Positions 1-64,000 of a stretch of DNA of 64,000 nucleotides are shown here, in pieces; the first letter of the stretch is position 1; each line of letters starts with the position of its first letter. The notes beneath the pieces are model-generated. The model was not told where the DNA came from, searched no databases, and saw only the letters and a list, made by a program, of their open reading frames with translations. The stretch is from Chryseobacterium gleum (GTDB lineage: Bacteria; Bacteroidota; Bacteroidia; Flavobacteriales_D; Crocinitomicaceae). Location of the stretch: positions 1-64,000 of the forward strand of contig CAMDFX010000003.1 in the NCBI GenBank assembly GCA_945897805.1, in the 5' to 3' direction. The translations under genes were made by a program, and so were the position numbers.

Positions 1-1678
1 CCGTGTAATCATGTGTTTCTCCATAGGTACCTGTTGAGCAACCATTTGCACTCGTCCAGGTTGTAAAGTATGCTCCTCTGACTCTCATTCTGTGATTTCC
101 CAATGTTGCAGTACCTGAAATAGAAATACTACTTGTAGTAGTACCTGTACTTGAGGCAGCAAAATTACCAAGGAATTCCCCTGCATCTGAAAAGCTTCCA
201 TTGTCATTATAATCTATCCACCATCCAAAAGCATCACTGATTAAGTAAGCACTTGTGATTGTAAATGAGTAGTTTCCTCCTTGGGCAAAATTTACAGTTG
301 TACCGGTGTAGTCGGTATAACCTGTCGAACAGCCGGTAGCTGTTTGATTCAGATTAGAAACGGAGATATTATTAATATAGCCATAAGAACAAGCTGGAGA
401 TTGCAATGATGTGGTGCAATATGTTGCCGGAGGTGCCGATGTAGTCTGACTATTGCTTGCCTGTGTTATGGGCCTGAACCAGCATGGGCCACTGGTGTTT
501 TGATAGGCTATTACCCAGTAATAATATGGAGTACTGGCCGTTAAGCCGGTGCTATTAAATGCTACAGAACTGCCAAGGGTTGTTGTGGTATTTACCACTG
601 TATATCCTGCCACAAAAGTAGTACTGCCTGCTGTAGGTAATGCAGTACCTGATGCAGGGGCTGTAGGTGCGGTGTTGGTTGTACTTCTGAGCACTACATA
701 GCCGGTTGCAGTATTACCACCATTTGTATAAGTAACATTGGTGGTGGTGGTGGTGGAAGCAACGCTGCTGAATGCCTGGAAAGATACGGTGCCGTTGGGT
801 GCCGTGCAAGAACCACCAATTGTGCCTGTAAATAGTTGAAATGCAGGTAAAGTGTTAGCGCTACAGCAACTTGAAGAACTTGAACCACTGCCACATGAAG
901 GACCACCTGTCCAAGAGGCAGAACCAGAGGATGCAAAAGCTGCTGTTGAATTATACCAAGTTGGGTCGCTTCCCCCCGTAGAGGTGTATTCTACAAAAAT
1001 TGTAAGTGCTCCAGCTGAATTGAGATTTGCACTGAAGTTGGTCGTGAATGGTATTACATACCATGTATTGGCTGTAAAAGCTGACCCTGAAAGTGCTCCC
1101 GAATATACTTGAGTTGCTGATGCAGTATTCCATGCACTTGTTGCGCTGGCGGATACTTGCATCCAAATGGTTAAAGTACCTGTCAAAGTTCCCGTGGTGC
1201 TTGGTTGCCATGCAATTCCTGTGTAGGTAGTGCTGGCATTTGGAACGTTGGGAGCATCCTGTGCTCTCAAAGCTGCACCTTGGTAACTTTGAATGCTTCT
1301 GGAGCACTTTGTCCCAGTTGATGTTCTATCAATAGGCTGATTAGTATTAGTTGACACACCTATTGTACCAAAAGTAGTAGTAGTCTGCCCTTGCACATTA
1401 AAACTATGCAACCCACCGAATAATAGCAGCAGCGCATAGATTTTTAATCCGGCAAACCGATTCGAAGTAATAAACGGAGAGCGGCTCAAAGATTTCGCAG
1501 AGCCAACGCTCGCGTCACTTTCTATAAATTGTGCATTTGCTTTTACATGCTTCCAATTAAAAAGAACTGTATTTTGAAACAGTTTTCTGAAGATATCAGC
1601 AAACGGAGATATAAAAAAGTAAATCAGAGTTGCGATTGAACGTAAACTTTGTTTAAGATTCGAGTAGCGTTTTAGCAT
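1..1678 (-). CDS. GEVED-domain surface protein, 3' end outside window
   Basis: The minus-strand frame is open from an ATG at 1678 to the window edge, giving at least 559 residues. A stretch rich in Ser, Thr and Gly contains a fibronectin-III-like part (about residues 290-400). It is followed by a GEVED-type domain recognisable from WIDYNDNGSF, HRMRVRGAY and GETHDYT near the edge. The hydrophobic signal-like segment YALLLLFGG lies unusually deep, at about residues 78-98, and ends in NVQGQ. A TTG at 1489 would give a normal 35-residue signal peptide start, so the ATG may be too early. GEVED proteins of this phylum are usually secreted adhesins or enzymes with a C-terminal T9SS tail, but the tail cannot be seen here. 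Catalytic activity, if any, is unknown. Confidence 0.8.
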   Translation of the reverse strand, partial: MLKRYSNLKQSLRSIATLIYFFISPFADIFRKLFQNTVLFNWKHVKANAQFIESDASVGSAKSLSRSPFITSNRFAGLKIYALLLLFGGLHSFNVQGQTTTTFGTIGVSTNTNQPIDRTSTGTKCSRSIQSYQGAALRAQDAPNVPNASTTYTGIAWQPSTTGTLTGTLTIWMQVSASATSAWNTASATQVYSGALSGSAFTANTWYVIPFTTNFSANLNSAGALTIFVEYTSTGGSDPTWYNSTAAFASSGSASWTGGPSCGSGSSSSSCCSANTLPAFQLFTGTIGGSCTAPNGTVSFQAFSSVASTTTTTNVTYTNGGNTATGYVVLRSTTNTAPTAPASGTALPTAGSTTFVAGYTVVNTTTTLGSSVAFNSTGLTASTPYYYWVIAYQNTSGPCWFRPITQASNSQTTSAPPATYCTTSLQSPACSYGYINNISVSNLNQTATGCSTGYTDYTGTTVNFAQGGNYSFTITSAYLISDAFGWWIDYNDNGSFSDAGEFLGNFAASSTGTTTSSISISGTATLGNHRMRVRGAYFTTWTSANGCSTGTYGETHDYT

Positions 1679-1709
1679 AATATATTTAATTTAAATCACA
1701 ATTAAATCT

Positions 1710-1723
1710 TTAGTTTAAACTAA
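1710..1723. promoter_or_regulatory. TTAGTTT/AAACTAA palindrome upstream of the GEVED gene
   Basis: TTAGTTTAAACTAA is a perfect 14-bp palindrome 32 bp upstream of the ATG at 1678. Further TTTAGTT and TTAGTTT half-sites follow at about 1727-1749. The same word occurs as an inverted repeat beside the XRE regulator gene at 54478-54501, so both may bind the same protein. This is inference from shared words in AT-rich DNA. Confidence 0.35.
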
Positions 1724-2180
1724 CTTTTTAGTTGTGGTAAACTTAGTTTAATTGAGTTGCTTCTGCAAAAAATGAGAGGTACTCAAATGGTATGCAGTTT
1801 TTTATTTCTTGCAAAATGCTTGAAATTCATTTATTTTTTGGTAATGTTTAGATGCTTTAAATTTTGACTTATATTACTGTTATTTAGTGTTTTAAATAGC
1901 TAAAAAAATGTAAGAAAAATCTACTAAAACTTTTCCATACTTACTTAAAAGTAAAAAGGAAGTTTACACTAAAATCATTTCCCATGATTTCCAATTTTGT
2001 GTTCATCTTTCAAAATTTCCAATTTCTGATTGTAAATTGCAGTCGAATAAAAGAGATTTCCTTTGAAAATAAATCACTTTTTTGGTTTAGAAGAGGATGA
2101 AATAGAAAATGCGATTTTAGCTAAAATGAAAAAAAAATATTGCCACGGTGGAGAGTTTTAAAAGGATGGGGAATTTTGGA

Positions 2181-2250
2181 GATTATTGATTAGCAAATTA
2201 GCAGATTATTGATTAGCAAATTAGCAGATTTGGAGATTAGCAAATTTAGA
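2181..2250. repeat. 23-bp tandem repeat, about 3 units
   Basis: Two perfect 23-bp units (2181-2203 and 2204-2226) beginning GATTATTGATTAGC are followed by a degenerate third unit. Slipped-strand expansion is the likely origin. Confidence 0.85.
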
Positions 2251-2423
2251 GATTGAAGATTGGATTTTTGGACAGAGGCAAGTCTTTAAAATAATCGTTA
2301 GTTGCACATTCTAATAATCGAAGACCACCTCAGGTAGCCACGAATTGAGCGCAAAGTACCGACGCAGTCAATCGAAATGTCGTCCGTCCAAAAATCCAAA
2401 AATCGAAATATCCAATCCAATTT

Positions 2424-2513
2424 AATCCGTGCATCCGTGGCTAAAAAAGAAGAGGTTTGGTACCTAAGAGCACAATTGTTTGCGCAAAAATCCGTGTATC
2501 CGTGGCTGAAAAA
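2424..2513. repeat. Paired 25-bp repeats (ATCCGTG.ATCCGTGGCT)
   Basis: The 25-bp segments at 2424-2448 and 2489-2513 differ at only two positions and are spaced 65 bp apart. Between them, GTTTGGTACCT resembles part of the 78-bp array unit at 21420-21730 in reverse orientation, so this looks like decayed dispersed-repeat DNA. Confidence 0.6.
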
Positions 2514-2662
2514 TTCGGTTGCCCTGGTTCTGAAAGGGTGCAATGTCTCAGAGATGGGCAAAATCAACGTTAGTGCATATTATTCGATTTTTACCAAAAT
2601 CATTAAACCCAGCACCGCAAAAAACTTGTGGTGAGTTTACCGAAGTAAAATTAACCCAAAGA

Positions 2663-3595
2663 CTAAGGTTGTTGATTAGCGTCTAAATATATCCAATTAG
2701 AAAAAGTAAGTATAGAATTAAATGTTGATGTTTGTTTAATCTCATTATTATCGGGAGACAGTTCTAATTCTTTAGCGTGACCTTTCCCTGTTCTGGTTAA
2801 AGTTACGTTGATTTTATAATATTTTTTGTCGCTTGAAGATAGAGCTACATTGTAAGTTAAATCTGATCTTACTCCATTGTCAATCATAACTATTTTATTT
2901 TCCGAAATGAAATAATGAGTGGCTCCACTTTCAGTCATCCAATGCCCGAGAATCGGATTTTTGCGAGAATTTATTTCTGACAACGAATTTGGACTATCTC
3001 TTTTGTATTTTAGTAAGCTTTCTAAATATGATTTTGGAATTGCAAAATTTAGATTTTGACCATCACGTAATTGACTTACAGAAATACCAACTAATTCTCC
3101 TTCAGAATTCAGAACGGGACCGCCGCTGCTTCCCGGAGAAATAGGAGCTGTCATTTGAATAAGTTTATTTCCATCAAAGTCACGTAAAGCACTTACAATT
3201 CCGTCTGAAATGGTTGCTGGTAATCCTTTAGGACTTCCAATCACAAATATTTTTTGACCAACGATTACTGTTGATGAGGAAAACTTGATAGAAGGCATAT
3301 TAATTGAAGAAACTTTCAATAATACTAAATCAGTATTTTTATCAACGGCCAAAAATCCATCTATTTTATACCTTACAGTGGAATTAGTATTATAGCAAAA
3401 TGCTTCTTCAGTATTATCAATAACGTGAAAATTTGTAGCGATTATATTCGGTGCAACAAAAAAACCTGAGCCAATGCCATTGTCTGTTTCAATTGTTACA
3501 GTTGAATTAACAACGTTTTTGTAAATAGATGACGCGTTTTGACCAAATAAAAAATTGGAAAATACAATAAATGTAATAAATGTTATGATTTTCAT
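2663..3595 (-). CDS. Secreted trypsin-like (S1C/HtrA-type) serine protease without PDZ
   Basis: The 310-residue protein starts with a signal peptide (residues 1-18, cleavage after FLFG). The chymotrypsin-fold protease domain spans about residues 22-200. The catalytic triad is visible: His57 in TNFHV, Asp89 in NTDLVLLKV and Ser157 in GSSGGP. Asn/Gly-rich oxyanion geometry and the motif SDGIVSALR are typical of DegP/HtrA-like enzymes. There is no PDZ domain; instead about 100 residues of unassigned beta-rich sequence follow, starting near GHWMTESGATHY. It should act in the periplasm or outside the cell on unfolded or secreted proteins. It stands alone, with no operon partner on either side. Family assignment is confident; the substrate is unknown. 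Confidence 0.85.
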   Translation of the reverse strand: MKIITFITFIVFSNFLFGQNASSIYKNVVNSTVTIETDNGIGSGFFVAPNIIATNFHVIDNTEEAFCYNTNSTVRYKIDGFLAVDKNTDLVLLKVSSINMPSIKFSSSTVIVGQKIFVIGSPKGLPATISDGIVSALRDFDGNKLIQMTAPISPGSSGGPVLNSEGELVGISVSQLRDGQNLNFAIPKSYLESLLKYKRDSPNSLSEINSRKNPILGHWMTESGATHYFISENKIVMIDNGVRSDLTYNVALSSSDKKYYKINVTLTRTGKGHAKELELSPDNNEIKQTSTFNSILTFSNWIYLDANQQP

Positions 3596-3703
3596 TTTAA
3601 TTGAATTTTTGTGAAATTTAATATAAAATTGAATGAATATGTACAGGAAATGTGTTCATTTATTTTAAATGCAGTGTTTGATTAATCGAACTCAGGTTAT
3701 AAC

Positions 3704-4172
3704 CTAGCGCATTTTCTGACGCTTCAACAAATATTTAAGCAATACATCGTCGTAACCAGCTTCAATATCCGCTGGCATGAAATCAATTTTGTAATTGGCG
3801 TACTTCAATTTAATTTGCTCAAAATACGCTTGAATTGCTTCTGCATATTTTTCTTTCATCGCCGCAGGTTGTAATTTCAATCGTTCTCCTGTTTCCATGT
3901 CCACGAGCGTATAAGGACGATTTTCCAACTCAAAATCAATCTCTGGTTTTTTGTCAACTACATGGAAAACAATAACTTCGTGTTTGTTGTGTTTCAAATG
4001 TTGAAAGGCATGAAAAAATGCCGTTTCCCGTTCAGGATTATCCATTAAATCTGTGAAGATGACCTCCAAACTACGCTTGTGACACAATTCTGCAATGTCA
4101 TGCAAAGCTTGAATTGAATTGGTGCTTTTTTCTCAGATTCATGGCAGATTTTCAGGTGTTTTTCCAATTTAG
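3704..4172 (-). pseudogene. Truncated second copy of the DUF58 gene 3' end
   Basis: This segment matches the 3' third of the intact DUF58 gene at 5759-6679. From HDIAELCHKRS to the terminal KRQKMR the encoded 132 residues differ at only 8 positions. Homology continues to about 4172 and then stops abruptly. In that upstream part a T-run has lost one base compared with the intact copy (six versus seven), which shifts the frame, and no start or vWA motif remains. By eye there are roughly 32 mismatches over about 465 bp, most of them silent within the coding part. It is a direct repeat of the intact gene's end and brackets the two glycosyltransferase genes. Confidence 0.9.
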
Positions 4173-4235
4173 GAGAAAGATGTCGTTTCAGATTTTATTT
4201 TTAACAATCGATAAATTTTTAGAAAGAAATTTTTA

Positions 4236-4243
4236 TAATTTTG
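4236..4243 (+). promoter_or_regulatory. Bacteroidota -7 element TAATTTTG for the glycosyltransferase pair
   Basis: TAatTTTG followed by CAAC matches the TAnnTTTG element. It lies about 28 bp before the ATG at 4271. A TTG at 4241 would lie inside the element, which argues against that earlier start. No clear -33 TTTG is seen. Confidence 0.5.
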
Positions 4244-4270
4244 CAACATTTACTATTGTGTTATGAAATT

Positions 4271-4921
4271 ATGTTGAAAAAAGCCAAAGTGTCGGTGTTA
4301 ATGACTGTTTTTAACACTAACTTTTTGTACACAAAAAGAGCAATTGACTCTGTTCTAATGCAAGATTTTCAAGATTTTGAATTAGTCATTATTGACGATG
4401 GCAGCAAGGAAAACAACCGAGAATTATTGTTAGATTACGTAGAGAAATACGAAGACAAAATCAGCTATATTCGACATAGCAATTGCGGACAATCAGAATC
4501 CATTAATCGAGGCGTTTTATATGGCTTGGGAGAATATATTTCAATTATTGACAGCGACGACGAATACAAACCAAATCATTTGAGTACTTGCCTGCGGGAA
4601 ATAAACAACCTGGACTTAATTTGCTCAACCACAGAAACAATAGTTGATAACGACAACGATTATTTTGTACCTGATAAAGACGACCAAACGAAACTAATTC
4701 ACTTAGACGAAGTCATCTTATTTGGTACACTTTTCGGAAGGAAAAAAGTGTTTACCAGCATTGATTTTAAAAAAGGTTTCGCCGCTGATGCTGATTTTTA
4801 CGAGCAAGCAACCAAACTGTTTCGGGTAAAAAAACTAGACTTGCGTACCTATATCTACCATAGAAATATTCCAGGTAGTATTTGTGCAACAATCAAAAAA
4901 GCTAATTTAATCAATACTTAA
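4271..4921 (+). CDS. GT2-family glycosyltransferase
   Basis: This is a compact 216-residue GT-A glycosyltransferase. The N-terminus KVSVLMTVFN, the nucleotide-binding strand ELVIIDDGS and the metal-binding IDSDDEY are classical family 2 motifs. The ATG at 4271 is preferred because the promoter-like element covers the upstream TTG. The protein is shorter than most GT2 enzymes and has no membrane segment, so it is probably a cytoplasmic sugar transferase for a surface glycan or protein glycosylation. The acceptor is unknown. The next gene starts 2 bp after its stop, so the two form an operon. The pair is oriented opposite to the flanking DUF58 copies and appears to be a recently inserted cassette. 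Confidence 0.85.
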   Translation: MLKKAKVSVLMTVFNTNFLYTKRAIDSVLMQDFQDFELVIIDDGSKENNRELLLDYVEKYEDKISYIRHSNCGQSESINRGVLYGLGEYISIIDSDDEYKPNHLSTCLREINNLDLICSTTETIVDNDNDYFVPDKDDQTKLIHLDEVILFGTLFGRKKVFTSIDFKKGFAADADFYEQATKLFRVKKLDLRTYIYHRNIPGSICATIKKANLINT

Positions 4922-4923
4922 AG

Positions 4924-5691
4924 ATGATTGTTGAATCGCCTCGATTTGTGCCAGATACAAATGTAGTAATGGCCTGTCTGATTTCTGGAGTGCATGATGT
5001 GAATCGCAATACTACTCTTACAGACGATAATCATCAATTGGTTAAAGAATGGGCAGAATCAATTACAGCGGCGAATTTAAAAGGTGTTATTTTTCATAAT
5101 AATTTCTCAGAAGAAACATGCAAATCGTTCGATAATGAAACGATTTCGTTTGTTAAAATCGCTTACGATACCCAATTCAATCCCAACGTATTTCGATATT
5201 TTGCTTATCGAAATTTTTTACGAGAAAACATTCAACAAATCAAGGGGATTTTTATTACTGATGTTACTGATGTCGTTCTTGTTAAAAATCCTTTTACGGA
5301 TCCTCTTTTCATTGAAAATTCATCTGCACTTTTTTGTGGAGACGAACCTAAACTGTTGAATAATGATTGGATGATTGCTCATGCTGAAAATTTACGCAAG
5401 AACATACATGATTATGCCGAATACGAAAGTAATTTTGGAGATGAAATTTTGCTTAACTGCGGAATTATTGGTGGTTCTTCCTCTTTACTGTTAGATTTTT
5501 TACATCAACTTTGTGCGATTCATCAACATGCAAATCACGATAATAAAACCGCATACACCGGCGATATGGGTGCATTCAATTATTTGGCTCGAACGCAATT
5601 TAACAGTCAATTAATCCATGGAACGCCAGTAAACACCGTTTTTAAAGAGTATGAAAACGAAAGGAATGATTGCTGGTTTAGACATAAATAG
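4924..5691 (+). CDS. Putative GT-A glycosyltransferase-like protein
   Basis: The 255-residue protein has no signal peptide. A segment reading GIFITDVTDVVLVKNPF resembles the strand plus DxD-type region with a following NPF seen in several GT-A transferases acting on nucleotide sugars. Later GDEILLNCGIIGG and TGDMGAFN resemble the acceptor-side loops of such enzymes. I do not recognise an exact family. It is translationally coupled to the preceding GT2 gene (2-bp gap), so a joint role in building a glycan is likely. The 3' side runs into the end of the DUF58 gene without an obvious terminator. Function is an inference from motif and neighbour only. Confidence 0.6.
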   Translation: MIVESPRFVPDTNVVMACLISGVHDVNRNTTLTDDNHQLVKEWAESITAANLKGVIFHNNFSEETCKSFDNETISFVKIAYDTQFNPNVFRYFAYRNFLRENIQQIKGIFITDVTDVVLVKNPFTDPLFIENSSALFCGDEPKLLNNDWMIAHAENLRKNIHDYAEYESNFGDEILLNCGIIGGSSSLLLDFLHQLCAIHQHANHDNKTAYTGDMGAFNYLARTQFNSQLIHGTPVNTVFKEYENERNDCWFRHK

Positions 5692-5758
5692 CGGTATTTA
5701 AGTCTTTTTAATTGTACTTTTCATAAACCAAATTGAAATTTTACTCAGAAATAAAAGC

Positions 5759-6679
5759 TCACCGCATTTTCTGACGCTTCAACAAATATTTAAGCAACAC
5801 ATCGTGGTAACCGGCTTCAATGTCCGCTGGCATGAAATCAATTTTGTAATTGGCGCACTTCAATTTTATTTGCTCAAAATACGCTTGAATTGCTTCTGAA
5901 TATTTCTCTTTCATCGCCGCAGGTTGCAATTTTAATCGTTCTCCTGTTTCCATGTCTACCAAAGTGTATGGACGATTTTCCAACTCAAAATCAATCTCTG
6001 TTTTTTTGTCAACTACATGGAAAACAATGACTTCATGTTTGTTGTGTTTTAAATGTTGCAAGGCTTGAAAAAATGCTGTTTCTCGTTCAGGATCGTCCAT
6101 TAAATCTGTGAAGATGACCACCAAACTGCGCTTGTGACACAATTCTGCAATGTCATGCAAAGCTTGAATTGAATTGGTGCTTTTTTTCTCAGATTCATTG
6201 TAGATTTTCAAGTTTTTTTCCAATTCACTGTACAAATATCTGTGGTGAGTCACTGATGATTTGGCTTGCGTTTGAATATCTAATTTTTCTGTAAATAAAG
6301 AAATCCCAACTGCATCACGTTGGCGTTTAAGTAATTCGATAATCGAAGCTGCCGCATAAACTGAAAATTCCAGTTTTGAAACCGGTTTGTGCTGTGGAAA
6401 AAGCATTGAACTTGAACAATCGATGACAATTTGGCAACGCAAATTCGTTTCTTCCTCGTATTTTTTGGTGAACATTTTATCAGTTCTCGCAGCCAATTTC
6501 CAATCAATGTGACGTGTAGATTCGCCAGTATTGTACAAACGATGTTCAGCAAATTCAACCGAAAAACCATGAAAAGGACTTTTGTGTAAACCCGTAATAA
6601 AGCCTTCAACAACTTGTTTAGCAAGCAATTCAAGATTTCCAAAATTGGCCAATTTCAAGCGATCAATGGTCTTATTCAT
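5759..6679 (-). CDS. DUF58 (vWA-like) protein
   Basis: This 306-residue cytoplasmic protein carries the DUF58 signature GESTRHIDWKLAART (about residues 52-66). A von Willebrand A-type metal site follows as D87-x-S89-x-S91 in VIDCSSSM, with TDLMDD further on. DUF58 proteins usually partner with MoxR AAA ATPases in membrane-protein or aerotolerance (Bat) operons. Here the only moxR in the window lies 40 kb away, and the neighbours are a glycosyltransferase cassette and rpsO, so the usual cluster is broken up. Its 3' end is duplicated at 3704-4172. The start ATG at 6679 fits the family N-terminus. Molecular role: probable chaperone-like adaptor. Confidence 0.85.
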   Translation of the reverse strand: MNKTIDRLKLANFGNLELLAKQVVEGFITGLHKSPFHGFSVEFAEHRLYNTGESTRHIDWKLAARTDKMFTKKYEEETNLRCQIVIDCSSSMLFPQHKPVSKLEFSVYAAASIIELLKRQRDAVGISLFTEKLDIQTQAKSSVTHHRYLYSELEKNLKIYNESEKKSTNSIQALHDIAELCHKRSLVVIFTDLMDDPERETAFFQALQHLKHNKHEVIVFHVVDKKTEIDFELENRPYTLVDMETGERLKLQPAAMKEKYSEAIQAYFEQIKLKCANYKIDFMPADIEAGYHDVLLKYLLKRQKMR

Positions 6680-6710
6680 GTCCCGAAAATAATGATTTTT
6701 TTCGATTAAA

Positions 6711-6750
6711 AGTCCTAAAATCCTAATATCTTAAAATCTTAAAATCTAAA
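6711..6750. repeat. Dispersed AATCTTAAAATC repeat, copy upstream of rpsO
   Basis: The region is built from AGTCCTAAAATCCTAATATC and TTAAAATC words. It is related to the segments at 7162-7229 and 9380-9507, so the rpsO-pnp locus carries the same repeat in each of its three intergenic gaps. Confidence 0.5.
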
Positions 6751-6776
6751 TTTAACCAAATTCAAAAATAAATCCT

Positions 6777-6784
6777 TATCTTTG
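6777..6784 (+). promoter_or_regulatory. -7 element TATCTTTG of rpsO
   Basis: TAtcTTTG followed by CCCC lies 45 bp before the rpsO ATG, leaving a leader of roughly 40 nt. The -33 region is only a weak TTTA. Confidence 0.5.
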
Positions 6785-6828
6785 CCCCGTCAATAATGAC
6801 TACATAATAAACATTAATTAATTTTAGC

Positions 6829-7098
6829 ATGTATTTAGCACCAGAAAACAAAACTGCAATCTTCGAAAAACACGGAGGATCAGCAACAAACACTGGGTCT
6901 GCAGAAGGTCAGATCGCTTTGTTTACTTACAGAATTTCTCACTTAACTGAGCATTTGAAGAAAAATCGTCACGATTACGTTACACAAAGATCTCTTCAAT
7001 TATTAGTAGGTAAAAGAAGAAGTTTATTGGATTACTTGAAGAAAAAAGAAATTTCAAGATACCGTGCAATTGTTAAAGAACTTGGCTTACGTCGTTAA
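6829..7098 (+). CDS. rpsO: 30S ribosomal protein S15
   Basis: The protein has 89 residues, the usual length for S15. The family motifs are visible: SAEGQIALFTYRI, LTEHLKKNRHD, the RSL.LL block and KRRSLLDYLKK, ending KELGLRR. S15 binds 16S rRNA early in assembly of the 30S platform. It is followed by pnp in the same orientation, the widespread rpsO-pnp arrangement, but a strong hairpin at 7125-7160 lies between them, so pnp may be expressed partly by readthrough or from its own start. Confidence 0.97.
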   Translation: MYLAPENKTAIFEKHGGSATNTGSAEGQIALFTYRISHLTEHLKKNRHDYVTQRSLQLLVGKRRSLLDYLKKKEISRYRAIVKELGLRR

Positions 7099-7124
7099 TA
7101 ACATTCGCATAAATAGATCAGGAG

Positions 7125-7160
7125 AGGCAATCGAAGTAATTCGCTTGCCTTTTCTATTTT
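7125..7160 (+). terminator. Hairpin terminator after rpsO
   Basis: The stem pairs AGGCAA (7125-7130) with TTGCCT (7145-7150) and, past one mismatch, CGAA with TTCG around a GTAA loop. A T-rich run follows. This could terminate or attenuate between rpsO and pnp. Confidence 0.8.
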
Positions 7161-7161
7161 A

Positions 7162-7229
7162 GGAGACAAAAGATATTAGCATGATATTAAGTCTTAAAAT
7201 CTTAATATCATAACATCTTAAAGTCTAAA
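7162..7229. repeat. Dispersed AATCTTAAAATC repeat, copy between rpsO and pnp
   Basis: GGAGACAAAAGATATTAG at its start matches GGAGACGAAAGATATTAG at 9383-9400 after pnp with one change. It then runs through AAGTCTTAAAATCTT and ACATCTTAAAGTC words. Confidence 0.6.
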
Positions 7230-7249
7230 AAAAAAGTAATAATACAAAT

Positions 7250-9382
7250 ATGAATATAGGAACAAAAAAGTCCATCACTACCGGAGGAAAAGAAATCTCC
7301 ATCGAGACAGGCAAGTTGGCAAAACAAGCTGACGGCTCCGTAGTGTTACAAATGGGCAACACCGTGATGTTGGCAACTGTGGTTGCTGCTCCGGAAGCGA
7401 AAGATGGAGTAGATTTTTTGCCGTTAACGGTAGACTACAAAGAGAAATTTGCTGCTGCAGGTAAAATCCCTGGTGGATTCTTCCGCAGAGAAGCAAGACC
7501 TTCAGATGGTGAAATTTTAATCATGCGTTTAGTTGACCGCGCTTTGCGTCCACTTTTCCCAGATGATTACCACGCTGAAGTGCAATTGATGATCCAATTG
7601 TTGGCTTATGATGGCGAACACCAACCAGATGCGTTGTGTGGTTTGGCTGCGTCTGCTGCAATTGCTGTTTCAAACATTCCGTTCAACGGGCCAATGTCTG
7701 AAGTACGAGTTGGTCGTGTAAACGGTGAATTTGTCATCAACCCAACAGTTTCTGAAATGAAAGAATCTGACATCGATATTATGATTGCAGGTACAATCAA
7801 AGACATCGTGATGTTGGAAGGTGAAATGAAAGAAATCTCTGAATTGGAAATGGTGGAAGTGATTAAAATCGCGCACACTGCAATTATCGAACAGTGTCAA
7901 TTCCAATTGGAGTTAGCTGCGTTGATTCCTGCTGCAAATCCAAAAAGAGTTTACTCTCACGAAACGCACAACGAAGATATCAAAGCGCGTGTTTACGATT
8001 TCTGCATGGAAAAATGTAGAGAAATTGCACGTCAAGGAATTGCTTCTAAAGCGACTAGAACTGAATTGTTCAACGCGGTGAAAGATGAGTTCAAAGCAAC
8101 TTTGACTGAAGAAGAATTGAAAGAAGTGAGCAGTTTTATTTCAGTTTACTTCTCTGAAGTGAAAAAGAAAGCTGTTCGTCACGTCATGTTGCACGAAGGA
8201 AAACGTTTAGATGGTCGTAAATTTGACGAAATTCGTCCAATTTGGGCTGAAGTTGATTATTTGCCAATGGTTCACGGTTCTGCTGTGTTTACACGTGGTG
8301 AAACGCAATCATTGACAACTTTGACTTTGGGTGGTAAAATGGATGAGCAATTGTTGGACGGAGTTACTTTCCGTGGAACAGAAAAATTCATGTTACACTA
8401 CAATTTTCCACCATTCTCAACAGGAGAAGCGAAACCATTGCGTGGAACTTCAAGACGTGAAGTTGGTCACGGAAACTTGGCATTGAGAGCGTTGAAGAAC
8501 GTACTTCCTGATGACAATGCATATACGATTCGTTTGGTTTCTGAAATTTTAGAATCTAACGGTTCATCTTCAATGGCAACCGTTTGTGCGGGAACTTTGG
8601 CTTTGATGGATGGAGGAGTTCAAATCAAAGCGCCAGTTTCTGGTATCGCCATGGGTTTGATTGCTGACGATGGAAAATTTGTTGTCTTGTCTGACATTTT
8701 GGGTGATGAAGATCACTTGGGTGACATGGATTTCAAAGTTACAGGTACTTCAAAAGGAATCACCGCTTGTCAAATGGACATCAAAGTGGACGGTTTACCT
8801 TATGAAGTATTGATTCAAGCATTGGAACAAGCGAGAGCAGGTCGTTTACATATTTTAGATAAAATTATTGAAACTATTGCAGTTCCAAATCCTGAATTCA
8901 AACCACAAACACCAAGAATCGAAGCGTTTAACGTTCCGAATGAAATGATTGGTGCGATTATCGGACCTGGTGGAAAAATCATCCAAGCGATGCAAAAAGA
9001 AACCAATACGGTGATTACAATCGAAGAATTGGAAGGCGGACAAGGAAGAGTGCAAGTGATGTCTAACAACGCTGAAGACATGAATGCAGCTGTTACGAGA
9101 ATCAAGCAAATTGCTTTCCCGCCAACAGTTGAGTCTGGTGCTGAATACGAAGGAAAAATCAAATCATTGCAAGCTTACGGATGTTTCGTTGAGATTCTTC
9201 CAGGCGTAGACGGTTTGATTCACATTTCAGAATTCAACTGGGACAAAATCGCGAAAATGGAAGATGTTTGCAAAGAAGGCGACATGGTTCGTTTCAAAGT
9301 GATGGGCAAAGACGAAAAAACGAAGAAATGGAAACTATCTCGTAAAGTGTTGTTGCCAAGACCAGAGAAGAAAGAAGCATAA
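7250..9382 (+). CDS. pnp: Polyribonucleotide nucleotidyltransferase (PNPase)
   Basis: The full-length 710-residue PNPase is a phosphorolytic 3'-5' exoribonuclease of RNA turnover. It has two RNase PH domains. The first contains [12 protein letters not shown] and RPLFPDDY; the second contains [26 protein letters not shown] and the catalytic-site [12 protein letters not shown], with [16 protein letters not shown]. They are followed by a KH domain ([13 protein letters not shown]) and a C-terminal S1 domain ([17 protein letters not shown]). A purine-poor leader with AT-rich repeats precedes the ATG. It lies downstream of rpsO as in most bacteria. A strong terminator at 9514 ends the unit. Confidence 0.98.
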
Positions 9383-9507
9383 GGAGACGAAAGATATTAG
9401 ACCAAAGACTTTTTAATTTTCTTGCGTCTTTGGATTTATTTGAAGTTTGCAATTAATTGGAAGCAGTAAAGTCTTAATGTCTTAACATCTTGAAGTAATA
9501 AAATCTA
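9380..9507. repeat. Dispersed AATCTTAAAATC repeat, copy after pnp
   Basis: GGAGACGAAAGATATTAG followed by AAGTCTTAATGTC and ACATCTTGAAG words repeats the element seen before pnp. It abuts the pnp stop codon. Confidence 0.55.
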
Positions 9508-9513
9508 TAAATA

Positions 9514-9546
9514 ATCCTCGTTCAATTTTGAGCGGGGATTTTTTTT
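9514..9546 (+). terminator. Hairpin terminator of pnp
   Basis: An 11-bp stem (9514-9524 with 9529-9539, two G-T pairs) with an ATTT loop is followed by eight T residues. This is a textbook intrinsic terminator. Confidence 0.9.
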
Positions 9547-9953
9547 GGTGGTGATTTCAAAGTTTGCGCAATAGAATTAAGCATAAATTGAGTATTCTGC
9601 GGAGATTACCTAACTTAATCACCGCATTATTTGCGGAGAAAATCAAGATTTGATCAAAAAGGATATCTTACAAAAAGAAGCAAGCGGAGGAAGGAGCTCA
9701 AATTATGAATTGAGGAACATTCATCGAAAGTAAATTCTCTTGTGCGATAGCATCTTTTTTGAGTGTCGAATCATTTACATAAATTTTTATTTTTGAATAA
9801 TAATGGAAAATTGAGGAATTTTTATTTTTAAAGTTATATATTTGATTAACAAAAAAATAAGACTTGGTTTTTCGACTAATTTTTTAGCATATAGAGTCCT
9901 GTTTTAGCAAATTGAAAAAATCATTTTACAAATTGATTTAAAAATATTCTACG
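9547..9953. other. Gap after pnp, no gene recognised
   Basis: AT-rich DNA with a short GCGGAG/CCGC stretch near 9600-9640. I see no open frame with family similarity and no RNA gene. The last 100 bp presumably hold the promoter of the beta-barrel pair. Confidence 0.4.
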
Positions 9954-10565
9954 ATGATTAAAACAAAGCTCATAGCAATAATTTTACTTTTTTCAATTAC
10001 CTCTTTTGCGCAAAAGGCAAACAGACAAATAGGTCTAAATTTGACAGGGGCTGTTTTTAACACTCTTGATTTTGAAGAAATTGTAACAGGGGTTGCAGTG
10101 AGTTATTCAAACCAAAAGCGCTATGTATCAGTGGGAACTCATTTTTACAATCCTATATCCAAAGAATCTAAATTAAATGAATTTGATCTACAATACCGCT
10201 ATTTTCCAAGTAAGCCACAAAGGATTTTTAATTTGTTTTTTTGTTTGGGATTAGATTATAAGTATTTCACTAGGAGATATATAGAAGAGGATTTTTTTAC
10301 TAAAAACACTAATTGTAAGAAAACATATAGAATTACTGGGTTAAGTTTTGGATTTGGATTTCAAGTTAATTTTTTAAAACGATTAAATTTCCATACTTCT
10401 GTAAGTAATTACATGTTTGCAAATACAATAAGAACAGATAAAGTGTTCGAAAAAACGCAAGTGTCAAGTTCATCTAAAAGTACTTATTTATACTTGATTT
10501 CTGAAATGATATTAGTAGGAGTGACATATAATTTCGATTTAAATAAAAAATCCTTGACCAATTGA
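9954..10565 (+). CDS. Secreted beta-barrel-like protein, first of two paralogues
   Basis: The 203-residue protein has a clear signal peptide ending TSFAQ at residue 19. The rest alternates polar and aromatic residues in strand-sized blocks (YVSVGTHFYNP, FDLQYRYFP, FNLFFCLGLDY, LSFGFGFQVNF), as in small outer-membrane barrels. It has the same pattern as the next gene, whose start follows 29 bp after this stop: VSYSNQKRYVSVGT here matches VNYTNQRHYVSLGT there, and LSFGFGFQVNF matches LGFGFQLNF. The two are tandem paralogues in one operon. No named family is recognised; the outer-membrane location is inferred. Confidence 0.7.
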   Translation: MIKTKLIAIILLFSITSFAQKANRQIGLNLTGAVFNTLDFEEIVTGVAVSYSNQKRYVSVGTHFYNPISKESKLNEFDLQYRYFPSKPQRIFNLFFCLGLDYKYFTRRYIEEDFFTKNTNCKKTYRITGLSFGFGFQVNFLKRLNFHTSVSNYMFANTIRTDKVFEKTQVSSSSKSTYLYLISEMILVGVTYNFDLNKKSLTN

Positions 10566-10594
10566 AATCACTGTTATTTAATGGAGTTAAATTT

Positions 10595-11254
10595 ATGGAA
10601 AACAACAATTTATTAAGAAAAAATTCGCTTAGAAATAGTGTGCTTATTTTTGGATTAGCTATCATTTCCGCATTTTCTCATGCGCAAGAATTAAAAAAGC
10701 AAATCGGCATTAATTTAGCTGGCGATTTTAATGGCAATGGAGCTTACTCAATTTTGTCAGTTAATTACACCAATCAAAGACATTATGTATCTCTAGGTAC
10801 TGTATTACTAAATTTTGATGAATTGAAAATTAGAGCAAAAGGAGTAAATTGTCAATACAGAATTTATCCAAATGTAGCGCTTAAAAAGTTTGATTTGTAT
10901 TTTTGTGCAGGATTTAATTTTTACCGTGATGTTGACCGCTGGAGTAGAAATGGTTTCATTTATACTGCGGGTGACACGGATTCATATTATGCGAGTTACG
11001 AGAATAAAAACATAAAAACAGGTATTAATTTAGGATTTGGATTTCAACTAAATTTTACAAAAAACTTCTATTTTACCACTTCTTTCAATAACTTAACTTT
11101 TTATAACGTAACAAAAAACAAAGTTGTTGTTCAAACAGATCCTATTGATATTCTTCAAAGAGTAGAAATAGAAAAACGCATTTTTTCACAAATGTTTTCG
11201 ATCAGCTTGTGCTATAATTTTGATTTAAAAAAAGAGGCAGCAAAGTCTGAGTAA
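10595..11254 (+). CDS. Secreted beta-barrel-like protein, second paralogue
   Basis: The start is taken at the ATG at 10595, giving 219 residues. An upstream TTG at 10562 would overlap the preceding gene's stop and has no ribosome site. The signal peptide spans about residues 13-31 (VLIFGLAIISAFSHAQ). The mature part repeats the strand pattern of its upstream neighbour (QYRIYPN, FDLYFCAGFNFY, NLGFGFQLNF, SLCYNFDL). The AT content and Tyr/Phe/Asn-rich composition match the neighbour. It is a probable outer-membrane barrel of unknown function that arose by tandem duplication. Confidence 0.7.
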   Translation: MENNNLLRKNSLRNSVLIFGLAIISAFSHAQELKKQIGINLAGDFNGNGAYSILSVNYTNQRHYVSLGTVLLNFDELKIRAKGVNCQYRIYPNVALKKFDLYFCAGFNFYRDVDRWSRNGFIYTAGDTDSYYASYENKNIKTGINLGFGFQLNFTKNFYFTTSFNNLTFYNVTKNKVVVQTDPIDILQRVEIEKRIFSQMFSISLCYNFDLKKEAAKSE

Positions 11255-11270
11255 ATAGATATATTTCCCT

Positions 11271-11278
11271 TATTTTTG
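11271..11278 (+). promoter_or_regulatory. -7 element TATTTTTG of the reductase gene
   Basis: TAttTTTG followed by C lies 54 bp before the ATG at 11333. It also overlaps a TTG at 11276, which therefore should not be the start codon. Confidence 0.45.
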
Positions 11279-11332
11279 CTTAAATTAATAGTTCAATCAA
11301 TCAATCCATCAAACAAAAAAAAATCAAGAAAA

Positions 11333-12397
11333 ATGATGCAAATAGATAAATCAAAACCTGTAATGGTCACTGGTGCAAACGGATATGTGGCAAGTTGGAT
11401 GGTGAAAAGATTATTGGATGAAGGTTTGACTGTGCACGCAGCGGTCAGAAATCCTGAAGATTTGAAGAAAATCCAACATTTGATCGATGCTGCGAATAAT
11501 TCGAAAGGTGAAATCAAATTTTTTAAAGCGGATTTGTTGACGCCCGGCGCTTATACGGAAGCGATGCAAGGTTGCGAATTGGTTTATCATACCGCTTCAC
11601 CATTCTCAACTTCAGTGAAAGATCCTCAGAAAGAATTGATTGATCCAGCTTTGAAAGGCACTGAAAATGTGTTGAATTCTGTGAATGAAGTTGAATCTGT
11701 GAAAAGGGTAGTGGACACGAGCAGTTGTGCTGCGATTTACACAGATGCAATTGACACCGTAAATGCACCTGGTGGCGTTTTGACGGAAGATGTTTGGAAT
11801 ACCACTTCTTCGTTGGAATATCAACCGTATTCGTATTCAAAAACCTTGGCTGAGCGAAAAGCTTGGGAAATGAATAAAAAACAAGACCGTTGGGATTTGG
11901 TGACGATCAATATGAGTTTGGTTTTAGGACCAGAGTTGAATCCGCAATTCACGACTTCTGAAAGTGCGAACATTATCAAAATGTTTGGTGACGGACAAAT
12001 GAAAATGGGCGCACCGAAAATGGGAATGGGTGTGGTGGATGTGAGAGATGTTGCAGAGGCACATTTCCGCGCTGGATTCACACCAGAGGCGCAAGGAAGA
12101 TACATAACCTCAGCACATAATACTGATTTTGTAGCCATGGGCGAGATTTTATTGCCAAAATATGGCGATAAATTTCCACTGCCGAAAAAAGCATTACCGA
12201 AATGGTTGCTAATGATTGTTGGTCCGATGGTACACAAACTATTTACTAGAAAATTTGTCCGCAACAACGTCAATGTGCCATGGAATGCCGACAATTCTAA
12301 AATCAAACGCGAATTGGGAATGACTTTCAGACCTTTGAAAGAAACCATGGAAGAATCTTTTCAAATGTTGATTGACCAAGGAACGATTAAGGCGTAA
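11333..12397 (+). CDS. NAD(P)-dependent epimerase/reductase (dihydroflavonol-reductase-like SDR)
   Basis: This is a roughly 354-residue extended short-chain dehydrogenase. The Rossmann motif VTGANGYVASWMV follows the N-terminus. AAVRNP marks the NADP-type second strand, and the active-site YxxxK is in QPYSYSKTLAE with Ser in DTSSCAA. The sequence resembles the dihydroflavonol-4-reductase/cinnamoyl-CoA-reductase branch, whose bacterial members often reduce aldehydes or ketones. The substrate is not predictable. The in-frame TTG at 11276 is rejected because a promoter-like element covers it. It is a single-gene unit between the beta-barrel pair and an esterase. Confidence 0.85.
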   Translation: MMQIDKSKPVMVTGANGYVASWMVKRLLDEGLTVHAAVRNPEDLKKIQHLIDAANNSKGEIKFFKADLLTPGAYTEAMQGCELVYHTASPFSTSVKDPQKELIDPALKGTENVLNSVNEVESVKRVVDTSSCAAIYTDAIDTVNAPGGVLTEDVWNTTSSLEYQPYSYSKTLAERKAWEMNKKQDRWDLVTINMSLVLGPELNPQFTTSESANIIKMFGDGQMKMGAPKMGMGVVDVRDVAEAHFRAGFTPEAQGRYITSAHNTDFVAMGEILLPKYGDKFPLPKKALPKWLLMIVGPMVHKLFTRKFVRNNVNVPWNADNSKIKRELGMTFRPLKETMEESFQMLIDQGTIKA

Positions 12398-12420
12398 TAA
12401 TACAATTCACCAATTCATTT

Positions 12421-12484
12421 TAGTCCAATCAAAAACCAGTATAATGCCGATATAGTTTGAAAATAGTCCAGTTCATTGGACTAT
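12421..12484. promoter_or_regulatory. TAGTCCA inverted repeat upstream of the esterase
   Basis: ATAGTCCA (12463-12470) pairs with TGGACTAT (12477-12484) around a 6-nt loop. A third TAGTCCA is at 12421-12427. The repeat lies 35 bp before the esterase ATG and could be an operator or an RNA hairpin; a T-run is absent, so a terminator is unlikely. Confidence 0.45.
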
Positions 12485-12519
12485 ATTGAAAACATAATCG
12501 GTATAATTTTCTGTTTAAA

Positions 12520-13443
12520 ATGAAAAATGCATTAATTATTTCGATTCTTGTTTTTTTGATTTCATTTCAAATCAAAGCACAAATTCCTGCAGTAGTGAAC
12601 GGAAAAATAGTGCGCATTGAAAATTTCAAATCCAAATTTGTCACCGAACGAAAAGTGGACATTTGGTTGCCAGAAGGTTATTGCGACACCGTAAAATATG
12701 CCGTTTTGTATATGCACGACGGACAAATGTTGTACGACCCTGCCATTTGCTGGAACAAGCAAGCTTGGGATGTCGACGGTACTGGCTCGAAATTGATGAC
12801 TGAAAACAAAACGAAAAAGTTTATTGTCGTAGGCATCTGGAATGGCGGAGAAACGCGTCATCCAGATTATTTTCCGCAAAAACCGTTTGAGCAATTAACA
12901 CAAATTGAGAAAGATACGATCAGCGCTCAATTAAAAAGAGCAGGAAGAGCCAAAGCTCTTTTTCAACCAAATTCCGATAATTATTTGAAATTTATTGTCA
13001 AAGAATTGAAACCGTTTATAGATGATAATTATTCCGTTCACAAAGACCGCGCAAACACGTTTATCGCTGGCAGCAGCATGGGCGGCTTGATTTCGATGTA
13101 TGCTATTTGCGAATATCCGAAAATTTTTGGCGGTGCAGCGTGCCTTTCCACGCATTGGATTGGAAGTTTCACCTTAGATAACAATCCAATGCCAAACGCT
13201 TTTGTAAAATATTTGCGCAAAAATCTCCCTTCGCCCAAAAATCACAAAATATACTTCGATTGCGGCGATCAATCTTTGGATGCATTGTATCCTGAAATTC
13301 AGCAGAAAGTTGATAAAGTAATGATTTCCAACCGTTTTTCGGTTGAAAATTGGAAAACCAAATATTTACCCGGCGAAGACCACAGTGAAAAAGCTTGGAG
13401 TAAAAGATTGAATATTCCCTTGGAATTTTTGTTGGGAAAATAG
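12520..13443 (+). CDS. Secreted esterase (Esterase D/enterochelin-esterase-like)
   Basis: The 307-residue protein has a signal peptide ending IKAQ (residue 21). The alpha/beta hydrolase fold of the putative-esterase family shows in KVDIWLPEGY, VLYMHDGQMLYD, the nucleophile elbow GSSMGG (Ser186) and EDHSEKAW near the C-terminus, where the catalytic His sits. Members hydrolyse ester bonds of siderophores, feruloyl sugars or S-formylglutathione; the secreted form here is more like the enterochelin-esterase or feruloyl group. It stands alone, with a palindromic element upstream. Substrate unknown. Confidence 0.85.
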   Translation: MKNALIISILVFLISFQIKAQIPAVVNGKIVRIENFKSKFVTERKVDIWLPEGYCDTVKYAVLYMHDGQMLYDPAICWNKQAWDVDGTGSKLMTENKTKKFIVVGIWNGGETRHPDYFPQKPFEQLTQIEKDTISAQLKRAGRAKALFQPNSDNYLKFIVKELKPFIDDNYSVHKDRANTFIAGSSMGGLISMYAICEYPKIFGGAACLSTHWIGSFTLDNNPMPNAFVKYLRKNLPSPKNHKIYFDCGDQSLDALYPEIQQKVDKVMISNRFSVENWKTKYLPGEDHSEKAWSKRLNIPLEFLLGK

Positions 13444-13502
13444 CTTTTTTAGATTTTAGCGACCGTTCGTCAGTTCTCGAATCATGACAAAATCTGGAGC
13501 TT

Positions 13503-14006
13503 TTATTTTAGCAATTCAGCAATATCCTTCAATTCTAAAAGCATTGCATAATCCTTGGCCGTTCTTCCCGCGCTGTCTTTGATTGTTTGATCCGCTCCAT
13601 TTTGAACCAATAGTTTTACCAGTTCTTTGTTTTTGGATTGCACAGCAAATATCAAAGGTGAAATATTGTTTCCTCCAACAACATTGACATTGGCCTTGTT
13701 TTGGATTAGCAATTCTACGATTTCAAAATTTCCTTTATAACACGCACCAATTAAAGCCGTTCCTTCTGGTGAATCAAAGTTTACGGACGCATTGTTTTTT
13801 AATAAAAATTCAACAACCTTAATTTGATTTTTATAAGTGGCAATAATTAGCGGAGAAAATCCATTTTCATTCACAGAATTCAATGTATCGGGATTGATTG
13901 CGTGAAGTGCTTTCAATCTTTCTACATTTCCTAATCTACAAGCATCAAAGAGATCTTGAGACAAGGAAATTGAACTTACAAAAATGAAAAAGAATAAAAG
14001 ACGCAT
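13503..14006 (-). CDS. Secreted ankyrin-repeat protein
   Basis: The 167-residue protein has a signal peptide (ending SISLSQ) followed by four to five ankyrin repeats (DACRLGNVERLKAL, NGFSPLIIATYKNQIKVVEFLL, GTALIGACYKGNFEIVELLI, ISPLIFAVQSKNKELVKLLV). Ankyrin repeats bind proteins; this one should do so in the periplasm or outside. Its ATG overlaps the stop of the upstream gene at 14006 by one base (TAATG), so it is translationally coupled to the DOMON/Ig/T9SS protein and probably works with it. The partner is unknown. Confidence 0.85.
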   Translation of the reverse strand: MRLLFFFIFVSSISLSQDLFDACRLGNVERLKALHAINPDTLNSVNENGFSPLIIATYKNQIKVVEFLLKNNASVNFDSPEGTALIGACYKGNFEIVELLIQNKANVNVVGGNNISPLIFAVQSKNKELVKLLVQNGADQTIKDSAGRTAKDYAMLLELKDIAELLK

Positions 14007-15142
14007 TAACGGATATTTATTTTCTTAGTACTAATAGTTCCGTTAGAATTTCTAAATTGAAGCACCAAAACAGCATCATTAATACTGGAAAGTTCGATGT
14101 TGATATCTCCAATTTGTTTTGTTTTTGAAATCAACAATTGTCCTGTTAGACTGTAAATATTTAAGTCAAAACCTAATCCAGAAGTGTTTTGAATTCTTAA
14201 AATTTGATTGTTATCAACTTGAATGATATATGGAATCTCATTTTCATCAATTCCGTTTGTAGAAGCAGCAGTTGTAAAATTCCAAGTTGTATTGTCTGAA
14301 AATCCAGCAAAAGCATTTCCAGCTGCATCTTCTATTGCTCCATTTGGAATTGTCACATAATATTCTGTAGATTCTAATAAGTTACTTGACACATTTAATG
14401 TAATCCCTGCTCCCGCAAAACTTACATCTGCGGTGGACACATCAAACGATTCAACCAAGTCACCAGTTCCTGATAAACGCAATTCAATTAAACCTGAACC
14501 AGCTACAATATTTTCATTGAAAGTTGCACTTAAATTGGTTCCAACTTGCACACCAGTTTGATTATCGGCAGGCGAAAAAGGTGAAGCAACAAGCGCAGGA
14601 GCAGTCAAATCAGCTGTTTGCCAAGCCAAAGTCGTAAAACCTCTGTTACCATTGCCATGATATGAAAGTACCATAGAAGCAGTGGAAGCTTTTGCCCAAA
14701 TAATAGTAACATTTGCGTCAGAAAAATTTATAATTTTATCTGTCGCATCACCAGTATTTAATTGTCTTGAAACAACAAGTGTTCTTGTGGCACCACTTAT
14801 TGTATTGGAAACCGTCGTCCAGTTTTGCACCGCATCTTTGGTTACATTTGCAGCACTTTGGCTTGTAAGTCTGTAATCGTAGACAGCTTCTGGGTCATTT
14901 ACACCCGTTTTTCCTGTTGTATATATAAAAGGATCAGCGTCAGACATAGACATCCCCAAACCACAAGCAAGATATCTATCTGATGGACCTTGCAGTGTGA
15001 TTGTGATGGTTGAAGTTGATTGATCCATTGAAGCTGCAAATGAAAGTCCTGCTCCTAAAGAAGTATTTGATATTGTTTTAGTTTGTGAAAACACAGCTGT
15101 CACGCTTAAAATTAAGAAACTGAAACTTAATACTTTTTTCAT
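14006..15142 (-). CDS. DOMON + Ig-like protein with T9SS tail
   Basis: The 378-residue secreted protein starts with a signal peptide ending TAVFSQ. Residues about 25-175 look like a DOMON domain, a sugar- or heme-binding beta sandwich: LQGPSDRYLACGLG, NVTIIWAKA and YHGNGNRG are the characteristic blocks. Residues 180-290 form a bacterial Ig-like (SbsA-type) domain with SPADNQTGVQVGTNLSATF. The last 75 residues are a type A T9SS sorting tail (FDLNIYSLTGQLL, ending KKINIR). It is therefore exported and anchored or released through T9SS. It is co-transcribed with the ankyrin gene. Whether the DOMON domain carries heme is not visible. Confidence 0.8.
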   Translation of the reverse strand: MKKVLSFSFLILSVTAVFSQTKTISNTSLGAGLSFAASMDQSTSTITITLQGPSDRYLACGLGMSMSDADPFIYTTGKTGVNDPEAVYDYRLTSQSAANVTKDAVQNWTTVSNTISGATRTLVVSRQLNTGDATDKIINFSDANVTIIWAKASTASMVLSYHGNGNRGFTTLAWQTADLTAPALVASPFSPADNQTGVQVGTNLSATFNENIVAGSGLIELRLSGTGDLVESFDVSTADVSFAGAGITLNVSSNLLESTEYYVTIPNGAIEDAAGNAFAGFSDNTTWNFTTAASTNGIDENEIPYIIQVDNNQILRIQNTSGLGFDLNIYSLTGQLLISKTKQIGDINIELSSINDAVLVLQFRNSNGTISTKKINIR

Positions 15143-15286
15143 AGTTGAGATATTTTTTTGGTAAAAATAGCACTTTTCATTTTAACTCTCCTATCTTGTT
15201 GCAAATTTTCCGAGTATTCAATAGATTATCTCAGGAAATGATACATTTATATCCTCAATCGAGGAGTCTAACAAAGTGAAATAAAC

Positions 15287-15784
15287 ATGAAAACAGAGCA
15301 AAAATATTTTGATTTATTGATTTTAATTACAAAAAATACAGAATTAAGCACCCTGCTAGCGAAGGAAATGATGGAGTCTGAAAATAACTTAAGCTCTTTT
15401 TTTGAAAAGCACAAAGCGGTACATTTTACAAATCGAGGAATAAGCGACGCCGAAAATCCAGAGTTGGCTTTGTGTTATTTATTGGATAAATTGGAGGAAA
15501 GTGAATTTTTATGCGAATTAGATTATAAGCCTGATTCAGAAGAATTAAACTATTCTCTTAAATTACTTTCAAAAGGAATAGTTAAAAATGATTTATTTTC
15601 GGAAGAAGATGAACAAGATGCGCATGGCATGTTTGAATTGATTTTTGATGCTGAAGATATTTTAGAAGAATTTAATTTGGGAATAGTCCAATTTCCTATC
15701 GAAAGTGATAGTCATCCTATCTCATTGGTTCCTTTAGAAAAATTGGAAGTCGTTCAAACGATGATAGATGAACTTTTTGGATAG
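15287..15784 (+). CDS. Acidic cytoplasmic protein of unknown function
   Basis: The 165-residue protein has no signal peptide or membrane segment and is strongly acidic. It is mostly helical by composition, with a conserved-looking middle (NPELALCYLLDKLEESEFLCELDYK). The ATG at 15287 is preceded by AT-rich DNA and GAAATAAAC. It resembles small domain-of-unknown-function proteins often linked to immunity or SUKH-like genes, but I cannot assign a family. It is flanked by unrelated transcripts on both sides. Confidence 0.6.
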   Translation: MKTEQKYFDLLILITKNTELSTLLAKEMMESENNLSSFFEKHKAVHFTNRGISDAENPELALCYLLDKLEESEFLCELDYKPDSEELNYSLKLLSKGIVKNDLFSEEDEQDAHGMFELIFDAEDILEEFNLGIVQFPIESDSHPISLVPLEKLEVVQTMIDELFG

Positions 15785-15952
15785 TTGATTATTTTTTACT
15801 TTTAATTTAAATGGAGTGCAATTGCTGAATGATTGAATTCAATTTAAAATTATCTAATAACCTGATTTCGATTATTCAAACTTTCACTTCGTGGCTGGCA
15901 TGCGGTGTTAAAACACCTTTAAATAGCAATAATGTAAATAAGTAAAACTTCA

Positions 15953-15984
15953 TTTGTTAGATTAGACTAACTTTATTACTTTTG
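15953..15984 (+). promoter_or_regulatory. Full Bacteroidota promoter (TTTG-N20-TAnnTTTG) of the TonB receptor
   Basis: TTTG at 15953-15956 and TACTTTTG at 15977-15984 are separated by 20 bp, close to the phylum consensus spacing. The predicted transcript starts near 15990, leaving a very short leader. Confidence 0.7.
15956..15974. promoter_or_regulatory. Palindromic operator candidate resembling a DtxR-type metal box
   Basis: GTTAGATTAGACTAAC (GTTAG and CTAAC arms) fills the spacer between the -33 and -7 elements of the receptor promoter. Compared with the DtxR box TTAGGTTAGCCTAACCTAA as I remember it, 14 of 19 positions agree. A repressor bound here would block RNA polymerase. Confidence 0.45.
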
Positions 15985-16007
15985 CAAATAAAAGCAATAG
16001 TTTGAGA

Positions 16008-18308
16008 GTGAAATCGTTTTTGCGAAAAATTATATTAACCTTCATCTTTACATTGATAGCTCAATTTTCAATGGCGCAAATATCGACTATTTCTGGCAGA
16101 ATAACTTCTGAAGGTTTATCGATTGAATATGCAAAAGTTGAATTAGTTGGAACAACTTTGAGCACAACAACAGATTCATTAGGTACATTTATAATAAAAA
16201 AAATACCAAATGGAAGCTATAAAATTCGTGTTTCCTATTTTGGATTTAAAACTGTGCAAGAAAATGTAACGGTTAGTGATGAAGACAATAAAATAATCAA
16301 TTTAGAATTAATTAGTTCTCAAAACAACATTGATGAAATTGTGGTCACGGGCACGTTAAAAGAAGTGAGTCGGATGGAATGTCCAGTTTCTGTGGAAGTA
16401 TATACACCCTTATATTTTAAAAAAAATCCCACGTCAAATATTTTTGAAGCACTACAAAATATAAATGGAGTTAGGCCGCAGTTAAATTGCAATATCTGCA
16501 ATACTGGTGATATACACATAAATGGTTTGGAAGGACCTTACACGATGGTACTGATAGATGGCATGCCAATTGTCAGCAGTTTATCAACCGTTTATGGATT
16601 GTCTGGAATTCCCAATTCATTGATTGAGCGCATTGAAATCGTAAAAGGCCCCGCATCGTCATTGTACGGAAGTGAGGCAGTTGGTGGATTGATAAATATT
16701 ATCACAAAAAAACCGCAAAACGCTCCATTTGTCTCTCTTGATATTTTTGGTAACACTTGGGGAGAGTACAATCTTGATTTAGGTTTAAAATTGAACTTAG
16801 GAAAAAAAGCAACTGTTCTTACCGGTGTTAATTATTTTAATTTTCAAAATAGAATTGATAATAATAATGACAACTTTACTGACATGACTTTGCAAGATAG
16901 AATTTCAGTTTTTCAAAAATGGAGTTTCCAACGAAATCACAACCGAATATTTAGCATAGCTGCAAGATACATGCATGAAGATCGATGGGGCGGAGATATG
17001 CGTTGGGAAAAACAATTTAGAGGTGGCGATAGTATTTATGGAGAAAGTATTTATACGAAGCGTTGGGAGATTTTAGGCAATTATCAATTACCAACCAAAG
17101 AAAAGTTAATATTCTCATTTTCATATAACAACCACAATCAAGATAGCAGATATGGCACTACAATTTATAACGCCCAACAAAATATTGCATTTTCTCAATT
17201 GACATGGGACAAAAATATTGGAAAAAATGATTTTCTAGTTGGTACCGCTTTGCGCTATACTTTTTATGATGATAATACTGCTACTACTGCAACAAGTGAT
17301 ACTGTAAATCAACAAAATCAACCTCAAAAAATTGTACTACCAGGACTATTTGTTCAAGATGAAATTGCAATAAACACAAGGCACAAAGTTTTATTAGGTT
17401 TTAGATATGATTATAATTCCATTCACGGAAATATTTACACGCCACGGTTTGCCTACAAATGGACTTTGAACAATAATAATATTCTTCGCCTAAATTCTGG
17501 GACTGGCTTTAGAGTTGTCAATTTATTTACCGAAGACCATGCTGCTTTGACAGGAGCAAGAATTATAGAGATTAAAAACGAATTAAATCCCGAGCGATCA
17601 TACAACGTGAATCTAAATTACCTTAAAAAGATTTATGCAAAAAATGGAACGATAATTTCCTGCGACGCTTCTGCATTTTACACCTTTTTTAAAAATCGAA
17701 TAGTGGGTGATTTCGACACTGATCCAAATAAAATCACGTATGATAATTTAAATGGTCATGCTGAAAGCAAAGGTTTAACTTTAAATATGGATGTTGCTTT
17801 CAGTAATGGTTTAAAAGTAATCGCTGGAGGAACATTGATGGAAAATACATTGACAAGAAATGGAATTACAGAACAGCAAATATTAACTGAAAATTTTACA
17901 GGTACTTGGGCTGTTTCTTATAAAATTAAAAAAGCAAAATTAGCAATTGATTATACAGGTAATATATACAGTCCAATGCGCTTACCCTTGCTCGGAGAAT
18001 TAGATCCGCGCAGTCCAAATTCACCTTGGTGGAGTATCCAAAATATTCAATTGACTTATTCAGGGTTTAAGAACTTTCAAATATATGGTGGCGTAAAAAA
18101 TTTATTGAACTGGACTCCAAATAAAGGAAATCCGTTTATTATTGCTAGAGCAAATGACCCCTTTGATAAAGAAGTTCAATTTGGAAATAATGGACAGGTA
18201 ATTGCAACGACAAATAATCCAAATGCATTGACATTTGACCCCAATTATGTTTATGGTCCAAATCAAGGAATAACGGCTTTTTTAGGTTTGAGATATAATT
18301 TCAATTAA
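16008..18308 (+). CDS. TonB-dependent outer-membrane receptor, probably metal-related
   Basis: The protein has about 766 residues. A signal peptide (ending FSMAQ) is followed by a carboxypeptidase-regulatory-like domain (ISGRITSEGLSIEYAKVEL), a TonB-box-side stretch DEIVVTG, a plug domain (VLIDGMPIVSS, IVKGPASSLYGSEAVGG) and a barrel ending in LGLRYNFN. The plug contains a CNIC motif (NCNICNTGDIHINGLEG), as in a Bacteroidota receptor group possibly used for metal or metal-complex uptake. The start is GTG 16008 or TTG 16002. A consensus promoter and a DtxR-like palindrome precede it, suggesting repression by Fe or Mn. It stands alone, without SusD. The substrate is inferred. Confidence 0.88.
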   Translation: MKSFLRKIILTFIFTLIAQFSMAQISTISGRITSEGLSIEYAKVELVGTTLSTTTDSLGTFIIKKIPNGSYKIRVSYFGFKTVQENVTVSDEDNKIINLELISSQNNIDEIVVTGTLKEVSRMECPVSVEVYTPLYFKKNPTSNIFEALQNINGVRPQLNCNICNTGDIHINGLEGPYTMVLIDGMPIVSSLSTVYGLSGIPNSLIERIEIVKGPASSLYGSEAVGGLINIITKKPQNAPFVSLDIFGNTWGEYNLDLGLKLNLGKKATVLTGVNYFNFQNRIDNNNDNFTDMTLQDRISVFQKWSFQRNHNRIFSIAARYMHEDRWGGDMRWEKQFRGGDSIYGESIYTKRWEILGNYQLPTKEKLIFSFSYNNHNQDSRYGTTIYNAQQNIAFSQLTWDKNIGKNDFLVGTALRYTFYDDNTATTATSDTVNQQNQPQKIVLPGLFVQDEIAINTRHKVLLGFRYDYNSIHGNIYTPRFAYKWTLNNNNILRLNSGTGFRVVNLFTEDHAALTGARIIEIKNELNPERSYNVNLNYLKKIYAKNGTIISCDASAFYTFFKNRIVGDFDTDPNKITYDNLNGHAESKGLTLNMDVAFSNGLKVIAGGTLMENTLTRNGITEQQILTENFTGTWAVSYKIKKAKLAIDYTGNIYSPMRLPLLGELDPRSPNSPWWSIQNIQLTYSGFKNFQIYGGVKNLLNWTPNKGNPFIIARANDPFDKEVQFGNNGQVIATTNNPNALTFDPNYVYGPNQGITAFLGLRYNFN

Positions 18309-18517
18309 TCCAATTAATTGTATTTCCTTTTGCAGAAAACCTTGTCTAAGTTCCTATTCTTTAGATTACTAAATTGAATCTCAGATAAGATGATCCTTTT
18401 AATTGATTTTCTATTATTTTAATCAGGTTCTCAGGTTTTAGATTTATTTGATAATCGTTGAACCCGGAAAAAAATGAAAAAAGATGTTTCAGTTCGGGCA
18501 GAATGATAACCCTAATT

Positions 18518-19291
18518 TTAGTCGATTTGCTTTAAAAAGTCGATTGTAATCGAATTAAACTCTTTCGGTTGATCCACATTGACTACGTGCCCGCAGTCCG
18601 AAATCACGTGCAAACTTGAATTTCGATGGTCTTTTACCAATTTAGAAATCGATGGCAGAAAAAGATGGTCTTCGGACCCCATGATATATAAAGTTGGAAT
18701 ATTGGTTTCATTAATCCTGAAAAAATGCAACAAAGCATTCACTTTAGAAACCAATTTAAACCAACGAATGAATTCTTTTTGATACAGTTTTTTGGCTTCG
18801 TTGATGAATAAATTGCGCGATTCTCTGTGTTTTTTTTGCGGCATAATCACCAATGCAAACATTTTGTACAAGAGTAAATAGGGTAGAACTGATTTCAATA
18901 AATTGCCTGTATGCATCAAAATTTGACTTTTGACATTCAATTTCATTACTGCTCCGCCCATAATCATCGACGAAACCATCGTTGGAAATCGCTCAGCCAA
19001 TTCTCTGATAATAATTGTTCCAAGAGAAATACCAACAAAATGCGATTTTTTGATTTTCAAGTGATTCAAAACTTCAATCACATCATTTCCAATCGAATCA
19101 AAAGTGTAATTGCGTTTGTTTTTACCAGATTTAGATGCTCCATGTCCACGCAAATCAAGCAACAATACATTAAATTCTTTCTGAAAATCACGAATTTGTT
19201 TGTACCAAATCGAGCTACTTCCACCAGCACCGTGCACAAAAGTGACCCAAGTCGCATTCAGTTTGTGGTGGTATATTTGATAATTTAACAC
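18518..19291 (-). CDS. Alpha/beta hydrolase
   Basis: The 257-residue cytoplasmic alpha/beta hydrolase has the oxyanion-side VHGAGGSSS, the strand VLLLDLRGHG, the nucleophile elbow VGISLG (Ser89), Asp in GSEDHLF and the catalytic His in DCGHVVNVDQP. The motifs are those of the MhpC/haloperoxidase-like group, which covers esterases, lactonases and C-C hydrolases. The substrate cannot be read from the sequence. It is convergent with the TonB receptor gene and is a single-gene transcript. Confidence 0.85.
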   Translation of the reverse strand: MLNYQIYHHKLNATWVTFVHGAGGSSSIWYKQIRDFQKEFNVLLLDLRGHGASKSGKNKRNYTFDSIGNDVIEVLNHLKIKKSHFVGISLGTIIIRELAERFPTMVSSMIMGGAVMKLNVKSQILMHTGNLLKSVLPYLLLYKMFALVIMPQKKHRESRNLFINEAKKLYQKEFIRWFKLVSKVNALLHFFRINETNIPTLYIMGSEDHLFLPSISKLVKDHRNSSLHVISDCGHVVNVDQPKEFNSITIDFLKQID

Positions 19292-19464
19292 TTTACTGTA
19301 ACACGCGAACAGCGAGTATGTTTATCAAAAGTGACTTATTTGGCGACTATTAACAATAAAAATTCAAAACGAATTTATAAAAGCTATTCGATTCCAAAGT
19401 TTAGTGTTTACTTTTGGTACTTAAAATATGTGACTGTAACAATTGCAAAAAAAATATTGTTCAA

Positions 19465-19896
19465 ATGAAAGCCCCAATTTTCACTTTACTAATATCATTA
19501 AGCTGTATTGTGACAGGTCATTCTCAATCCGATTCTTCATGTTGCAAAATAGACTGGAGTGCCAGTAATTCAGCGAGAAATTTGGGAAATGAATACAAAA
19601 GATTAAAAGAATTTAAAGCTGCTGCTTGTTGCTTGAATTATGAATTTTTGATCAGAGATTTGCTCGATTTCACAGTTTCACAGTTGAAAATGGAAACGTC
19701 CAAAGAAGAATTAATTCATATTTTAGGTAAACCTGATTTTACCGCAGATGTTAATAATCCAATTAAAAATCCTTTCGGAAAATTGGAAGAAAATGAGTCC
19801 ATGTTGATTTACTACTATAGAAGTCAGCATGATTATTACTATTTATTGCTCAATAAAGGTATTTTGGTAGATAAAGGAAGATATATGGACAATTAG
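19465..19896 (+). CDS. Secreted BamE/SmpA-like protein
   Basis: The start is placed at the ATG at 19465 (143 residues). The frame extends upstream to a GTG at 19414, but only the shorter form has an N-terminal signal peptide (KAPIFTLLISLSCIVTGHSQ). The mature protein carries two cysteine pairs (SSCCKID and AACC). Its C-terminal half, SKEELIHILGKPDF followed by SMLIYYYRSQHDYYYLLL, resembles the BamE/SmpA fold in which a conserved GxP turn is followed by a hydrophobic hairpin. There is no lipobox. Function unknown; a periplasmic location is inferred. Confidence 0.65.
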   Translation: MKAPIFTLLISLSCIVTGHSQSDSSCCKIDWSASNSARNLGNEYKRLKEFKAAACCLNYEFLIRDLLDFTVSQLKMETSKEELIHILGKPDFTADVNNPIKNPFGKLEENESMLIYYYRSQHDYYYLLLNKGILVDKGRYMDN

Positions 19897-20012
19897 TTCT
19901 TGCTACATTCAGAAAAATAAGTATTTACAAGGTTCTAAAATAAGCACAAACACCAATATTTCTTAAAGATCAAATTTATTGAGTAAGTTTGAAATATCTT
20001 TAATTAAAATTG

Positions 20013-21404
20013 ATGCACCAAAAACTATTTACTATCATTCTTTGTTGTTTAAGTTGCATTTCATTTGCGCAAAACGAAAACAGTGCAACCAATTTCTTAA
20101 GTCAACTCATCCAAATTAAATCCGATTTTGGACAGGAGCAAAATGCCATTAATTTCATCGAAAATTGGGCGCAGAAAGAAGGGTTTTACACCACTAAATT
20201 GAATGCAGGAGAATCATCTGACAACATCATTATTTCCATTTTTCCGCTCAATTTACACAAGCCAAATGTTGTTTTTACGAGTCATTTGGATGTTGTGCCA
20301 GTTTCTGATACAATCAATTGGAAGTTTCCACCCTATTCTGGCGTGATTCATCAAGACACCATTTGGGGTAGGGGAGCAATCGACTGTAAAGGTTTGGCGG
20401 TGATGCAATTGTATGCCTTGAAAAAATGGAAAGATTCAATCAGTCAAAAAGATTTTCCGTACAATATCTCGTTTTTGGGTTTGGTGGAAGAGGAAAATAA
20501 AAGCAACAATGGTGCAGCATTTATTGCAGATCGCTATCTGGATACTTTAAATCCTGTCGTGATTTTTGGCGAGGGAGGTGCAGGATTAGATCACGTATTG
20601 AAATCAAATCCAAATTTCCCAATTTTTGGCGTTTCAGTGGCAGATAAAAGTTTGCTTTGGTTGAAAATGGAAGCCAAAAGTTCAGGTTTTGGTCATGGTG
20701 CTGTTCCCTCAGAATTGTATGCCAACAAACGTTTAATTAAGGCATTAATTAATTTGATTGACGAAGAAAAACATTTTGTTTTCAACGATTTGGTAAAAAG
20801 TATGTTTCAAAGTTTGGGCGATTTAGAGGGCGGAACAAGGGGATTTTTCATCAAACGAATTTATTGGCCGATTTTCTGGCCTTTGGTGAAAAAGAATTTC
20901 CTCGAAGGACAGCCATTTCACTCCTTGGTTGACAATACTATTTCAATCACCAAAATTGAAAGTTCTTCGACGGCAACCAATCAAATGTCAGATAAAGCAG
21001 CAGCATATTTGGATTGTCGTTTGCTGCCCGGCGCGGACGTCGAAAAATTCCTTAAAAAACTCAAACGAACGACCTTTTTTCGTGTCGATTTTGAGGTTTT
21101 ATACCAAGGTCCCGCAGCGATTCAAAGTTCCGAAACTATTTTCTTCCAAAAAATGTGCGAAGCCATCAAAGAAGTTCATCCCGGCGCAGCCACTGTCCCA
21201 ATCTTATTCCCAGCCTCGACTGACAACAATTTTTTCCGACGAAAAGGCATCCCAGTTTACGGGATAATCCCCAGTTTATTGAATCAATCACTCTTCGAAA
21301 GCGTCCACAATCAAAATGAACGCATAGGAGTCAACAACCTCCAAAAAGGAATCGATGTCTATTATAATTTCCTAAAATCCCTCCCAGCAAAAAGATTGAA
21401 TTGA
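20013..21404 (+). CDS. Secreted M20-family peptidase
   Basis: The protein has about 463 residues; the ATG at 20013 is preferred over the TTG just before it. The signal peptide ends ISFAQ. The di-zinc M20 core is intact: TSHLDVVP (His and Asp), WGRGAIDCKG (bridging Asp), VEEENKS (general base and Zn Glu), FGEGG, and a C-terminal SVHNQNE supplying the last His. GFGHGAVPS belongs to the dimerisation domain. The length and SGVIHQDTIWGRG resemble the PM20D1/carboxypeptidase-S group acting on peptides or N-acyl amino acids. It is followed directly by the 78-bp repeat array. Confidence 0.88.
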   Translation: MHQKLFTIILCCLSCISFAQNENSATNFLSQLIQIKSDFGQEQNAINFIENWAQKEGFYTTKLNAGESSDNIIISIFPLNLHKPNVVFTSHLDVVPVSDTINWKFPPYSGVIHQDTIWGRGAIDCKGLAVMQLYALKKWKDSISQKDFPYNISFLGLVEEENKSNNGAAFIADRYLDTLNPVVIFGEGGAGLDHVLKSNPNFPIFGVSVADKSLLWLKMEAKSSGFGHGAVPSELYANKRLIKALINLIDEEKHFVFNDLVKSMFQSLGDLEGGTRGFFIKRIYWPIFWPLVKKNFLEGQPFHSLVDNTISITKIESSSTATNQMSDKAAAYLDCRLLPGADVEKFLKKLKRTTFFRVDFEVLYQGPAAIQSSETIFFQKMCEAIKEVHPGAATVPILFPASTDNNFFRRKGIPVYGIIPSLLNQSLFESVHNQNERIGVNNLQKGIDVYYNFLKSLPAKRLN

Positions 21405-21419
21405 AGAAATAAGTAATCA

Positions 21420-21730
21420 AAATCATAGTGCCCGAGATACCAAAAACTCCTTGCAACGGTTTTTAAACCGTTGCAAAATAATGTAATAATCGAATATAAA
21501 TCATGGTGCCAGAGGTACCAAACACTCATTGCAACGGTTTTTAAACCGTTGCGAAACAATGCAATAATCGAATGTAAATCATGGTGCCAGAGGTACCAAA
21601 CATTTGTAGCACCGGTTTTTAAACCGTTGCGAAATAATGTGATAATCGAATGTAAATCATGGTGCCAGAGGTACCAAACACTCATTGCACCGGTTTTTAA
21701 ACCGGTGCGAAACAATGCAGCAATCGTTTG
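21420..21730. repeat. 78-bp tandem repeat array, four units, each with a hairpin
   Basis: Units start at 21420, 21498, 21576 and 21654, exactly 78 bp apart. Each contains a near-invariant block GTGCCAGAGGTACCAAAC and a hairpin GCAACGGTTTttAAACCGTTGC. Unit 4 has both arms changed to GCACCGG and CCGGTGC, which keeps the pairing; unit 3 has only one arm changed. The unit length is a multiple of three, so several frames stay open by chance. It sits between an M20 peptidase and hemB. Confidence 0.95.
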
Positions 21731-21840
21731 TTTTTGGCGTGTATTTTTGATTCAAAAATCATGACAAAAACCACCGCATAAATTCAAAAAAATATATGAT
21801 TAATTGACAATTAAATGACATTTAAAACAACCATAAACCT

Positions 21841-21848
21841 TAGCTTTG
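21841..21848 (+). promoter_or_regulatory. -7 element TAGCTTTG of hemB
   Basis: TAgcTTTG followed by C lies 18 bp before the hemB ATG at 21866. The in-frame ATG at 21815 is upstream of this element and so should not be the start. Confidence 0.5.
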
Positions 21849-21865
21849 CTAAAAAAAATCAAGCA

Positions 21866-22837
21866 ATGTACACAAGACCAAGAAGAAACCGAAAAAATGC
21901 TGTAATCCGTTCCATGGTGGAAGAAACCAAATTGGGCGTTGAAAACTTGATTTATCCCATTTTTTTGTTGGATGGAAAAGGCATCAAAACAGAGGTAAAA
22001 TCCTTACCAAACAATTTTCGTTGGTCTTTAGACATGTTGATTCCTGAAATCGAAGCTTGCATGAAATTGGGCGTAAAAACCTTTGATTTATTCCCAGCCG
22101 TGGACGAAAGCTTGAAAGACAAAATCGCTTCTTATAGCTACGCTTCCGACAATTTTTATTTGGATGCCATTCGCAAATTGAAAGCAGAATTTCCAGAAAT
22201 AGTTCTTATGAGCGACGTCGCGATGGATCCATATTCTTCCGATGGTCACGACGGTTTGGTGGAAAACGGCGAAATCGTGAACGACAAAACCTTGCCAATT
22301 CTAGCGAAAATGGCCATTGCTCAAGCGCAAGCAGGTGTAGACATCATCGGACCTTCAGACATGATGGACGGACGCGTAGGATATTTACGTGAAGAATTGG
22401 ACGAAGCAGGTTATGAAAACACCAGCATCATGTCATATTCCGTGAAATACGCGAGCGCTTTTTACAATCCGTTCCGCGATGCATTGGATTCCGCGCCAAA
22501 ATCGGGCGACAAAAAAACATATCAAATGAATCCCGCCAACAAACGCGAAGCTTTGCTAGAAGCCGAATTGGATTATTCCGAAGGCGCGGACATGTTGATG
22601 GTCAAACCAGCATTGTGTTACTTGGATGTGATTCATTTGTTGAAAGAAAATTTCAATATTCCGATTACCGCTTACAACGTGAGTGGCGAATGCGCTATGG
22701 TTTACGCCGCAGCACGCAACGGTTGGTTGAATTACGAGCCTGTGATGTACGAAATGCTACTCAGCATGCGCAGAGCCGGAGCAGACGCTATTTTGACCTA
22801 TTTCGCGAAGGATTTTGCGGAGATGGTGAAGAAGTAG
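21866..22837 (+). CDS. hemB: Porphobilinogen synthase (delta-aminolevulinate dehydratase)
   Basis: The 323-residue enzyme condenses two 5-aminolevulinate molecules to porphobilinogen in heme synthesis. MYTRPRRNRK is the typical N-terminus. The two active-site lysines are K194 (SYSVKYASAFY) and K247 (MLMVKPALCYLD). The metal loop reads SDVAMDPYSSDGHDG, without the cysteines of zinc-type enzymes, so this is the Mg/K-type form. Its last 60 codons are present a second time 2.2 kb downstream (24856-25043). Immediately after the stop, a few codons reading FGDENFS resemble the end of the antitoxin fragment that follows the second copy. Function is certain. Confidence 0.97.
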   Translation: MYTRPRRNRKNAVIRSMVEETKLGVENLIYPIFLLDGKGIKTEVKSLPNNFRWSLDMLIPEIEACMKLGVKTFDLFPAVDESLKDKIASYSYASDNFYLDAIRKLKAEFPEIVLMSDVAMDPYSSDGHDGLVENGEIVNDKTLPILAKMAIAQAQAGVDIIGPSDMMDGRVGYLREELDEAGYENTSIMSYSVKYASAFYNPFRDALDSAPKSGDKKTYQMNPANKREALLEAELDYSEGADMLMVKPALCYLDVIHLLKENFNIPITAYNVSGECAMVYAAARNGWLNYEPVMYEMLLSMRRAGADAILTYFAKDFAEMVKK

Positions 22838-22844
22838 GAGTTTT

Positions 22845-23309
22845 CGGCGACGAAAATTTCTCAAAAGAACGCTAAAAGGGCTCAGTTCAACTTGGTTTTA
22901 TACCTTATTTTTACTTACTTTCTCATCATTTTTGTCAAAACTTGCAAAATTGTGTCATTTTGCTAAATTTGTGTGTAAAAAAGGAATAAAACGCTAATTA
23001 GTTTTGGGTAAGTTTAAAACAAGTCAGCGTCACTGCAATCGTATAAGAGAAACCGATCCGTAAGTTCGTTTCTTGATGAAAGTGAAGCATAAAAAGAAAT
23101 CAAAAATAATTAAAATTAGAAAAATGACAAAAAATACTTTAAAAACTGTCATTTATAACATTGAATAATAATTGTAACATCTTAAAAATTTATTATTCTG
23201 CTAAGAAAAACTAATCCACAATTGTGGCTCCAAAACATAAATTTTAAAATAAATTAGGTTTTTTAGAATTTATTTTGTATTATTAGATTACACATTTAAA
23301 TTTTTAATT
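22845..23309. other. Gap after hemB with a strong promoter but no clear gene
   Basis: This is the left part of the cassette between the two hemB ends. It holds a good promoter at 22942-22971, a leader with GGAATAAAACGC, a small hairpin AGAAAC/GTTTCT near 23047-23072, and a 14-codon frame at 23124 beginning MTKNTL. That frame is similar to the start of the small membrane protein at 29023. A small RNA or a decayed gene are both possible. Confidence 0.4.
22942..22971 (+). promoter_or_regulatory. Promoter TTG-N19-TAAATTTG
   Basis: TTG at 22942-22944 and TAAATTTG at 22964-22971 have the 19-bp spacing of the Bacteroidota consensus. No full-length gene follows for 340 bp. Confidence 0.55.
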
Positions 23310-23609
23310 TTGAAAGAATTTGACAAAGCAAAACAGTTTTACCATCATAAGGAATATCAAAAGGCTATCGACATGGTAATTGACATCATAGGTAGAAATG
23401 TCATTACGTCGAAATCAATCGAATATCCTGATATAATTTGTTGCTTAGGGGATAGCAGATTGAAGCTGTATGACATTACAAAAAATAAATCTTTAATTTA
23501 TGAAGCGTTAACTGACTACGCGACTGCCGCAAACTCACTACTTGTCCATCAAAAAACGTTTTTGAACGACTTAAACCAACGACAAAGAAAATGTACTGAA
23601 TTATTATAA
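23310..23609 (+). CDS. Small TPR-like protein of unknown function
   Basis: The 99-residue frame opens with a TTG. The N-terminal part FDKAKQFYHHKEYQKAIDMVIDII reads as a TPR-like helical hairpin, and the rest (EALTDYATAANSLLVH) is also helical. The TTG lies inside a TAATTTTG promoter-like word, so the true start is uncertain, and the protein may be a fragment. It lies within the cassette bounded by the two hemB ends. Composition is very AT-rich compared with hemB, consistent with acquisition. No function can be assigned. Confidence 0.45.
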   Translation: MKEFDKAKQFYHHKEYQKAIDMVIDIIGRNVITSKSIEYPDIICCLGDSRLKLYDITKNKSLIYEALTDYATAANSLLVHQKTFLNDLNQRQRKCTELL

Positions 23610-23824
23610 AAAGCTAGCCCATAACATGGAGGATTTCAATAATGTGCATAAGCTTGGGTGGACAAGAAAGTTGTATAGAGATACAGAATTCCTTTTGGAT
23701 AACAGAGCGAAACTCGCAGTTTAGAAAGCCTCATCTTGATATTAGAAAATTTTGCAAATCAATAATTGTGAAATTAATTATTGTTCGATAAAGAATATTT
23801 GAGATTTAATTATAAACCTTATAG

Positions 23825-24469
23825 ATGTTAATTATGAAATTTTATTTTAGTTTATGCATTTTGACCTTAATGTTGATTGGTTGTCAAGACCAACTAACCT
23901 TCCCCTCAACTATAAAAGGAATGCAATTGGGGATGGATTATGAAGACCAAATCAGAATTGCTGAAAATAATGGTATTTGCAATAGTGATTTACCTGATAA
24001 AAGATGCCAATATAAAATAACTGAAACCGTTTATGCTAGACCAAAGTTTTATTATAGTTCATTTAATGACAAAAAAATTCTTGGGGAGGTCACTTTAACT
24101 CTCAATTCACCTTTTACCTTCCCGACTGTTACAGACGAGTATAACAATATTATTGCAGAATATCCTTCGATAACTAAATCTGAAGTTGATGATATTATTG
24201 CAATGTACAACTTAAAATATGGGTCAGGAGAAATCTATAATGACGATGATGGAGGCACTATCGATTGGACTATTGGAGACTTATTTATAAGGTTAAATTA
24301 TTACACAACATTGTATTCTTATGGTCATCAAATTCATCCACAAATTAAATGGGCGTTTGAAAAAGATGCTTATTTGACAACAATTACATATCGGTATTCT
24401 GAAGAAAAAAGAAAACTACTCAAGAATGATAAATCTTTCAATGGCGAGGCAATAGGAGATAAAATTTAA
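23825..24469 (+). CDS. Putative lipoprotein of unknown function
   Basis: The 214-residue protein has a lipoprotein signal: a hydrophobic stretch ending LMLIGC, with the lipid-modified Cys at residue 20 (17 if the second ATG at 23834 is used). The mature part begins with the short motif IKGMQLGMDYEDQIRIA, reminiscent of the start of small periplasmic BamE-like domains. It continues with Tyr/Asp-rich sequence and ends charged. It should be anchored in a membrane facing the periplasm. It is the main gene of the cassette between the hemB copies; base composition is clearly lower in GC than hemB. Confidence 0.65.
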   Translation: MLIMKFYFSLCILTLMLIGCQDQLTFPSTIKGMQLGMDYEDQIRIAENNGICNSDLPDKRCQYKITETVYARPKFYYSSFNDKKILGEVTLTLNSPFTFPTVTDEYNNIIAEYPSITKSEVDDIIAMYNLKYGSGEIYNDDDGGTIDWTIGDLFIRLNYYTTLYSYGHQIHPQIKWAFEKDAYLTTITYRYSEEKRKLLKNDKSFNGEAIGDKI

Positions 24470-24855
24470 GTGACTTTTGAACTTTTATAAATTATTTGGG
24501 CTTTAGAAAATTTGACTTGTGTTTATGCTATAATTTCGCACGGAAAAATTAGAATATAGCACAAGCATCAGTTTGGTTTAGTAAATTCATCACTTATTTT
24601 TTGTACATTTAGACAATTTAATTTTGCTTAAATTTCCGCTAAATTAAAAATAGTGCTTTCAGTGCAAAAAGTTGTTGACCTTCATTCCATCATCATTCTG
24701 AAACACCTCATAACCCTCACAATCTCACATTCTCCCTTAACCTGCACAGCCAATCCACCCAAAAATGGATTAACTACCCAACAGTAGTTGGCGTCTTGAA
24801 TGAAAATCAAGAAAACACAAGAGATTTTTTGCTTTTGGAAGGGAAAGTAAATCAC
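24470..24855. other. Gap left of the hemB fragment, nothing recognised
   Basis: AT-rich DNA with a pyrimidine-rich stretch near 24690-24760 and an ACTACC.AACAGTAGT imperfect palindrome near 24773-24790. No gene or RNA is supported. Homology to hemB starts abruptly at 24856. Confidence 0.4.
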
Positions 24856-25043
24856 TATTCCGATTACCGCTTACAACGTGAGTGGCGAATGCGCAATGGT
24901 TTACGCCTCAGCGCGCAACGGTTGGTTGAATTACGAGCCTGTGATGTACGAAATGCTACTCAGCATGCGCAGAGCCGGAGCAGACGCTATTTTGACCTAT
25001 TTTGCGAAGGATTTTGCGGAGATGGTGAAGAGGTAGGAGTTTT
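24856..25043 (+). pseudogene. Second copy of the hemB 3' end
   Basis: The 188 bp are colinear with hemB 22657-22844, including the stop codon and 7 bp beyond. I count five mismatches; in the hemB frame three are silent and two are conservative (Ala to Ser, Lys to Arg). The segment has no start, no 5' part and no promoter. An apparent longer open frame across it reads hemB in the wrong frame. It forms a direct repeat with the intact hemB end and closes a cassette of about 2.0 kb. Confidence 0.95.
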
Positions 25044-25075
25044 GTAACAATCTAAATATTTAAACCTCAGAAAAA

Positions 25076-25228
25076 ATGAAACTTAAAAAGCCAGGAACTG
25101 TGTTGCAACCCATCGAGGAGCCAAGAAAAGGTTGGGGCGAAGCATTTCAACAGATGCACGAAAATGGTGATGATTCGCTTTTGATTGACGATTTTTTCGA
25201 CGATGAAAATTTCGCAGAATGGAGCTAA
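25076..25228 (+). CDS. MazE-type antitoxin C-terminal fragment
   Basis: The 50-residue frame reads KPRKGW-like at the front (EEPRKGWGEAF) and continues QMHENGDDSLLIDDFF, ending DENFAEWS. This is the toxin-binding tail typical of MazE/SpoVT-AbrB antitoxins in this phylum. The N-terminal DNA-binding swapped-hairpin domain is missing, and no MazF toxin follows, because the next gene is convergent and its stop overlaps this one by 2 bp. It is either a stand-alone antidote peptide or a truncated gene. It lies 32 bp after the hemB fragment. Confidence 0.6.
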   Translation: MKLKKPGTVLQPIEEPRKGWGEAFQQMHENGDDSLLIDDFFDDENFAEWS

Positions 25229-26838
25229 AGTTTTATAAAACGAGCATTTTGAGAAAAATCATTGTGATTAAATAAGCGCACGATATAACAACCTGATTCG
25301 AGTTCATTAATATCGATATGCACCAATTGATTTACTTGATTTTCACATTTAACTTTCTTAATCAATTTTCCTTCAAGGTCATAAAAAGCAATATATGATT
25401 CATTATCTTGTACTTCGATATTGAGTTCTATTGTAATATTTCCCTCTGCAGGGTTTGGATAAATTGTCATGTTTGGAAAAGTGTTACCAATACAATCGAC
25501 CGAAACAACATCAAAATACTCTTCCATGCCGTTAAAATCAGTTTGCTTTAACCGGTAATAATTAACACCTTGAAGCGGATCAGGGTCGGTATAGGAATAA
25601 TTAATTGTTTGAGAGTTATTTCCTGCTCCTTGAAATGTTCCAACTTCTTTAAATAATATTCCATCTTGCGTGCGCTCTAATGTGAAAAAGTCATTATTGT
25701 TTTCGGACGCTGTAGCCCAGGTAATAATTGCTTTACTATCTGCACAATTGGCCTCAAAGTATAGTAATTCGATGGGGAGTGGTGAAGTTCCATTGCTTAC
25801 TGTACCGATGTAAAATGTGTTTGAAAGGTTCGAGGTAGAAAGTCCATTTCTATTTACTTCCAAAGGTGTATTGTGACTTGTTGCGGCAACAAAATTTCCC
25901 ACAGCATTTGTCGCTGAGGATATGTTTAAATCAACAAGTAAAAAAGGACTGAATCCAGTTCCACCAAATCGCATTGAAATATTAGAACCGCTGGAATTAA
26001 ACCCATTCGCTGTCGATACAACCCAAGATGAATTTGATATGTGTTGAACCAATGTTCCGCCTGCCCAAGAAGGATCTATGTAATACGTTGGATTTACATG
26101 AGAAGGATAAATAGGATTGTGCACAACACTGATCGTTCCCCCAGAAGTCAACGCAGCAGACCATCCTTGCCACAGCGGTCTGTAATCAATTGTAGATGTT
26201 CCCATTGGGAAATGACCTACAGATGAAGGGATTGTAGTTGCCACAACATTGTCAAACCAACGTGTAAATGTACCGCCATAAAGCCAACCCGAAGAGTATG
26301 AAAGTGATCCAGGCAGTGTTGCTGATGTTCCAAGTGTAAGCGTGAATCCTGCGAGGTTGGTCTTTCCTAAGGTCATCGTCAGATTATTTTTTGCAGTTAC
26401 GTTTGATCTTAAAGTAATTTGCGGTGATATTGGAAAACTGTTATTTATGGAAATATTATGAAATTCTAAATCACCATTTCCACCTATTTTTTGTTGACCA
26501 ACACCATGGAAGTTTACATTACTGGTGCCACTAAAAAATGTTCCAGTATTCAAAAAATCACCTGCAATATTGTAAGTACCATTACCTAAGGTGGTTCCTG
26601 CATTGCTGATAGTAGAAGTGTTTATAATTCCATCATTGGAAATGGTTGCGGAATTGTTAATTTTGATCGAATCGAATCCAACAACTGTCCCTCCTAGAAT
26701 CGAAATATAAGCAGTGTTGTTAGAGATAATTTGTGCGTTTATTCTCGGTATCGATAAAATAAAAATTGCACAGAAAATCAAAAAAACATTTTTGGGAAAT
26801 GTTTTTGAGCCTTCTATACTTTTTAGATTAATTGACAT
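25225..26838 (-). CDS. Large secreted adhesin-like protein with T9SS tail
   Basis: The 537-residue protein has a signal-like segment (FLIFCAIFILSIPRINAQ) followed by Asn/Thr/Ser/Gly-rich beta sequence suggestive of a surface adhesin or beta-helix. The region LPIELLYFEANCADSKAIITWATASENNNDFFTLERT-like (about residues 350-390) is the fibronectin-type block that commonly precedes T9SS tails. The tail itself spans the last 80 residues, from MTIYPNPAEGNITIEL to ARFIKL. It is exported by T9SS and lies 35 bp downstream of the ice-binding-like gene, so the two form an operon. Ligand unknown. Confidence 0.8.
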   Translation of the reverse strand: MSINLKSIEGSKTFPKNVFLIFCAIFILSIPRINAQIISNNTAYISILGGTVVGFDSIKINNSATISNDGIINTSTISNAGTTLGNGTYNIAGDFLNTGTFFSGTSNVNFHGVGQQKIGGNGDLEFHNISINNSFPISPQITLRSNVTAKNNLTMTLGKTNLAGFTLTLGTSATLPGSLSYSSGWLYGGTFTRWFDNVVATTIPSSVGHFPMGTSTIDYRPLWQGWSAALTSGGTISVVHNPIYPSHVNPTYYIDPSWAGGTLVQHISNSSWVVSTANGFNSSGSNISMRFGGTGFSPFLLVDLNISSATNAVGNFVAATSHNTPLEVNRNGLSTSNLSNTFYIGTVSNGTSPLPIELLYFEANCADSKAIITWATASENNNDFFTLERTQDGILFKEVGTFQGAGNNSQTINYSYTDPDPLQGVNYYRLKQTDFNGMEEYFDVVSVDCIGNTFPNMTIYPNPAEGNITIELNIEVQDNESYIAFYDLEGKLIKKVKCENQVNQLVHIDINELESGCYIVRLFNHNDFSQNARFIKL

Positions 26839-26873
26839 TCTATTTTAATTAAAAAAAATGATAAACAGTGCTG

Positions 26874-28490
26874 CTATCTAACCATGGTTAGGGTTAGTAT
26901 TCTGTTGTTTACACCAACCTGCGCACCGTTATCTGAAACCTGTGTATCAACTTTCCACCTAACCTCAATAGTTTGTCCAGCTGTAACTGTAGAAATTGCT
27001 TGTAAAAAGACATCTGATGACGCAGATAAGCTTGTTCTTGTTCTTTCAGAATTAGGAATCAAGACACCATTTGCATAAAGACTAAACGTAGCCACATGAT
27101 TCACTGGAGTAACTACATTAGTACTACCCTGTTGATATATAGTTCCATTAACAACGGTGCCTGCAGCTGTAAAACCTGTAATAGCTCCTGAATTACTAGC
27201 AATATCACCATTAAAAGTTGAGATTGTAGTATTGCCAATACCGCCACTGCAAGTATATAAAACAAAGGAAGCTAAACCCCTTAAATTGACAAGAGAAGAA
27301 GGGTTTACTGGTGTTGAAATTATTCCCGGTCCAAAAGCAACAGCGCCTAACTTAGTGAACATTCTTCCAGTTATTTTGCAATTTGCACCAGCAGCAACAG
27401 CCCCAGCATTAGAGATCATAGTGCCTTGAAGAGTAGTGTTTGCACCTAAACCTATTGCGTTTTGTGCTAGCCAAAAAACATTTTCTGGTTTTGCTCCGTT
27501 TGTTAAAATAACTACAGTCCCCGCACCGGTATTAAATGCCCCAACACACTTCATTATAAATAAAGGATTAGTAAGTCCTTGACCATTTAACCTAAGCGTA
27601 TCTGCTATAGACATAGCACCGGCAACAGCATAAACTCCTGGTCCAAGAATTTCCCCACTTCCAAAAATAAGAGGATGCGCACTAGTTGTTGGGATATTAA
27701 TTAAATCATTATAAATCAAACTTAAATCTGTGCAAAGATTAGCTGTGCTAACTCCAACTGTATGAATAGCATTTGGTACGTCGCATTGTGCACTAAAACT
27801 AACACAATAGGTTCCTGCACCTGGTGTTACAGTTACACCTGTCATTTGCACATCTGTAGTTGAAGTAGTTGTAATATTTGCTCCTGAATTAACAGAACTA
27901 TATCCATCTGTATTTGCCAGCACAAAAGCTGTAGTAGCCAATTGAGTTGTATTTGTTCCTATAACTGCTGTCGGGGCTACAGGAGTTCCTGTAAAAACTG
28001 GAGAGTCAGAAAACACGACCGATGCTGTTCCTGTTTCATTGGTTAACGCTGTTGATAAACTTGAGGAAGTAAAAGAACCTAATGTTGCGGCATTGCCTAC
28101 CGATATTACTTCACCAGTAAGGTCAGAATTACTGTCCGATTTTAAAGCAATCCATTGAATTCCATTGAAGAAATTGAACTGATTCGTTGATGTATTATAA
28201 GCCATCAATCCACTTGCTGGAGAACTAATAAGATCTCTTTCAGCTTGAGTCATACGAGGAATCAGCATCCCTTTGGTAGTCGTCCTCATTTCAAGTATCG
28301 ATGATGGGTCTGGAATAATAGCAGCACCGCTTATCCCCATTGACTGCCCATTTGTATTACTCGCGTTAAAGAATAAAGCGAGTAACAAAATGAATGAAGG
28401 TAAGAGATGTAGAAAACTAAATTTTAAACTTTCCGTTATTCTATTTTTGAATAACGTTTTATTTTTCTGTAATTGCTTTTTCTTGTTCAT
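26874..28490 (-). CDS. Surface protein with ice-binding-like (DUF3494) domain inserted in a jelly-roll domain
   Basis: The 538-residue protein has a signal-like segment at about 28-48. Residues 58-120 match an N-terminal module common in this phylum (SILEMRTTTKGMLIPRMT, QFNFFNGIQW), and 160-195 are tail-fibre-like. Two pieces of a C1q/TNF-like jelly roll occur: 196-240 (VTVTPGAGTYCVSFS) and 463-538 (LYANGVLIPNSERTRT, GQTIEVRW). Between them is a DUF3494 ice-binding-like domain whose C-terminal half (248-390: ILGPGVYAV, ENVFWLAQNAI, CKITGRMFTKLGAVAF) precedes its N-terminal half (400-458: LASFVLYT, STFNGDI, AITGF). That order is reversed from the usual one. No T9SS tail is seen. Ice binding is not proven. 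Confidence 0.75.
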   Translation of the reverse strand: MNKKKQLQKNKTLFKNRITESLKFSFLHLLPSFILLLALFFNASNTNGQSMGISGAAIIPDPSSILEMRTTTKGMLIPRMTQAERDLISSPASGLMAYNTSTNQFNFFNGIQWIALKSDSNSDLTGEVISVGNAATLGSFTSSSLSTALTNETGTASVVFSDSPVFTGTPVAPTAVIGTNTTQLATTAFVLANTDGYSSVNSGANITTTSTTDVQMTGVTVTPGAGTYCVSFSAQCDVPNAIHTVGVSTANLCTDLSLIYNDLINIPTTSAHPLIFGSGEILGPGVYAVAGAMSIADTLRLNGQGLTNPLFIMKCVGAFNTGAGTVVILTNGAKPENVFWLAQNAIGLGANTTLQGTMISNAGAVAAGANCKITGRMFTKLGAVAFGPGIISTPVNPSSLVNLRGLASFVLYTCSGGIGNTTISTFNGDIASNSGAITGFTAAGTVVNGTIYQQGSTNVVTPVNHVATFSLYANGVLIPNSERTRTSLSASSDVFLQAISTVTAGQTIEVRWKVDTQVSDNGAQVGVNNRILTLTMVR

Positions 28491-29022
28491 AATTTTATTT
28501 ATCTGACTGTTAGTAGTATAAATGCTCTAAAATCTCACCAGAATAATGAGAGATAAATTTGTTTGCTTTACAAGATATTTTATTTAATTTATATTGAACG
28601 ACTTCTCATGATTTTTTTCTGCTCAAAAGGAGAAATCTTAAATTTAAGTTCCACAAATATATACTTTTTTAGACTAATGAACTAATTATTCAGTCGAAGT
28701 ATATTTTTTTATCGTTAAAATTACAAATGAGTGTTCAGTCTATGTTTATACTTAAGAACAAATAGTACTAACTTCAAAAAAGAAGTTTTTCCGTTAGAAA
28801 AGCAAAAGAAATCAAAGCGTATAAAAATGTGATTCGGGAGATTTTTGTGGATTAGAATGTTGGTCTTTAAAGATTTGATGTTTTCGCAGATAAATAGTAA
28901 ATTTGTGGTTAAAGTATCCCGAAACTAGAATTATCGAGCTGAATTTGTTTGTAAAAACAAGGAATAAAACGCAATCAAGTTAAGCACAAACAACTAATAA
29001 AATTAAAAGATGATTTAACAAA
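28491..29022. other. Gap upstream of the ice-binding operon, no gene seen
   Basis: AT-rich region between divergent units. It holds a short hairpin AACTTC/GAAGTT followed by T residues (28770-28790). The leader-like stretch 28947-28982 (GTAAAAACAAGGAATAAAACGC) resembles the sequence at 22970-22993 after hemB. No protein or tRNA is recognised. Confidence 0.45.
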
Positions 29023-29199
29023 ATGATTATGACTAAAAACACTTTATTAATTTTTGGCGCAATATTAATAATCGCTGGCACCATTCTAAAAATTACACAT
29101 TTAATAGAACCTTGGAACGATTGGATATTCAGAGCAGGTTTCGTATTAGGGTTCATGTATTTAATTTTAAAAATGCGTAAAACCAAGAATCTTCGATAA
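29023..29199 (+). CDS. Small two-helix membrane protein
   Basis: A 58-residue frame has two hydrophobic segments (LLIFGAILIIAGTIL and FVLGFMYLILKM) separated by a short loop THLIEPWNDW. It ends in a positive tail RKTKNLR. The pattern GAxLxIAGTILKITH resembles the N-terminal membrane hairpin of GldL-like gliding proteins and many small membrane proteins of this phylum, but it is far shorter than GldL. The ATG at 29023 or the third codon at 29029 could start translation. The peptide beginning MTKNTL at 23124 is a probable decayed relative. Function unknown. Confidence 0.6.
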   Translation: MIMTKNTLLIFGAILIIAGTILKITHLIEPWNDWIFRAGFVLGFMYLILKMRKTKNLR

Positions 29200-29410
29200 A
29201 TAATTAAACTATTTATGTTCAAATTAAGATGACCTAAAATGTTGCTCACTAGAACTTTTCATTATTATTCATCGTTGTTTCCAAAATGGAAAAAGGCTAA
29301 CTTGGAAAAAAAATGAAGACATTGAAAGCATGAAATACCTACTTTAGAAATCGGTTCCTTCGGTAGCTGCCGGAAGATTCATCCAATAAAAACTAAAATT
29401 CAGATAAACC

Positions 29411-30709
29411 GTGCAAGGATTAAAAACAATATTTTTCGCATTACTACTAGCCGTATCTCTTCTTTTTCCGAATAGGATATATTGTCAGCGTGGACTGATC
29501 GGCATCGAAAAGATGTGTTTGGATTTTCGATTTAATTTGCAATTATGTGATACCTCTGAAGCTTCACGATGTAACAATTCCAAATACTTGTGCATGAATG
29601 TGTATTCAATAAGTAATGATTCCTTGATTGACAAACTTTATTTTTGCTCGGACCAGGATAGCTTATTTGCTGAGAATTTTTTGCAGATTAATGATTATAA
29701 TTTCGATGGACATACAGATTTTAGAATCTTAACAAAGAAAAGTACTGCACTTGTAGAGAGAACAAAGGGTATTGCAGATTATATTTATGATTATTACATG
29801 TTTGATGCAAGCAAAAACAGATTCTACAGTCATTTGCTAAGCTCCCTCAGAAATGTAAAAATTGACCCAAACAAAAAAATGGTGACCGGTACACTTTATA
29901 GTAATTTAGATAATTCCGCGAGTACTGGTCCAAAACCAACATCTTATCAATATAAATTATTTGGCAAAAGTTTGAAATACTGCACTATATCTCCTTTGTC
30001 CTATCCTGAGCCACACAAATTCTACGGCAATTTCAACACCACCTATCATATTCTCGATGGGCGTGATTTAAGAGCAGCACGTTTAGAAGATACATTAAAT
30101 ACAAAACCAATTGTTAAGTATGAAGGCGGCTTTAAGTTTGTCAAGATTAGACAAATATATCCACCTAAAATAGATATGGAGAAGAATCCAAATATTACTT
30201 ATAGAAACATTTACAGGATATACAGTTTAACCACTGACCAATTATTGTCTGAAATTATTGGTGAGTATGAAGGGCTATTTGGAACGCAAGCTGATTCTAT
30301 CTATACAGAAGACTGTAACTTCGATGGTTATCCAGATTTGACTTTTAAAGATCAGCAGATGAAAACATACAGATCTATTTATTTCTACAATGTTGAACGA
30401 CAGAAGTTTTTTGAATATCCTGATATTAAGGAATTGGAAAACCTTTCCATTGATTTTCAGACTAAAACCATTATAGGGAAGAACTCAACGCAGGCATTTG
30501 AAAGAAATAAATATGGTCAATTGCGTCCACCTAAGAAGAAAATATGGAGAGAATATGAATTTATTGGACCATCATTGAAATATGTAAGGGTTCAAACCTT
30601 TACAGTTTCGCCTGAGAGGGGAAGAAAAGTGAAAACAAACTATTATACATATGATTATAAATCATTCAATTCTATAAGAAAAAAGGAATTTTTGAGATTT
30701 ACCAAATAG
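29411..30709 (+). CDS. Secreted protein with two DxNxDGxxD repeats
   Basis: The 432-residue protein starts at a GTG with a signal peptide (LKTIFFALLLAVSLLF, cleavage near IYCQ). It is an internal duplication: INDYNFDGHTDFRIL with following YYMFDASKNRFY and FGKSLKYCTI in the first half corresponds to TEDCNFDGYPDLTFK, YFYNVERQKFF and GPSLKYVRV in the second. DxNxDGxxD is a calcium-loop-like motif found in XAC2610-type and FG-GAP proteins. No enzyme motif is seen. It is a single-gene transcript, convergent with mscL. A periplasmic or surface location is likely; function unknown. Confidence 0.7.
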   Translation: MQGLKTIFFALLLAVSLLFPNRIYCQRGLIGIEKMCLDFRFNLQLCDTSEASRCNNSKYLCMNVYSISNDSLIDKLYFCSDQDSLFAENFLQINDYNFDGHTDFRILTKKSTALVERTKGIADYIYDYYMFDASKNRFYSHLLSSLRNVKIDPNKKMVTGTLYSNLDNSASTGPKPTSYQYKLFGKSLKYCTISPLSYPEPHKFYGNFNTTYHILDGRDLRAARLEDTLNTKPIVKYEGGFKFVKIRQIYPPKIDMEKNPNITYRNIYRIYSLTTDQLLSEIIGEYEGLFGTQADSIYTEDCNFDGYPDLTFKDQQMKTYRSIYFYNVERQKFFEYPDIKELENLSIDFQTKTIIGKNSTQAFERNKYGQLRPPKKKIWREYEFIGPSLKYVRVQTFTVSPERGRKVKTNYYTYDYKSFNSIRKKEFLRFTK

Positions 30710-30853
30710 GAGGTGAAAAATTAAATTTTGCTTATCTTGCAAATCAATTTAAAAAGCGTTTAATCTTTTACTCATATTTCATCCCAAAAGATTGCTGACT
30801 CTCTTACTACTAAAAAATAATCCACGATTTCCTTCTCATCCATGGCCAAAAAA

Positions 30854-31234
30854 TTATTTCTTCAATAAATCTCTAATTTCCATCAACAATTTCTCTTCAT
30901 TTGTCGGCACAGGAACAGCAGGATCCATTTTCGTCTTTTCATCCGCTTTTTTCTGGAGGCGATTCATCGTTTTAACAATCATAAATAGGACAAAACCAAC
31001 AATTACAAAATTGATAATCGCCGCAATGAATTTACCATATTTTACATTGTGCCACATCACATTTTCCAAATCCTTGACATTCAATAAATTCATCACAGGA
31101 TTCAATAGCAATGGTGTGATGATGTCATTTACAAAGGAGTTCACAATAGATGTAAAAGCTGCACCAATTACGACTGCCACGGCAAGGTCAATGATATTGC
31201 CCCGCATGATAAATGTCTTGAATTCTTTTAACAT
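30854..31234 (-). CDS. mscL: Large-conductance mechanosensitive channel MscL
   Basis: The 126-residue inner-membrane protein opens under membrane tension to release solutes during osmotic downshock. The N-terminus LKEFKTFIMRGNIIDLAVAVVIGAAFTSIVNSFV is the highly conserved first helix with the pore gate. TM2 is FIAAIINFVIVGFVLFMIVKTMNRL. The C-terminal helix EKLLMEIRDLL is the usual cytoplasmic bundle. Length is typical. It follows glmM with a 33-bp gap in the same orientation, so it may be co-transcribed. Confidence 0.97.
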   Translation of the reverse strand: MLKEFKTFIMRGNIIDLAVAVVIGAAFTSIVNSFVNDIITPLLLNPVMNLLNVKDLENVMWHNVKYGKFIAAIINFVIVGFVLFMIVKTMNRLQKKADEKTKMDPAVPVPTNEEKLLMEIRDLLKK

Positions 31235-31267
31235 CGAATTAGTTTTTGTGATGTGAAAGAAGATGGA

Positions 31268-32653
31268 TTAAATCACAGACTTAATTTCTTCAATAATTCT
31301 CTCTGCTAAAGCATTTGCTGCTGCTTCAGAACTACTTTCAGAATATATTCTGATAATTGGCTCCGTATTACTTTTACGCAAATGCACCCATTCTTGCCCG
31401 ATGTAAATCTTCACACCATCTGTTGTATCAACTTCTTCATGGGCATATTTTGCAGCCATTTTTTCCAATACAGCATCCACGTCAATCGCTGGAGTCAATT
31501 CAATTTTATTCTTAGAAATCGTATATCTTGGATATGAATCTCGCAATTCTGAAACTTTCATTTTCGATTTTGCCAAATGTGTTAAAAACAAAGCGATTCC
31601 AACCAAAGCATCTCTTCCGTAGTGCGATTCTGGATAGATAATTCCACCATTTCCTTCACCACCGATGATCGCGTTTTCAGCTTTCATTTTTTCGACAACA
31701 TTTACTTCACCCACTGCAGCAGCGAAATATTTTTGTCCGATTCTTTCCGTTACATCTCTCAATGCACGTGTTGAAGAAAGATTTGAAACTGTCGCTCCAG
31801 GCGTATTTTGAAGCACAAAATCAGCGCATGCTACCAAAGTATATTCTTCACCAAACATGCTTCCATCTTCGCAAACCATCGCCAAACGGTCCACATCTGG
31901 ATCAACTGTAATTCCTAAATCTGCACCCGTTTCTTTGATTTTATCTGACAAATCAGTCAAATGCTCTGGAAGTGGCTCTGGATTGTGTGGGAAATGTCCC
32001 GTTGGATCGCAATACAATTCAATTATTTCTTTCACTCCCAAATCGCGCAACAATGCAGGAACAAAAATTCCTCCTGTAGAGTTCACAGCGTCCACCACGA
32101 TTTTGAAATTAGCTTGTGCAATCACTGAAACGTCCACCAACGGTAAATTTAATACCGCTTGAATGTGTTTATCTAAATAAGTGTCGTCTTCTGTAACTGT
32201 TCCTAAATCATCAACTTCTGCAAAATCAAACGCTTCTTGATTGGCAATTTCCAATAAAGCTTCACCTTCTTTGGCAGAGATAAATTCTCCACGCTCGTTC
32301 AACAATTTCAAAGCATTCCATTGTTTTGGATTGTGACTAGCTGTTAAGATAATACCGCCTTGCGCATTTTCCATCGGAACAGCAATTTCTACCGTTGGAG
32401 TAGTGGATAACCCTAAATTAACAACATCAATTCCCAAACCTATCAAAGTGGAAACAACCAAATCAGAAATCATTTGACCCGACAATCGAGCATCGCGGCC
32501 AATTATCACTTTTATTTTTAGCCCTGGATTTCTGTTTTTTAACCATGTACCATAAGCCGCCGCAAATTTAACAGCATCGATTGGTGTTAAACCTTGGTCC
32601 ACTTTTCCACCAATGGTACCACGAAATCCAGAAATTGATTTTATTAAAGTCAT
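31268..32653 (-). CDS. glmM: Phosphoglucosamine mutase-type phosphohexomutase
   Basis: The protein has 461 residues from the ATG at 32653. It interconverts glucosamine-6- and -1-phosphate for peptidoglycan and LPS precursors. The active-site phosphoserine is S106 in TASHNP, the metal loop is DPDVDRLA, the sugar-binding loop is GGEGNGG and the phosphate-binding loop is RKSNTEPIIRIYSE. The N-terminus SISGFRGTIGG is typical of the Bacteroidota group, which is slightly longer than E. coli GlmM. An upstream ATG at 32713 is rejected because a promoter-like element lies at 32674-32681. Related phosphomannomutase specificity cannot be excluded. Confidence 0.88.
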   Translation of the reverse strand: MTLIKSISGFRGTIGGKVDQGLTPIDAVKFAAAYGTWLKNRNPGLKIKVIIGRDARLSGQMISDLVVSTLIGLGIDVVNLGLSTTPTVEIAVPMENAQGGIILTASHNPKQWNALKLLNERGEFISAKEGEALLEIANQEAFDFAEVDDLGTVTEDDTYLDKHIQAVLNLPLVDVSVIAQANFKIVVDAVNSTGGIFVPALLRDLGVKEIIELYCDPTGHFPHNPEPLPEHLTDLSDKIKETGADLGITVDPDVDRLAMVCEDGSMFGEEYTLVACADFVLQNTPGATVSNLSSTRALRDVTERIGQKYFAAAVGEVNVVEKMKAENAIIGGEGNGGIIYPESHYGRDALVGIALFLTHLAKSKMKVSELRDSYPRYTISKNKIELTPAIDVDAVLEKMAAKYAHEEVDTTDGVKIYIGQEWVHLRKSNTEPIIRIYSESSSEAAANALAERIIEEIKSVI

Positions 32654-32673
32654 TTTATTTGTTTTTTCAAGCA

Positions 32674-32681
32674 CAAAATTA
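32674..32681 (-). promoter_or_regulatory. -7 element TAATTTTG of glmM
   Basis: Read on the minus strand, TAATTTTG followed by TGC lies 21 bp before the ATG at 32653, which supports that start. Confidence 0.5.
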
Positions 32682-32789
32682 ATTAAAATAGCGATATGGC
32701 AGGGTTTTGGCATTTGAGATACACCATTTATAGCAGAAAATGTTCAAAGTAAAGATTCGAATGAAAATTTGTCGCTTTTGTACGATTTT

Positions 32790-32890
32790 AGGATATTCAA
32801 ATTTCGTCTCTACGGGACGATAGTTTTGAGTTGGGACATAGTTTTTACCCATATTATGTGCCTAATGGCACATTTTGAATTTTGCCATAA
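32790..32890. repeat. Palindromic dispersed-repeat element
   Basis: The segment contains two palindromes, TCGTCTCTACGGGACGA (about 32805-32821) and TGTGCCTAATGGCACA (about 32859-32874), and sits between the divergent ends of glmM and ribH. I recall similar words as common intergenic repeats in this phylum, but cannot check this. Confidence 0.45.
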
Positions 32891-32932
32891 ATCGATTTTT
32901 GCGGGTAATATCCAAAATAATTGATACAAAAA

Positions 32933-32960
32933 AAGGAGAATTCTAACCGAAATTCTCCTT
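32933..32960 (-). terminator. Terminator of the TPR-ribH unit
   Basis: AAGGAGAATT (32933-32942) and AATTCTCCTT (32951-32960) form a perfect 10-bp stem. On the minus strand the stem is followed by a T-run (A-run at 32927-32934 on the plus strand). It lies 25 bp after the ribH stop. Confidence 0.85.
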
Positions 32961-32984
32961 ACTCAAAAGTCTTATAATTAGTGC

Positions 32985-33479
32985 TTAACCTTCCAACGAT
33001 TTTTTCATATCTATCATTTTCATGCAAGCAATAGCACATTCAGTTCCTTTATTTCCATGTTTTCCACCAGATCTGTCGATGGATTGTTGGATATTTTCAT
33101 CAGTCAAAACGCAAAATGAAACTGGAGAATTGTATTCCAAGCCAACTTGCATGATTCCTTGCGTTGCACCTTGACAAACGAAATCAAAATGCTTCGTTTC
33201 GCCTTGAATCACGACGCCAATTGCTATCACACCATCAACATCTGTATTGTCGAGCATCAATTGCGCGCCAAGCGGTAATTCGAAAGTTCCTGGAACAAAT
33301 CGAATCAGAATATTCGCTTCAGGTACACCGTTTTCCAACAATGCATCTTTGGCGCCTTTTAGTAAATTCAAAGTGATGGAATCGTTCCATTCAGAAACAA
33401 CAATGCCGACTTTAAAATCGGCACCGTTTGGAACATTTTCCTTAGAATATTCTGATAAATTTCTAAGTGCTGTAGCCAC
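32985..33479 (-). CDS. ribH: 6,7-dimethyl-8-ribityllumazine synthase
   Basis: The 164-residue enzyme joins 5-amino-6-ribitylaminouracil with 3,4-dihydroxy-2-butanone 4-phosphate in riboflavin synthesis. Family motifs are VGIVVSEWNDSIT, VPGTFELPLGAQ, AIGVVIQGETKHFDFVC with the catalytic His, and GKHGNKGTECA near the end. The length is typical of the icosahedral subunit. It starts 3 bp after the TPR gene and shares its terminator. No FMN riboswitch is seen, as transcription begins upstream of the TPR gene. Confidence 0.96.
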   Translation of the reverse strand: MATALRNLSEYSKENVPNGADFKVGIVVSEWNDSITLNLLKGAKDALLENGVPEANILIRFVPGTFELPLGAQLMLDNTDVDGVIAIGVVIQGETKHFDFVCQGATQGIMQVGLEYNSPVSFCVLTDENIQQSIDRSGGKHGNKGTECAIACMKMIDMKKSLEG

Positions 33480-33482
33480 AAT

Positions 33483-34124
33483 CTATTTTTTAGTTTTGTT
33501 TTTAACTCTTGCAATATATTTATCAATGTATTTCGTATTTGAAAACGTTACATAGTTATCTTTAATGCGAACATACAATTCTTCAGCACCTTCGTTGTCG
33601 TTCAATTTTTCAGCACACAAAGCAGCTTTGAATAAATACTCTGGTGTCGTTTTTTCGTTTTCGTTTTTCTCGGCAGCTTTCAGATACATATCTTTCGCAT
33701 CGCTGTATTTTTTCATTTCTGAATAACAATCTCCTTGAAGTCCAAGAGTGAAAACAGCAACATAAGTATCACTCACATCAACTCCTTCTAGGTTTTCCAA
33801 CGCTTTTTTGAATTCACGTTTCGTCATGTATTGGCGTGCCAAAACAAATTGAGCGTTTTCACCACCTTGCTTACCGTCGTACTCTTTTACGACTCTAGAA
33901 AGTTCGTCAATCGCTTGTTCAGTTGAATCTTTCGCTGCATAATTCAATCCAGCCCAGTATGCATCATTTGATTTCTCATTTGATGGACCCCAGATGAATG
34001 TTCTGTATGCGAAATAACCTAATATTACCAATACAATAGCACCAACAGCCAAAGTAATTGTACGAAGTGACTTATTTTGTTTAAATTGAGATTTAAAATC
34101 TTTTCCTGATAAATTTTCTAACAT
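33483..34124 (-). CDS. Inner-membrane TPR protein (YfgM-like)
   Basis: The protein has about 213 residues from the ATG at 34124. A single membrane helix (TITLAVGAIVLVILGYFAYRTFI) follows a short cytoplasmic part, and the large remaining domain consists of four to five TPR units (AYWAGLNYAAKDSTEQAIDEL, VFTLGLQGDCYSEMKKYSDAKDMY, LFKAALCAEKLNDNEGAEELY). This layout matches YfgM/Anc-type proteins that assist secreted-protein folding, although the link to BamB is absent here. The gene is coupled to ribH (3-bp gap), an order found repeatedly in Flavobacteriales. Confidence 0.8.
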   Translation of the reverse strand: MLENLSGKDFKSQFKQNKSLRTITLAVGAIVLVILGYFAYRTFIWGPSNEKSNDAYWAGLNYAAKDSTEQAIDELSRVVKEYDGKQGGENAQFVLARQYMTKREFKKALENLEGVDVSDTYVAVFTLGLQGDCYSEMKKYSDAKDMYLKAAEKNENEKTTPEYLFKAALCAEKLNDNEGAEELYVRIKDNYVTFSNTKYIDKYIARVKNKTKK

Positions 34125-34143
34125 TGTCGCGATTTTAGCGTTG

Positions 34144-34151
34144 CAAAAATA
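34144..34151 (-). promoter_or_regulatory. -7 element TATTTTTG of the TPR-ribH unit
   Basis: On the minus strand TATTTTTG followed by CAAC lies 19 bp before the ATG at 34124. The ATG at 34169 would precede it and is rejected. Confidence 0.5.
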
Positions 34152-34339
34152 TATTTTTTTTAGATTCAAAAATATTATTTCTTCTTATATATGAACAAAG
34201 ATACCAACAAATATCATTTTTTCGATATAAATTTTCTTCGTAATTGTTTAATTGCTCCTATTTTAGATTCAATTTGATCTTCATTTTTCAATTGTGAATA
34301 TTATATGTTAGAATTTTAGAATGTTCCTGAGTTTATTTT

Positions 34340-34347
34340 TAGCTTTG
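34340..34347 (+). promoter_or_regulatory. -7 element TAGCTTTG of the aminotransferase unit
   Basis: TAgcTTTG lies 27 bp before the ATG at 34374. The upstream -33 region is only TTTAG. Confidence 0.45.
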
Positions 34348-34373
34348 TCACGTATTTTAAGAAACTCAAAAAT

Positions 34374-35567
34374 ATGATACAATTATCAGATCGTTTGCAA
34401 GCCATGGAAGAATCCGCAACGCTTGCCATGTCGCGTATTTCAAGAGAATTGAAAGCGGCAGGGAAAGACGTGATTTCGCTCAGTTTGGGCGAGCCAGACT
34501 TTTTTACGCCTCAATTTATCAAAGATGCTGCATTAGAAGCGATGAACAATAATTTCACAATGTACACGCCTGTTTCAGGTTACGATGATTTGCGTGAAAG
34601 TATTTCTGAAAAATTCAAAAGAGACAATGGTTTGACTTATTCCAAAGATCAAATTGTGGTTTCAACCGGTGCAAAACAATCCATTGCCAATGTGGTGATG
34701 AGTTGCGTTAATCCGGGTGATGAGGTGGTAATTCCTGCGCCTTACTGGGTTTCTTATGTTGAAATCGTGAAAGTTGTGGAAGGAACGCCCGTGATTGTAC
34801 ACGCTGGTATCGAAACTGATTTCAAAATTACTGCCGCGCAATTGGAAGCTGCAATTACGCCGAAAACAAAAATGATGATTTTTTCTACACCTTGCAATCC
34901 TACTGGTTCAGTTTACAGTTATGAAGAACTGAAATCTTTGGCAGAAGTGTTTGAAAAATACCCAAATATTGTGGTCATCGCTGATGAGATTTATGAACAT
35001 ATTAATTTCGTTGGTAAACATGAAAGTTTGGCGCAATTTCCTAAGATTTATGATCAAGTGGTAACCATTAATGGCGTTTCCAAGGCTTGGGCAATGACCG
35101 GTTGGCGCTTGGGTTACATCGGTGCTTCGAAAGAAATTGCGGATGCTTGCAACAAAATTCAAGGTCAGTTTACTTCCGGGACTTGTTCTATCACTCAAAA
35201 GGCATCCATCGCTGCCATGAAAGCTGATCCTGCAGTTTTGAACGACATGATTTCCGCTTTTAAAAATCGCAGAGATTTAGTGCTTGGTATGTTAAACGAA
35301 ATGCCAGGTGTTAAAACAAATATTCCTGATGGCGCGTTCTACGTTTTCCCAGATATTTCGTCTTTCTTTGGCAAAAGTTATTTGACCCATAAAATTGAAA
35401 ACGCAAACGATTTGTGTATTTATTTGCTGAGCGAAGCCATGGTTGCTTTGGTTACGGGTGACGCTTTCGGTGATGCAAATTGTATCAGAATTTCATACGC
35501 AGCTTCAGAAGAAACATTGACCAAAGCAATGTCTCGTGTGAAAGATGCATTGGCTAAATTAAAATAA
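34374..35567 (+). CDS. Aspartate aminotransferase (class I, PLP-dependent)
   Basis: The 397-residue fold-type I aminotransferase interconverts aspartate and oxaloacetate, or related amino and keto acids. K237 in NGVSKAWAMTGWRLGY binds PLP. D204 and Y207 in VIADEIYEH contact the cofactor, and N/P in STPCNPTGS plus the C-terminal Arg region complete the site. It belongs to the Ib aspartate/prephenate aminotransferase group by the start SLGEPDFFTP. The next gene starts directly after its stop (TAAATG), so the two are translationally coupled. Confidence 0.92.
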   Translation: MIQLSDRLQAMEESATLAMSRISRELKAAGKDVISLSLGEPDFFTPQFIKDAALEAMNNNFTMYTPVSGYDDLRESISEKFKRDNGLTYSKDQIVVSTGAKQSIANVVMSCVNPGDEVVIPAPYWVSYVEIVKVVEGTPVIVHAGIETDFKITAAQLEAAITPKTKMMIFSTPCNPTGSVYSYEELKSLAEVFEKYPNIVVIADEIYEHINFVGKHESLAQFPKIYDQVVTINGVSKAWAMTGWRLGYIGASKEIADACNKIQGQFTSGTCSITQKASIAAMKADPAVLNDMISAFKNRRDLVLGMLNEMPGVKTNIPDGAFYVFPDISSFFGKSYLTHKIENANDLCIYLLSEAMVALVTGDAFGDANCIRISYAASEETLTKAMSRVKDALAKLK

Positions 35568-36554
35568 ATGAATATAAACGCACTTTTTGAACAGTTTGCG
35601 GGTAAAAAAATTGCCGTTGTTGGTGATGTCATGCTCGATGCCTATTTGAGAGGTGGTGTTTTTCGTGTTAGTCCTGAAGCACCAGTTCCAATAGTCAGTT
35701 TAGACAAGCAAGAAGACCGTTTGGGCGGTGCTGCAAATGTGGCGCTAAACTTGGTTTCCTTGGGCGCAAAAGCAATTATTTGCTCCGTAATTGGAGATGA
35801 CAAAGATGGAAATCGTTTGGTGGAATTACTAGCTGAACAAGGAATTTCTAGCGAAGGAATTGTGCAAAGTGAAAATCGTCAAACAACCGTTAAGACACGT
35901 GTAATTGGCAATAATCAGCAATTGTTGCGCATTGATGCTGAGCAAACAGATGATATCAATACTACTGAAGAGAATGAAATTATTGCCAAAATTCAAATTT
36001 TAATTTCCCAAGGAATTGACGCGTTGATTTTTGAAGATTACAATAAAGGTGTGCTGACTCAAAATGTGATTCAAAAAATCATTCAACTGTGTCAAGAAAA
36101 CCAAATTGTCACGACTGTTGACCCCAAAAAAACGAACTTTTTAGCCTATAAAGGTGTTACGCTATTCAAACCCAATTTAAAAGAATTAAAAGAAGGTTTG
36201 GATGTTCATTTTTCTATTGTAAATAAAAATGATTTTGAAAAAGCGGTGCTACAATTAGAGCAAATTCTTCAAAATGAAATCACATTTATTACACTTTCAG
36301 AACATGGTGTTTTTATTAAAAATGAAGCGGATAAATTTTACATTCCTGCACATTTGAGAAACATTGCAGACGTTAGTGGGGCAGGAGATACGGTAATCAG
36401 TGTTGCAACTTTGTGTCTGACTTTGGGCTTGCCAATTTCAGAAATAGCAGAAATAGCCAATTTAGCAGGTGGTTTGGTTTGCGAAAAAAGTGGCGTTGTG
36501 AGTATCGAATTGTTGCAATTGAAAGCTGAATTGACAAAAATTAAAACAATTTAA
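35568..36554 (+). CDS. PfkB-family heptose-7-phosphate kinase-like protein
   Basis: The 328-residue PfkB sugar kinase closely resembles the N-terminal half of HldE/RfaE, which phosphorylates D-glycero-beta-D-manno-heptose 7-phosphate. Motifs are VVGDVMLDAYLRG, RVSPEAPVPIV, RLGGAANVALNLVSLGA, TVDPKK and the catalytic DVSGAGDTVISV. No nucleotidyltransferase domain is attached, as in two-protein HldA/HldC systems. Heptose LPS is not universal in this group, so the true substrate could be another phosphosugar. It is coupled to the aminotransferase and precedes menG. Confidence 0.85.
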   Translation: MNINALFEQFAGKKIAVVGDVMLDAYLRGGVFRVSPEAPVPIVSLDKQEDRLGGAANVALNLVSLGAKAIICSVIGDDKDGNRLVELLAEQGISSEGIVQSENRQTTVKTRVIGNNQQLLRIDAEQTDDINTTEENEIIAKIQILISQGIDALIFEDYNKGVLTQNVIQKIIQLCQENQIVTTVDPKKTNFLAYKGVTLFKPNLKELKEGLDVHFSIVNKNDFEKAVLQLEQILQNEITFITLSEHGVFIKNEADKFYIPAHLRNIADVSGAGDTVISVATLCLTLGLPISEIAEIANLAGGLVCEKSGVVSIELLQLKAELTKIKTI

Positions 36555-36619
36555 AACGAAATCAGTCCAACAAATAAGGGATTTTTAATTAATAAATTTG
36601 ATTTCGAATTACATTCATT

Positions 36620-37351
36620 ATGAAAAAAAAGGAAGTAAAACCTTACGGTGACTCAAATAAATCCAAAAAGGAAGAAGTAGCACAAATGTTCGACAATATC
36701 TCAGCAAAATATGACTTTTTGAATCATTTTTTATCCTTGGGAATTGATAAAATTTGGAGAAAAAAAGCAGTAAATATGCTGAGCGATATCAATCCTTCTA
36801 GAATTTTGGACATCGCTACTGGAACTGGTGATTTTGCTATTCAAAGTTTGTCTTTACAACCTGATGAGGTAATTGGCGTCGACATTTCAGAAGGAATGCT
36901 TGAAAAAGGAAGGGAAAAAATGGTCAAAAGAAAAATTGATCACATCATTTCTATGCGTTCAGGAGATTCTGAAGATTTGCCTTTTGAAGACAATTATTTC
37001 GATGCCTTGACAGTTGGTTTTGGTGTAAGAAATTTCCAAAACTTAGAACTTGGACTTTCTGAAATGCTGCGGGTAGTGAGAACTGGTGGAAAATTGATAA
37101 TCTTAGAATTTTCAAAACCTAAGCGTTTTCCAGTGAAACAATATTACGCTTTTCACTCAAAATACATCATTCCATTTTTTGGGAAAACAATTTCTAAAGA
37201 TAGCAGTGCTTATACTTATTTACCCGAATCTGTTGCTGCTTTTCCTGAAGGACAGGATTTTCAAGATATCTTGGTAAAATTGGGATATAAAAATGTGGGT
37301 GCAAAATTGGTTGCAGGGGGAATTGCAACAATCTATTTTGGAACAAAGTAA
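36620..37351 (+). CDS. ubiE: Demethylmenaquinone methyltransferase
   Basis: The 243-residue SAM-dependent methyltransferase performs the last step of menaquinone synthesis, the respiratory quinone in this phylum (also called menG). Family motifs are [21 protein letters not shown], the SAM loop [37 protein letters not shown] and a C-terminal GGIATIYFG. Lengths and starts match the family. It is followed 34 bp later by a PorT-like gene, an order I know from other Flavobacteriales. Confidence 0.95.
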
Positions 37352-37385
37352 AACAATAATTTAATATTTTCTCCGTTTCAATTAG

Positions 37386-38117
37386 ATGATTTTTCAACTC
37401 AAATATTGGTTCTTATGTTTCTTACTTGTTTCAAGTTTGAACCTTTTTGCGCAACCTAAAAAGGACTTGAATTACAAACGATTTGACGGGAAATGGTTGC
37501 ATTTTGGCTTTACTTTGGGAACGAATACTGCTGATTTAACAACTTATCCTGTGGTGGGAGCATATGAAAAATATGGACTTTTGTCTCTAGACAATAAAAA
37601 ACAACCAGGCGGACAAGTTGGAATTGTTACAACTTTAAAATTATTTCATCCAGTCGTAAGATTGCGTTTTATTCCAATCTTGTCATTTCAAGAAAGAGTA
37701 TTGACTTATAGCTATTTGAATCCTGATCAAACAGGTAAGGTCAAAGAAATTGTCAACGAAGAAAGAATCAATTCGGTGAATTTAGATTTCCCCTTGATGT
37801 TGCAATTTAGAACGATGCGTTACAATAATTTTGTTGCCTATGCTTTGGGTGGTGTGCAATATTCACTCGATTTACAATCTCAAGAAAAAGCAACACAATC
37901 TACAGTTGATCCATTTATAAAACTCAAAAAACACGATTACCAAGGGCAAGTCGGCGGTGGCGTTGAATTTTTCTTGCCTTATTTCAAACTTGGTCTTGAA
38001 GTAAAATACTCCCAAAGTTTTGGAAATGTTTTAATTCAAGATGATTCACCAGTTTCTGCGCCAATCGATAGATTATATAACCGCGTTTGGTGGTTTTCAC
38101 TTATCTTTGAGGGATAA
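37386..38117 (+). CDS. porT: PorT-family outer-membrane protein of type IX secretion
   Basis: The 243-residue protein has a signal peptide (ending NLFAQ). The rest is a beta-barrel with the PorT-like start KWLHFGFTLGTNTADL and later RLRFIPILSFQERVLTY, SVNLDFPLMLQFR and FKLGLEVKYSQSF. PorT is needed for secretion of T9SS cargo and gliding-related proteins. The position after ubiE supports the assignment. Its likely clients include the T9SS-tailed proteins encoded at 14006, 25225 and 57179 in this window. Confidence 0.85.
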   Translation: MIFQLKYWFLCFLLVSSLNLFAQPKKDLNYKRFDGKWLHFGFTLGTNTADLTTYPVVGAYEKYGLLSLDNKKQPGGQVGIVTTLKLFHPVVRLRFIPILSFQERVLTYSYLNPDQTGKVKEIVNEERINSVNLDFPLMLQFRTMRYNNFVAYALGGVQYSLDLQSQEKATQSTVDPFIKLKKHDYQGQVGGGVEFFLPYFKLGLEVKYSQSFGNVLIQDDSPVSAPIDRLYNRVWWFSLIFEG

Positions 38118-38150
38118 AATTTCCTTTAATTCCTTTTTTAAAGAACACAA

Positions 38151-39689
38151 ATGAGTGTTATTGTTCAATTTCAAATTCCTTTAGAAGACGCCAAAGACGA
38201 TTTGTTTTTGCAAGAAAAAATTGCGCAAGAACTCAATCTGAATGCTACAGATTTTACTTTCAAATGGAGAAAACGTTCCATCGATGCTCGAAAACGTCAG
38301 ATCAAAATCAATGCATCATTTGAAGTTTTTCTAAACGGGGAAGTTGAAACGAAAAGAAATTATTTTGAACCACAAAAGGTAAATTCGAAAAACGCCGTGG
38401 CAATCATCGGTGCCGGTCCTGCGGGATTATTTGCTGCCTTGCGTGCCATCGAAAAAGGACTCAAACCTGTGATTTTCGAGCGTGGAAAAGATGTGCGCGC
38501 TCGGAGAAGAGATTTGGCTAAATTGAATAAGGAATCCATCGTAAATCCTGAATCAAATTATTGCTTTGGTGAAGGCGGCGCAGGAACTTATTCCGACGGA
38601 AAATTATACACACGTTCTAAAAAACGCGGCGATGTGCTCAAAGCGATGGAATGGTTTGTCCATTTTGGCGCAGATCAAGACATTTTGGTCGAAGCGCATC
38701 CGCATATTGGAACCAATAAATTGCCGCAAATCATCGTCAACATGCGGGAAGCAATTATCGCTGCGGGCGGAGAAGTGCATTTTGATTCCAAATTGACGGA
38801 TTTGTTTATTGAAAACGGTCAATTGCTTGGACTTGAAATCAATAAAAATCAAAGATTCGATTTCAAACATGCGATTTTAGCAACTGGACATTCCGCGCGA
38901 GATATTTTTGAATTGTTGCACAACAAAGGCCTGGAATTGAAAGCGAAGGCTTTTGCACTTGGCGTTAGAATTGAGCACGCGCAGGATTTAATAGACAAAA
39001 TTCAATACCACGGACGCGTAAATGATTCGTTTTTGCCACCAGCTGCGTACAGTTTGGTAGCGCAAGTTGAAGGAAAAGGCGTTTATTCATTTTGCATGTG
39101 TCCGGGCGGAATTATTGCACCGTGCGCTACAGCGGATGGAGAAGTGGTCACAAATGGTTGGTCGCCTTCGAAAAGAAACAATCCGTATTCCAATTCTGGC
39201 ATCGTTGTCAGCGTGGAACCTGAAGAATTACCCAATTGGAAAAACAATCCATTGGTTTGCTTGGATTTTCAGAAATCAGTGGAAAAAGCGTGTTGGGAGG
39301 CTGCAGGAAAAACGCAAAAAGTTCCCGCGCAATGCATGAAAGATTTTGTGGACAACAAAAAATCAACTTCATTCCCCAGATCTTCCTATCAGCCGGGAAT
39401 TGTGAGTGTCAATTTAAATGATGTTTTACCGCCATTTATTGCCAAAAGATTGCGCAAAGCTTTTGTCGATTTCGGACAAAAAATGCAAGGCTATTTAACT
39501 AACGATGCGGTTTTACACGCCCCAGAATCGAGGACAAGTTCACCCATTCAAATTCCCCGTGACGAAATCACTTTGCAGCATCCGCAAGTAAAAGGATTGT
39601 TTCCCTGCGCAGAAGGTGCTGGATATGCTGGCGGAATTATTTCAGCAGCGATTGACGGAATGAAATGTATAGATGCAATTGAATTTTAA
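38151..39689 (+). CDS. FAD-dependent oxidoreductase (COG2509-like)
   Basis: The 512-residue flavoprotein has a small N-terminal domain (about residues 1-80, IVQFQIPLEDAKDD). It is followed by a Rossmann FAD site (AVAIIGAGPAGLFAALRA), a conserved NYCFGEGGAGTYSDGKLYTR block and a C-terminal GCAEGAGYAGGI-like segment that reads PCAEGAGYAGGI. It belongs to an uncharacterised dehydrogenase family that is widespread in bacteria. Substrate unknown. Its stop overlaps the trmL start by one base, so they form an operon. Confidence 0.88.
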   Translation: MSVIVQFQIPLEDAKDDLFLQEKIAQELNLNATDFTFKWRKRSIDARKRQIKINASFEVFLNGEVETKRNYFEPQKVNSKNAVAIIGAGPAGLFAALRAIEKGLKPVIFERGKDVRARRRDLAKLNKESIVNPESNYCFGEGGAGTYSDGKLYTRSKKRGDVLKAMEWFVHFGADQDILVEAHPHIGTNKLPQIIVNMREAIIAAGGEVHFDSKLTDLFIENGQLLGLEINKNQRFDFKHAILATGHSARDIFELLHNKGLELKAKAFALGVRIEHAQDLIDKIQYHGRVNDSFLPPAAYSLVAQVEGKGVYSFCMCPGGIIAPCATADGEVVTNGWSPSKRNNPYSNSGIVVSVEPEELPNWKNNPLVCLDFQKSVEKACWEAAGKTQKVPAQCMKDFVDNKKSTSFPRSSYQPGIVSVNLNDVLPPFIAKRLRKAFVDFGQKMQGYLTNDAVLHAPESRTSSPIQIPRDEITLQHPQVKGLFPCAEGAGYAGGIISAAIDGMKCIDAIEF

Positions 39690-40180
39690 TGGAAAATGTA
39701 ACGGATAAATACGACGAATTGAATTTCAATATCGTTTTGGTTGAACCACAAATCCCAAATAATACTGGAAACATTGGCCGTTTGTGTGTCGCCACGAAAA
39801 GCAGATTGCATTTGATTGCACCTTTGGGTTTTGAAATCACAGATTCCCGAGTGAAGCGCGCAGGCTTGGATTATTGGAAAGAATTAGAAATCTGTTACCA
39901 CAATCATTTTGAAGCATGGTATGATTCCGTTGAAGACAAAAGCCGCGTGTTCTTTTTCACGGCTCGAACAGATGCTTCTTTTTATAAAATCGATTTGCAA
40001 AAGGGCGATTATTTGGTTTTCGGACGTGAATCAACTGGTTTGAGTGATGAATTATTTCACCGTTTTCAATCGCAATTAGTAACGATTCCTTTTCCAGGAA
40101 AAGTACGCAGTTTTAATTTGGCAAATGCTGTGGCGATTGTTGCCATGGAGGGAATTAGACAGTTGTCTTTGAAAGAATAA
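39689..40180 (+). CDS. trmL: tRNA (cytidine/uridine-2'-O-)-methyltransferase TrmL
   Basis: The 163-residue SPOUT methyltransferase modifies the wobble base 34 of tRNA-Leu isoacceptors. The knotted C-terminal motifs are visible: VLVEPQIPNNTGNIGRLC at the start, FGRESTGLSDEL in the middle and IPFPGKVRSFNLANAVAIVAMEG at the end. The length is exactly the family norm. The ATG overlaps the preceding stop by one base (TAATG). A strong hairpin terminator follows. Confidence 0.93.
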   Translation: MENVTDKYDELNFNIVLVEPQIPNNTGNIGRLCVATKSRLHLIAPLGFEITDSRVKRAGLDYWKELEICYHNHFEAWYDSVEDKSRVFFFTARTDASFYKIDLQKGDYLVFGRESTGLSDELFHRFQSQLVTIPFPGKVRSFNLANAVAIVAMEGIRQLSLKE

Positions 40181-40194
40181 ATGGTATTTTGGAT

Positions 40195-40230
40195 TTTTAA
40201 TCGTAATGAAATCTGCATTAGCGATTAAAA
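40195..40230. terminator. Bidirectional hairpin between trmL and the convergent gene
   Basis: TTTTAATCG plus TAATG (40195-40208) pair with CATTA and CGATTAAAA (40216-40230), with one bulged G. T-runs flank both sides, suiting termination in both directions. Confidence 0.8.
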
Positions 40231-40291
40231 TTTCATTCTTCAATCAAATTTTGGCTGTTAGGGTTACTAAATTTTCTAATTTCATTAAGAC

Positions 40292-40936
40292 TTATTGTCT
40301 TCCCAATTTCCCTGCTTTCCAAGCTTGCACAAAAGATGCCCAAGAATAAGGATTGAACAAATTGTTCACGGGACTTTGTCCCATGGTGTACAATTTCGTG
40401 TTTTGTTGGTTGACTTGCCAGCTGTATGAAAGGGAAGCGTCAGTTGATAAGCGACTTGCAGCAAATGCCAAACTTTCACCCGAAATTTGTTTCTGTGCTC
40501 TTCTCAATGCATCGTCATAAGGCTTCATTTCTAGGAACGCGCGCGCAAAATCTTCTCTCGAAGGCCAAGGATAAACGGTGTACTCTGGCAATTCTTCTGC
40601 ATTTTCATACATCATGTGAATCATCGAGTAGCGATTGTCTGTTAGCGAATCAGGAACGATATAGGAAGAGGTGTTGTAGCCATTATAACTAAACATCAAA
40701 GTATCGCCCGGCAAAACAACCAAGGAGAAAAAACCATAATAATCAGCAATTGTTCCCCTGCGACTTTGTCTGTTAAATACCGTTGCAAAAGGCATTTGTG
40801 TCAGACTATCGCTCGAAACAACGACTCCTGAAAGTTGAATCAACATGGAATCTGGCGCCACATATGGCTGGTTTTCTTGCGCTTGTACTCCAAAAAAACA
40901 AAGTAAACAAAAAGTGAATAAGGACAAAATCTTCAT
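40292..40936 (-). CDS. Secreted carboxypeptidase-regulatory-like domain protein
   Basis: The protein has about 214 residues from the ATG at 40936, which gives a clean signal peptide (MKILSLFTFCLLCFFGVQAQ); the upstream ATG at 40963 is less likely. The mature N-terminal part (LSGVVVSSDSLTQMPFATVF, YGFFSLVVLPGDTLMFSYNGY) is the CarboxypepD-regulatory beta sandwich usually found on SusC-like receptors, but no receptor follows. The C-terminal half ends in VQAWKAGKLGRQ. It probably sits in the periplasm. Function unknown. Confidence 0.75.
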   Translation of the reverse strand: MKILSLFTFCLLCFFGVQAQENQPYVAPDSMLIQLSGVVVSSDSLTQMPFATVFNRQSRRGTIADYYGFFSLVVLPGDTLMFSYNGYNTSSYIVPDSLTDNRYSMIHMMYENAEELPEYTVYPWPSREDFARAFLEMKPYDDALRRAQKQISGESLAFAASRLSTDASLSYSWQVNQQNTKLYTMGQSPVNNLFNPYSWASFVQAWKAGKLGRQ

Positions 40937-40986
40937 GCGATAACTTTTTGAAATGAAATGCAAATTATCATTTCGATTGATACTTT

Positions 40987-40994
40987 CAAAAGTA
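40987..40994 (-). promoter_or_regulatory. -7 element TACTTTTG
   Basis: On the minus strand TACTTTTG lies about 50 bp before the ATG at 40936. No clear -33 box. Confidence 0.45.
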
Positions 40995-41161
40995 ACAATT
41001 TATCTGGGAAAGTCTAAATTTTTAATCATTTAGAAAATAGTTTTTTGGATTATTTTAACAGATTTAGTAAATTTCAACTTTCATGAAAATAGATTTTTGG
41101 AAATGAAGTTGAATTGTTGAAATATAATTTCCAAAACCTATTTTTTCTCGCTAATAATAGC

Positions 41162-41169
41162 TAAATTTG
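41162..41169 (+). promoter_or_regulatory. -7 element TAAATTTG of guaB
   Basis: TAaaTTTG followed by CAAG lies 31 bp before the guaB ATG. Confidence 0.5.
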
Positions 41170-41184
41170 CAAGAATTTATTTAA

Positions 41185-42672
<1,488 letters not shown>

Positions 42673-42705
42673 CAAAAAAATACCAATGTATTCCGCGAAT
42701 TAATG

Positions 42706-42713
42706 TATTTTTG
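42706..42713 (+). promoter_or_regulatory. -7 element TATTTTTG before the first PPIase
   Basis: TAttTTTG overlaps an in-frame TTG at 42711 and lies 30 bp before the ATG at 42744, which supports the later start. Confidence 0.45.
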
Positions 42714-42743
42714 GATGCAATTTTTAATAAACATATTGAAAGA

Positions 42744-44702
42744 ATGAAGAAGAATTTGTTAGTCATCATCGGTCTTATTGGATCTTTGAACTTATCTGCT
42801 CAAAATGAACCTGCTGTCATGGAAATTGATGGTAAACCTGTTACCAAATCAGAATTCCTTCAGATTTATTTGAAAAACAACAACGACCCAAAATTTGACA
42901 AAGTGTCTATGGACGAATACATGGAGCTTTTCAAAAAATTCAAATTAAAAGTCGCTGAAGCTGAATCGCTTGGGTATGACACCATTCCCAAATTAAAGAA
43001 AGAATTAGAAGGTTATAGAAAAACATTGGCCACACCTTATTTGGTTGACAATGAAACGAATAATAAATTAGTAGAAGAAGCTTATCGCCGTTCTAAAACG
43101 GAAATCAAGGCTTCACATATCTTGGTGAAAGTGGATGAAAGCGCTTCTCCAGCGGATTCTTTGCGTGCATACAACAAAATCATGGCGTTGAGAAAACGCA
43201 TTGAAAATGGAGAAGATTTCGCAACAATCGCCAAATCAAAAGGTGGTTCTGATGATCCTTCAGCGCAACAAAATGGCGGAGATTTAGGCTATTTTACAGC
43301 TTTTCAAATGGTTTTCCCTTTCGAAGAAGCTGCTTACAATACGCCTGTTGGGAAAATCTCAAATCCTATCAGAACGCGTTTTGGATATCACCTAATCAAA
43401 GTGGTTGACACGCGTCCTGCAAGAGGAACAATCAAAGCTGCGCACATCATGGTGGCTGTTTCCAAGACCGATTCTTCTGACGTTATTGACGCAGCGCGAA
43501 AAAAAATCGATGAAATATACACAAAAGCAATTGCGGGTGAAAATTTTGATGATTTAGCAAGTAATTTTTCTGACGATCCAGGTTCTAACGGAAAAGGTGG
43601 CGTTTTGCCAACTTTTGGTTCAGGTTCTACTACACGCATGGTTCCAGAATTTGAAGATGCTGCCTTCAACTTGAAAAATATTGGAGATATCAGTAAACCA
43701 ATTCAAACAAATTATGGTTTCCATATCATCAAGAAATTAGAATGGAATGACTTGGGTTCTTATGAATCCATGAAGAAAGAATTGCAAAACAAAGTCAATA
43801 AAGACGAGCGTTCTAAGCAAACACAAAATTCTTTTGTTGTAAAATTGAAAAAAGAATACAACTACAAAAATGTGAGCAAAAAGAACTTGAATTGGTTCGT
43901 TGACAACATTGATTCTACTTATGCGATGGGAAAATGGTCAGCTTCAAAATTGCCTTCAGACAAACCTTTGTTTTTGATTGATGGAAAAACGTTTACGCAA
44001 AAACAATTTGGGACTTACTTGGAGAGAAATGCGAGAGGCGCAAAGAAAATGCCTAGCAAAGACTTAGTTGCTTTACAATATAAAAATTGGGAAAAATCGA
44101 TGATTATCGAATTGGAAGAAGGTAAATTGGAGGCAAAATATCCTGAATTCAAAGCGTTGATGAAAGAATACCACGACGGAATTTTATTGTATGAAGTCAT
44201 GACAGATGAAGTTTGGAACAAAGCAACGCGCGATACTGTTGGTTTGAAAGCGTTTTATGCCACAAACAAAGAAAATTACCGTTGGGACAACAGAATGGAT
44301 GCCATGGTATACGAATGCCTGAACAAAGACATCGCTGACCAAGTTTTCAAAATGATTCAAAACGATACTATCAATTCTAAACATGTGTTGGATAAAATCA
44401 ACAAAACGTCTGAATTGAATTTGCGTGTGAGAACAAACAAATTTGAAATTTCACAAACTCCTTATTTGAAAGGAAAAGATTTGAAGAAAGGCGTTAATAA
44501 ACCTTATGAATTTGAAGGAAAAGTGTATGTGATCAAAGTAAACGAATTAATTCCTGCAGGAGTCAAAGAATTGAACGAGGCAAAAGGTGCAATTACTTCT
44601 GATTTCCAAAATAAATTAGAAAAAGATTGGCTGGAATCGTTGGCGAAAAAACATCCTATTAAAATCAACGAAGCGGTTTTATACAACTTAGGAACGAAAT
44701 AA
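42744..44702 (+). CDS. Periplasmic parvulin-type peptidyl-prolyl isomerase, two PpiC domains
   Basis: The protein has about 652 residues from the ATG at 42744. A signal peptide (ending LNLSAQ) is followed by a SurA-N-like helical part (MDEYMELFKKFKLKVAEAESLGYD) and two parvulin domains. The first contains KASHILVKVDE to RFGYHLIKV, the second KAAHIMVAV to NYGFHIIKK. A long C-terminal chaperone-like region follows. It should help fold outer-membrane proteins. It is followed after a terminator by a second PPIase; the pair may divide the SurA/PpiD tasks. Strongly charged composition is typical. Confidence 0.9.
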   Translation: MKKNLLVIIGLIGSLNLSAQNEPAVMEIDGKPVTKSEFLQIYLKNNNDPKFDKVSMDEYMELFKKFKLKVAEAESLGYDTIPKLKKELEGYRKTLATPYLVDNETNNKLVEEAYRRSKTEIKASHILVKVDESASPADSLRAYNKIMALRKRIENGEDFATIAKSKGGSDDPSAQQNGGDLGYFTAFQMVFPFEEAAYNTPVGKISNPIRTRFGYHLIKVVDTRPARGTIKAAHIMVAVSKTDSSDVIDAARKKIDEIYTKAIAGENFDDLASNFSDDPGSNGKGGVLPTFGSGSTTRMVPEFEDAAFNLKNIGDISKPIQTNYGFHIIKKLEWNDLGSYESMKKELQNKVNKDERSKQTQNSFVVKLKKEYNYKNVSKKNLNWFVDNIDSTYAMGKWSASKLPSDKPLFLIDGKTFTQKQFGTYLERNARGAKKMPSKDLVALQYKNWEKSMIIELEEGKLEAKYPEFKALMKEYHDGILLYEVMTDEVWNKATRDTVGLKAFYATNKENYRWDNRMDAMVYECLNKDIADQVFKMIQNDTINSKHVLDKINKTSELNLRVRTNKFEISQTPYLKGKDLKKGVNKPYEFEGKVYVIKVNELIPAGVKELNEAKGAITSDFQNKLEKDWLESLAKKHPIKINEAVLYNLGTK

Positions 44703-44705
44703 CTT

Positions 44706-44737
44706 AAATCCGCTTTCATTGAAAGCGGATTTTCTTT
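44706..44737 (+). terminator. Terminator after the first PPIase
   Basis: A 12-bp perfect stem AAATCCGCTTTC / GAAAGCGGATTT (44706-44717 with 44721-44732) and a T-rich tail. Confidence 0.88.
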
Positions 44738-44869
44738 TTGCCCTTTTTGGTTCGTTAAAAATTGTTTAGATTGCTAAAATCCGAATTTAATCAAATCAAA
44801 GCACTTATATTTACTGCAGAAAATACTATTTGATAGTTTATGCCGTTTATTTTTCGTTAAAAAACATAC

Positions 44870-46216
44870 ATGAAAATATTAATCATTCCTTTTATTTTAT
44901 TCGCTTTTGGCCTTTTTGGTCAAGAAAGAATGACCATCGATAAAATTGCCGCGCAAATTGGTGAAAATATCATCTTACAATCTGATATCGAAGCCCAAAA
45001 ATTGCAGGCTGTTTCCTCTGGTGTGGAATTGACTCCCAATTCAGATTGCCGAATTTTAGAAGATTTGATGTTTCAAAATTTGTTGCTCAATCAAGCTGAA
45101 TTAGACAGTATTGAGATCACCGATGCACAAGTGGACGCCGAAATGGAAAACCGCGTGCGTGTGATTGAACAACAAATCGGTAGCCGCCAGAAAATGGAGG
45201 AATATTACGGCAAAACAATCACGCAAATCAAACTTGAATTTCGTCCTTTGATTAAAAAACGCATGCTTTCAGAAGAAATGCAACGTTCAATTACTGCAAA
45301 AGTGACAATTACTCCGAAAGAAGTGGAAGCTTTCTTCAAAACGATTCCGGTTGATAGTATTCCCTTGATTAATTCGCAGTTGAGTTTTCAGCAAATCGTG
45401 ATTTTTCCATCTATTACCAAAAATGACAAAGCCATTGCAAAGAAAACCTTGCAAGACATTTTGGACGGAATCAGAAAAGGAAAGAAATTTGAAGACGAAG
45501 CCAAAAAATATTCGCAAGATCCAGGAAGTGCGCCAAAAGGTGGGGTGATGAACGCTACACGAGGCATGATGGTTGCGCCTTTCGAAGCAGCTGTTTTCAG
45601 TTTAAAAGAGGGTGAAATAAGTGAAGTTTTTGAAACTGAATTTGGTTACCACATCGTGAAATTAATCCAAAGAACGGGTGATGATTATATTTGTTCTCAC
45701 GTTTTGATTATCCCTGAATTCAGTAGAGAAAGTTTGAATGATGCAGGATTGAAAATAGAAGAATGCTACACCAAGTTGAAATCAAATGAAATTACTTGGG
45801 ACGACGCGGTTTTGAAGTATTCAAACGACCAAAATACCAAGCAAAATAAAGGTATTATCACCAATCCAATTACTGGACAACAAACTTGGAGCATGGAAGA
45901 CTTGAACCAAGTGGATCAGCAAATTTATTTGTTGACTGACGCGTTGAACAAAGGAGATATTTCGACAGCATCTTTGTATTACGATTTCAACGAGCGCAAA
46001 CAAGGCGTAAGAATTGTTCGCTTGATGGAAAGAACAAATCCACACAGGGCCAATTTGTTAGAAGATTATGCCTTGATTCAAAGTGCAGCAGAAAACAAAA
46101 AGAAAGAAGATGTGTTGAAAACTTGGACAGATTCAAAAATTAACAACGCGTATATCAGAATCGACAAAGGTTATTCAAAATGCGCGTTCGAACACAAATG
46201 GAGTACCAATTTATAA
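44870..46216 (+). CDS. SurA-like periplasmic peptidyl-prolyl isomerase
   Basis: The 448-residue protein has a signal peptide (MKILIIPFILFAFGLFGQ). The SurA N-terminal domain is clear: DKIAAQIGENIILQSDIEAQK, EDLMFQNLLLNQAELDSI and VEQQIGS-like VIEQQIGSRQKMEEYYG. One canonical parvulin domain (QLSFQQIVIFP to EFGYHIVKLI) is followed by a second, degenerate one starting ICSHVLIIPE. This is the closer match to SurA, the chaperone delivering porins to the BAM complex. The moxR gene follows 15 bp later, so they are probably co-transcribed. Confidence 0.9.
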   Translation: MKILIIPFILFAFGLFGQERMTIDKIAAQIGENIILQSDIEAQKLQAVSSGVELTPNSDCRILEDLMFQNLLLNQAELDSIEITDAQVDAEMENRVRVIEQQIGSRQKMEEYYGKTITQIKLEFRPLIKKRMLSEEMQRSITAKVTITPKEVEAFFKTIPVDSIPLINSQLSFQQIVIFPSITKNDKAIAKKTLQDILDGIRKGKKFEDEAKKYSQDPGSAPKGGVMNATRGMMVAPFEAAVFSLKEGEISEVFETEFGYHIVKLIQRTGDDYICSHVLIIPEFSRESLNDAGLKIEECYTKLKSNEITWDDAVLKYSNDQNTKQNKGIITNPITGQQTWSMEDLNQVDQQIYLLTDALNKGDISTASLYYDFNERKQGVRIVRLMERTNPHRANLLEDYALIQSAAENKKKEDVLKTWTDSKINNAYIRIDKGYSKCAFEHKWSTNL

Positions 46217-46231
46217 TTCAATAAACTTAAA

Positions 46232-47185
46232 ATGTCAGACGTAACTAAAGTTAATCAAATGGTTGAGCACTACAAAGCGCTCAAAAATGAAATTCATCAA
46301 GTAATCGTAGGTCAAGACGAAGTAGTTGATCAAGTTCTAATTTCCATTTTTTCACGCGGTCACGCTTTGTTGATTGGTGTGCCAGGATTGGCAAAAACCT
46401 TGTTGGTAAATACCATCGCCCAAACCTTGGGACTTTCATTCAATAGAATTCAATTTACGCCAGATTTAATGCCGTCAGACATTATCGGATCAGAGATTTT
46501 GGACGAAAATAAAAATTTCAAATTCATCAAAGGTCCGTTGTTTAGCAACATCGTGTTGGCAGATGAAATCAACCGTACGCCGCCTAAAACGCAATCTGCT
46601 TTGTTGGAAGCGATGCAAGAACGTTCGGTAACCGCAGCTGGAAATACGTACAAATTGCCGGCGCCATTTTTCGTATTGGCAACGCAAAACCCGATAGAGC
46701 AGGAGGGAACCTATCCTTTGCCAGAAGCGCAATTAGACCGTTTCATGTTCAATATTTGGGTAGATTACCCATCTTACGTCGAAGAATTGGCGATTGTGAA
46801 AGCAACCACCAACGACTCCAAAGTAGAATTGAAGCAAATCTTGACCGGCGAACAAATCATGGAATACCAAGAATTGGTGCGCCGCGTTCCAGTGCCAGAC
46901 AACGTATTAGAATACGCCGTTAAACTCGTCGGAAGCACCCGTTTCGACAGCGAATTCGCACCACAAATTACCAAAGATTTCATCAGCTGGGGCGCAGGAC
47001 CACGTGCCTCTCAATACCTAATCGTAGGCGCCAAATGTCATGCACTTCTAAACGGCAAATTCTCGCCAGATATAGAGGACGTGAAGGCCGTAGCGAAGCC
47101 GATTTTGAGACATAGAATTGTTAGGAATTATCGTGCGGAAGCGGAAGGATTTTCTATGGATAGGATTATTGAGGAGTTGATGTAA
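46232..47185 (+). CDS. MoxR-family AAA ATPase
   Basis: The 317-residue AAA+ ATPase has Walker A GVPGLAKT (residues 49-56), Walker [24 protein letters not shown], sensor 1 [22 protein letters not shown] and sensor 2 [12 protein letters not shown]. MoxR proteins act as metal-insertion or complex-assembly chaperones together with vWA proteins. The usual DUF58 and Bat partners do not follow; instead there is a small acidic gene and a convergent helicase. A DUF58 protein is encoded 40 kb away at 5759-6679 and may be its partner. Confidence 0.92.
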
Positions 47186-47218
47186 GTAAGCTTCAATTTC
47201 AAAGAAAAATATTGAAAT

Positions 47219-47464
47219 ATGCTGAGTTTCGAAGAAAAAATAAATGTTCTTAAATTCTACATTGATTCCAAAAACGGCAGTTACTCAGATGGAATGAAAG
47301 ATGAGGTAGATATTTTCTTTTTTGAAAATAAATTTCCTTTAGATTTTTTAAATGATTTTAATAATGAGAAGGAAATTCAAAATAAAATTGATGTAATTAT
47401 CCATCAGATGATTATGAATGAGCACGAAGAGGAATTACAAGAGATAATTCACTCTTGTTTTTAA
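47219..47464 (+). CDS. Small acidic protein of unknown function
   Basis: The 81-residue, highly acidic, helical protein has no signal or membrane segment. It begins 33 bp after moxR and ends 24 bp before the convergent helicase gene. The sequence (EEKINVLKFYIDSKNGSYSDGMKDEVDIFFFENKF-like, in parts) shows no family I know. It may be an accessory partner of its neighbours or an incoming gene. AT content is high. Low certainty beyond being a plausible gene. Confidence 0.5.
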   Translation: MLSFEEKINVLKFYIDSKNGSYSDGMKDEVDIFFFENKFPLDFLNDFNNEKEIQNKIDVIIHQMIMNEHEEELQEIIHSCF

Positions 47465-47488
47465 AGTTTAAATTTTTATAATCAGGTT

Positions 47489-50437
47489 TTAGGTTTTTAT
47501 CTTCTTTTTTTCTTCAGGAATATCTTCTAAAAGATAATCAAAAAGCGACTTTTCCACTGGGTTTTCAAGTTGAAAATTAAATTCAACAACTGGAACATTT
47601 TTCTTGTTTTCATCAAGAATTGTTTGTTCTTTAGGTGAATTTTCTATCAGATTAATATTTCCTAAATAGTAAAAATCAGTATCCTCAAAATTTGATTTTT
47701 TTACAAATAATGGGATTCGCATATTTGTTTCTTTTTGGTTTGAAATTGATTTTACATCAGGAGATGTTAAATATCTTTTGTTTTTTGACATCCAAATGAA
47801 TTCATTTCTTGAAATAAATCTATCGTGGTACTTTGTTGTTGCTGAAATACTATCGTCTTTATGATAATTTACAAAAATTGCGCAGTCTTGTTTGTTTTTC
47901 TCAACCATATAGCCACCAACATTTTGTGCAACTGGATTTTCTTCCCATTGAAGGATTCTAAAAACATCCTTTCTTGTATATTTTTGATTTAGAATGAAAT
48001 CGTTTTTGAGTGATTCAGTTTTTGATTGTTTTTGCAGTTGAAAAATTGAGTAATCACAAAGATCAACTAGGTATTCTTTTACATCATGTATTTCAATTAA
48101 TTCAATTAAATTTTTTCCAACAGTGATTTTATCATTGATAATTTCGAGAAGTGAATAATTGCGACTTATTCCAATTTTTACAAGATTTTTATTTTCCTTA
48201 ATCGTATTAAAAAGACCATTTATTATACAGATAGCATGTTCAAATACAATTTTTTCAAGTTTTAAGCTTGTTTCTGCAAAGTAAACTTGAAAATAATTAT
48301 CGACTGCTATTTCTTTTTCAGTTAGTAACGTTTTAAAAAGATGAATATCAGCATATCTAATAGGATTTAAAACTTCTTGTGAAAGAAAGGCAAGTAAGTC
48401 TAATTGAAATTTGTTGATTTGTGAGATTGATTCTTTTTGACCCAATAAAAAGGCATAGTAAGAATCAAATTTTCTGACGTATTGAAAAGGATCTCTTTCA
48501 CCGTATTGGACGAAATCCACCATTTTAGGAATTCTACCAATTTTTCCTTTTAACGATTTATAATCCAAGACCAACATTCTGTTTTCTTGCAATTTTCCAT
48601 TGTTGATAGATTGAAAAATTTGTTCTTTTACGATTCTATCAAAGTAGATTGTTGAAGCGCCATAAATTGCCTTTTCTGGCCGATTTACTAGTTTTCTAAG
48701 ATTGTCTTTTCCGTAACTCTTATCTCCAAAAAGAGCGATTGGAACTAAAAAATTATTCTGATAATTTCCAATAAAATCAATGACCGTAACATATGATTTT
48801 CCTTCAAATTTTCTAAGGCCTCGACCTAATTGTTGCACAAATATTATTGCAGATTGAGTTGGTCTTAACATTACAATTTGATTCACTTTCGGAATGTCAA
48901 TACCTTCATTGAAAATATCAACCGTAAAAATATAGTCTAATTTGATTTCAAGATCGTCTGTTTCCAATAAATCAATAGCGCGAGATCTCTCAGATTCACT
49001 TGAACTTCCATCTAGTGTCAACGTTTTAAAGCCTTTGTTATTAAATTCATCGGAAAGAAATCTGCATTCTTCAATTTTTGAACAAAAAACTAATCCACGA
49101 ATAATTCCATCATCTGTTCCGAAAAGTTTTGTTTTTTCAATTATGTGATTAACTCGTTCGACTTTATTTAATTCAGAAATTTTTACATTTTCGTCAATTA
49201 ATTTTCCATTTATTTCAATGTCGGAAATACCAAAATAATGAAAAGGAACCAGCATTTCATGCTCTAGTGCATCATGAAGTCTAATTTCGTATGCAATGTT
49301 GTAATCAAATATTTCAAATACATCTTTACTATCCGTTCGTTCTGGAGTTGCGGTCATTCCTAAAAGAAATTTAGGAGTAAAATGATTTAATATTCTTTGA
49401 TAGCTTGCCGCACTTGCACGATGCGTTTCATCTATTACGATGTAATCGAAATGCTCTTTGGGGAATTTATTTAAATGTTCATCTCGACTAAAAGTTTGAA
49501 TCGTAGAAAACAGATAATCAGCATTTTCATTTAATTGTTTACTTGAATAAAAGCCAAATGTTTTTTTACTGCCAATTACTTTCTGAAAACTTTCCATTGC
49601 TTTATTTGCAATATTTGCTCTATGTACTAAAAACAGTATACGTTTTGGTTTTACATGAAGAATATCAAATGCAGACAAAAGGGTTTTCCCTGTTCCTGTC
49701 GCCGAAATTAAAAGTGCTTTATTTTTTCCCTCATTTCTGAGTTTATTCAAATTCGCCAATGCCAATTTTTGCATTTCGTTTGGCTCAAGTTTAATTTCCG
49801 TATCATTTAATAAGGCCTTTCTAAGTCCTTGGCGAAGTTTTTTTTCAGAATTGTAAACAAATGAATACTTTGTTAGATATTCTTCTGTAACCCAATGAGA
49901 AGAATTAAATACTTTATTAAATTCGGCCATCGTTTGACCAAAAAGTTCACTGTCTTTATGCGCCGTTACTTTTAAATTCCATTCCTTGTTTTTTGTTAAA
50001 GCACTGTGAGTAATGTTGCTACTGCCAATTATAATGGTGTAATAAGATGCATGTGTAAATAGAAAACCTTTGGAATGAAAGTCTGATTCTTTAGCGATTT
50101 TTAATTCTACGTTAGAAAGTTGTTTTATTTTCCGAAGTGCTTCAGGTTCAGTGAAATTTAGATATTCAGAAACTAAAATTTTACCCGAAACTCCTTTTAA
50201 TTGTAAATCTAATAGTGTTCCCATCAAAGAAGCAACACCGCCAGTTGTAATGAATGCAACTGATAAAAAAAAAGATTCACAAGATCTCAGTTCATCAAGT
50301 ATTGTAGTTAGAACTTTTTCATTTATTATGGGGTCATTAGTTAATATACTTGGTCTGTATTCAAGAAAAGATTCTGTTTTTTCATCAACAAATCCAGTCG
50401 TAACAGCGTTTTTGATTGCGAGTTTAAGAGCTTCCAT
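47489..50437 (-). CDS. PLD nuclease-SF2 helicase-DUF3427 fusion protein
   Basis: The 982-residue multidomain protein opens with a phospholipase D-like nuclease (about residues 40-180): H121 and K123 in DFHSKGFL, followed by IIIGSSNIT. The SF2 helicase then shows Walker A SATGTGKT (245-252), VIDETHRAS (D336 E337) and TATPERTD (361-369). Helicase C follows with FVQQLGRGLRKFEGK, and the C-terminal 350 residues match the DUF3427 region (QYGERDPF, WMSKNKRYLTS). Such proteins resemble restriction-type helicases and occur in defence islands. The HxK motif lacks the usual Asp. The gene starts 8 bp after the NUDIX gene, so they are one operon. Confidence 0.88.
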   Translation of the reverse strand: MEALKLAIKNAVTTGFVDEKTESFLEYRPSILTNDPIINEKVLTTILDELRSCESFFLSVAFITTGGVASLMGTLLDLQLKGVSGKILVSEYLNFTEPEALRKIKQLSNVELKIAKESDFHSKGFLFTHASYYTIIIGSSNITHSALTKNKEWNLKVTAHKDSELFGQTMAEFNKVFNSSHWVTEEYLTKYSFVYNSEKKLRQGLRKALLNDTEIKLEPNEMQKLALANLNKLRNEGKNKALLISATGTGKTLLSAFDILHVKPKRILFLVHRANIANKAMESFQKVIGSKKTFGFYSSKQLNENADYLFSTIQTFSRDEHLNKFPKEHFDYIVIDETHRASAASYQRILNHFTPKFLLGMTATPERTDSKDVFEIFDYNIAYEIRLHDALEHEMLVPFHYFGISDIEINGKLIDENVKISELNKVERVNHIIEKTKLFGTDDGIIRGLVFCSKIEECRFLSDEFNNKGFKTLTLDGSSSESERSRAIDLLETDDLEIKLDYIFTVDIFNEGIDIPKVNQIVMLRPTQSAIIFVQQLGRGLRKFEGKSYVTVIDFIGNYQNNFLVPIALFGDKSYGKDNLRKLVNRPEKAIYGASTIYFDRIVKEQIFQSINNGKLQENRMLVLDYKSLKGKIGRIPKMVDFVQYGERDPFQYVRKFDSYYAFLLGQKESISQINKFQLDLLAFLSQEVLNPIRYADIHLFKTLLTEKEIAVDNYFQVYFAETSLKLEKIVFEHAICIINGLFNTIKENKNLVKIGISRNYSLLEIINDKITVGKNLIELIEIHDVKEYLVDLCDYSIFQLQKQSKTESLKNDFILNQKYTRKDVFRILQWEENPVAQNVGGYMVEKNKQDCAIFVNYHKDDSISATTKYHDRFISRNEFIWMSKNKRYLTSPDVKSISNQKETNMRIPLFVKKSNFEDTDFYYLGNINLIENSPKEQTILDENKKNVPVVEFNFQLENPVEKSLFDYLLEDIPEEKKKIKT

Positions 50438-50445
50438 TTTTTTAG

Positions 50446-50835
50446 TTAGTTTATCAAATTACTCACAATCGGAAGGTCAGCTTCAGCCCAATCAAGTTGA
50501 TTTAATTCATTACGTTCAAGCCAAAATGAATCTATGTGTTCATTTAAATGAAGATTTCCTCCAATGATTTCACATTCAAATGTGTCCATGATAATTCTGA
50601 AATCAGGATAACTGTGGTCAACTTGAATAAGAAAGTTTTTGATTTTTATGTCAAGGTTTAATTCTTCTTTGATTTCGCGAATTATTGTCTCTTCAATTTT
50701 TTCATTTTCTTCCACTTTTCCGCCAGGAAATTCCCATTTTTTTGAAATATAGTCGAATTTATTTTCATTTCTTTGAACGCAAAGAATTTTTTCATCTTGA
50801 ATTATTACAGCTGCTGCAACATGGATTGTTTTCAT
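50446..50835 (-). CDS. NUDIX hydrolase (MutT-like 8-oxo-dGTP diphosphatase)
   Basis: The protein has 129 residues from the ATG at 50835; the longer frame upstream has no support. The NUDIX box GKVEENEKIEETIIREIKEEL matches the family pattern, preceded by WEFPGG and the N-terminus HVAAAVIIQDEKIL. Substrates of this group are oxidised or damaged nucleotides such as 8-oxo-dGTP. It is the first gene of a two-gene operon with the PLD-helicase, so a role in nucleotide control during DNA damage or phage attack is plausible. The terminator upstream belongs to another transcript. Confidence 0.88.
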   Translation of the reverse strand: MKTIHVAAAVIIQDEKILCVQRNENKFDYISKKWEFPGGKVEENEKIEETIIREIKEELNLDIKIKNFLIQVDHSYPDFRIIMDTFECEIIGGNLHLNEHIDSFWLERNELNQLDWAEADLPIVSNLIN

Positions 50836-50912
50836 AGTGGAAAAATAAGAGATTTTTTTGACATTTCGATAAACATTTCGAAATAAAATAGTTGAATTTT
50901 CAACAACAAAAA

Positions 50913-50942
50913 AAAGCCTAAAACATTTAAGTTCTAGGCCTT
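50913..50942 (-). terminator. Hairpin with T-run, minus-strand terminator
   Basis: On the minus strand the arms AAGGCCTA and TAGGCTT (one bulge) are followed by eight T residues. It ends the transcript coming from about 51 kb, perhaps that of the remnant at 50994. Confidence 0.7.
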
Positions 50943-50993
50943 CAAAACAAAACAAACCACTTTAATACTACATTTTTAAACTTAACTTCTATT

Positions 50994-51070
50994 CCTTCAC
51001 AATTCGTGCAGGTTGAAAAATTCCTTCCACTTGAAGAAAATAAATTCCAGGTAAAAATAGCAGGTTGACT
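50994..51070 (-). pseudogene. Remnant of a T9SS C-terminal tail
   Basis: On the minus strand a short frame reads SVNLLFLPGIYFLQVEG and ends ARIVKE before a TAG stop at 50994. LxxGIYFLQVE with a charged end is the hallmark of a type A T9SS sorting tail. It is preceded immediately by an in-frame stop and followed by a terminator, so it is the leftover 3' end of a larger secreted protein gene whose body is missing. Confidence 0.65.
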
Positions 51071-51076
51071 GATTTA

Positions 51077-51466
51077 TTATCTTACTCCAAAATCAAATAC
51101 TTTATTTTTATTTTGTCCGAGTGCAACAAAATAAGGATTGTTATTTGCATTATTACTGAGGTAAACAAAACAATATTCACCAGGTGCTAAGCCAGCTGGC
51201 AGGATTATCTTATATGTGTTATCAGATATTTTTTCGTATTTGAATGTTACAATATATTTATCGCCGATAGAATAATCTGTTTTACCACCGTAAACACCTC
51301 CTGTTTTACCAGATTGGTATTCTCTTTTAGTTCTTTGCTTGCCTTTCACCTAGGATTTCACCATTAGAAACTCTGAGGAATGACTTCGGACATAAGAATA
51401 ATAGCAACTGCAATCTTTTAAAGTAACCGCTACAGAACTTTTATATCCTTTAGTATCTTCTTTCAT
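51077..51466 (-). pseudogene. Small gene with an in-frame stop (two frames in register)
   Basis: From an ATG at 51466 a 38-codon frame ends in TAG at 51350-51352. The same frame resumes with GTG at 51349 and runs 90 codons to 51077. Together they could encode a 129-residue protein interrupted by a single amber codon. The first part contains KDCSCYYSYVRSH; the second contains YIVTFKYEKISDNTYKIILP and GEYCFVYLSN, a beta-rich pattern. No family is recognised. It is either a nonsense-mutated gene, a sequencing error or two short genes. It is the last gene of the outer-membrane run. Confidence 0.5.
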
Positions 51467-51478
51467 TTTTACTCTTTT

Positions 51479-52168
51479 TCAATTATCCATTTTAATTGCT
51501 TTGGTCAATTCAGTTTCGAAAAGCTCATCAATAGACTTCACTATCCTGTCAATTTCAAGCATATTTTTATTGGTTTTATCGTACATTTTTCCTTCCAATT
51601 TTCCACTTTTCTTTAATTCACCAATAACCAACTCTAAATCTAAAGTTTCAGATTTAAAATTAGCACCTTCCCAACCATAATAAGTGATTAAAAAATTAGT
51701 AAAAATCAGTGAATAGGAATTTTTATTGTTTAATACCAATTTGACTTTTGCTGAAAATAAAGTCTCTTTAACTTTGAATTTTTTCCATGTCACAAGTGCG
51801 AAAAGCAAATTTTGGTCAAGTACAGCAACTCCAGCTGGTAAATGAATTTCTAATCCTCCGGGTTCTCCGGGTGCACCAGGAATGGGAGGTGAAATATTAC
51901 ATAGACTCCCTCTAGGAAAAGCATTTGTGATTAGATTATTACCTGCTTTCCTTCCAAAATTATTGTAAAAATCACTTTGCTCCGAGACAAAATAAAAATT
52001 CAAATCATGATTTAGATTATTAGTGGTATGTTTAAAATCATAATAAATAAAATCTCCCTTCATGGGAAAATCGACGAATTGATTCTCGGTATTATTTTCT
52101 TTGTTCTGAGAATAAACGATGCAATTAAACCCTAAATTTAGGGTTATCAAAATAAGTATTCTTATCAT
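51479..52168 (-). CDS. Secreted protein of unknown function
   Basis: The 229-residue protein has a signal peptide (ILILITLNLGFNCIVYSQ). The mature part has a short collagen-like PGAPGEPGG stretch (around residue 100) and a mixed alpha/beta C-terminus. I recognise no family. It follows the lipoprotein gene in the same direction after a 190-bp gap and precedes the split gene by 12 bp, so it belongs to the accessory block controlled from 54.4 kb or its own promoter. Periplasmic or extracellular location is inferred. Confidence 0.6.
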   Translation of the reverse strand: MIRILILITLNLGFNCIVYSQNKENNTENQFVDFPMKGDFIYYDFKHTTNNLNHDLNFYFVSEQSDFYNNFGRKAGNNLITNAFPRGSLCNISPPIPGAPGEPGGLEIHLPAGVAVLDQNLLFALVTWKKFKVKETLFSAKVKLVLNNKNSYSLIFTNFLITYYGWEGANFKSETLDLELVIGELKKSGKLEGKMYDKTNKNMLEIDRIVKSIDELFETELTKAIKMDN

Positions 52169-52358
52169 AAGCTGAATTTAAGCAACAATTAATTTTAATA
52201 TTGTCCGATAAAACTTTTTTAAAAGCAGGATTTCTATGGTGGATTTCTCGCTTTATCACCACTTGGTTTTTTTGTGTTTGTAGAAGCAAATGATATCCAA
52301 TAATAGCAAACGAGACTATTCAATGAATAGTCTCGTTGCAAAATCAATTTAACATTTG

Positions 52359-53177
52359 TTATTGGCAACCCATTGTGCCTGAGCCCGGATAATCAACCAA
52401 ATTTGCTCCTGTAATTATATTATTAAATAGGCCAAATAATTCCCAGTAATTTCCATTTTGAAATGACATGTCACCATTATTCACATCAATTGTACCAGAC
52501 TTAGAAAAATAAAACTTACCATCATTACAATTTTCAAAGCTAAATACGTATGCATAGCCATCATTGCTATTTAAAGCAAAGTTTGGATTATTCCAGTCAA
52601 TTACATTGTAGCTTCCGCTTGCAGGCGAATCATATACCATGTAGTAAGCCAATCCTTTGAAAAAGTCGGAAAAACACATGGTATTTGCATTTTGTAATAA
52701 ACTAAAGTCAGCATCTAAGCCAATAACCAACGAAAAACCATCAATAGGTAAAGAACCACTTGCAGCTGCAAATGCACTCAAGTCGTAAGCTAGGCATTGA
52801 GTTTGAACATTTAGTGTAGTATTTCCAGCGGTTATTGTAGCTGTTCCTTGCCCATTTCCAAAACCAGTGTTTGGGTCTGAAATATAAACCACTAATCCTT
52901 GAGAACTAGCATAGATTGTATTTGGGTCTGGGTTTGAAAAACTCCACGTTTTTAACGTTGAAATTGTTTGTTTCTTTACATTAAAATCGACAAAACGATT
53001 GTTTATGGAGTCTCTTACTCTAATGATTAGGGGTAATTTCTCTAATTCTTGCTTCAATTTTTGAGACATTTCAGAAGTGAGTTTTTGCTCCTTTTTTGAA
53101 ACTGATAATTCATTTTTTGAACAAGAAAATAATAATAACCCCAATAGCGAAACTAGGATGAAGTTATTTTTTTTCAT
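52359..53177 (-). CDS. Lipoprotein of unknown function
   Basis: The 272-residue protein has a lipobox LLFSC with the modified Cys at residue 19. The mature region starts with a charged linker (NELSVSKKEQKLTSEM) and then a beta-rich domain with many Asn, Gly and Tyr (FGNGQGTATITAGN, FSFENCNDGKFYFSKSG). It is a surface-exposed lipoprotein candidate. Its start overlaps the preceding barrel gene by 4 bp (ATGA), so the two are translationally coupled and probably form a complex in the outer membrane. Confidence 0.7.
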   Translation of the reverse strand: MKKNNFILVSLLGLLLFSCSKNELSVSKKEQKLTSEMSQKLKQELEKLPLIIRVRDSINNRFVDFNVKKQTISTLKTWSFSNPDPNTIYASSQGLVVYISDPNTGFGNGQGTATITAGNTTLNVQTQCLAYDLSAFAAASGSLPIDGFSLVIGLDADFSLLQNANTMCFSDFFKGLAYYMVYDSPASGSYNVIDWNNPNFALNSNDGYAYVFSFENCNDGKFYFSKSGTIDVNNGDMSFQNGNYWELFGLFNNIITGANLVDYPGSGTMGCQ

Positions 53178-53854
53178 TTTCGTATATTATTTAAACAGTA
53201 ACCTAATCTTATAGTACCTTGATAATTTGGCCCCCATTGTAAATTCGAAGAATTCCCAGCTTCCTTATTGTCAGTATCTGAGCTACTTTCTGGATTTTTC
53301 CATTTCACAGAAGTTTTTCCTCTCCCTTCATATTGCAATCCAAAACCTATTTCTACACCTAAAAACAGCTTTTTAGTAATGTAAAAATCTGCACCTGAAA
53401 AAACATTTAGTCCAAAAGTAGATTTAGAGCTTATGCTTTTTTGTGTTTTAATTTGGTCCGCATTGCTTGACCAGATAGATTCAGCAGCGGTAACATCTTT
53501 TTTGTATGTAAATGATAATTCACCGCCATAGTATGGAGATAATCGTTCTGTTCCATTAAAATGTTTTTCAATTCCGGGTCTAAGATTCAAATTAAAACTC
53601 TTAGCAACGTTTGCTAATTCAACCTCATTGACTTCAGTAAATGAAGGCTTTCTAGATCCACCAGCAAATAATCCCATTCTGAAAGCTAAATTTTCTTTTA
53701 AAAAGTATCTAGCTCTAATACTTGATATTTTTAGTGGATTAGCTCCAAGTGGAGAAAACTCTAATTCAATAGGAATATCTCCTTGTTCTTGCTTTTGGGA
53801 AAAACTTGAATAAGAAAATCCCATAAGTACGATTAATAATGAAAACTTTTTCAT
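53174..53854 (-). CDS. Outer-membrane beta-barrel protein
   Basis: The 226-residue protein has a signal peptide (ending SSFSQ) and a typical eight-strand barrel pattern: IPIELEFSPLGANPL, SSIRARYFLKENLAFRMGLF, KSFNLNLRPGIEKHF, LFLGVEIGFGLQYEG and a final GTIRLGYCLN. It is coupled to both neighbours: a 2-bp gap to the upstream barrel gene and a 4-bp overlap with the lipoprotein gene. It is the middle of a barrel-barrel-lipoprotein operon that diverges from an XRE regulator. Transport or adhesion role unknown. Confidence 0.8.
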   Translation of the reverse strand: MKKFSLLIVLMGFSYSSFSQKQEQGDIPIELEFSPLGANPLKISSIRARYFLKENLAFRMGLFAGGSRKPSFTEVNEVELANVAKSFNLNLRPGIEKHFNGTERLSPYYGGELSFTYKKDVTAAESIWSSNADQIKTQKSISSKSTFGLNVFSGADFYITKKLFLGVEIGFGLQYEGRGKTSVKWKNPESSSDTDNKEAGNSSNLQWGPNYQGTIRLGYCLNNIRK

Positions 53855-53856
53855 AA

Positions 53857-54438
53857 TTACAGTTTAAATGTTAATCCAAAATTAGCCAAAGCTAAACCAT
53901 AACCCACTTCTGCATAGGCTCCTACGTTGTCAGAAAACATATAACGTCCACCAACAAAAAATTGATATCCAAATGGCGTTCCTAGCGAAACATTGTAGTT
54001 TGTTGCATTGAAGGATGGATCTTCAGATTTCCAATTGTAGCTGTATTTCAAAAATCCAAGACCAATACCGACATAAGGATCAAAATTGTCATTTCGCAAA
54101 GAAAAATGATATGCACCTCTGGCCATAATAGACAATGTGGTCCATCTGTAGGAGTAGTCGTAATTGTTTCCGCTGATCCACTTTGCCCCATAGCTAGAGT
54201 AAGAAATAGCAGCACCAACGCCAAAATGATCAGTTACAGCTCTTTCGTAACTGGCGCTTGCAGGTCCAAAACCAGAAAATTTGTAGCCAGTGTTTGTTTG
54301 GTATGCGGATAGCAATCTGCCGTACCCAAATCCAAATCCATATCCGGCTTGTAAAAAATTGTCTTCCTTTTCAAATGCTTGTGCATTTACTTGCTGAATC
54401 GATACAGAAATCGATAAAATCAATAGAATTTTTCTCAT
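53857..54438 (-). CDS. Outer-membrane beta-barrel protein (OmpA/OmpX-like fold)
   Basis: The 193-residue protein has a signal peptide (ILLILSISVSIQQVNAQ) followed by an eight-strand barrel (FLQAGYGFGFGYGRLL, HFGVGAAISYSS, FDPYVGIGLGFLKYSY, NVGAYAEVGYGLALANFGLTFKL), as in small porin-like proteins of this phylum. It is the first gene of an operon with a second barrel and a lipoprotein. Its promoter region is shared with the divergent XRE gene and carries TTTAGTT words between the -7 box and the start, so repression by that regulator is likely. Confidence 0.85.
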   Translation of the reverse strand: MRKILLILSISVSIQQVNAQAFEKEDNFLQAGYGFGFGYGRLLSAYQTNTGYKFSGFGPASASYERAVTDHFGVGAAISYSSYGAKWISGNNYDYSYRWTTLSIMARGAYHFSLRNDNFDPYVGIGLGFLKYSYNWKSEDPSFNATNYNVSLGTPFGYQFFVGGRYMFSDNVGAYAEVGYGLALANFGLTFKL

Positions 54439-54458
54439 AATAATAAATTTTAGTTGGA

Positions 54459-54466
54459 CAAATATA
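54459..54466 (-). promoter_or_regulatory. -7 element TATATTTG of the barrel operon
   Basis: On the minus strand TATATTTG lies 21 bp before the ATG at 54438. A TTTTAGTT word sits just downstream of it and the AAACTAAA/TTTAGTTT inverted repeat just upstream. Confidence 0.5.
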
Positions 54467-54477
54467 AATAAAATCCA

Positions 54478-54501
54478 AAACTAAACATATATATTTAGTT
54501 T
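54478..54501. promoter_or_regulatory. AAACTAAA-N8-TTTAGTTT operator candidate
   Basis: A perfect 8-bp inverted repeat with 8-bp spacing lies in the 85-bp region between the divergent barrel operon and the XRE gene. The size and symmetry fit a homodimeric HTH repressor. Confidence 0.55.
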
Positions 54502-54508
54502 AAAATGT

Positions 54509-54525
54509 AAATTCCTTAGGAATTT
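54509..54525. promoter_or_regulatory. AAATTCC-TTA-GGAATTT palindrome at the XRE start
   Basis: A perfect 7-bp palindrome overlaps the ribosome-binding region of the XRE gene (GGAATTT, 8 bp before the ATG at 54533). It may hide the ribosome site in mRNA or bind the regulator for autocontrol. Confidence 0.5.
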
Positions 54526-54532
54526 GGCAGTC

Positions 54533-54766
54533 ATGGACAAGTCTGAATTTAATAAACGCCTAGGATTATTGATTCGCCAAAAAAGAATTGAAAAAGGATT
54601 AACTCAATTAGAATTGGCAGATGCAATGAATTTAGATTATCAATATATTTCTAGAATGGAAAGAGGATTAATTTCACCAACCCTTTTTTGGATGACAAAA
54701 TTGGTTTCAGCTTTAGATATTCCCTTTTCAGAACTTATAAACGAATTTGAAGAAACAGTAAAATAA
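54533..54766 (+). CDS. XRE-family transcriptional regulator
   Basis: The protein has 77 residues from the ATG at 54533 (a TTG at 54524 is less likely). It is a single Cro/C1-type HTH: FNKRLGLLIRQKRIEKGLTQLELADAMNLDYQYISRMERGLISPT. LTQLELADAMN is helix 2 and YQYISRMERG the recognition helix. There is no effector domain. It is divergent from the outer-membrane operon, and palindromes lie in the shared 85-bp promoter, so it most likely represses that operon and itself. Confidence 0.88.
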   Translation: MDKSEFNKRLGLLIRQKRIEKGLTQLELADAMNLDYQYISRMERGLISPTLFWMTKLVSALDIPFSELINEFEETVK

Positions 54767-54825
54767 GAATTTGATGCTGTTCTAAAGTGCAAGTGCAAAT
54801 ATTTATATTTCTTTTTGTAATAAAA

Positions 54826-54858
54826 AAACCGATTAAGAACTAAATCCTAACCGGTTTT
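54826..54858. terminator. Bidirectional hairpin between XRE gene and accA
   Basis: AAAACCG (54826-54832) and CGGTTTT (54852-54858) form the outer stem, with A-runs and T-runs on both sides, between convergent genes. Confidence 0.65.
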
Positions 54859-54865
54859 AAATTTT

Positions 54866-54949
54866 TATAAATGGATTGTTAGATTTTTAGATAATTGGAT
54901 TATCGGAACGTCCAAAAATCAAACAATCCAATAATCCAAAAATCCAACC
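54866..54949. repeat. Inverted AAAAATCC-type repeat between convergent genes
   Basis: The left part (GATTGTTAGATTTTTAGAT, near 54875) and the right part (CGTCCAAAAATC near 54909, AATAATCCAAAAATCCAA at about 54930-54947) are imperfect inverted copies. The same words occur at 2261-2420 and 57012-57180. Confidence 0.55.
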
Positions 54950-54953
54950 TCTC

Positions 54954-55907
54954 TTATTCCCAAACCCCCATCGCGCAAAACTTATCTATTCGATCGTTGA
55001 TGCGTTTTTCTGGAGCGATTGCTTTCAGTTCGTTCAAGTAATTTTTGATATTTTCTTTCACAATTCCAAACATTTCTTCTTGACTTCTGTGTGCACCGTT
55101 CAAAGGTTCGATGATCACTTCGTCAACTAGTTTGTTGTTTTTCATGTCTGTAGAAGTCAATCTTAGCGCTTCAGCGGCAGTTTCTTTGAATTCCCAGCTT
55201 CTCCAAAGAATGGAAGAGCAAGATTCAGGAGAAATTACGGAATACCAAGTGTTTTCTAACATGACCACTTTGTCACCAACACCAATTCCCAAGGCACCAC
55301 CAGATGCACCTTCACCGATGATGATACAAATTACAGGCACTTTCAAACGCATCATTTCGTAGATATTGCGCGCAATTGCTTCGCCTTGTCCACGTTCTTC
55401 AGCTTCTAATCCTGGAAACGCGCCTGGAGTGTCGATGAAAGTAACGATTGGTTTACCGAATTTCTCGGCTAATTTCATCAATCTCAATGCTTTTCTGTAT
55501 CCTTCAGGATTCGGCATACCGAAATTTCTGTATTGACGCATTTTGGTGTTGATGCCTTTTTGTTGTCCGATAAACATGACAGTTTCACCATCCAACAAAC
55601 CAAAACCGCCAATCATGGCTTTGTCGTCTTTCACATTTCTATCGCCGTGAAGTTCTTGAAAAGTATTGTCTGAAATGGCGTTGATATATGCCAAAGAATA
55701 AGGACGATCCGGGTGACGAGACATTTGTACACGTTGCCACGGAGTCAATCCTGCGAAAATTTCTTTGGTTTTTTCTGCTAATTTTTGTTGTAAAGCATGG
55801 ACTTTATCTGCCATATCGACATCTGTTGAATCTCCAATTTCTTTGGTTTGAGCGATTTGCTCTTCCAATGCTTTTAACGGTTCTTCAAAATCTAAATAAG
55901 TTGACAT
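54954..55907 (-). CDS. accA: Acetyl-CoA carboxylase carboxyltransferase subunit alpha
   Basis: The 317-residue subunit forms, with AccD, the transferase that makes malonyl-CoA for fatty-acid synthesis. The start at 55907 gives [18 protein letters not shown]; an upstream ATG at 55949 is less likely. Family motifs are [75 protein letters not shown] and [14 protein letters not shown]. Length is typical. It is a single-gene unit convergent with the XRE gene. Confidence 0.96.
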
Positions 55908-56050
55908 ATAAATTCTATTTGGGTGGCGAAAGTTACGAAAATACTTCATTTGAATTTCAAAAATGGAGAGAAATTACACGCTTTGGTATCATTTTAAAGG
56001 AATATTTATAAATAATTGTGAATCATTGTTTTGAAATTTATCGATTTTCC

Positions 56051-56078
56051 TCCCCCTTGGTCCCCCTCCCAAGGGGGA
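56051..56078. repeat. G/C-rich hairpin upstream of ispE
   Basis: TCCCCCTTGG (56051-56060) pairs with CCAAGGGGGA (56069-56078) around an 8-nt loop. It is strikingly GC-rich for this sequence and resembles dispersed CCCCCTTGG elements I know from other Bacteroidota. It lies 126 bp before the ispE start. Confidence 0.7.
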
Positions 56079-56203
56079 AATGTTTAAAATCAATTATTTG
56101 TAAATTATTTTCATTTTTTTTTATTACAAGATTTAGGGGTTGAATTTTCTTTTCAATTTACTTAAAATCAAAACGAAATGATAATTCTCCTTATCTTTAT
56201 ACC

Positions 56204-57013
56204 ATGATTTTATTTCCTCCTTGTAAGATAAATTTAGGATTGCACATTCTCAACAAAAGGGCGGATGGTTTCCACAATTTGGATACTTTGATGTATCAAT
56301 TGCCATTTACGGATGTGTTGGAGATCATTCCTTCAGATAATTTTGTTTTTCAATCTACAGGTTTGGAAATTCCTGGGGATGAGAATAATAATTTGTGCAT
56401 CAAGGCTTTTGAGTTGATTCGTTCTCATTATGAGATTCCGAATGTGACGATTCATTTGCACAAAATCATTCCGATGGGCGGTGGTTTAGGCGGCGGTTCT
56501 TCTAACGCTTCTGCCGTTTTGAAAGGATTAAATGCGCTTTTTAGCTTGAATTTATCGACGGAAAATCTACAAAATTTAGCTGCTCAATTGGGTAGCGATT
56601 GTCCGCTGTTTATCAAAGAAAATCCACAAATTGCCCAAGGAATGGGGGAGATTCTATCTGATTTCGAATTGGATTTATCGACATATTACTTAAAATTGGT
56701 AAATGTTGGCATTCATGTCAGCACGAAAGAAGCGTTTTCCAAAGTGCAGTTTTACGATCATTTTCAATCAATTGTCGACATCGTTTCGCATCCGGTTGAG
56801 CGTTGGAAAAATTTACTCAAAAATGATTTTGAAAATTCTGTTTTTGAATATCACCCGAGCTTGCTTGAAGTGAAACAAAAACTATACGACGAAGGAGCAA
56901 TCTACGCCTCCATGTCTGGCAGTGGCTCCACGATGTACGCCATTTATGAGATTGAGCCTAGTTTGACTTTTCACGAAGAATTGGGAGTTTTTGAGAAGAT
57001 TGTGAAGCTTTGA
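56204..57013 (+). CDS. ispE: 4-diphosphocytidyl-2-C-methyl-D-erythritol kinase
   Basis: The 269-residue GHMP kinase phosphorylates CDP-ME in the MEP route to isoprenoids. Motifs are CKINLGLHILNKRADGFHNL, the ATP loop PMGGGLGGGSSNASAVLKGLN, LGSDCPLFI and the C-terminal SMSGSGSTMYAIYE. The length is a little short for the family (about 280-290) but complete. It is followed by an inverted-repeat region and then a convergent gene. Start at 56204 is the only ATG that fits the family N-terminus. Confidence 0.95.
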   Translation: MILFPPCKINLGLHILNKRADGFHNLDTLMYQLPFTDVLEIIPSDNFVFQSTGLEIPGDENNNLCIKAFELIRSHYEIPNVTIHLHKIIPMGGGLGGGSSNASAVLKGLNALFSLNLSTENLQNLAAQLGSDCPLFIKENPQIAQGMGEILSDFELDLSTYYLKLVNVGIHVSTKEAFSKVQFYDHFQSIVDIVSHPVERWKNLLKNDFENSVFEYHPSLLEVKQKLYDEGAIYASMSGSGSTMYAIYEIEPSLTFHEELGVFEKIVKL

Positions 57014-57178
57014 TTGTTAGATTGTTGGATTGATAGATTAATGGATTGTTAGATTGTTGGATTTTTAGATTATTCGACTCACTTCTTAGCTGACTTCGTC
57101 TGTGTGAGATTTTTTAAATGTACAGCAAAAGTTTTTTGCAGACAGAACATCTGTCCAAAAATCCAAATATCCAATAAT
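57012..57178. repeat. Inverted repeat region between ispE and the FG-GAP gene
   Basis: GATTGTTGGATTTTTAGATT (about 57052-57071) faces GTCCAAAAATCCAAATATCC (57153-57172). TCTGTCCAAAAATCCA at 57150-57165 is the exact reverse complement of 2260-2275. Several GATTGTTAGATT words precede it. The region lies between convergent genes. Confidence 0.6.
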
Positions 57179-59458
57179 CTACCTTTGAATTACCAATTTT
57201 CGAAATTCAATGCTCTCAGAATCGTTCATCAGTATTTTCACAAAATAAACACCATTTTCTGTTTCGAAATCGAAATTTGCCTTTCCTAGATTCACATTTA
57301 GATTTAAATTCTCATATACAATCCGCCCATTCGCATCCAAAATAATCAAATCAATCTTTGAAATATTTTCATCTTGAAAAAGTAAGGTGAATGCATCTTT
57401 TCCTGGGTTTGGGAACAAAATAATTTCATTTGTTTTTGTCAAGTCTTCCAAGCTTGAAGTGCTGATTGGATTGTGTTCAAAATGCATCACTCCGCCTAAA
57501 TCACCGCCAACAAATAGATTTAAGTTGCCGTCTTGGTCGATGTCGTTTACATAAAATGAACTGTAATTTTCGACATGAATTCCTCTAAACTCATCAGAAA
57601 CTAAGTTGAAAATTTCGCCAGAATTCAGATGATTGTCGATGCCGTTGTAATAATGACATTTTCCGTCGCTTCCACCTAAAAATAGATTTGTGGTATCGTT
57701 GTATCGGAAAAAATGTGGCGCTGCATAACCCTCTGGCGTTGTCGGTGAAATATCAATTCCACCTAGCGTATCATTCACCAAACTAAATGATGGAATAGTG
57801 GCATTTCCGATGTTTTTGTAATACATGATTTCGCCCGTTTTCTTGCCTAAAAGCAAATCTAACAAACCATCGTTATCCAAATCAAACAATTGCGGAAAGC
57901 AGTATGAACTGGTTGTGATTATATTTCCTAAATTGTCAGTATAATTTTGAACCGGTGTCGCAAATTGAGCTGCAGCGCCTGAAGATGCAATATTTTGGTA
58001 AAAAACAACCGTTCCATTTTCAAGTCCTAAAAATAAATCTTTGTCACCATCTTGGTCGATATCTCCAAAAGTGGGGATGGTTCTCAAACCGTAAGATTGC
58101 GACAATAAATTCAGGTAATTGTTTTCAACAAAAGTGAAAAATGGGGCAGAAGGCGTTCCCGTATTTCGGTAATGACTCAAAGCACTTTCTTTCAATAAAG
58201 GTTCTTTGTAGCGGTAAAAATTCGCGACCAATAAATCTTCTTTTCCGTCTCCATTTTGATCAAAAAACACAGGAATTGAACCTACTCCATTTTCAATCAT
58301 GTCTTCTTGTAAAAAACTTTTAGACTTGAAGATGAAATTTGGCAATTCATTTGTTCCCAGGTTTTTGTAATACAAAATCCCTTTTTCGTTTTGAGAAACA
58401 CCTTTGGCATTGGCTCCTACAATCAAGTCTTTAATTTGATCGTGATCTACATCGACATAAAAACTTGCGGGGAATAATGTTAGTGCAGCTGGAGTGGTGT
58501 TGCTCGGAAAATTTTCATCCTGAGAAATCATCGCAGAATTAGTATTTGGTGCCGTTCCACCGTTCACAACCAAAACCAAATTGTCGTGTGAAACATCGCC
58601 CAAAACTAAATCATAAACTCCTGAATTATCAATATCAATTGCCAAAATTGTTGAACCTGCATGTCGTTTTGTTTTTTGTGCGATTTCTTGTTCAAATGGA
58701 TTTTCATTTCCACTGGCTTTCTGTGGATCTGTCACATTCGGTGCATTACAAGGAGCAGTTGGGTCGTTTAAAATCAGTGAATTGTTGTTTGGATCTTCTG
58801 AAAATTTCCCCCAACATTCATTTTTCAACACAAAAACCAATGAATCGTTGTGACCATACAATTCCATGCTTTGATTTTGATGGTATTCAATTCTTTGACC
58901 TGAAATACTAAATGTTAAAATGTCGATGTCTGTATCAAAATCGACGTCAACATAAGCTGGAATGTCACTTGAACTGACATACAAATTGGTGTAACTACCG
59001 ATATAATCTGAGTACAAAAGATTGTAAATAAGTTGCCATTGCAAACCATTTGAAGCATTTCCAACATTTCGGTAAACTTTCACGCCTCCAATTCCATAGG
59101 TGAATAAATCATTTTTTCCATCACCGTCATAATCCAACAAAGCAGCCCTGTTTTTGGTATCTGATGGAAAATAAGTGTAAGCATTCTGAACGAATTTATA
59201 TTTTGGAGTTCCATTGATTGTAACCGTTTCAAAAAGTCTGATATTGTCTTTACTTCTGTCAAAAATGAATAAATCCATGTCGCCATCAAAATCGAAATCA
59301 ATGTCTGAAACTTGCACAAAATTCAAACCGCCAGCCCATGGAAAAAGCAAAGTGTCATTGCCTATTTTAACAGGAATAGAATCGTTGTAATCAAATTTAA
59401 ATTGACTAAAAGATTGAAATTGAATCAATAAGTAGATTCCAAAGAGGATTGTACGCAT
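57179..59458 (-). CDS. FG-GAP/VCBS-repeat secreted protein with T9SS tail
   Basis: The 759-residue protein has a signal peptide (ending QSFSQ) and at least six calcium-loop repeats of the FG-GAP/VCBS type (DFDFDGDMDLFIFD, DYDGDGKNDLFTYG, DQNGDGKEDLLVANF, DIDQDGDKDLFLGL, DLDNDGLLDLLLGK, DIDQDGNLNLFVGG), likely forming a beta-propeller. The last 80 residues are a type A T9SS sorting tail (LFPNPGKDAFTLLF, ending RKLVIQR). It is therefore exported through T9SS to the surface. Substrate or ligand unknown. It is a single-gene transcript. Confidence 0.88.
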   Translation of the reverse strand: MRTILFGIYLLIQFQSFSQFKFDYNDSIPVKIGNDTLLFPWAGGLNFVQVSDIDFDFDGDMDLFIFDRSKDNIRLFETVTINGTPKYKFVQNAYTYFPSDTKNRAALLDYDGDGKNDLFTYGIGGVKVYRNVGNASNGLQWQLIYNLLYSDYIGSYTNLYVSSSDIPAYVDVDFDTDIDILTFSISGQRIEYHQNQSMELYGHNDSLVFVLKNECWGKFSEDPNNNSLILNDPTAPCNAPNVTDPQKASGNENPFEQEIAQKTKRHAGSTILAIDIDNSGVYDLVLGDVSHDNLVLVVNGGTAPNTNSAMISQDENFPSNTTPAALTLFPASFYVDVDHDQIKDLIVGANAKGVSQNEKGILYYKNLGTNELPNFIFKSKSFLQEDMIENGVGSIPVFFDQNGDGKEDLLVANFYRYKEPLLKESALSHYRNTGTPSAPFFTFVENNYLNLLSQSYGLRTIPTFGDIDQDGDKDLFLGLENGTVVFYQNIASSGAAAQFATPVQNYTDNLGNIITTSSYCFPQLFDLDNDGLLDLLLGKKTGEIMYYKNIGNATIPSFSLVNDTLGGIDISPTTPEGYAAPHFFRYNDTTNLFLGGSDGKCHYYNGIDNHLNSGEIFNLVSDEFRGIHVENYSSFYVNDIDQDGNLNLFVGGDLGGVMHFEHNPISTSSLEDLTKTNEIILFPNPGKDAFTLLFQDENISKIDLIILDANGRIVYENLNLNVNLGKANFDFETENGVYFVKILMNDSESIEFRKLVIQR

Positions 59459-59547
59459 GTTTTTGAGTTTTACTTTTTAGTAATAGACGTGAAAATTGAC
59501 ATCAAAGTTTACCAGCTCGAAATTAAGGAATATATCATAAAAACCAC

Positions 59548-59555
59548 TATTTTTG
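59548..59555 (+). promoter_or_regulatory. -7 element TATTTTTG of the DUF4886 gene
   Basis: TAttTTTG followed by CAAC lies 20 bp before the ATG at 59575. Confidence 0.5.
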
Positions 59556-59574
59556 CAACTAAATCAATTCAATT

Positions 59575-60567
59575 ATGGTAAAATTGCTGTTTAGTTTTGT
59601 GTTTTGTTTTTTGTTTAGCTTTTCATGGTCACAAAATGAAACAAGTGTACTTTTTATTGGCAACAGTTTTACTTTTATGAATAGTATGCCTTTCATGTTT
59701 AGGGATATAGCGGAGTCGCAAGGAAAAAAAATCTTTGTTGATACGGTAGTTGAAGGCGGAAAAGATTTCGATTATCACGCGCACAGCGAAGAGACTTATC
59801 GCGCAATCAAATCCAGAAAATGGGATTATGTTATCATCCAAGGTCATAGCAATGAATTGGCGCAACCTGAGTCGATTGTGAACAAAAACAGTTTGCCTTT
59901 TGCCAAGCAAATTGTAGACAGTATTCGAGCAAACAGCGCTTGCACACAGGTGGTTTTGTACATGACTTGGGGCTATAAAAATGGAAATCCAAAATGGAGT
60001 GCTGTTGCCAATTATGATTCTATGCAAGCGCGAATTACCAATCAATATATGCGTTTTGCTGATTTATTGAATGCTAGAATTGCCCCTGTGGGTGAAGTTT
60101 GGAAAACCATCCGCAAAAATTATGCAGGGTTGAATTTGTATCATCCGGATAATATTCATCCTAGTTTTGAAGGTTCATATTTGATTTCTAGCACTTTCTT
60201 CACAACTATTTTCGGTGAATCTCCCATTGAGAACAAAGCAATCGTGGCTTTAACACCTGATGTCCGCAATATTATCGAATCAAACGTTTCACAAGTTGTG
60301 CTGAATAACCTGAACCAATGGAGATTTATTCAAAATTCTACGCAATTAAAATCAGGTTTTGATTTGGTGATCAATGGCAAAGATTTGCAAGTATACAACA
60401 CTTCAGAAAATGCTTCGTGGATTGAATGGAATTTTGGTGATGGTCAAATTTCAAGTGATGAAAATCCTGTTCACACATATAATGCACCAGGAACATATCG
60501 TTTTATTCAGAAAGTGAATATGCATTGTAAGTCACTTGAATTAATCAGGACGATTGAAATTAGATAG
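59575..60567 (+). CDS. Secreted SGNH-hydrolase-like (DUF4886) protein with PKD domain
   Basis: The 330-residue protein has a signal peptide (ending FSFSWS). Residues 23-215 match DUF4886 / SGNH hydrolases: VLFIGNSFT holds the catalytic Ser, KWDYVIIQGHSNE the second block, and DNIHPSFEGSYL the Asp-His pair. The C-terminal 80 residues are a PKD-type Ig fold (WNFGDGQISSDENPVHTYNAPGTY). Activity on esters or acetylated glycans is likely but not shown. The end is not a T9SS tail. Monocistronic with its own -7 box. Confidence 0.85.
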   Translation: MVKLLFSFVFCFLFSFSWSQNETSVLFIGNSFTFMNSMPFMFRDIAESQGKKIFVDTVVEGGKDFDYHAHSEETYRAIKSRKWDYVIIQGHSNELAQPESIVNKNSLPFAKQIVDSIRANSACTQVVLYMTWGYKNGNPKWSAVANYDSMQARITNQYMRFADLLNARIAPVGEVWKTIRKNYAGLNLYHPDNIHPSFEGSYLISSTFFTTIFGESPIENKAIVALTPDVRNIIESNVSQVVLNNLNQWRFIQNSTQLKSGFDLVINGKDLQVYNTSENASWIEWNFGDGQISSDENPVHTYNAPGTYRFIQKVNMHCKSLELIRTIEIR

Positions 60568-60676
60568 ATTGTGCTCACTTATTTTTTTCAAAATAAACCA
60601 AATTTTTTCCACTTTAAATGTGAATTTTCACATTTTTAAAGCCTAATTTCACTCTCATTTTTAATTTCACTCCACC

Positions 60677-62908
60677 ATGAATTTGATAAAACTTGGATTT
60701 TCAATTGTTTGTTTTGTTTTTACAGCGTTTTTATCAGATAGAAATTTTCTGTTGGCGCAACAAAATTTCAATGATTACAAAACTTTGGCATCTGTTGGTG
60801 TTATTCCCTCTGATTTTACGCAATTAACCTACGATAAAATCAAAGCAGATTTAAGCAAAGAAAGAACCAATTTAAAAGGGAAAAACGAGAAGATTTTTTT
60901 GGAAGGAATTCACTATTCGATAGACGAAATGTTGCATTCTGGTAGAGTAATTTATGGAGATGAAATTACTTCATATCTAAATGCTGTTGCACAAAAAATA
61001 TTGAAAGATGATGCAACCTTGCAGAAAGAGTTGCGATTTTATACGCTAAAATCTAATGTTTCCAATGCTTTTTCAACAGATCAAGGAATTGTTTTTGTCA
61101 CAACTGGATTGATTTCACAATTGACAAGTGAAGCGCAATTGGCTTTTATTTTGGCGCATGAAATTTCGCATTATACAGAAAAACATGTCGTTGAAACTTT
61201 TGATTGGAAAACAAAGACAGACAGAAGTGATCGCACGATTGAAAAGTTAAGTCAATACTCCAAAGAGAAGGAGTTTGACGCAGATAAAATTGGCTTGAAA
61301 ATGTATCATGCAGCTGGTTATTCCAAAGAGGAGATTTTACCAACTTTTGATGTATTGATGTTTTCCTATTTGCCTTTCGATGAAATTTCCCTTTCGAAAA
61401 CCTATTTTAATTCTGAGAATATGTTTATTCCTGAAAGTATGTTTTCTCTAGAAAAATATCCTATTAAGGCTGTTGAAGATGAAGATGATTCTAAAAGTTC
61501 TCATCCAAATATCAAAAAGAGAAAAGATGGTGCTGAAAAAGAACTAGAAAATATAGCTAATTGGGGAACGACTATTTACAGTTTAGGGGAACAGAGATTC
61601 AAGTATATTCGCAATATTGCGCGTTTTGAAAGCATTAGAAATGATGTGATTGATGTCAATTATGCAGATGCAATTTATTCAATTTTCTTGTTAGAAAAAG
61701 AATACCCAAATTCAATATATTTGCAAAGAATGAAAGCCAAATCTTGGCTAGGAATGGCGCAATTGAAAGAATTGAATAAGTTGAATTCCACTTTGCAAAA
61801 AACGGCTGATTATGAAGGTGAAATTGCTGAATTGCATTTTTTCTTGCGTAAATTAGATAAATTAGGATTGGTTACGTTGGCTTTGCGACAAGTGCAAGAC
61901 ATTAAAAAGCAGCAACCAAACGACAAAGAGATTCAATTGATTTGGGAGCGAATGGTTAAAACAACAACCATTACAGAAAAATTTGATTTGACTGCTTATT
62001 CAAGTTTAAAATTTGACGAAGCTAAAATTGAATTTGAAAAGTTCAAAGCAGACACCACGCAAAAAACTGAAAAATCAATTCAAAATTTGAGTAAATATGA
62101 AAAAATCAAGAAAAAGAAAAACCAGAATGATCCTTTAAATTTTGATGTTGAAAAGTTCTATTTATATGGTATTTCGGACATTATTAAATCTGAAGAATTT
62201 TTAACATCTTTCAATAAGTTTAAAAAAGAGTTAGACGAGAAAAAGTCTAAAGAGGAGAAGGAAGATTTATTGAGTCGAGCTGAACGCAGCAAAATGAACA
62301 AAAAGGAAGAAGAAAATCAAATTAAATGTGACGCACAAGATTTGATTTTTGTAGAACCACTTGTTTATAGATATAGACTCGGTCAAATCGCTAGGATTAA
62401 ATCTGAAAAACTGGGGGAAGATTTTGTTGAAATCATCGAAAGTACTTCCAAGGATTTGGATATGAATGTAACCATAATCAGCAGTTCAACTTTGAAGAGA
62501 TTGGGAACGCCTGGTTTCAATGAAAGAGCTGTTCTGTTGTCATATTTGCAACAAATAACGAATGAAGAAGACATCGATATTTTTCCAGTTGATTACAGTT
62601 TGCTAAGCGATATTCAAACAAATTATGGAACATCGAAAGTGATGTTTTCTATATTAGAGCATTCATATCAACCGCAATTTTCCGCTGTTTTATTTTCTTC
62701 GATTTTGTTTTTCCCTGCCGCATTGGTTGTATTCCCATTAAAAATAATGATGGGTAATGAAACAGATTTAAATGTGATTATCATGGACATCGACAAAGGC
62801 GGAATTGCAGGCGGAAAGTTTTACCACTACAAAGAGCCTTTGAGTAAATTATCTATCGGTGCTCATTTGTATGATGTATTGACGCAAGTAAAATCTAAAC
62901 CACTTTAA
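60677..62908 (+). CDS. M48-family metalloprotease
   Basis: The 743-residue protein begins with a hydrophobic segment (KLGFSIVCFVFTAFL), followed by a cleavage-like FLLAQ. The zinc protease core shows HExxH as H161-E162-x-x-H165 (AHEISHYTEKHV) and the third ligand E199 in KEFDADKIG. It resembles the BepA/Htpx-like M48 group with a long C-terminal extension containing TPR-like helices, charged Lys/Glu stretches and late hydrophobic strands (SAVLFSSILFFPAALVVFPL). It may process outer-membrane proteins. The next gene starts 3 bp later, so the barrel protein is its likely partner. Confidence 0.85.
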   Translation: MNLIKLGFSIVCFVFTAFLSDRNFLLAQQNFNDYKTLASVGVIPSDFTQLTYDKIKADLSKERTNLKGKNEKIFLEGIHYSIDEMLHSGRVIYGDEITSYLNAVAQKILKDDATLQKELRFYTLKSNVSNAFSTDQGIVFVTTGLISQLTSEAQLAFILAHEISHYTEKHVVETFDWKTKTDRSDRTIEKLSQYSKEKEFDADKIGLKMYHAAGYSKEEILPTFDVLMFSYLPFDEISLSKTYFNSENMFIPESMFSLEKYPIKAVEDEDDSKSSHPNIKKRKDGAEKELENIANWGTTIYSLGEQRFKYIRNIARFESIRNDVIDVNYADAIYSIFLLEKEYPNSIYLQRMKAKSWLGMAQLKELNKLNSTLQKTADYEGEIAELHFFLRKLDKLGLVTLALRQVQDIKKQQPNDKEIQLIWERMVKTTTITEKFDLTAYSSLKFDEAKIEFEKFKADTTQKTEKSIQNLSKYEKIKKKKNQNDPLNFDVEKFYLYGISDIIKSEEFLTSFNKFKKELDEKKSKEEKEDLLSRAERSKMNKKEEENQIKCDAQDLIFVEPLVYRYRLGQIARIKSEKLGEDFVEIIESTSKDLDMNVTIISSSTLKRLGTPGFNERAVLLSYLQQITNEEDIDIFPVDYSLLSDIQTNYGTSKVMFSILEHSYQPQFSAVLFSSILFFPAALVVFPLKIMMGNETDLNVIIMDIDKGGIAGGKFYHYKEPLSKLSIGAHLYDVLTQVKSKPL

Positions 62909-62911
62909 AAC

Positions 62912-63694
62912 ATGAGAAAAATAGTAAAAGTGCTTTTAATGCTGGTTTTAGTAAATCAGGTTAATGCACAGAATCCAGGATATTTTGGAAGTAAAAATGT
63001 TGTTGATTTTTCACTGAATGGTCAATACAATCTTTTTAGTAATCTTGGAAAAAACTTCTACAAATTTGAGAATGATAAATTAGTCCGTTATAAAGACCGA
63101 GTTGATTGGGGCTTTAGAATAAATTACTCAAGGGTTTTTAAACGCAATTTTGCGCTTGGAATTGAGTGTGGTTATGATTATTATAGAATTCAACCGCTTC
63201 AAATTTATGGTTTTTCCAGTTATTCTCCCATTGATTTTGAAAATTGGGATGTAAAATCTTTGAATATAATGCCTAAAATTGAATTTTCAACTGAAGGAGG
63301 ATTATTGCCGATGGGAATTTCTCATCAAATTGGAGTAGGAGTGCGACTTGTGAGAGTAGTTGATAAGGAATATCACTACGTTTTAGATGGTAATGGGAGC
63401 CAACCTTTCGTTTTAAACAATGCTATTGTGATGCCAGAATCTTACCTGTATAAAAAAACAGCTAAAGGATTGGTTCTGATGTATGCTTTGCATATGCGAA
63501 CGCCTATTTCTAAACGCTTATTTTTGAATTATGGATTTCGTTACACGCTGAATTTTATGAGTAAACAACTTGATTATTCTACAGGGACTTCTCAGAATCT
63601 TGTGATGACTTCGGGAGAATATCAAAATTTAGTAAGACAGCGGAAACAAGCATCTTTTATACAAGGAAATATTGGTTTGTCTTTCGCTTTTTAA
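62912..63694 (+). CDS. Outer-membrane beta-barrel protein, partner of the M48 protease
   Basis: The 260-residue protein has a signal peptide (LLMLVLVNQVNAQ) and barrel-like strands (VDFSLNGQYNLFS, DWGFRINYSRVFKRNFALGIECGYDYY, HQIGVGVRLVRVV, FLNYGFRYTLNFM), ending IGLSFAF with the aromatic last residue typical of BAM substrates. It starts 3 bp after the M48 gene, so the two are co-translated. Specific function unknown. A bidirectional terminator follows. Confidence 0.75.
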   Translation: MRKIVKVLLMLVLVNQVNAQNPGYFGSKNVVDFSLNGQYNLFSNLGKNFYKFENDKLVRYKDRVDWGFRINYSRVFKRNFALGIECGYDYYRIQPLQIYGFSSYSPIDFENWDVKSLNIMPKIEFSTEGGLLPMGISHQIGVGVRLVRVVDKEYHYVLDGNGSQPFVLNNAIVMPESYLYKKTAKGLVLMYALHMRTPISKRLFLNYGFRYTLNFMSKQLDYSTGTSQNLVMTSGEYQNLVRQRKQASFIQGNIGLSFAF

Positions 63695-63715
63695 AGTGAA
63701 ACACTTGCACAAAAT

Positions 63716-63752
63716 AAAAAACGCATTGAAAATAATTTCAGTGCGTTTTTTT
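63716..63752. terminator. Bidirectional terminator between barrel gene and dnaJ
   Basis: A 16-bp stem (63716-63731 with 63736-63751, one G-T pair, loop ATAA) with A-runs and T-runs on both flanks separates two convergent genes. Confidence 0.88.
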
Positions 63753-63771
63753 ATGATTTTTTATCTCAGAA

Positions 63772-64000
63772 TTACTGAAACATATCTTTTACTTTCTGAA
63801 AAAATCCTTTTTCGCTTCCATCAGGATTGGGTATGAAGTTTTCACTTCCTTTCAATTTCTCCAGAATTTCTCTTTCTTCTTTAGAAACTTTGGTCGGTGT
63901 CCAAATATTGATGTGAACGAATAAATCTCCAGTTCCATAACCTTGAATACTTGGCAAACCCTTTCCTTTTAAGCGCAGCATTTTGCCACTTTGTGTTCCA
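63772..64000 (-). CDS. dnaJ: Chaperone DnaJ, C-terminal end (5' part outside window)
   Basis: The minus-strand frame is open to the window edge. Its 75 visible residues start TQSGKMLRLKGKGLP, which is the end of the DnaJ substrate-binding domain II. SIQGYGTGDLFVHINIWTP and EREILEKLK follow, matching the DnaJ C-terminal dimerisation part. DnaJ recruits DnaK to unfolded clients. The J domain and zinc-finger domains are outside the window. The downstream terminator at 63716 is shared with the convergent gene. Confidence 0.9.
   Translation of the reverse strand, partial: GTQSGKMLRLKGKGLPSIQGYGTGDLFVHINIWTPTKVSKEEREILEKLKGSENFIPNPDGSEKGFFQKVKDMFQ

Follow-up and report, generated by a model that had tools for sequence, protein, structure and literature searches.

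A DUF3494 domain with swapped halves inside a jelly roll, in a Bacteroidota protein and in phage tail-fibre-like relatives

Introduction

Ice-binding proteins with the DUF3494 fold are widespread among microbes, and the coil order of this fold has been called unique to it. In the solved canonical structures the coils follow the order b1-b6-b5-b4-b3-b2, so that b1 lies beside b6 (PMC7966756, PMC7277481; also PMC12337378). The window analysed here, a stretch of DNA of 64,000 nucleotides, encodes a 538-residue protein in which, according to a preliminary description, the C-terminal half of such a domain precedes its N-terminal half and the whole unit interrupts a C1q/TNF-like jelly roll. The locus raises the question of whether one domain has been circularly permuted and inserted into a loop of another, or whether two incomplete tandem domains simply follow each other, and what such a protein would do.

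Order of the DUF3494 halves

The gene is read on the minus strand (28490-26874), and the residue numbering used before fits this 538-aa ORF; the boundaries first proposed (248-390 and 400-458 for the two halves, 196-240 and 463-538 for the jelly roll) agree with the profiles and the predicted fold to within a few residues. The features are collected in Table 1. The mature protein probably starts near QSMGIS, judging from the sequence. Residues 50-121, the sole stretch matched in many genomes of the bacterium's own family, are also present on the viral contigs L053-L056. The shaft matches PHROG tail fiber families (E 3.2e-8, 1.4e-6 and 2.3e-6) over a short stretch only.

Table 1. Features of the permuted gene and of its downstream neighbour, in coordinates of the window
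Feature	Residues	Coordinates	Strand	Basis
Whole gene, 538-aa ORF with permuted DUF3494 within jelly roll		26874..28490	minus	Full-length relatives
Probable signal peptide	1-49	28344..28490	minus	Sequence reading, long hydrophobic stretch
N-terminal adaptor module	50-121	28128..28343	minus	Matches in family genomes and viral contigs
Shaft	145-192	27915..28058	minus	Resembles phage tail-fibre proteins (PHROG tail fiber families)
Jelly-roll part 1	196-240	27771..27905	minus	Strands 5-45 of predicted model; TNF/C1q fold matches
DUF3494 C-terminal half (long helix, b2-b6)	248-387	27330..27749	minus	C-half HMM; VIA Z 17-21 to solved IBPs
Stretch with small-residue row A318, A345, A364, A383		27342..27539	minus	Mapped to IBPv domain B ice-binding row
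Linker from C-half to N-half, 18 residues	388-405	27276..27329	minus	Between half-domain matches
DUF3494 N-terminal half (b1), after the C-half	406-454	27129..27275	minus	N-half HMM; pLDDT about 92
Jelly-roll part 2	463-538	26877..27104	minus	Predicted model; TNF/C1q fold matches over both flanks
Next gene downstream, 537-aa secreted protein with type IX secretion C-terminal sorting domain		25225..26838	minus	PF18962 E 1.7e-13

Half-domain HMMs were made from 50 canonical DUF3494 domains of related bacteria and searched separately. The C-half HMM matches residues 248-387 (i-E 2e-44) and the N-half HMM residues 406-454 (36.2 bits, i-E 2e-10), and the linker between them is indeed short, at 18 residues (388-405). 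When residues 391-538 were shuffled 1000 times, the N-half score reached at most 10.9 bits, against 36.2 for the natural sequence. The matches and the shuffle scores therefore place the C-half ahead of the N-half far above chance, confirming the order that had been proposed. Since 248-387 precedes 406-454, and the canonical order is N-half, helix, C-half, we term the domain a circularly permuted DUF3494 variant and not a canonical member. The only Pfam match of the natural protein is Ice_binding (PF11999; 79.7 bits against a cutoff of 28.7), with an aligned range (194-385) in which jelly-roll residues are drawn onto the profile's N-half. Rearranging the halves into canonical order raised the PF11999 score to 94.5 bits, and the C-half alone gave 85.4 bits.

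The split jelly roll and its predicted structure

The protein was modelled with AlphaFold2 as a monomer, from related sequences only. With 22 rows of relatives the mean pLDDT was 88.6 and the pTM 0.71, the N-half reaching about 92; with only four close relatives the pLDDT was 52.8 and the N-half unusable. The jelly roll covers residues 1/4..346 of the model, so both flanks contribute to it, and the earlier claim of a C1q/TNF-like jelly roll split by the DUF3494 unit is borne out by a model in which the two flanks form one jelly roll. In VIA-align comparisons the flanks match the TNF-like lectin 9ib7 with Z 15.1 and rmsd 2.1 (115/133 residues, model range 4..346), and TNF-like lectins, BclA, ExsFA and C1q match both flanks together. 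Model residues 52-204, a beta-helix with a long parallel helix, match solved DUF3494 proteins with Z 16-21 and 146-155 aligned residues, in comparisons by sequential structure aligners, which cannot reveal a permuted match. The N-half is predicted with high confidence in the same model, and its stacking on the C-half is what we infer from the canonical fold. In Foldseek, the alignment of the model with the tandem IBP 5UYT extends over about 215 columns, but its rmsd is about 17 Å, whereas most C-half matches to IBPs lie at 1.4-2 Å; this is consistent with an N-half that does not occupy the position of the tandem's domain 2.

When the flanks were joined without the insert, they matched BclA_C (PF18573) at E 1.7e-5 and 25.1 bits, below the gathering cutoff of 38, and the joined flanks of a divergent relative (L071) matched it at E 9.6e-5. 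Because the score is under the Pfam cutoff, we claim the same fold and not membership of BclA_C. No significant match to the joined jelly roll turned up in a sequence search of the PDB. An uninterrupted version of the jelly roll, sought in the bacterial family, produced weak matches only (best E 0.001), and the viral scan recovered only the known members; as no convincing uninterrupted jelly roll was found in these scans, the empty insertion site could not be aligned.

Relatives in bacteria and viruses

The permuted arrangement was found in five Bacteroidota genomes of four families, namely the window genome, L024, L071, L090 and L217. Within the window's own family, 2 of the 240 genomes carry the permuted protein. 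L024, a Flavobacteriales MAG, has three tandem paralogues with 75-78% identity and the same order of halves (contig CANCQX010000067.1). Wider samples, at the level of order, class and phylum, yielded L071 (G356), from another family, and L090 (G652) and L217 (G909), from two further families of the class, all of them permuted and with jelly-roll flanks. In L071 a collagen-like Gly-X-Y stalk, containing a masked run of N, stands ahead of the jelly roll. Beside the permuted gene of L217, a short ORF (1065-1397) holds the tail of an N-half and the C-terminal part of a jelly roll, a fragment of a second copy. The window genome has seven canonical DUF3494 domains elsewhere, with a cluster of single and tandem genes at G000:C9:93844-101177.

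The gene for the type IX secretion system (T9SS)-sorted protein lies 35 bp downstream of the permuted gene on the same strand, and it also adjoins the permuted gene in L024 (71% identity) and L090 (59% identity). Since it is kept in three genomes, the gene pair looks like a unit, and the secreted protein is a possible partner of the permuted one.

Among viruses, IMG/VR scans with alignments revealed about 20 contigs in which a permuted DUF3494 interrupts the jelly roll (L104, L109-L115, L172-L176, L184, L188 and L190-L194; in L188 and L194 the N-half was seen in the alignment and not called by the HMM). A viral scan with the single protein as query gave no match, and INPHARED phages had no tblastn match to the insert or to the joined jelly-roll flanks either. 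The permuted heads often tip collagen-like or tail-fibre-like proteins. Three scanned proteins with collagen stalks (L110, L172 and L194) match PF01391 and tail-fibre PHROGs, and terminase, portal or DNA polymerase genes lie near the permuted heads or on the same contigs in some cases. A permuted DUF3494 also occurs as an insert in a tail-sheath protein of L134 (1880-4741; PHROG 279, E 1.7e-25) and, by reading, in a look-alike of it in L169 (948-aa ORF at 1877). The two inserts seemingly share the same sheath site, and their C-halves come from different tree positions. The 473-aa lipoprotein-like protein of L105 (2276-3700; also L106-L108), encoded between the genes for the terminase large subunit and the portal, has a permuted DUF3494 and a jelly roll that is apparently lost or replaced. 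A 155-aa mini-protein (L173:3602-4066) keeps the N-half and the C-terminal part of the jelly roll, most of the DUF3494 C-half being gone.

The swapped arrangement is thus a real, inherited design, found also in other bacteria and in phage tail-fibre-like proteins. Sequence profiles, the predicted structure and the conservation of this layout among independent genomes all support the circular permutation and loop insertion suggested by the preliminary description, and the arrangement, going beyond that description, is common to bacteria and phages.

Proposed architecture

We propose, with a probability of about 0.7, that the protein is a secreted adhesin of fibre type, with a permuted DUF3494 beta-helix that projects like a finger from a probably trimeric jelly-roll head. 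The N-terminal adaptor and the tail-fibre-like shaft would carry the C-terminal TNF/C1q-type head. One complete permuted DUF3494, running from the long helix and coils b2-b6 to coil b1, would sit in the jelly roll of this head, in a loop that links two early strands. In the canonical domain b1, at the N-terminus, stacks on b6, at the C-terminus. If b6 is linked to b1 and the chain is cut between b1 and the helix, the result is an ordinary, uninterrupted beta-helix; the order helix-b2-b3-b4-b5-b6-b1 would form a regular one, with b1 stacked directly on b6 and both chain ends at one pole. Ends at one pole suit insertion into a loop, from which the domain would stand out as a finger with its faces free for binding to surfaces, and adhesion would be the work of this finger. 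The role of the arrangement is probably to hold the binding finger out from the fibre tip. Published split domains from which ligand-binding domains project, both termini lying on the same side, provide a precedent (PMC12077191, PMC10865825).

Ligand of the permuted head

Mutagenesis of IBPv showed that full thermal hysteresis depends on the row A364, A391, A410 and G429 of its domain B (PMC5673226). This row maps to A318, A345, A364 and A383 of the permuted protein, and an AAAA row is present in 22/25 permuted, 39/78 canonical bacterial and 1/44 canonical viral domains. Because this small-residue row is conserved, ice is a plausible ligand of the permuted head, and the protein might be a secreted antifreeze whose fibre binds ice, in freeze protection or in holding cells to ice, with the trimer giving avidity. 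Such a function would agree with the PF11999 match above cutoff, with a row whose mutation in IBPv impairs thermal hysteresis, and with the seven canonical domains of the same genome. However, phage tail-fibre-like proteins, in which ice binding has no obvious use, share both the head and the Ala row, and DUF3494 has also been described in ice-free habitats (PMC12337378). The conserved row may partly reflect the fold or shared ancestry. We consider an antifreeze function a serious possibility that falls somewhat short of even odds. A ligand other than ice, on a cell surface or elsewhere, has about the same likelihood, above all in the phage members. Ice is unlikely to be the universal ligand of permuted heads, because phages use the same head, and this use speaks for adhesion in a broader sense.

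Origin of the permutation

A tree of 147 C-halves was built from few columns and without an outgroup, and its bootstrap is unsettled. In this tree, 24 permuted C-halves, of the jelly-roll and L105 types, form one group (86/86), within which the bacterial heads are scattered among the viral ones. This intermingling would fit a bacterium that domesticated a phage tail-fibre head, the head binding a ligand on cell surfaces, for instance a glycan. The match of shaft residues 145-192 to PHROG tail-fibre families, the patchy presence in bacteria (2/240 family genomes) and a jelly-roll fold common to TNF-like lectins point in the same direction. Nevertheless, no phage-like genes were found among the neighbours of the permuted gene checked by Pfam, and the pairing with a T9SS-sorted secreted protein, kept in three genomes, also speaks against such a descent, which we entertain only tentatively.

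The two sheath C-halves stand apart from the permuted group, inside a canonical viral clade (100/99), and the well-supported branches of the tree force at least three label changes. From this tree, we consider it likely that DUF3494 was permuted separately at least twice, in each case in connection with insertion into a host domain. Permutation of DUF3494 could then be a route taken repeatedly when the domain enters loops of fibre or virion proteins, with at least two origins, one in the jelly-roll head lineage of Bacteroidota and phages and the other in phage tail sheaths, each giving a regular beta-helix finger that is anchored at one pole and possibly still binds ice; we regard the chances for and against this generalisation as evenly balanced.

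The permuted group adjoins domain 1 of Bacteroidota tandem IBPs (82/55). This weakly supported position, and the straight alignment of the swapped stretch through C1-N2 of the tandem IBP 5UYT, might be seen as signs that the protein is a remnant of a two-domain IBP, in which domain 1 has kept its C-half and domain 2 its N-half, as two incomplete tandem domains that form no single beta-helix. However, the inspected permuted proteins have one C-half and one N-half each, and this arrangement has long been retained over bacteria and phages at about 30% identity. The linker is 16-19 aa long in permuted proteins and 21-37 aa in real tandem IBPs, the N-half is confident in the predicted model, and the rmsd to 5UYT argues in the same sense. 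We consider such a remnant improbable as a description of the present protein, although it may well be the genetic route to the permutation. Trees of the C- and N-halves were not strong enough to show that the permutation came from a tandem duplication. The permuted form might also be the ancestor of the canonical one, although the midpoint-rooted tree, which has no outgroup, nests the permuted group inside canonical sequences. An assembly or gene-fusion artefact can be dismissed with near certainty, since the reading frame is intact and separate assemblies, of five bacterial genomes and about 20 viral contigs, show the same architecture.

Comparison with known systems

DUF3494, the TNF/C1q jelly roll and split-domain adhesins are known kinds, combined here in a new way. 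With the DUF3494 (PF11999) IBPs, such as IBPv (5UYT), FfIBP, LeIBP, TisAFP and AnpIBP, the permuted protein shares the C-half beta-helix and long helix (Z 17-21), an N-half recognisable by profile and the small-residue ice-binding row. It differs in its swapped halves, with sequential coils in place of b1-b6-b5-b4-b3-b2, and in lying inside another domain, whereas canonical copies are free-standing or in tandem. A natural permutant with sequential coils makes the role of the odd coil order in folding and ice binding directly testable.

The jelly roll resembles those of the BclA C-terminal domain, of C1q, of TNF-like lectins (PLTL 9ib7, BC2L-C) and of ExsFA/BxpB, which in several cases sit on collagen-like stalks, as do the heads of L071 and of phage members. 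In contrast to these, the jelly roll here has about 220 residues inserted behind an early strand, and its sequence match to BclA_C is under the Pfam cutoff. In the split domains of RTX adhesins (MpIBP, FrhA, AhLap), a ligand-binding domain likewise buds from a split domain with its termini on one side. Those split domains are mostly Ig-like and bear PA14, vWFA, RTX or peptide-binding domains, whereas here a jelly roll of TNF/C1q type, not an Ig-like domain, bears a permuted DUF3494. The permuted head is a ready-made display of an ice-binding-type finger on a fibre.

In the literature searched, mostly outside subscription journals, no description of a permuted DUF3494 was found, either for ice-binding proteins in general or in connection with bacteriophage. 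DUF3494 with collagen repeats is a known Pfam combination in sea ice, reported with no mention of a permuted order (PMC9957290). Phage collagen-like tail fibres and the PF11999 genes of viral contigs that have been described as cryoprotective auxiliary genes (PMC11515562) offer a parallel in that PF11999 is phage-borne. Judged by their architecture, the present viral proteins form fibre tips or sheath inserts, and they resemble structural or receptor-binding proteins more closely than products of auxiliary genes that protect the host. Some of the viral PF11999 genes credited with host cryoprotection may thus encode tips of virion fibres.

In L162-L164, canonical-order DUF3494 copies were also observed in very long phage frames, possibly those of baseplate-type proteins.
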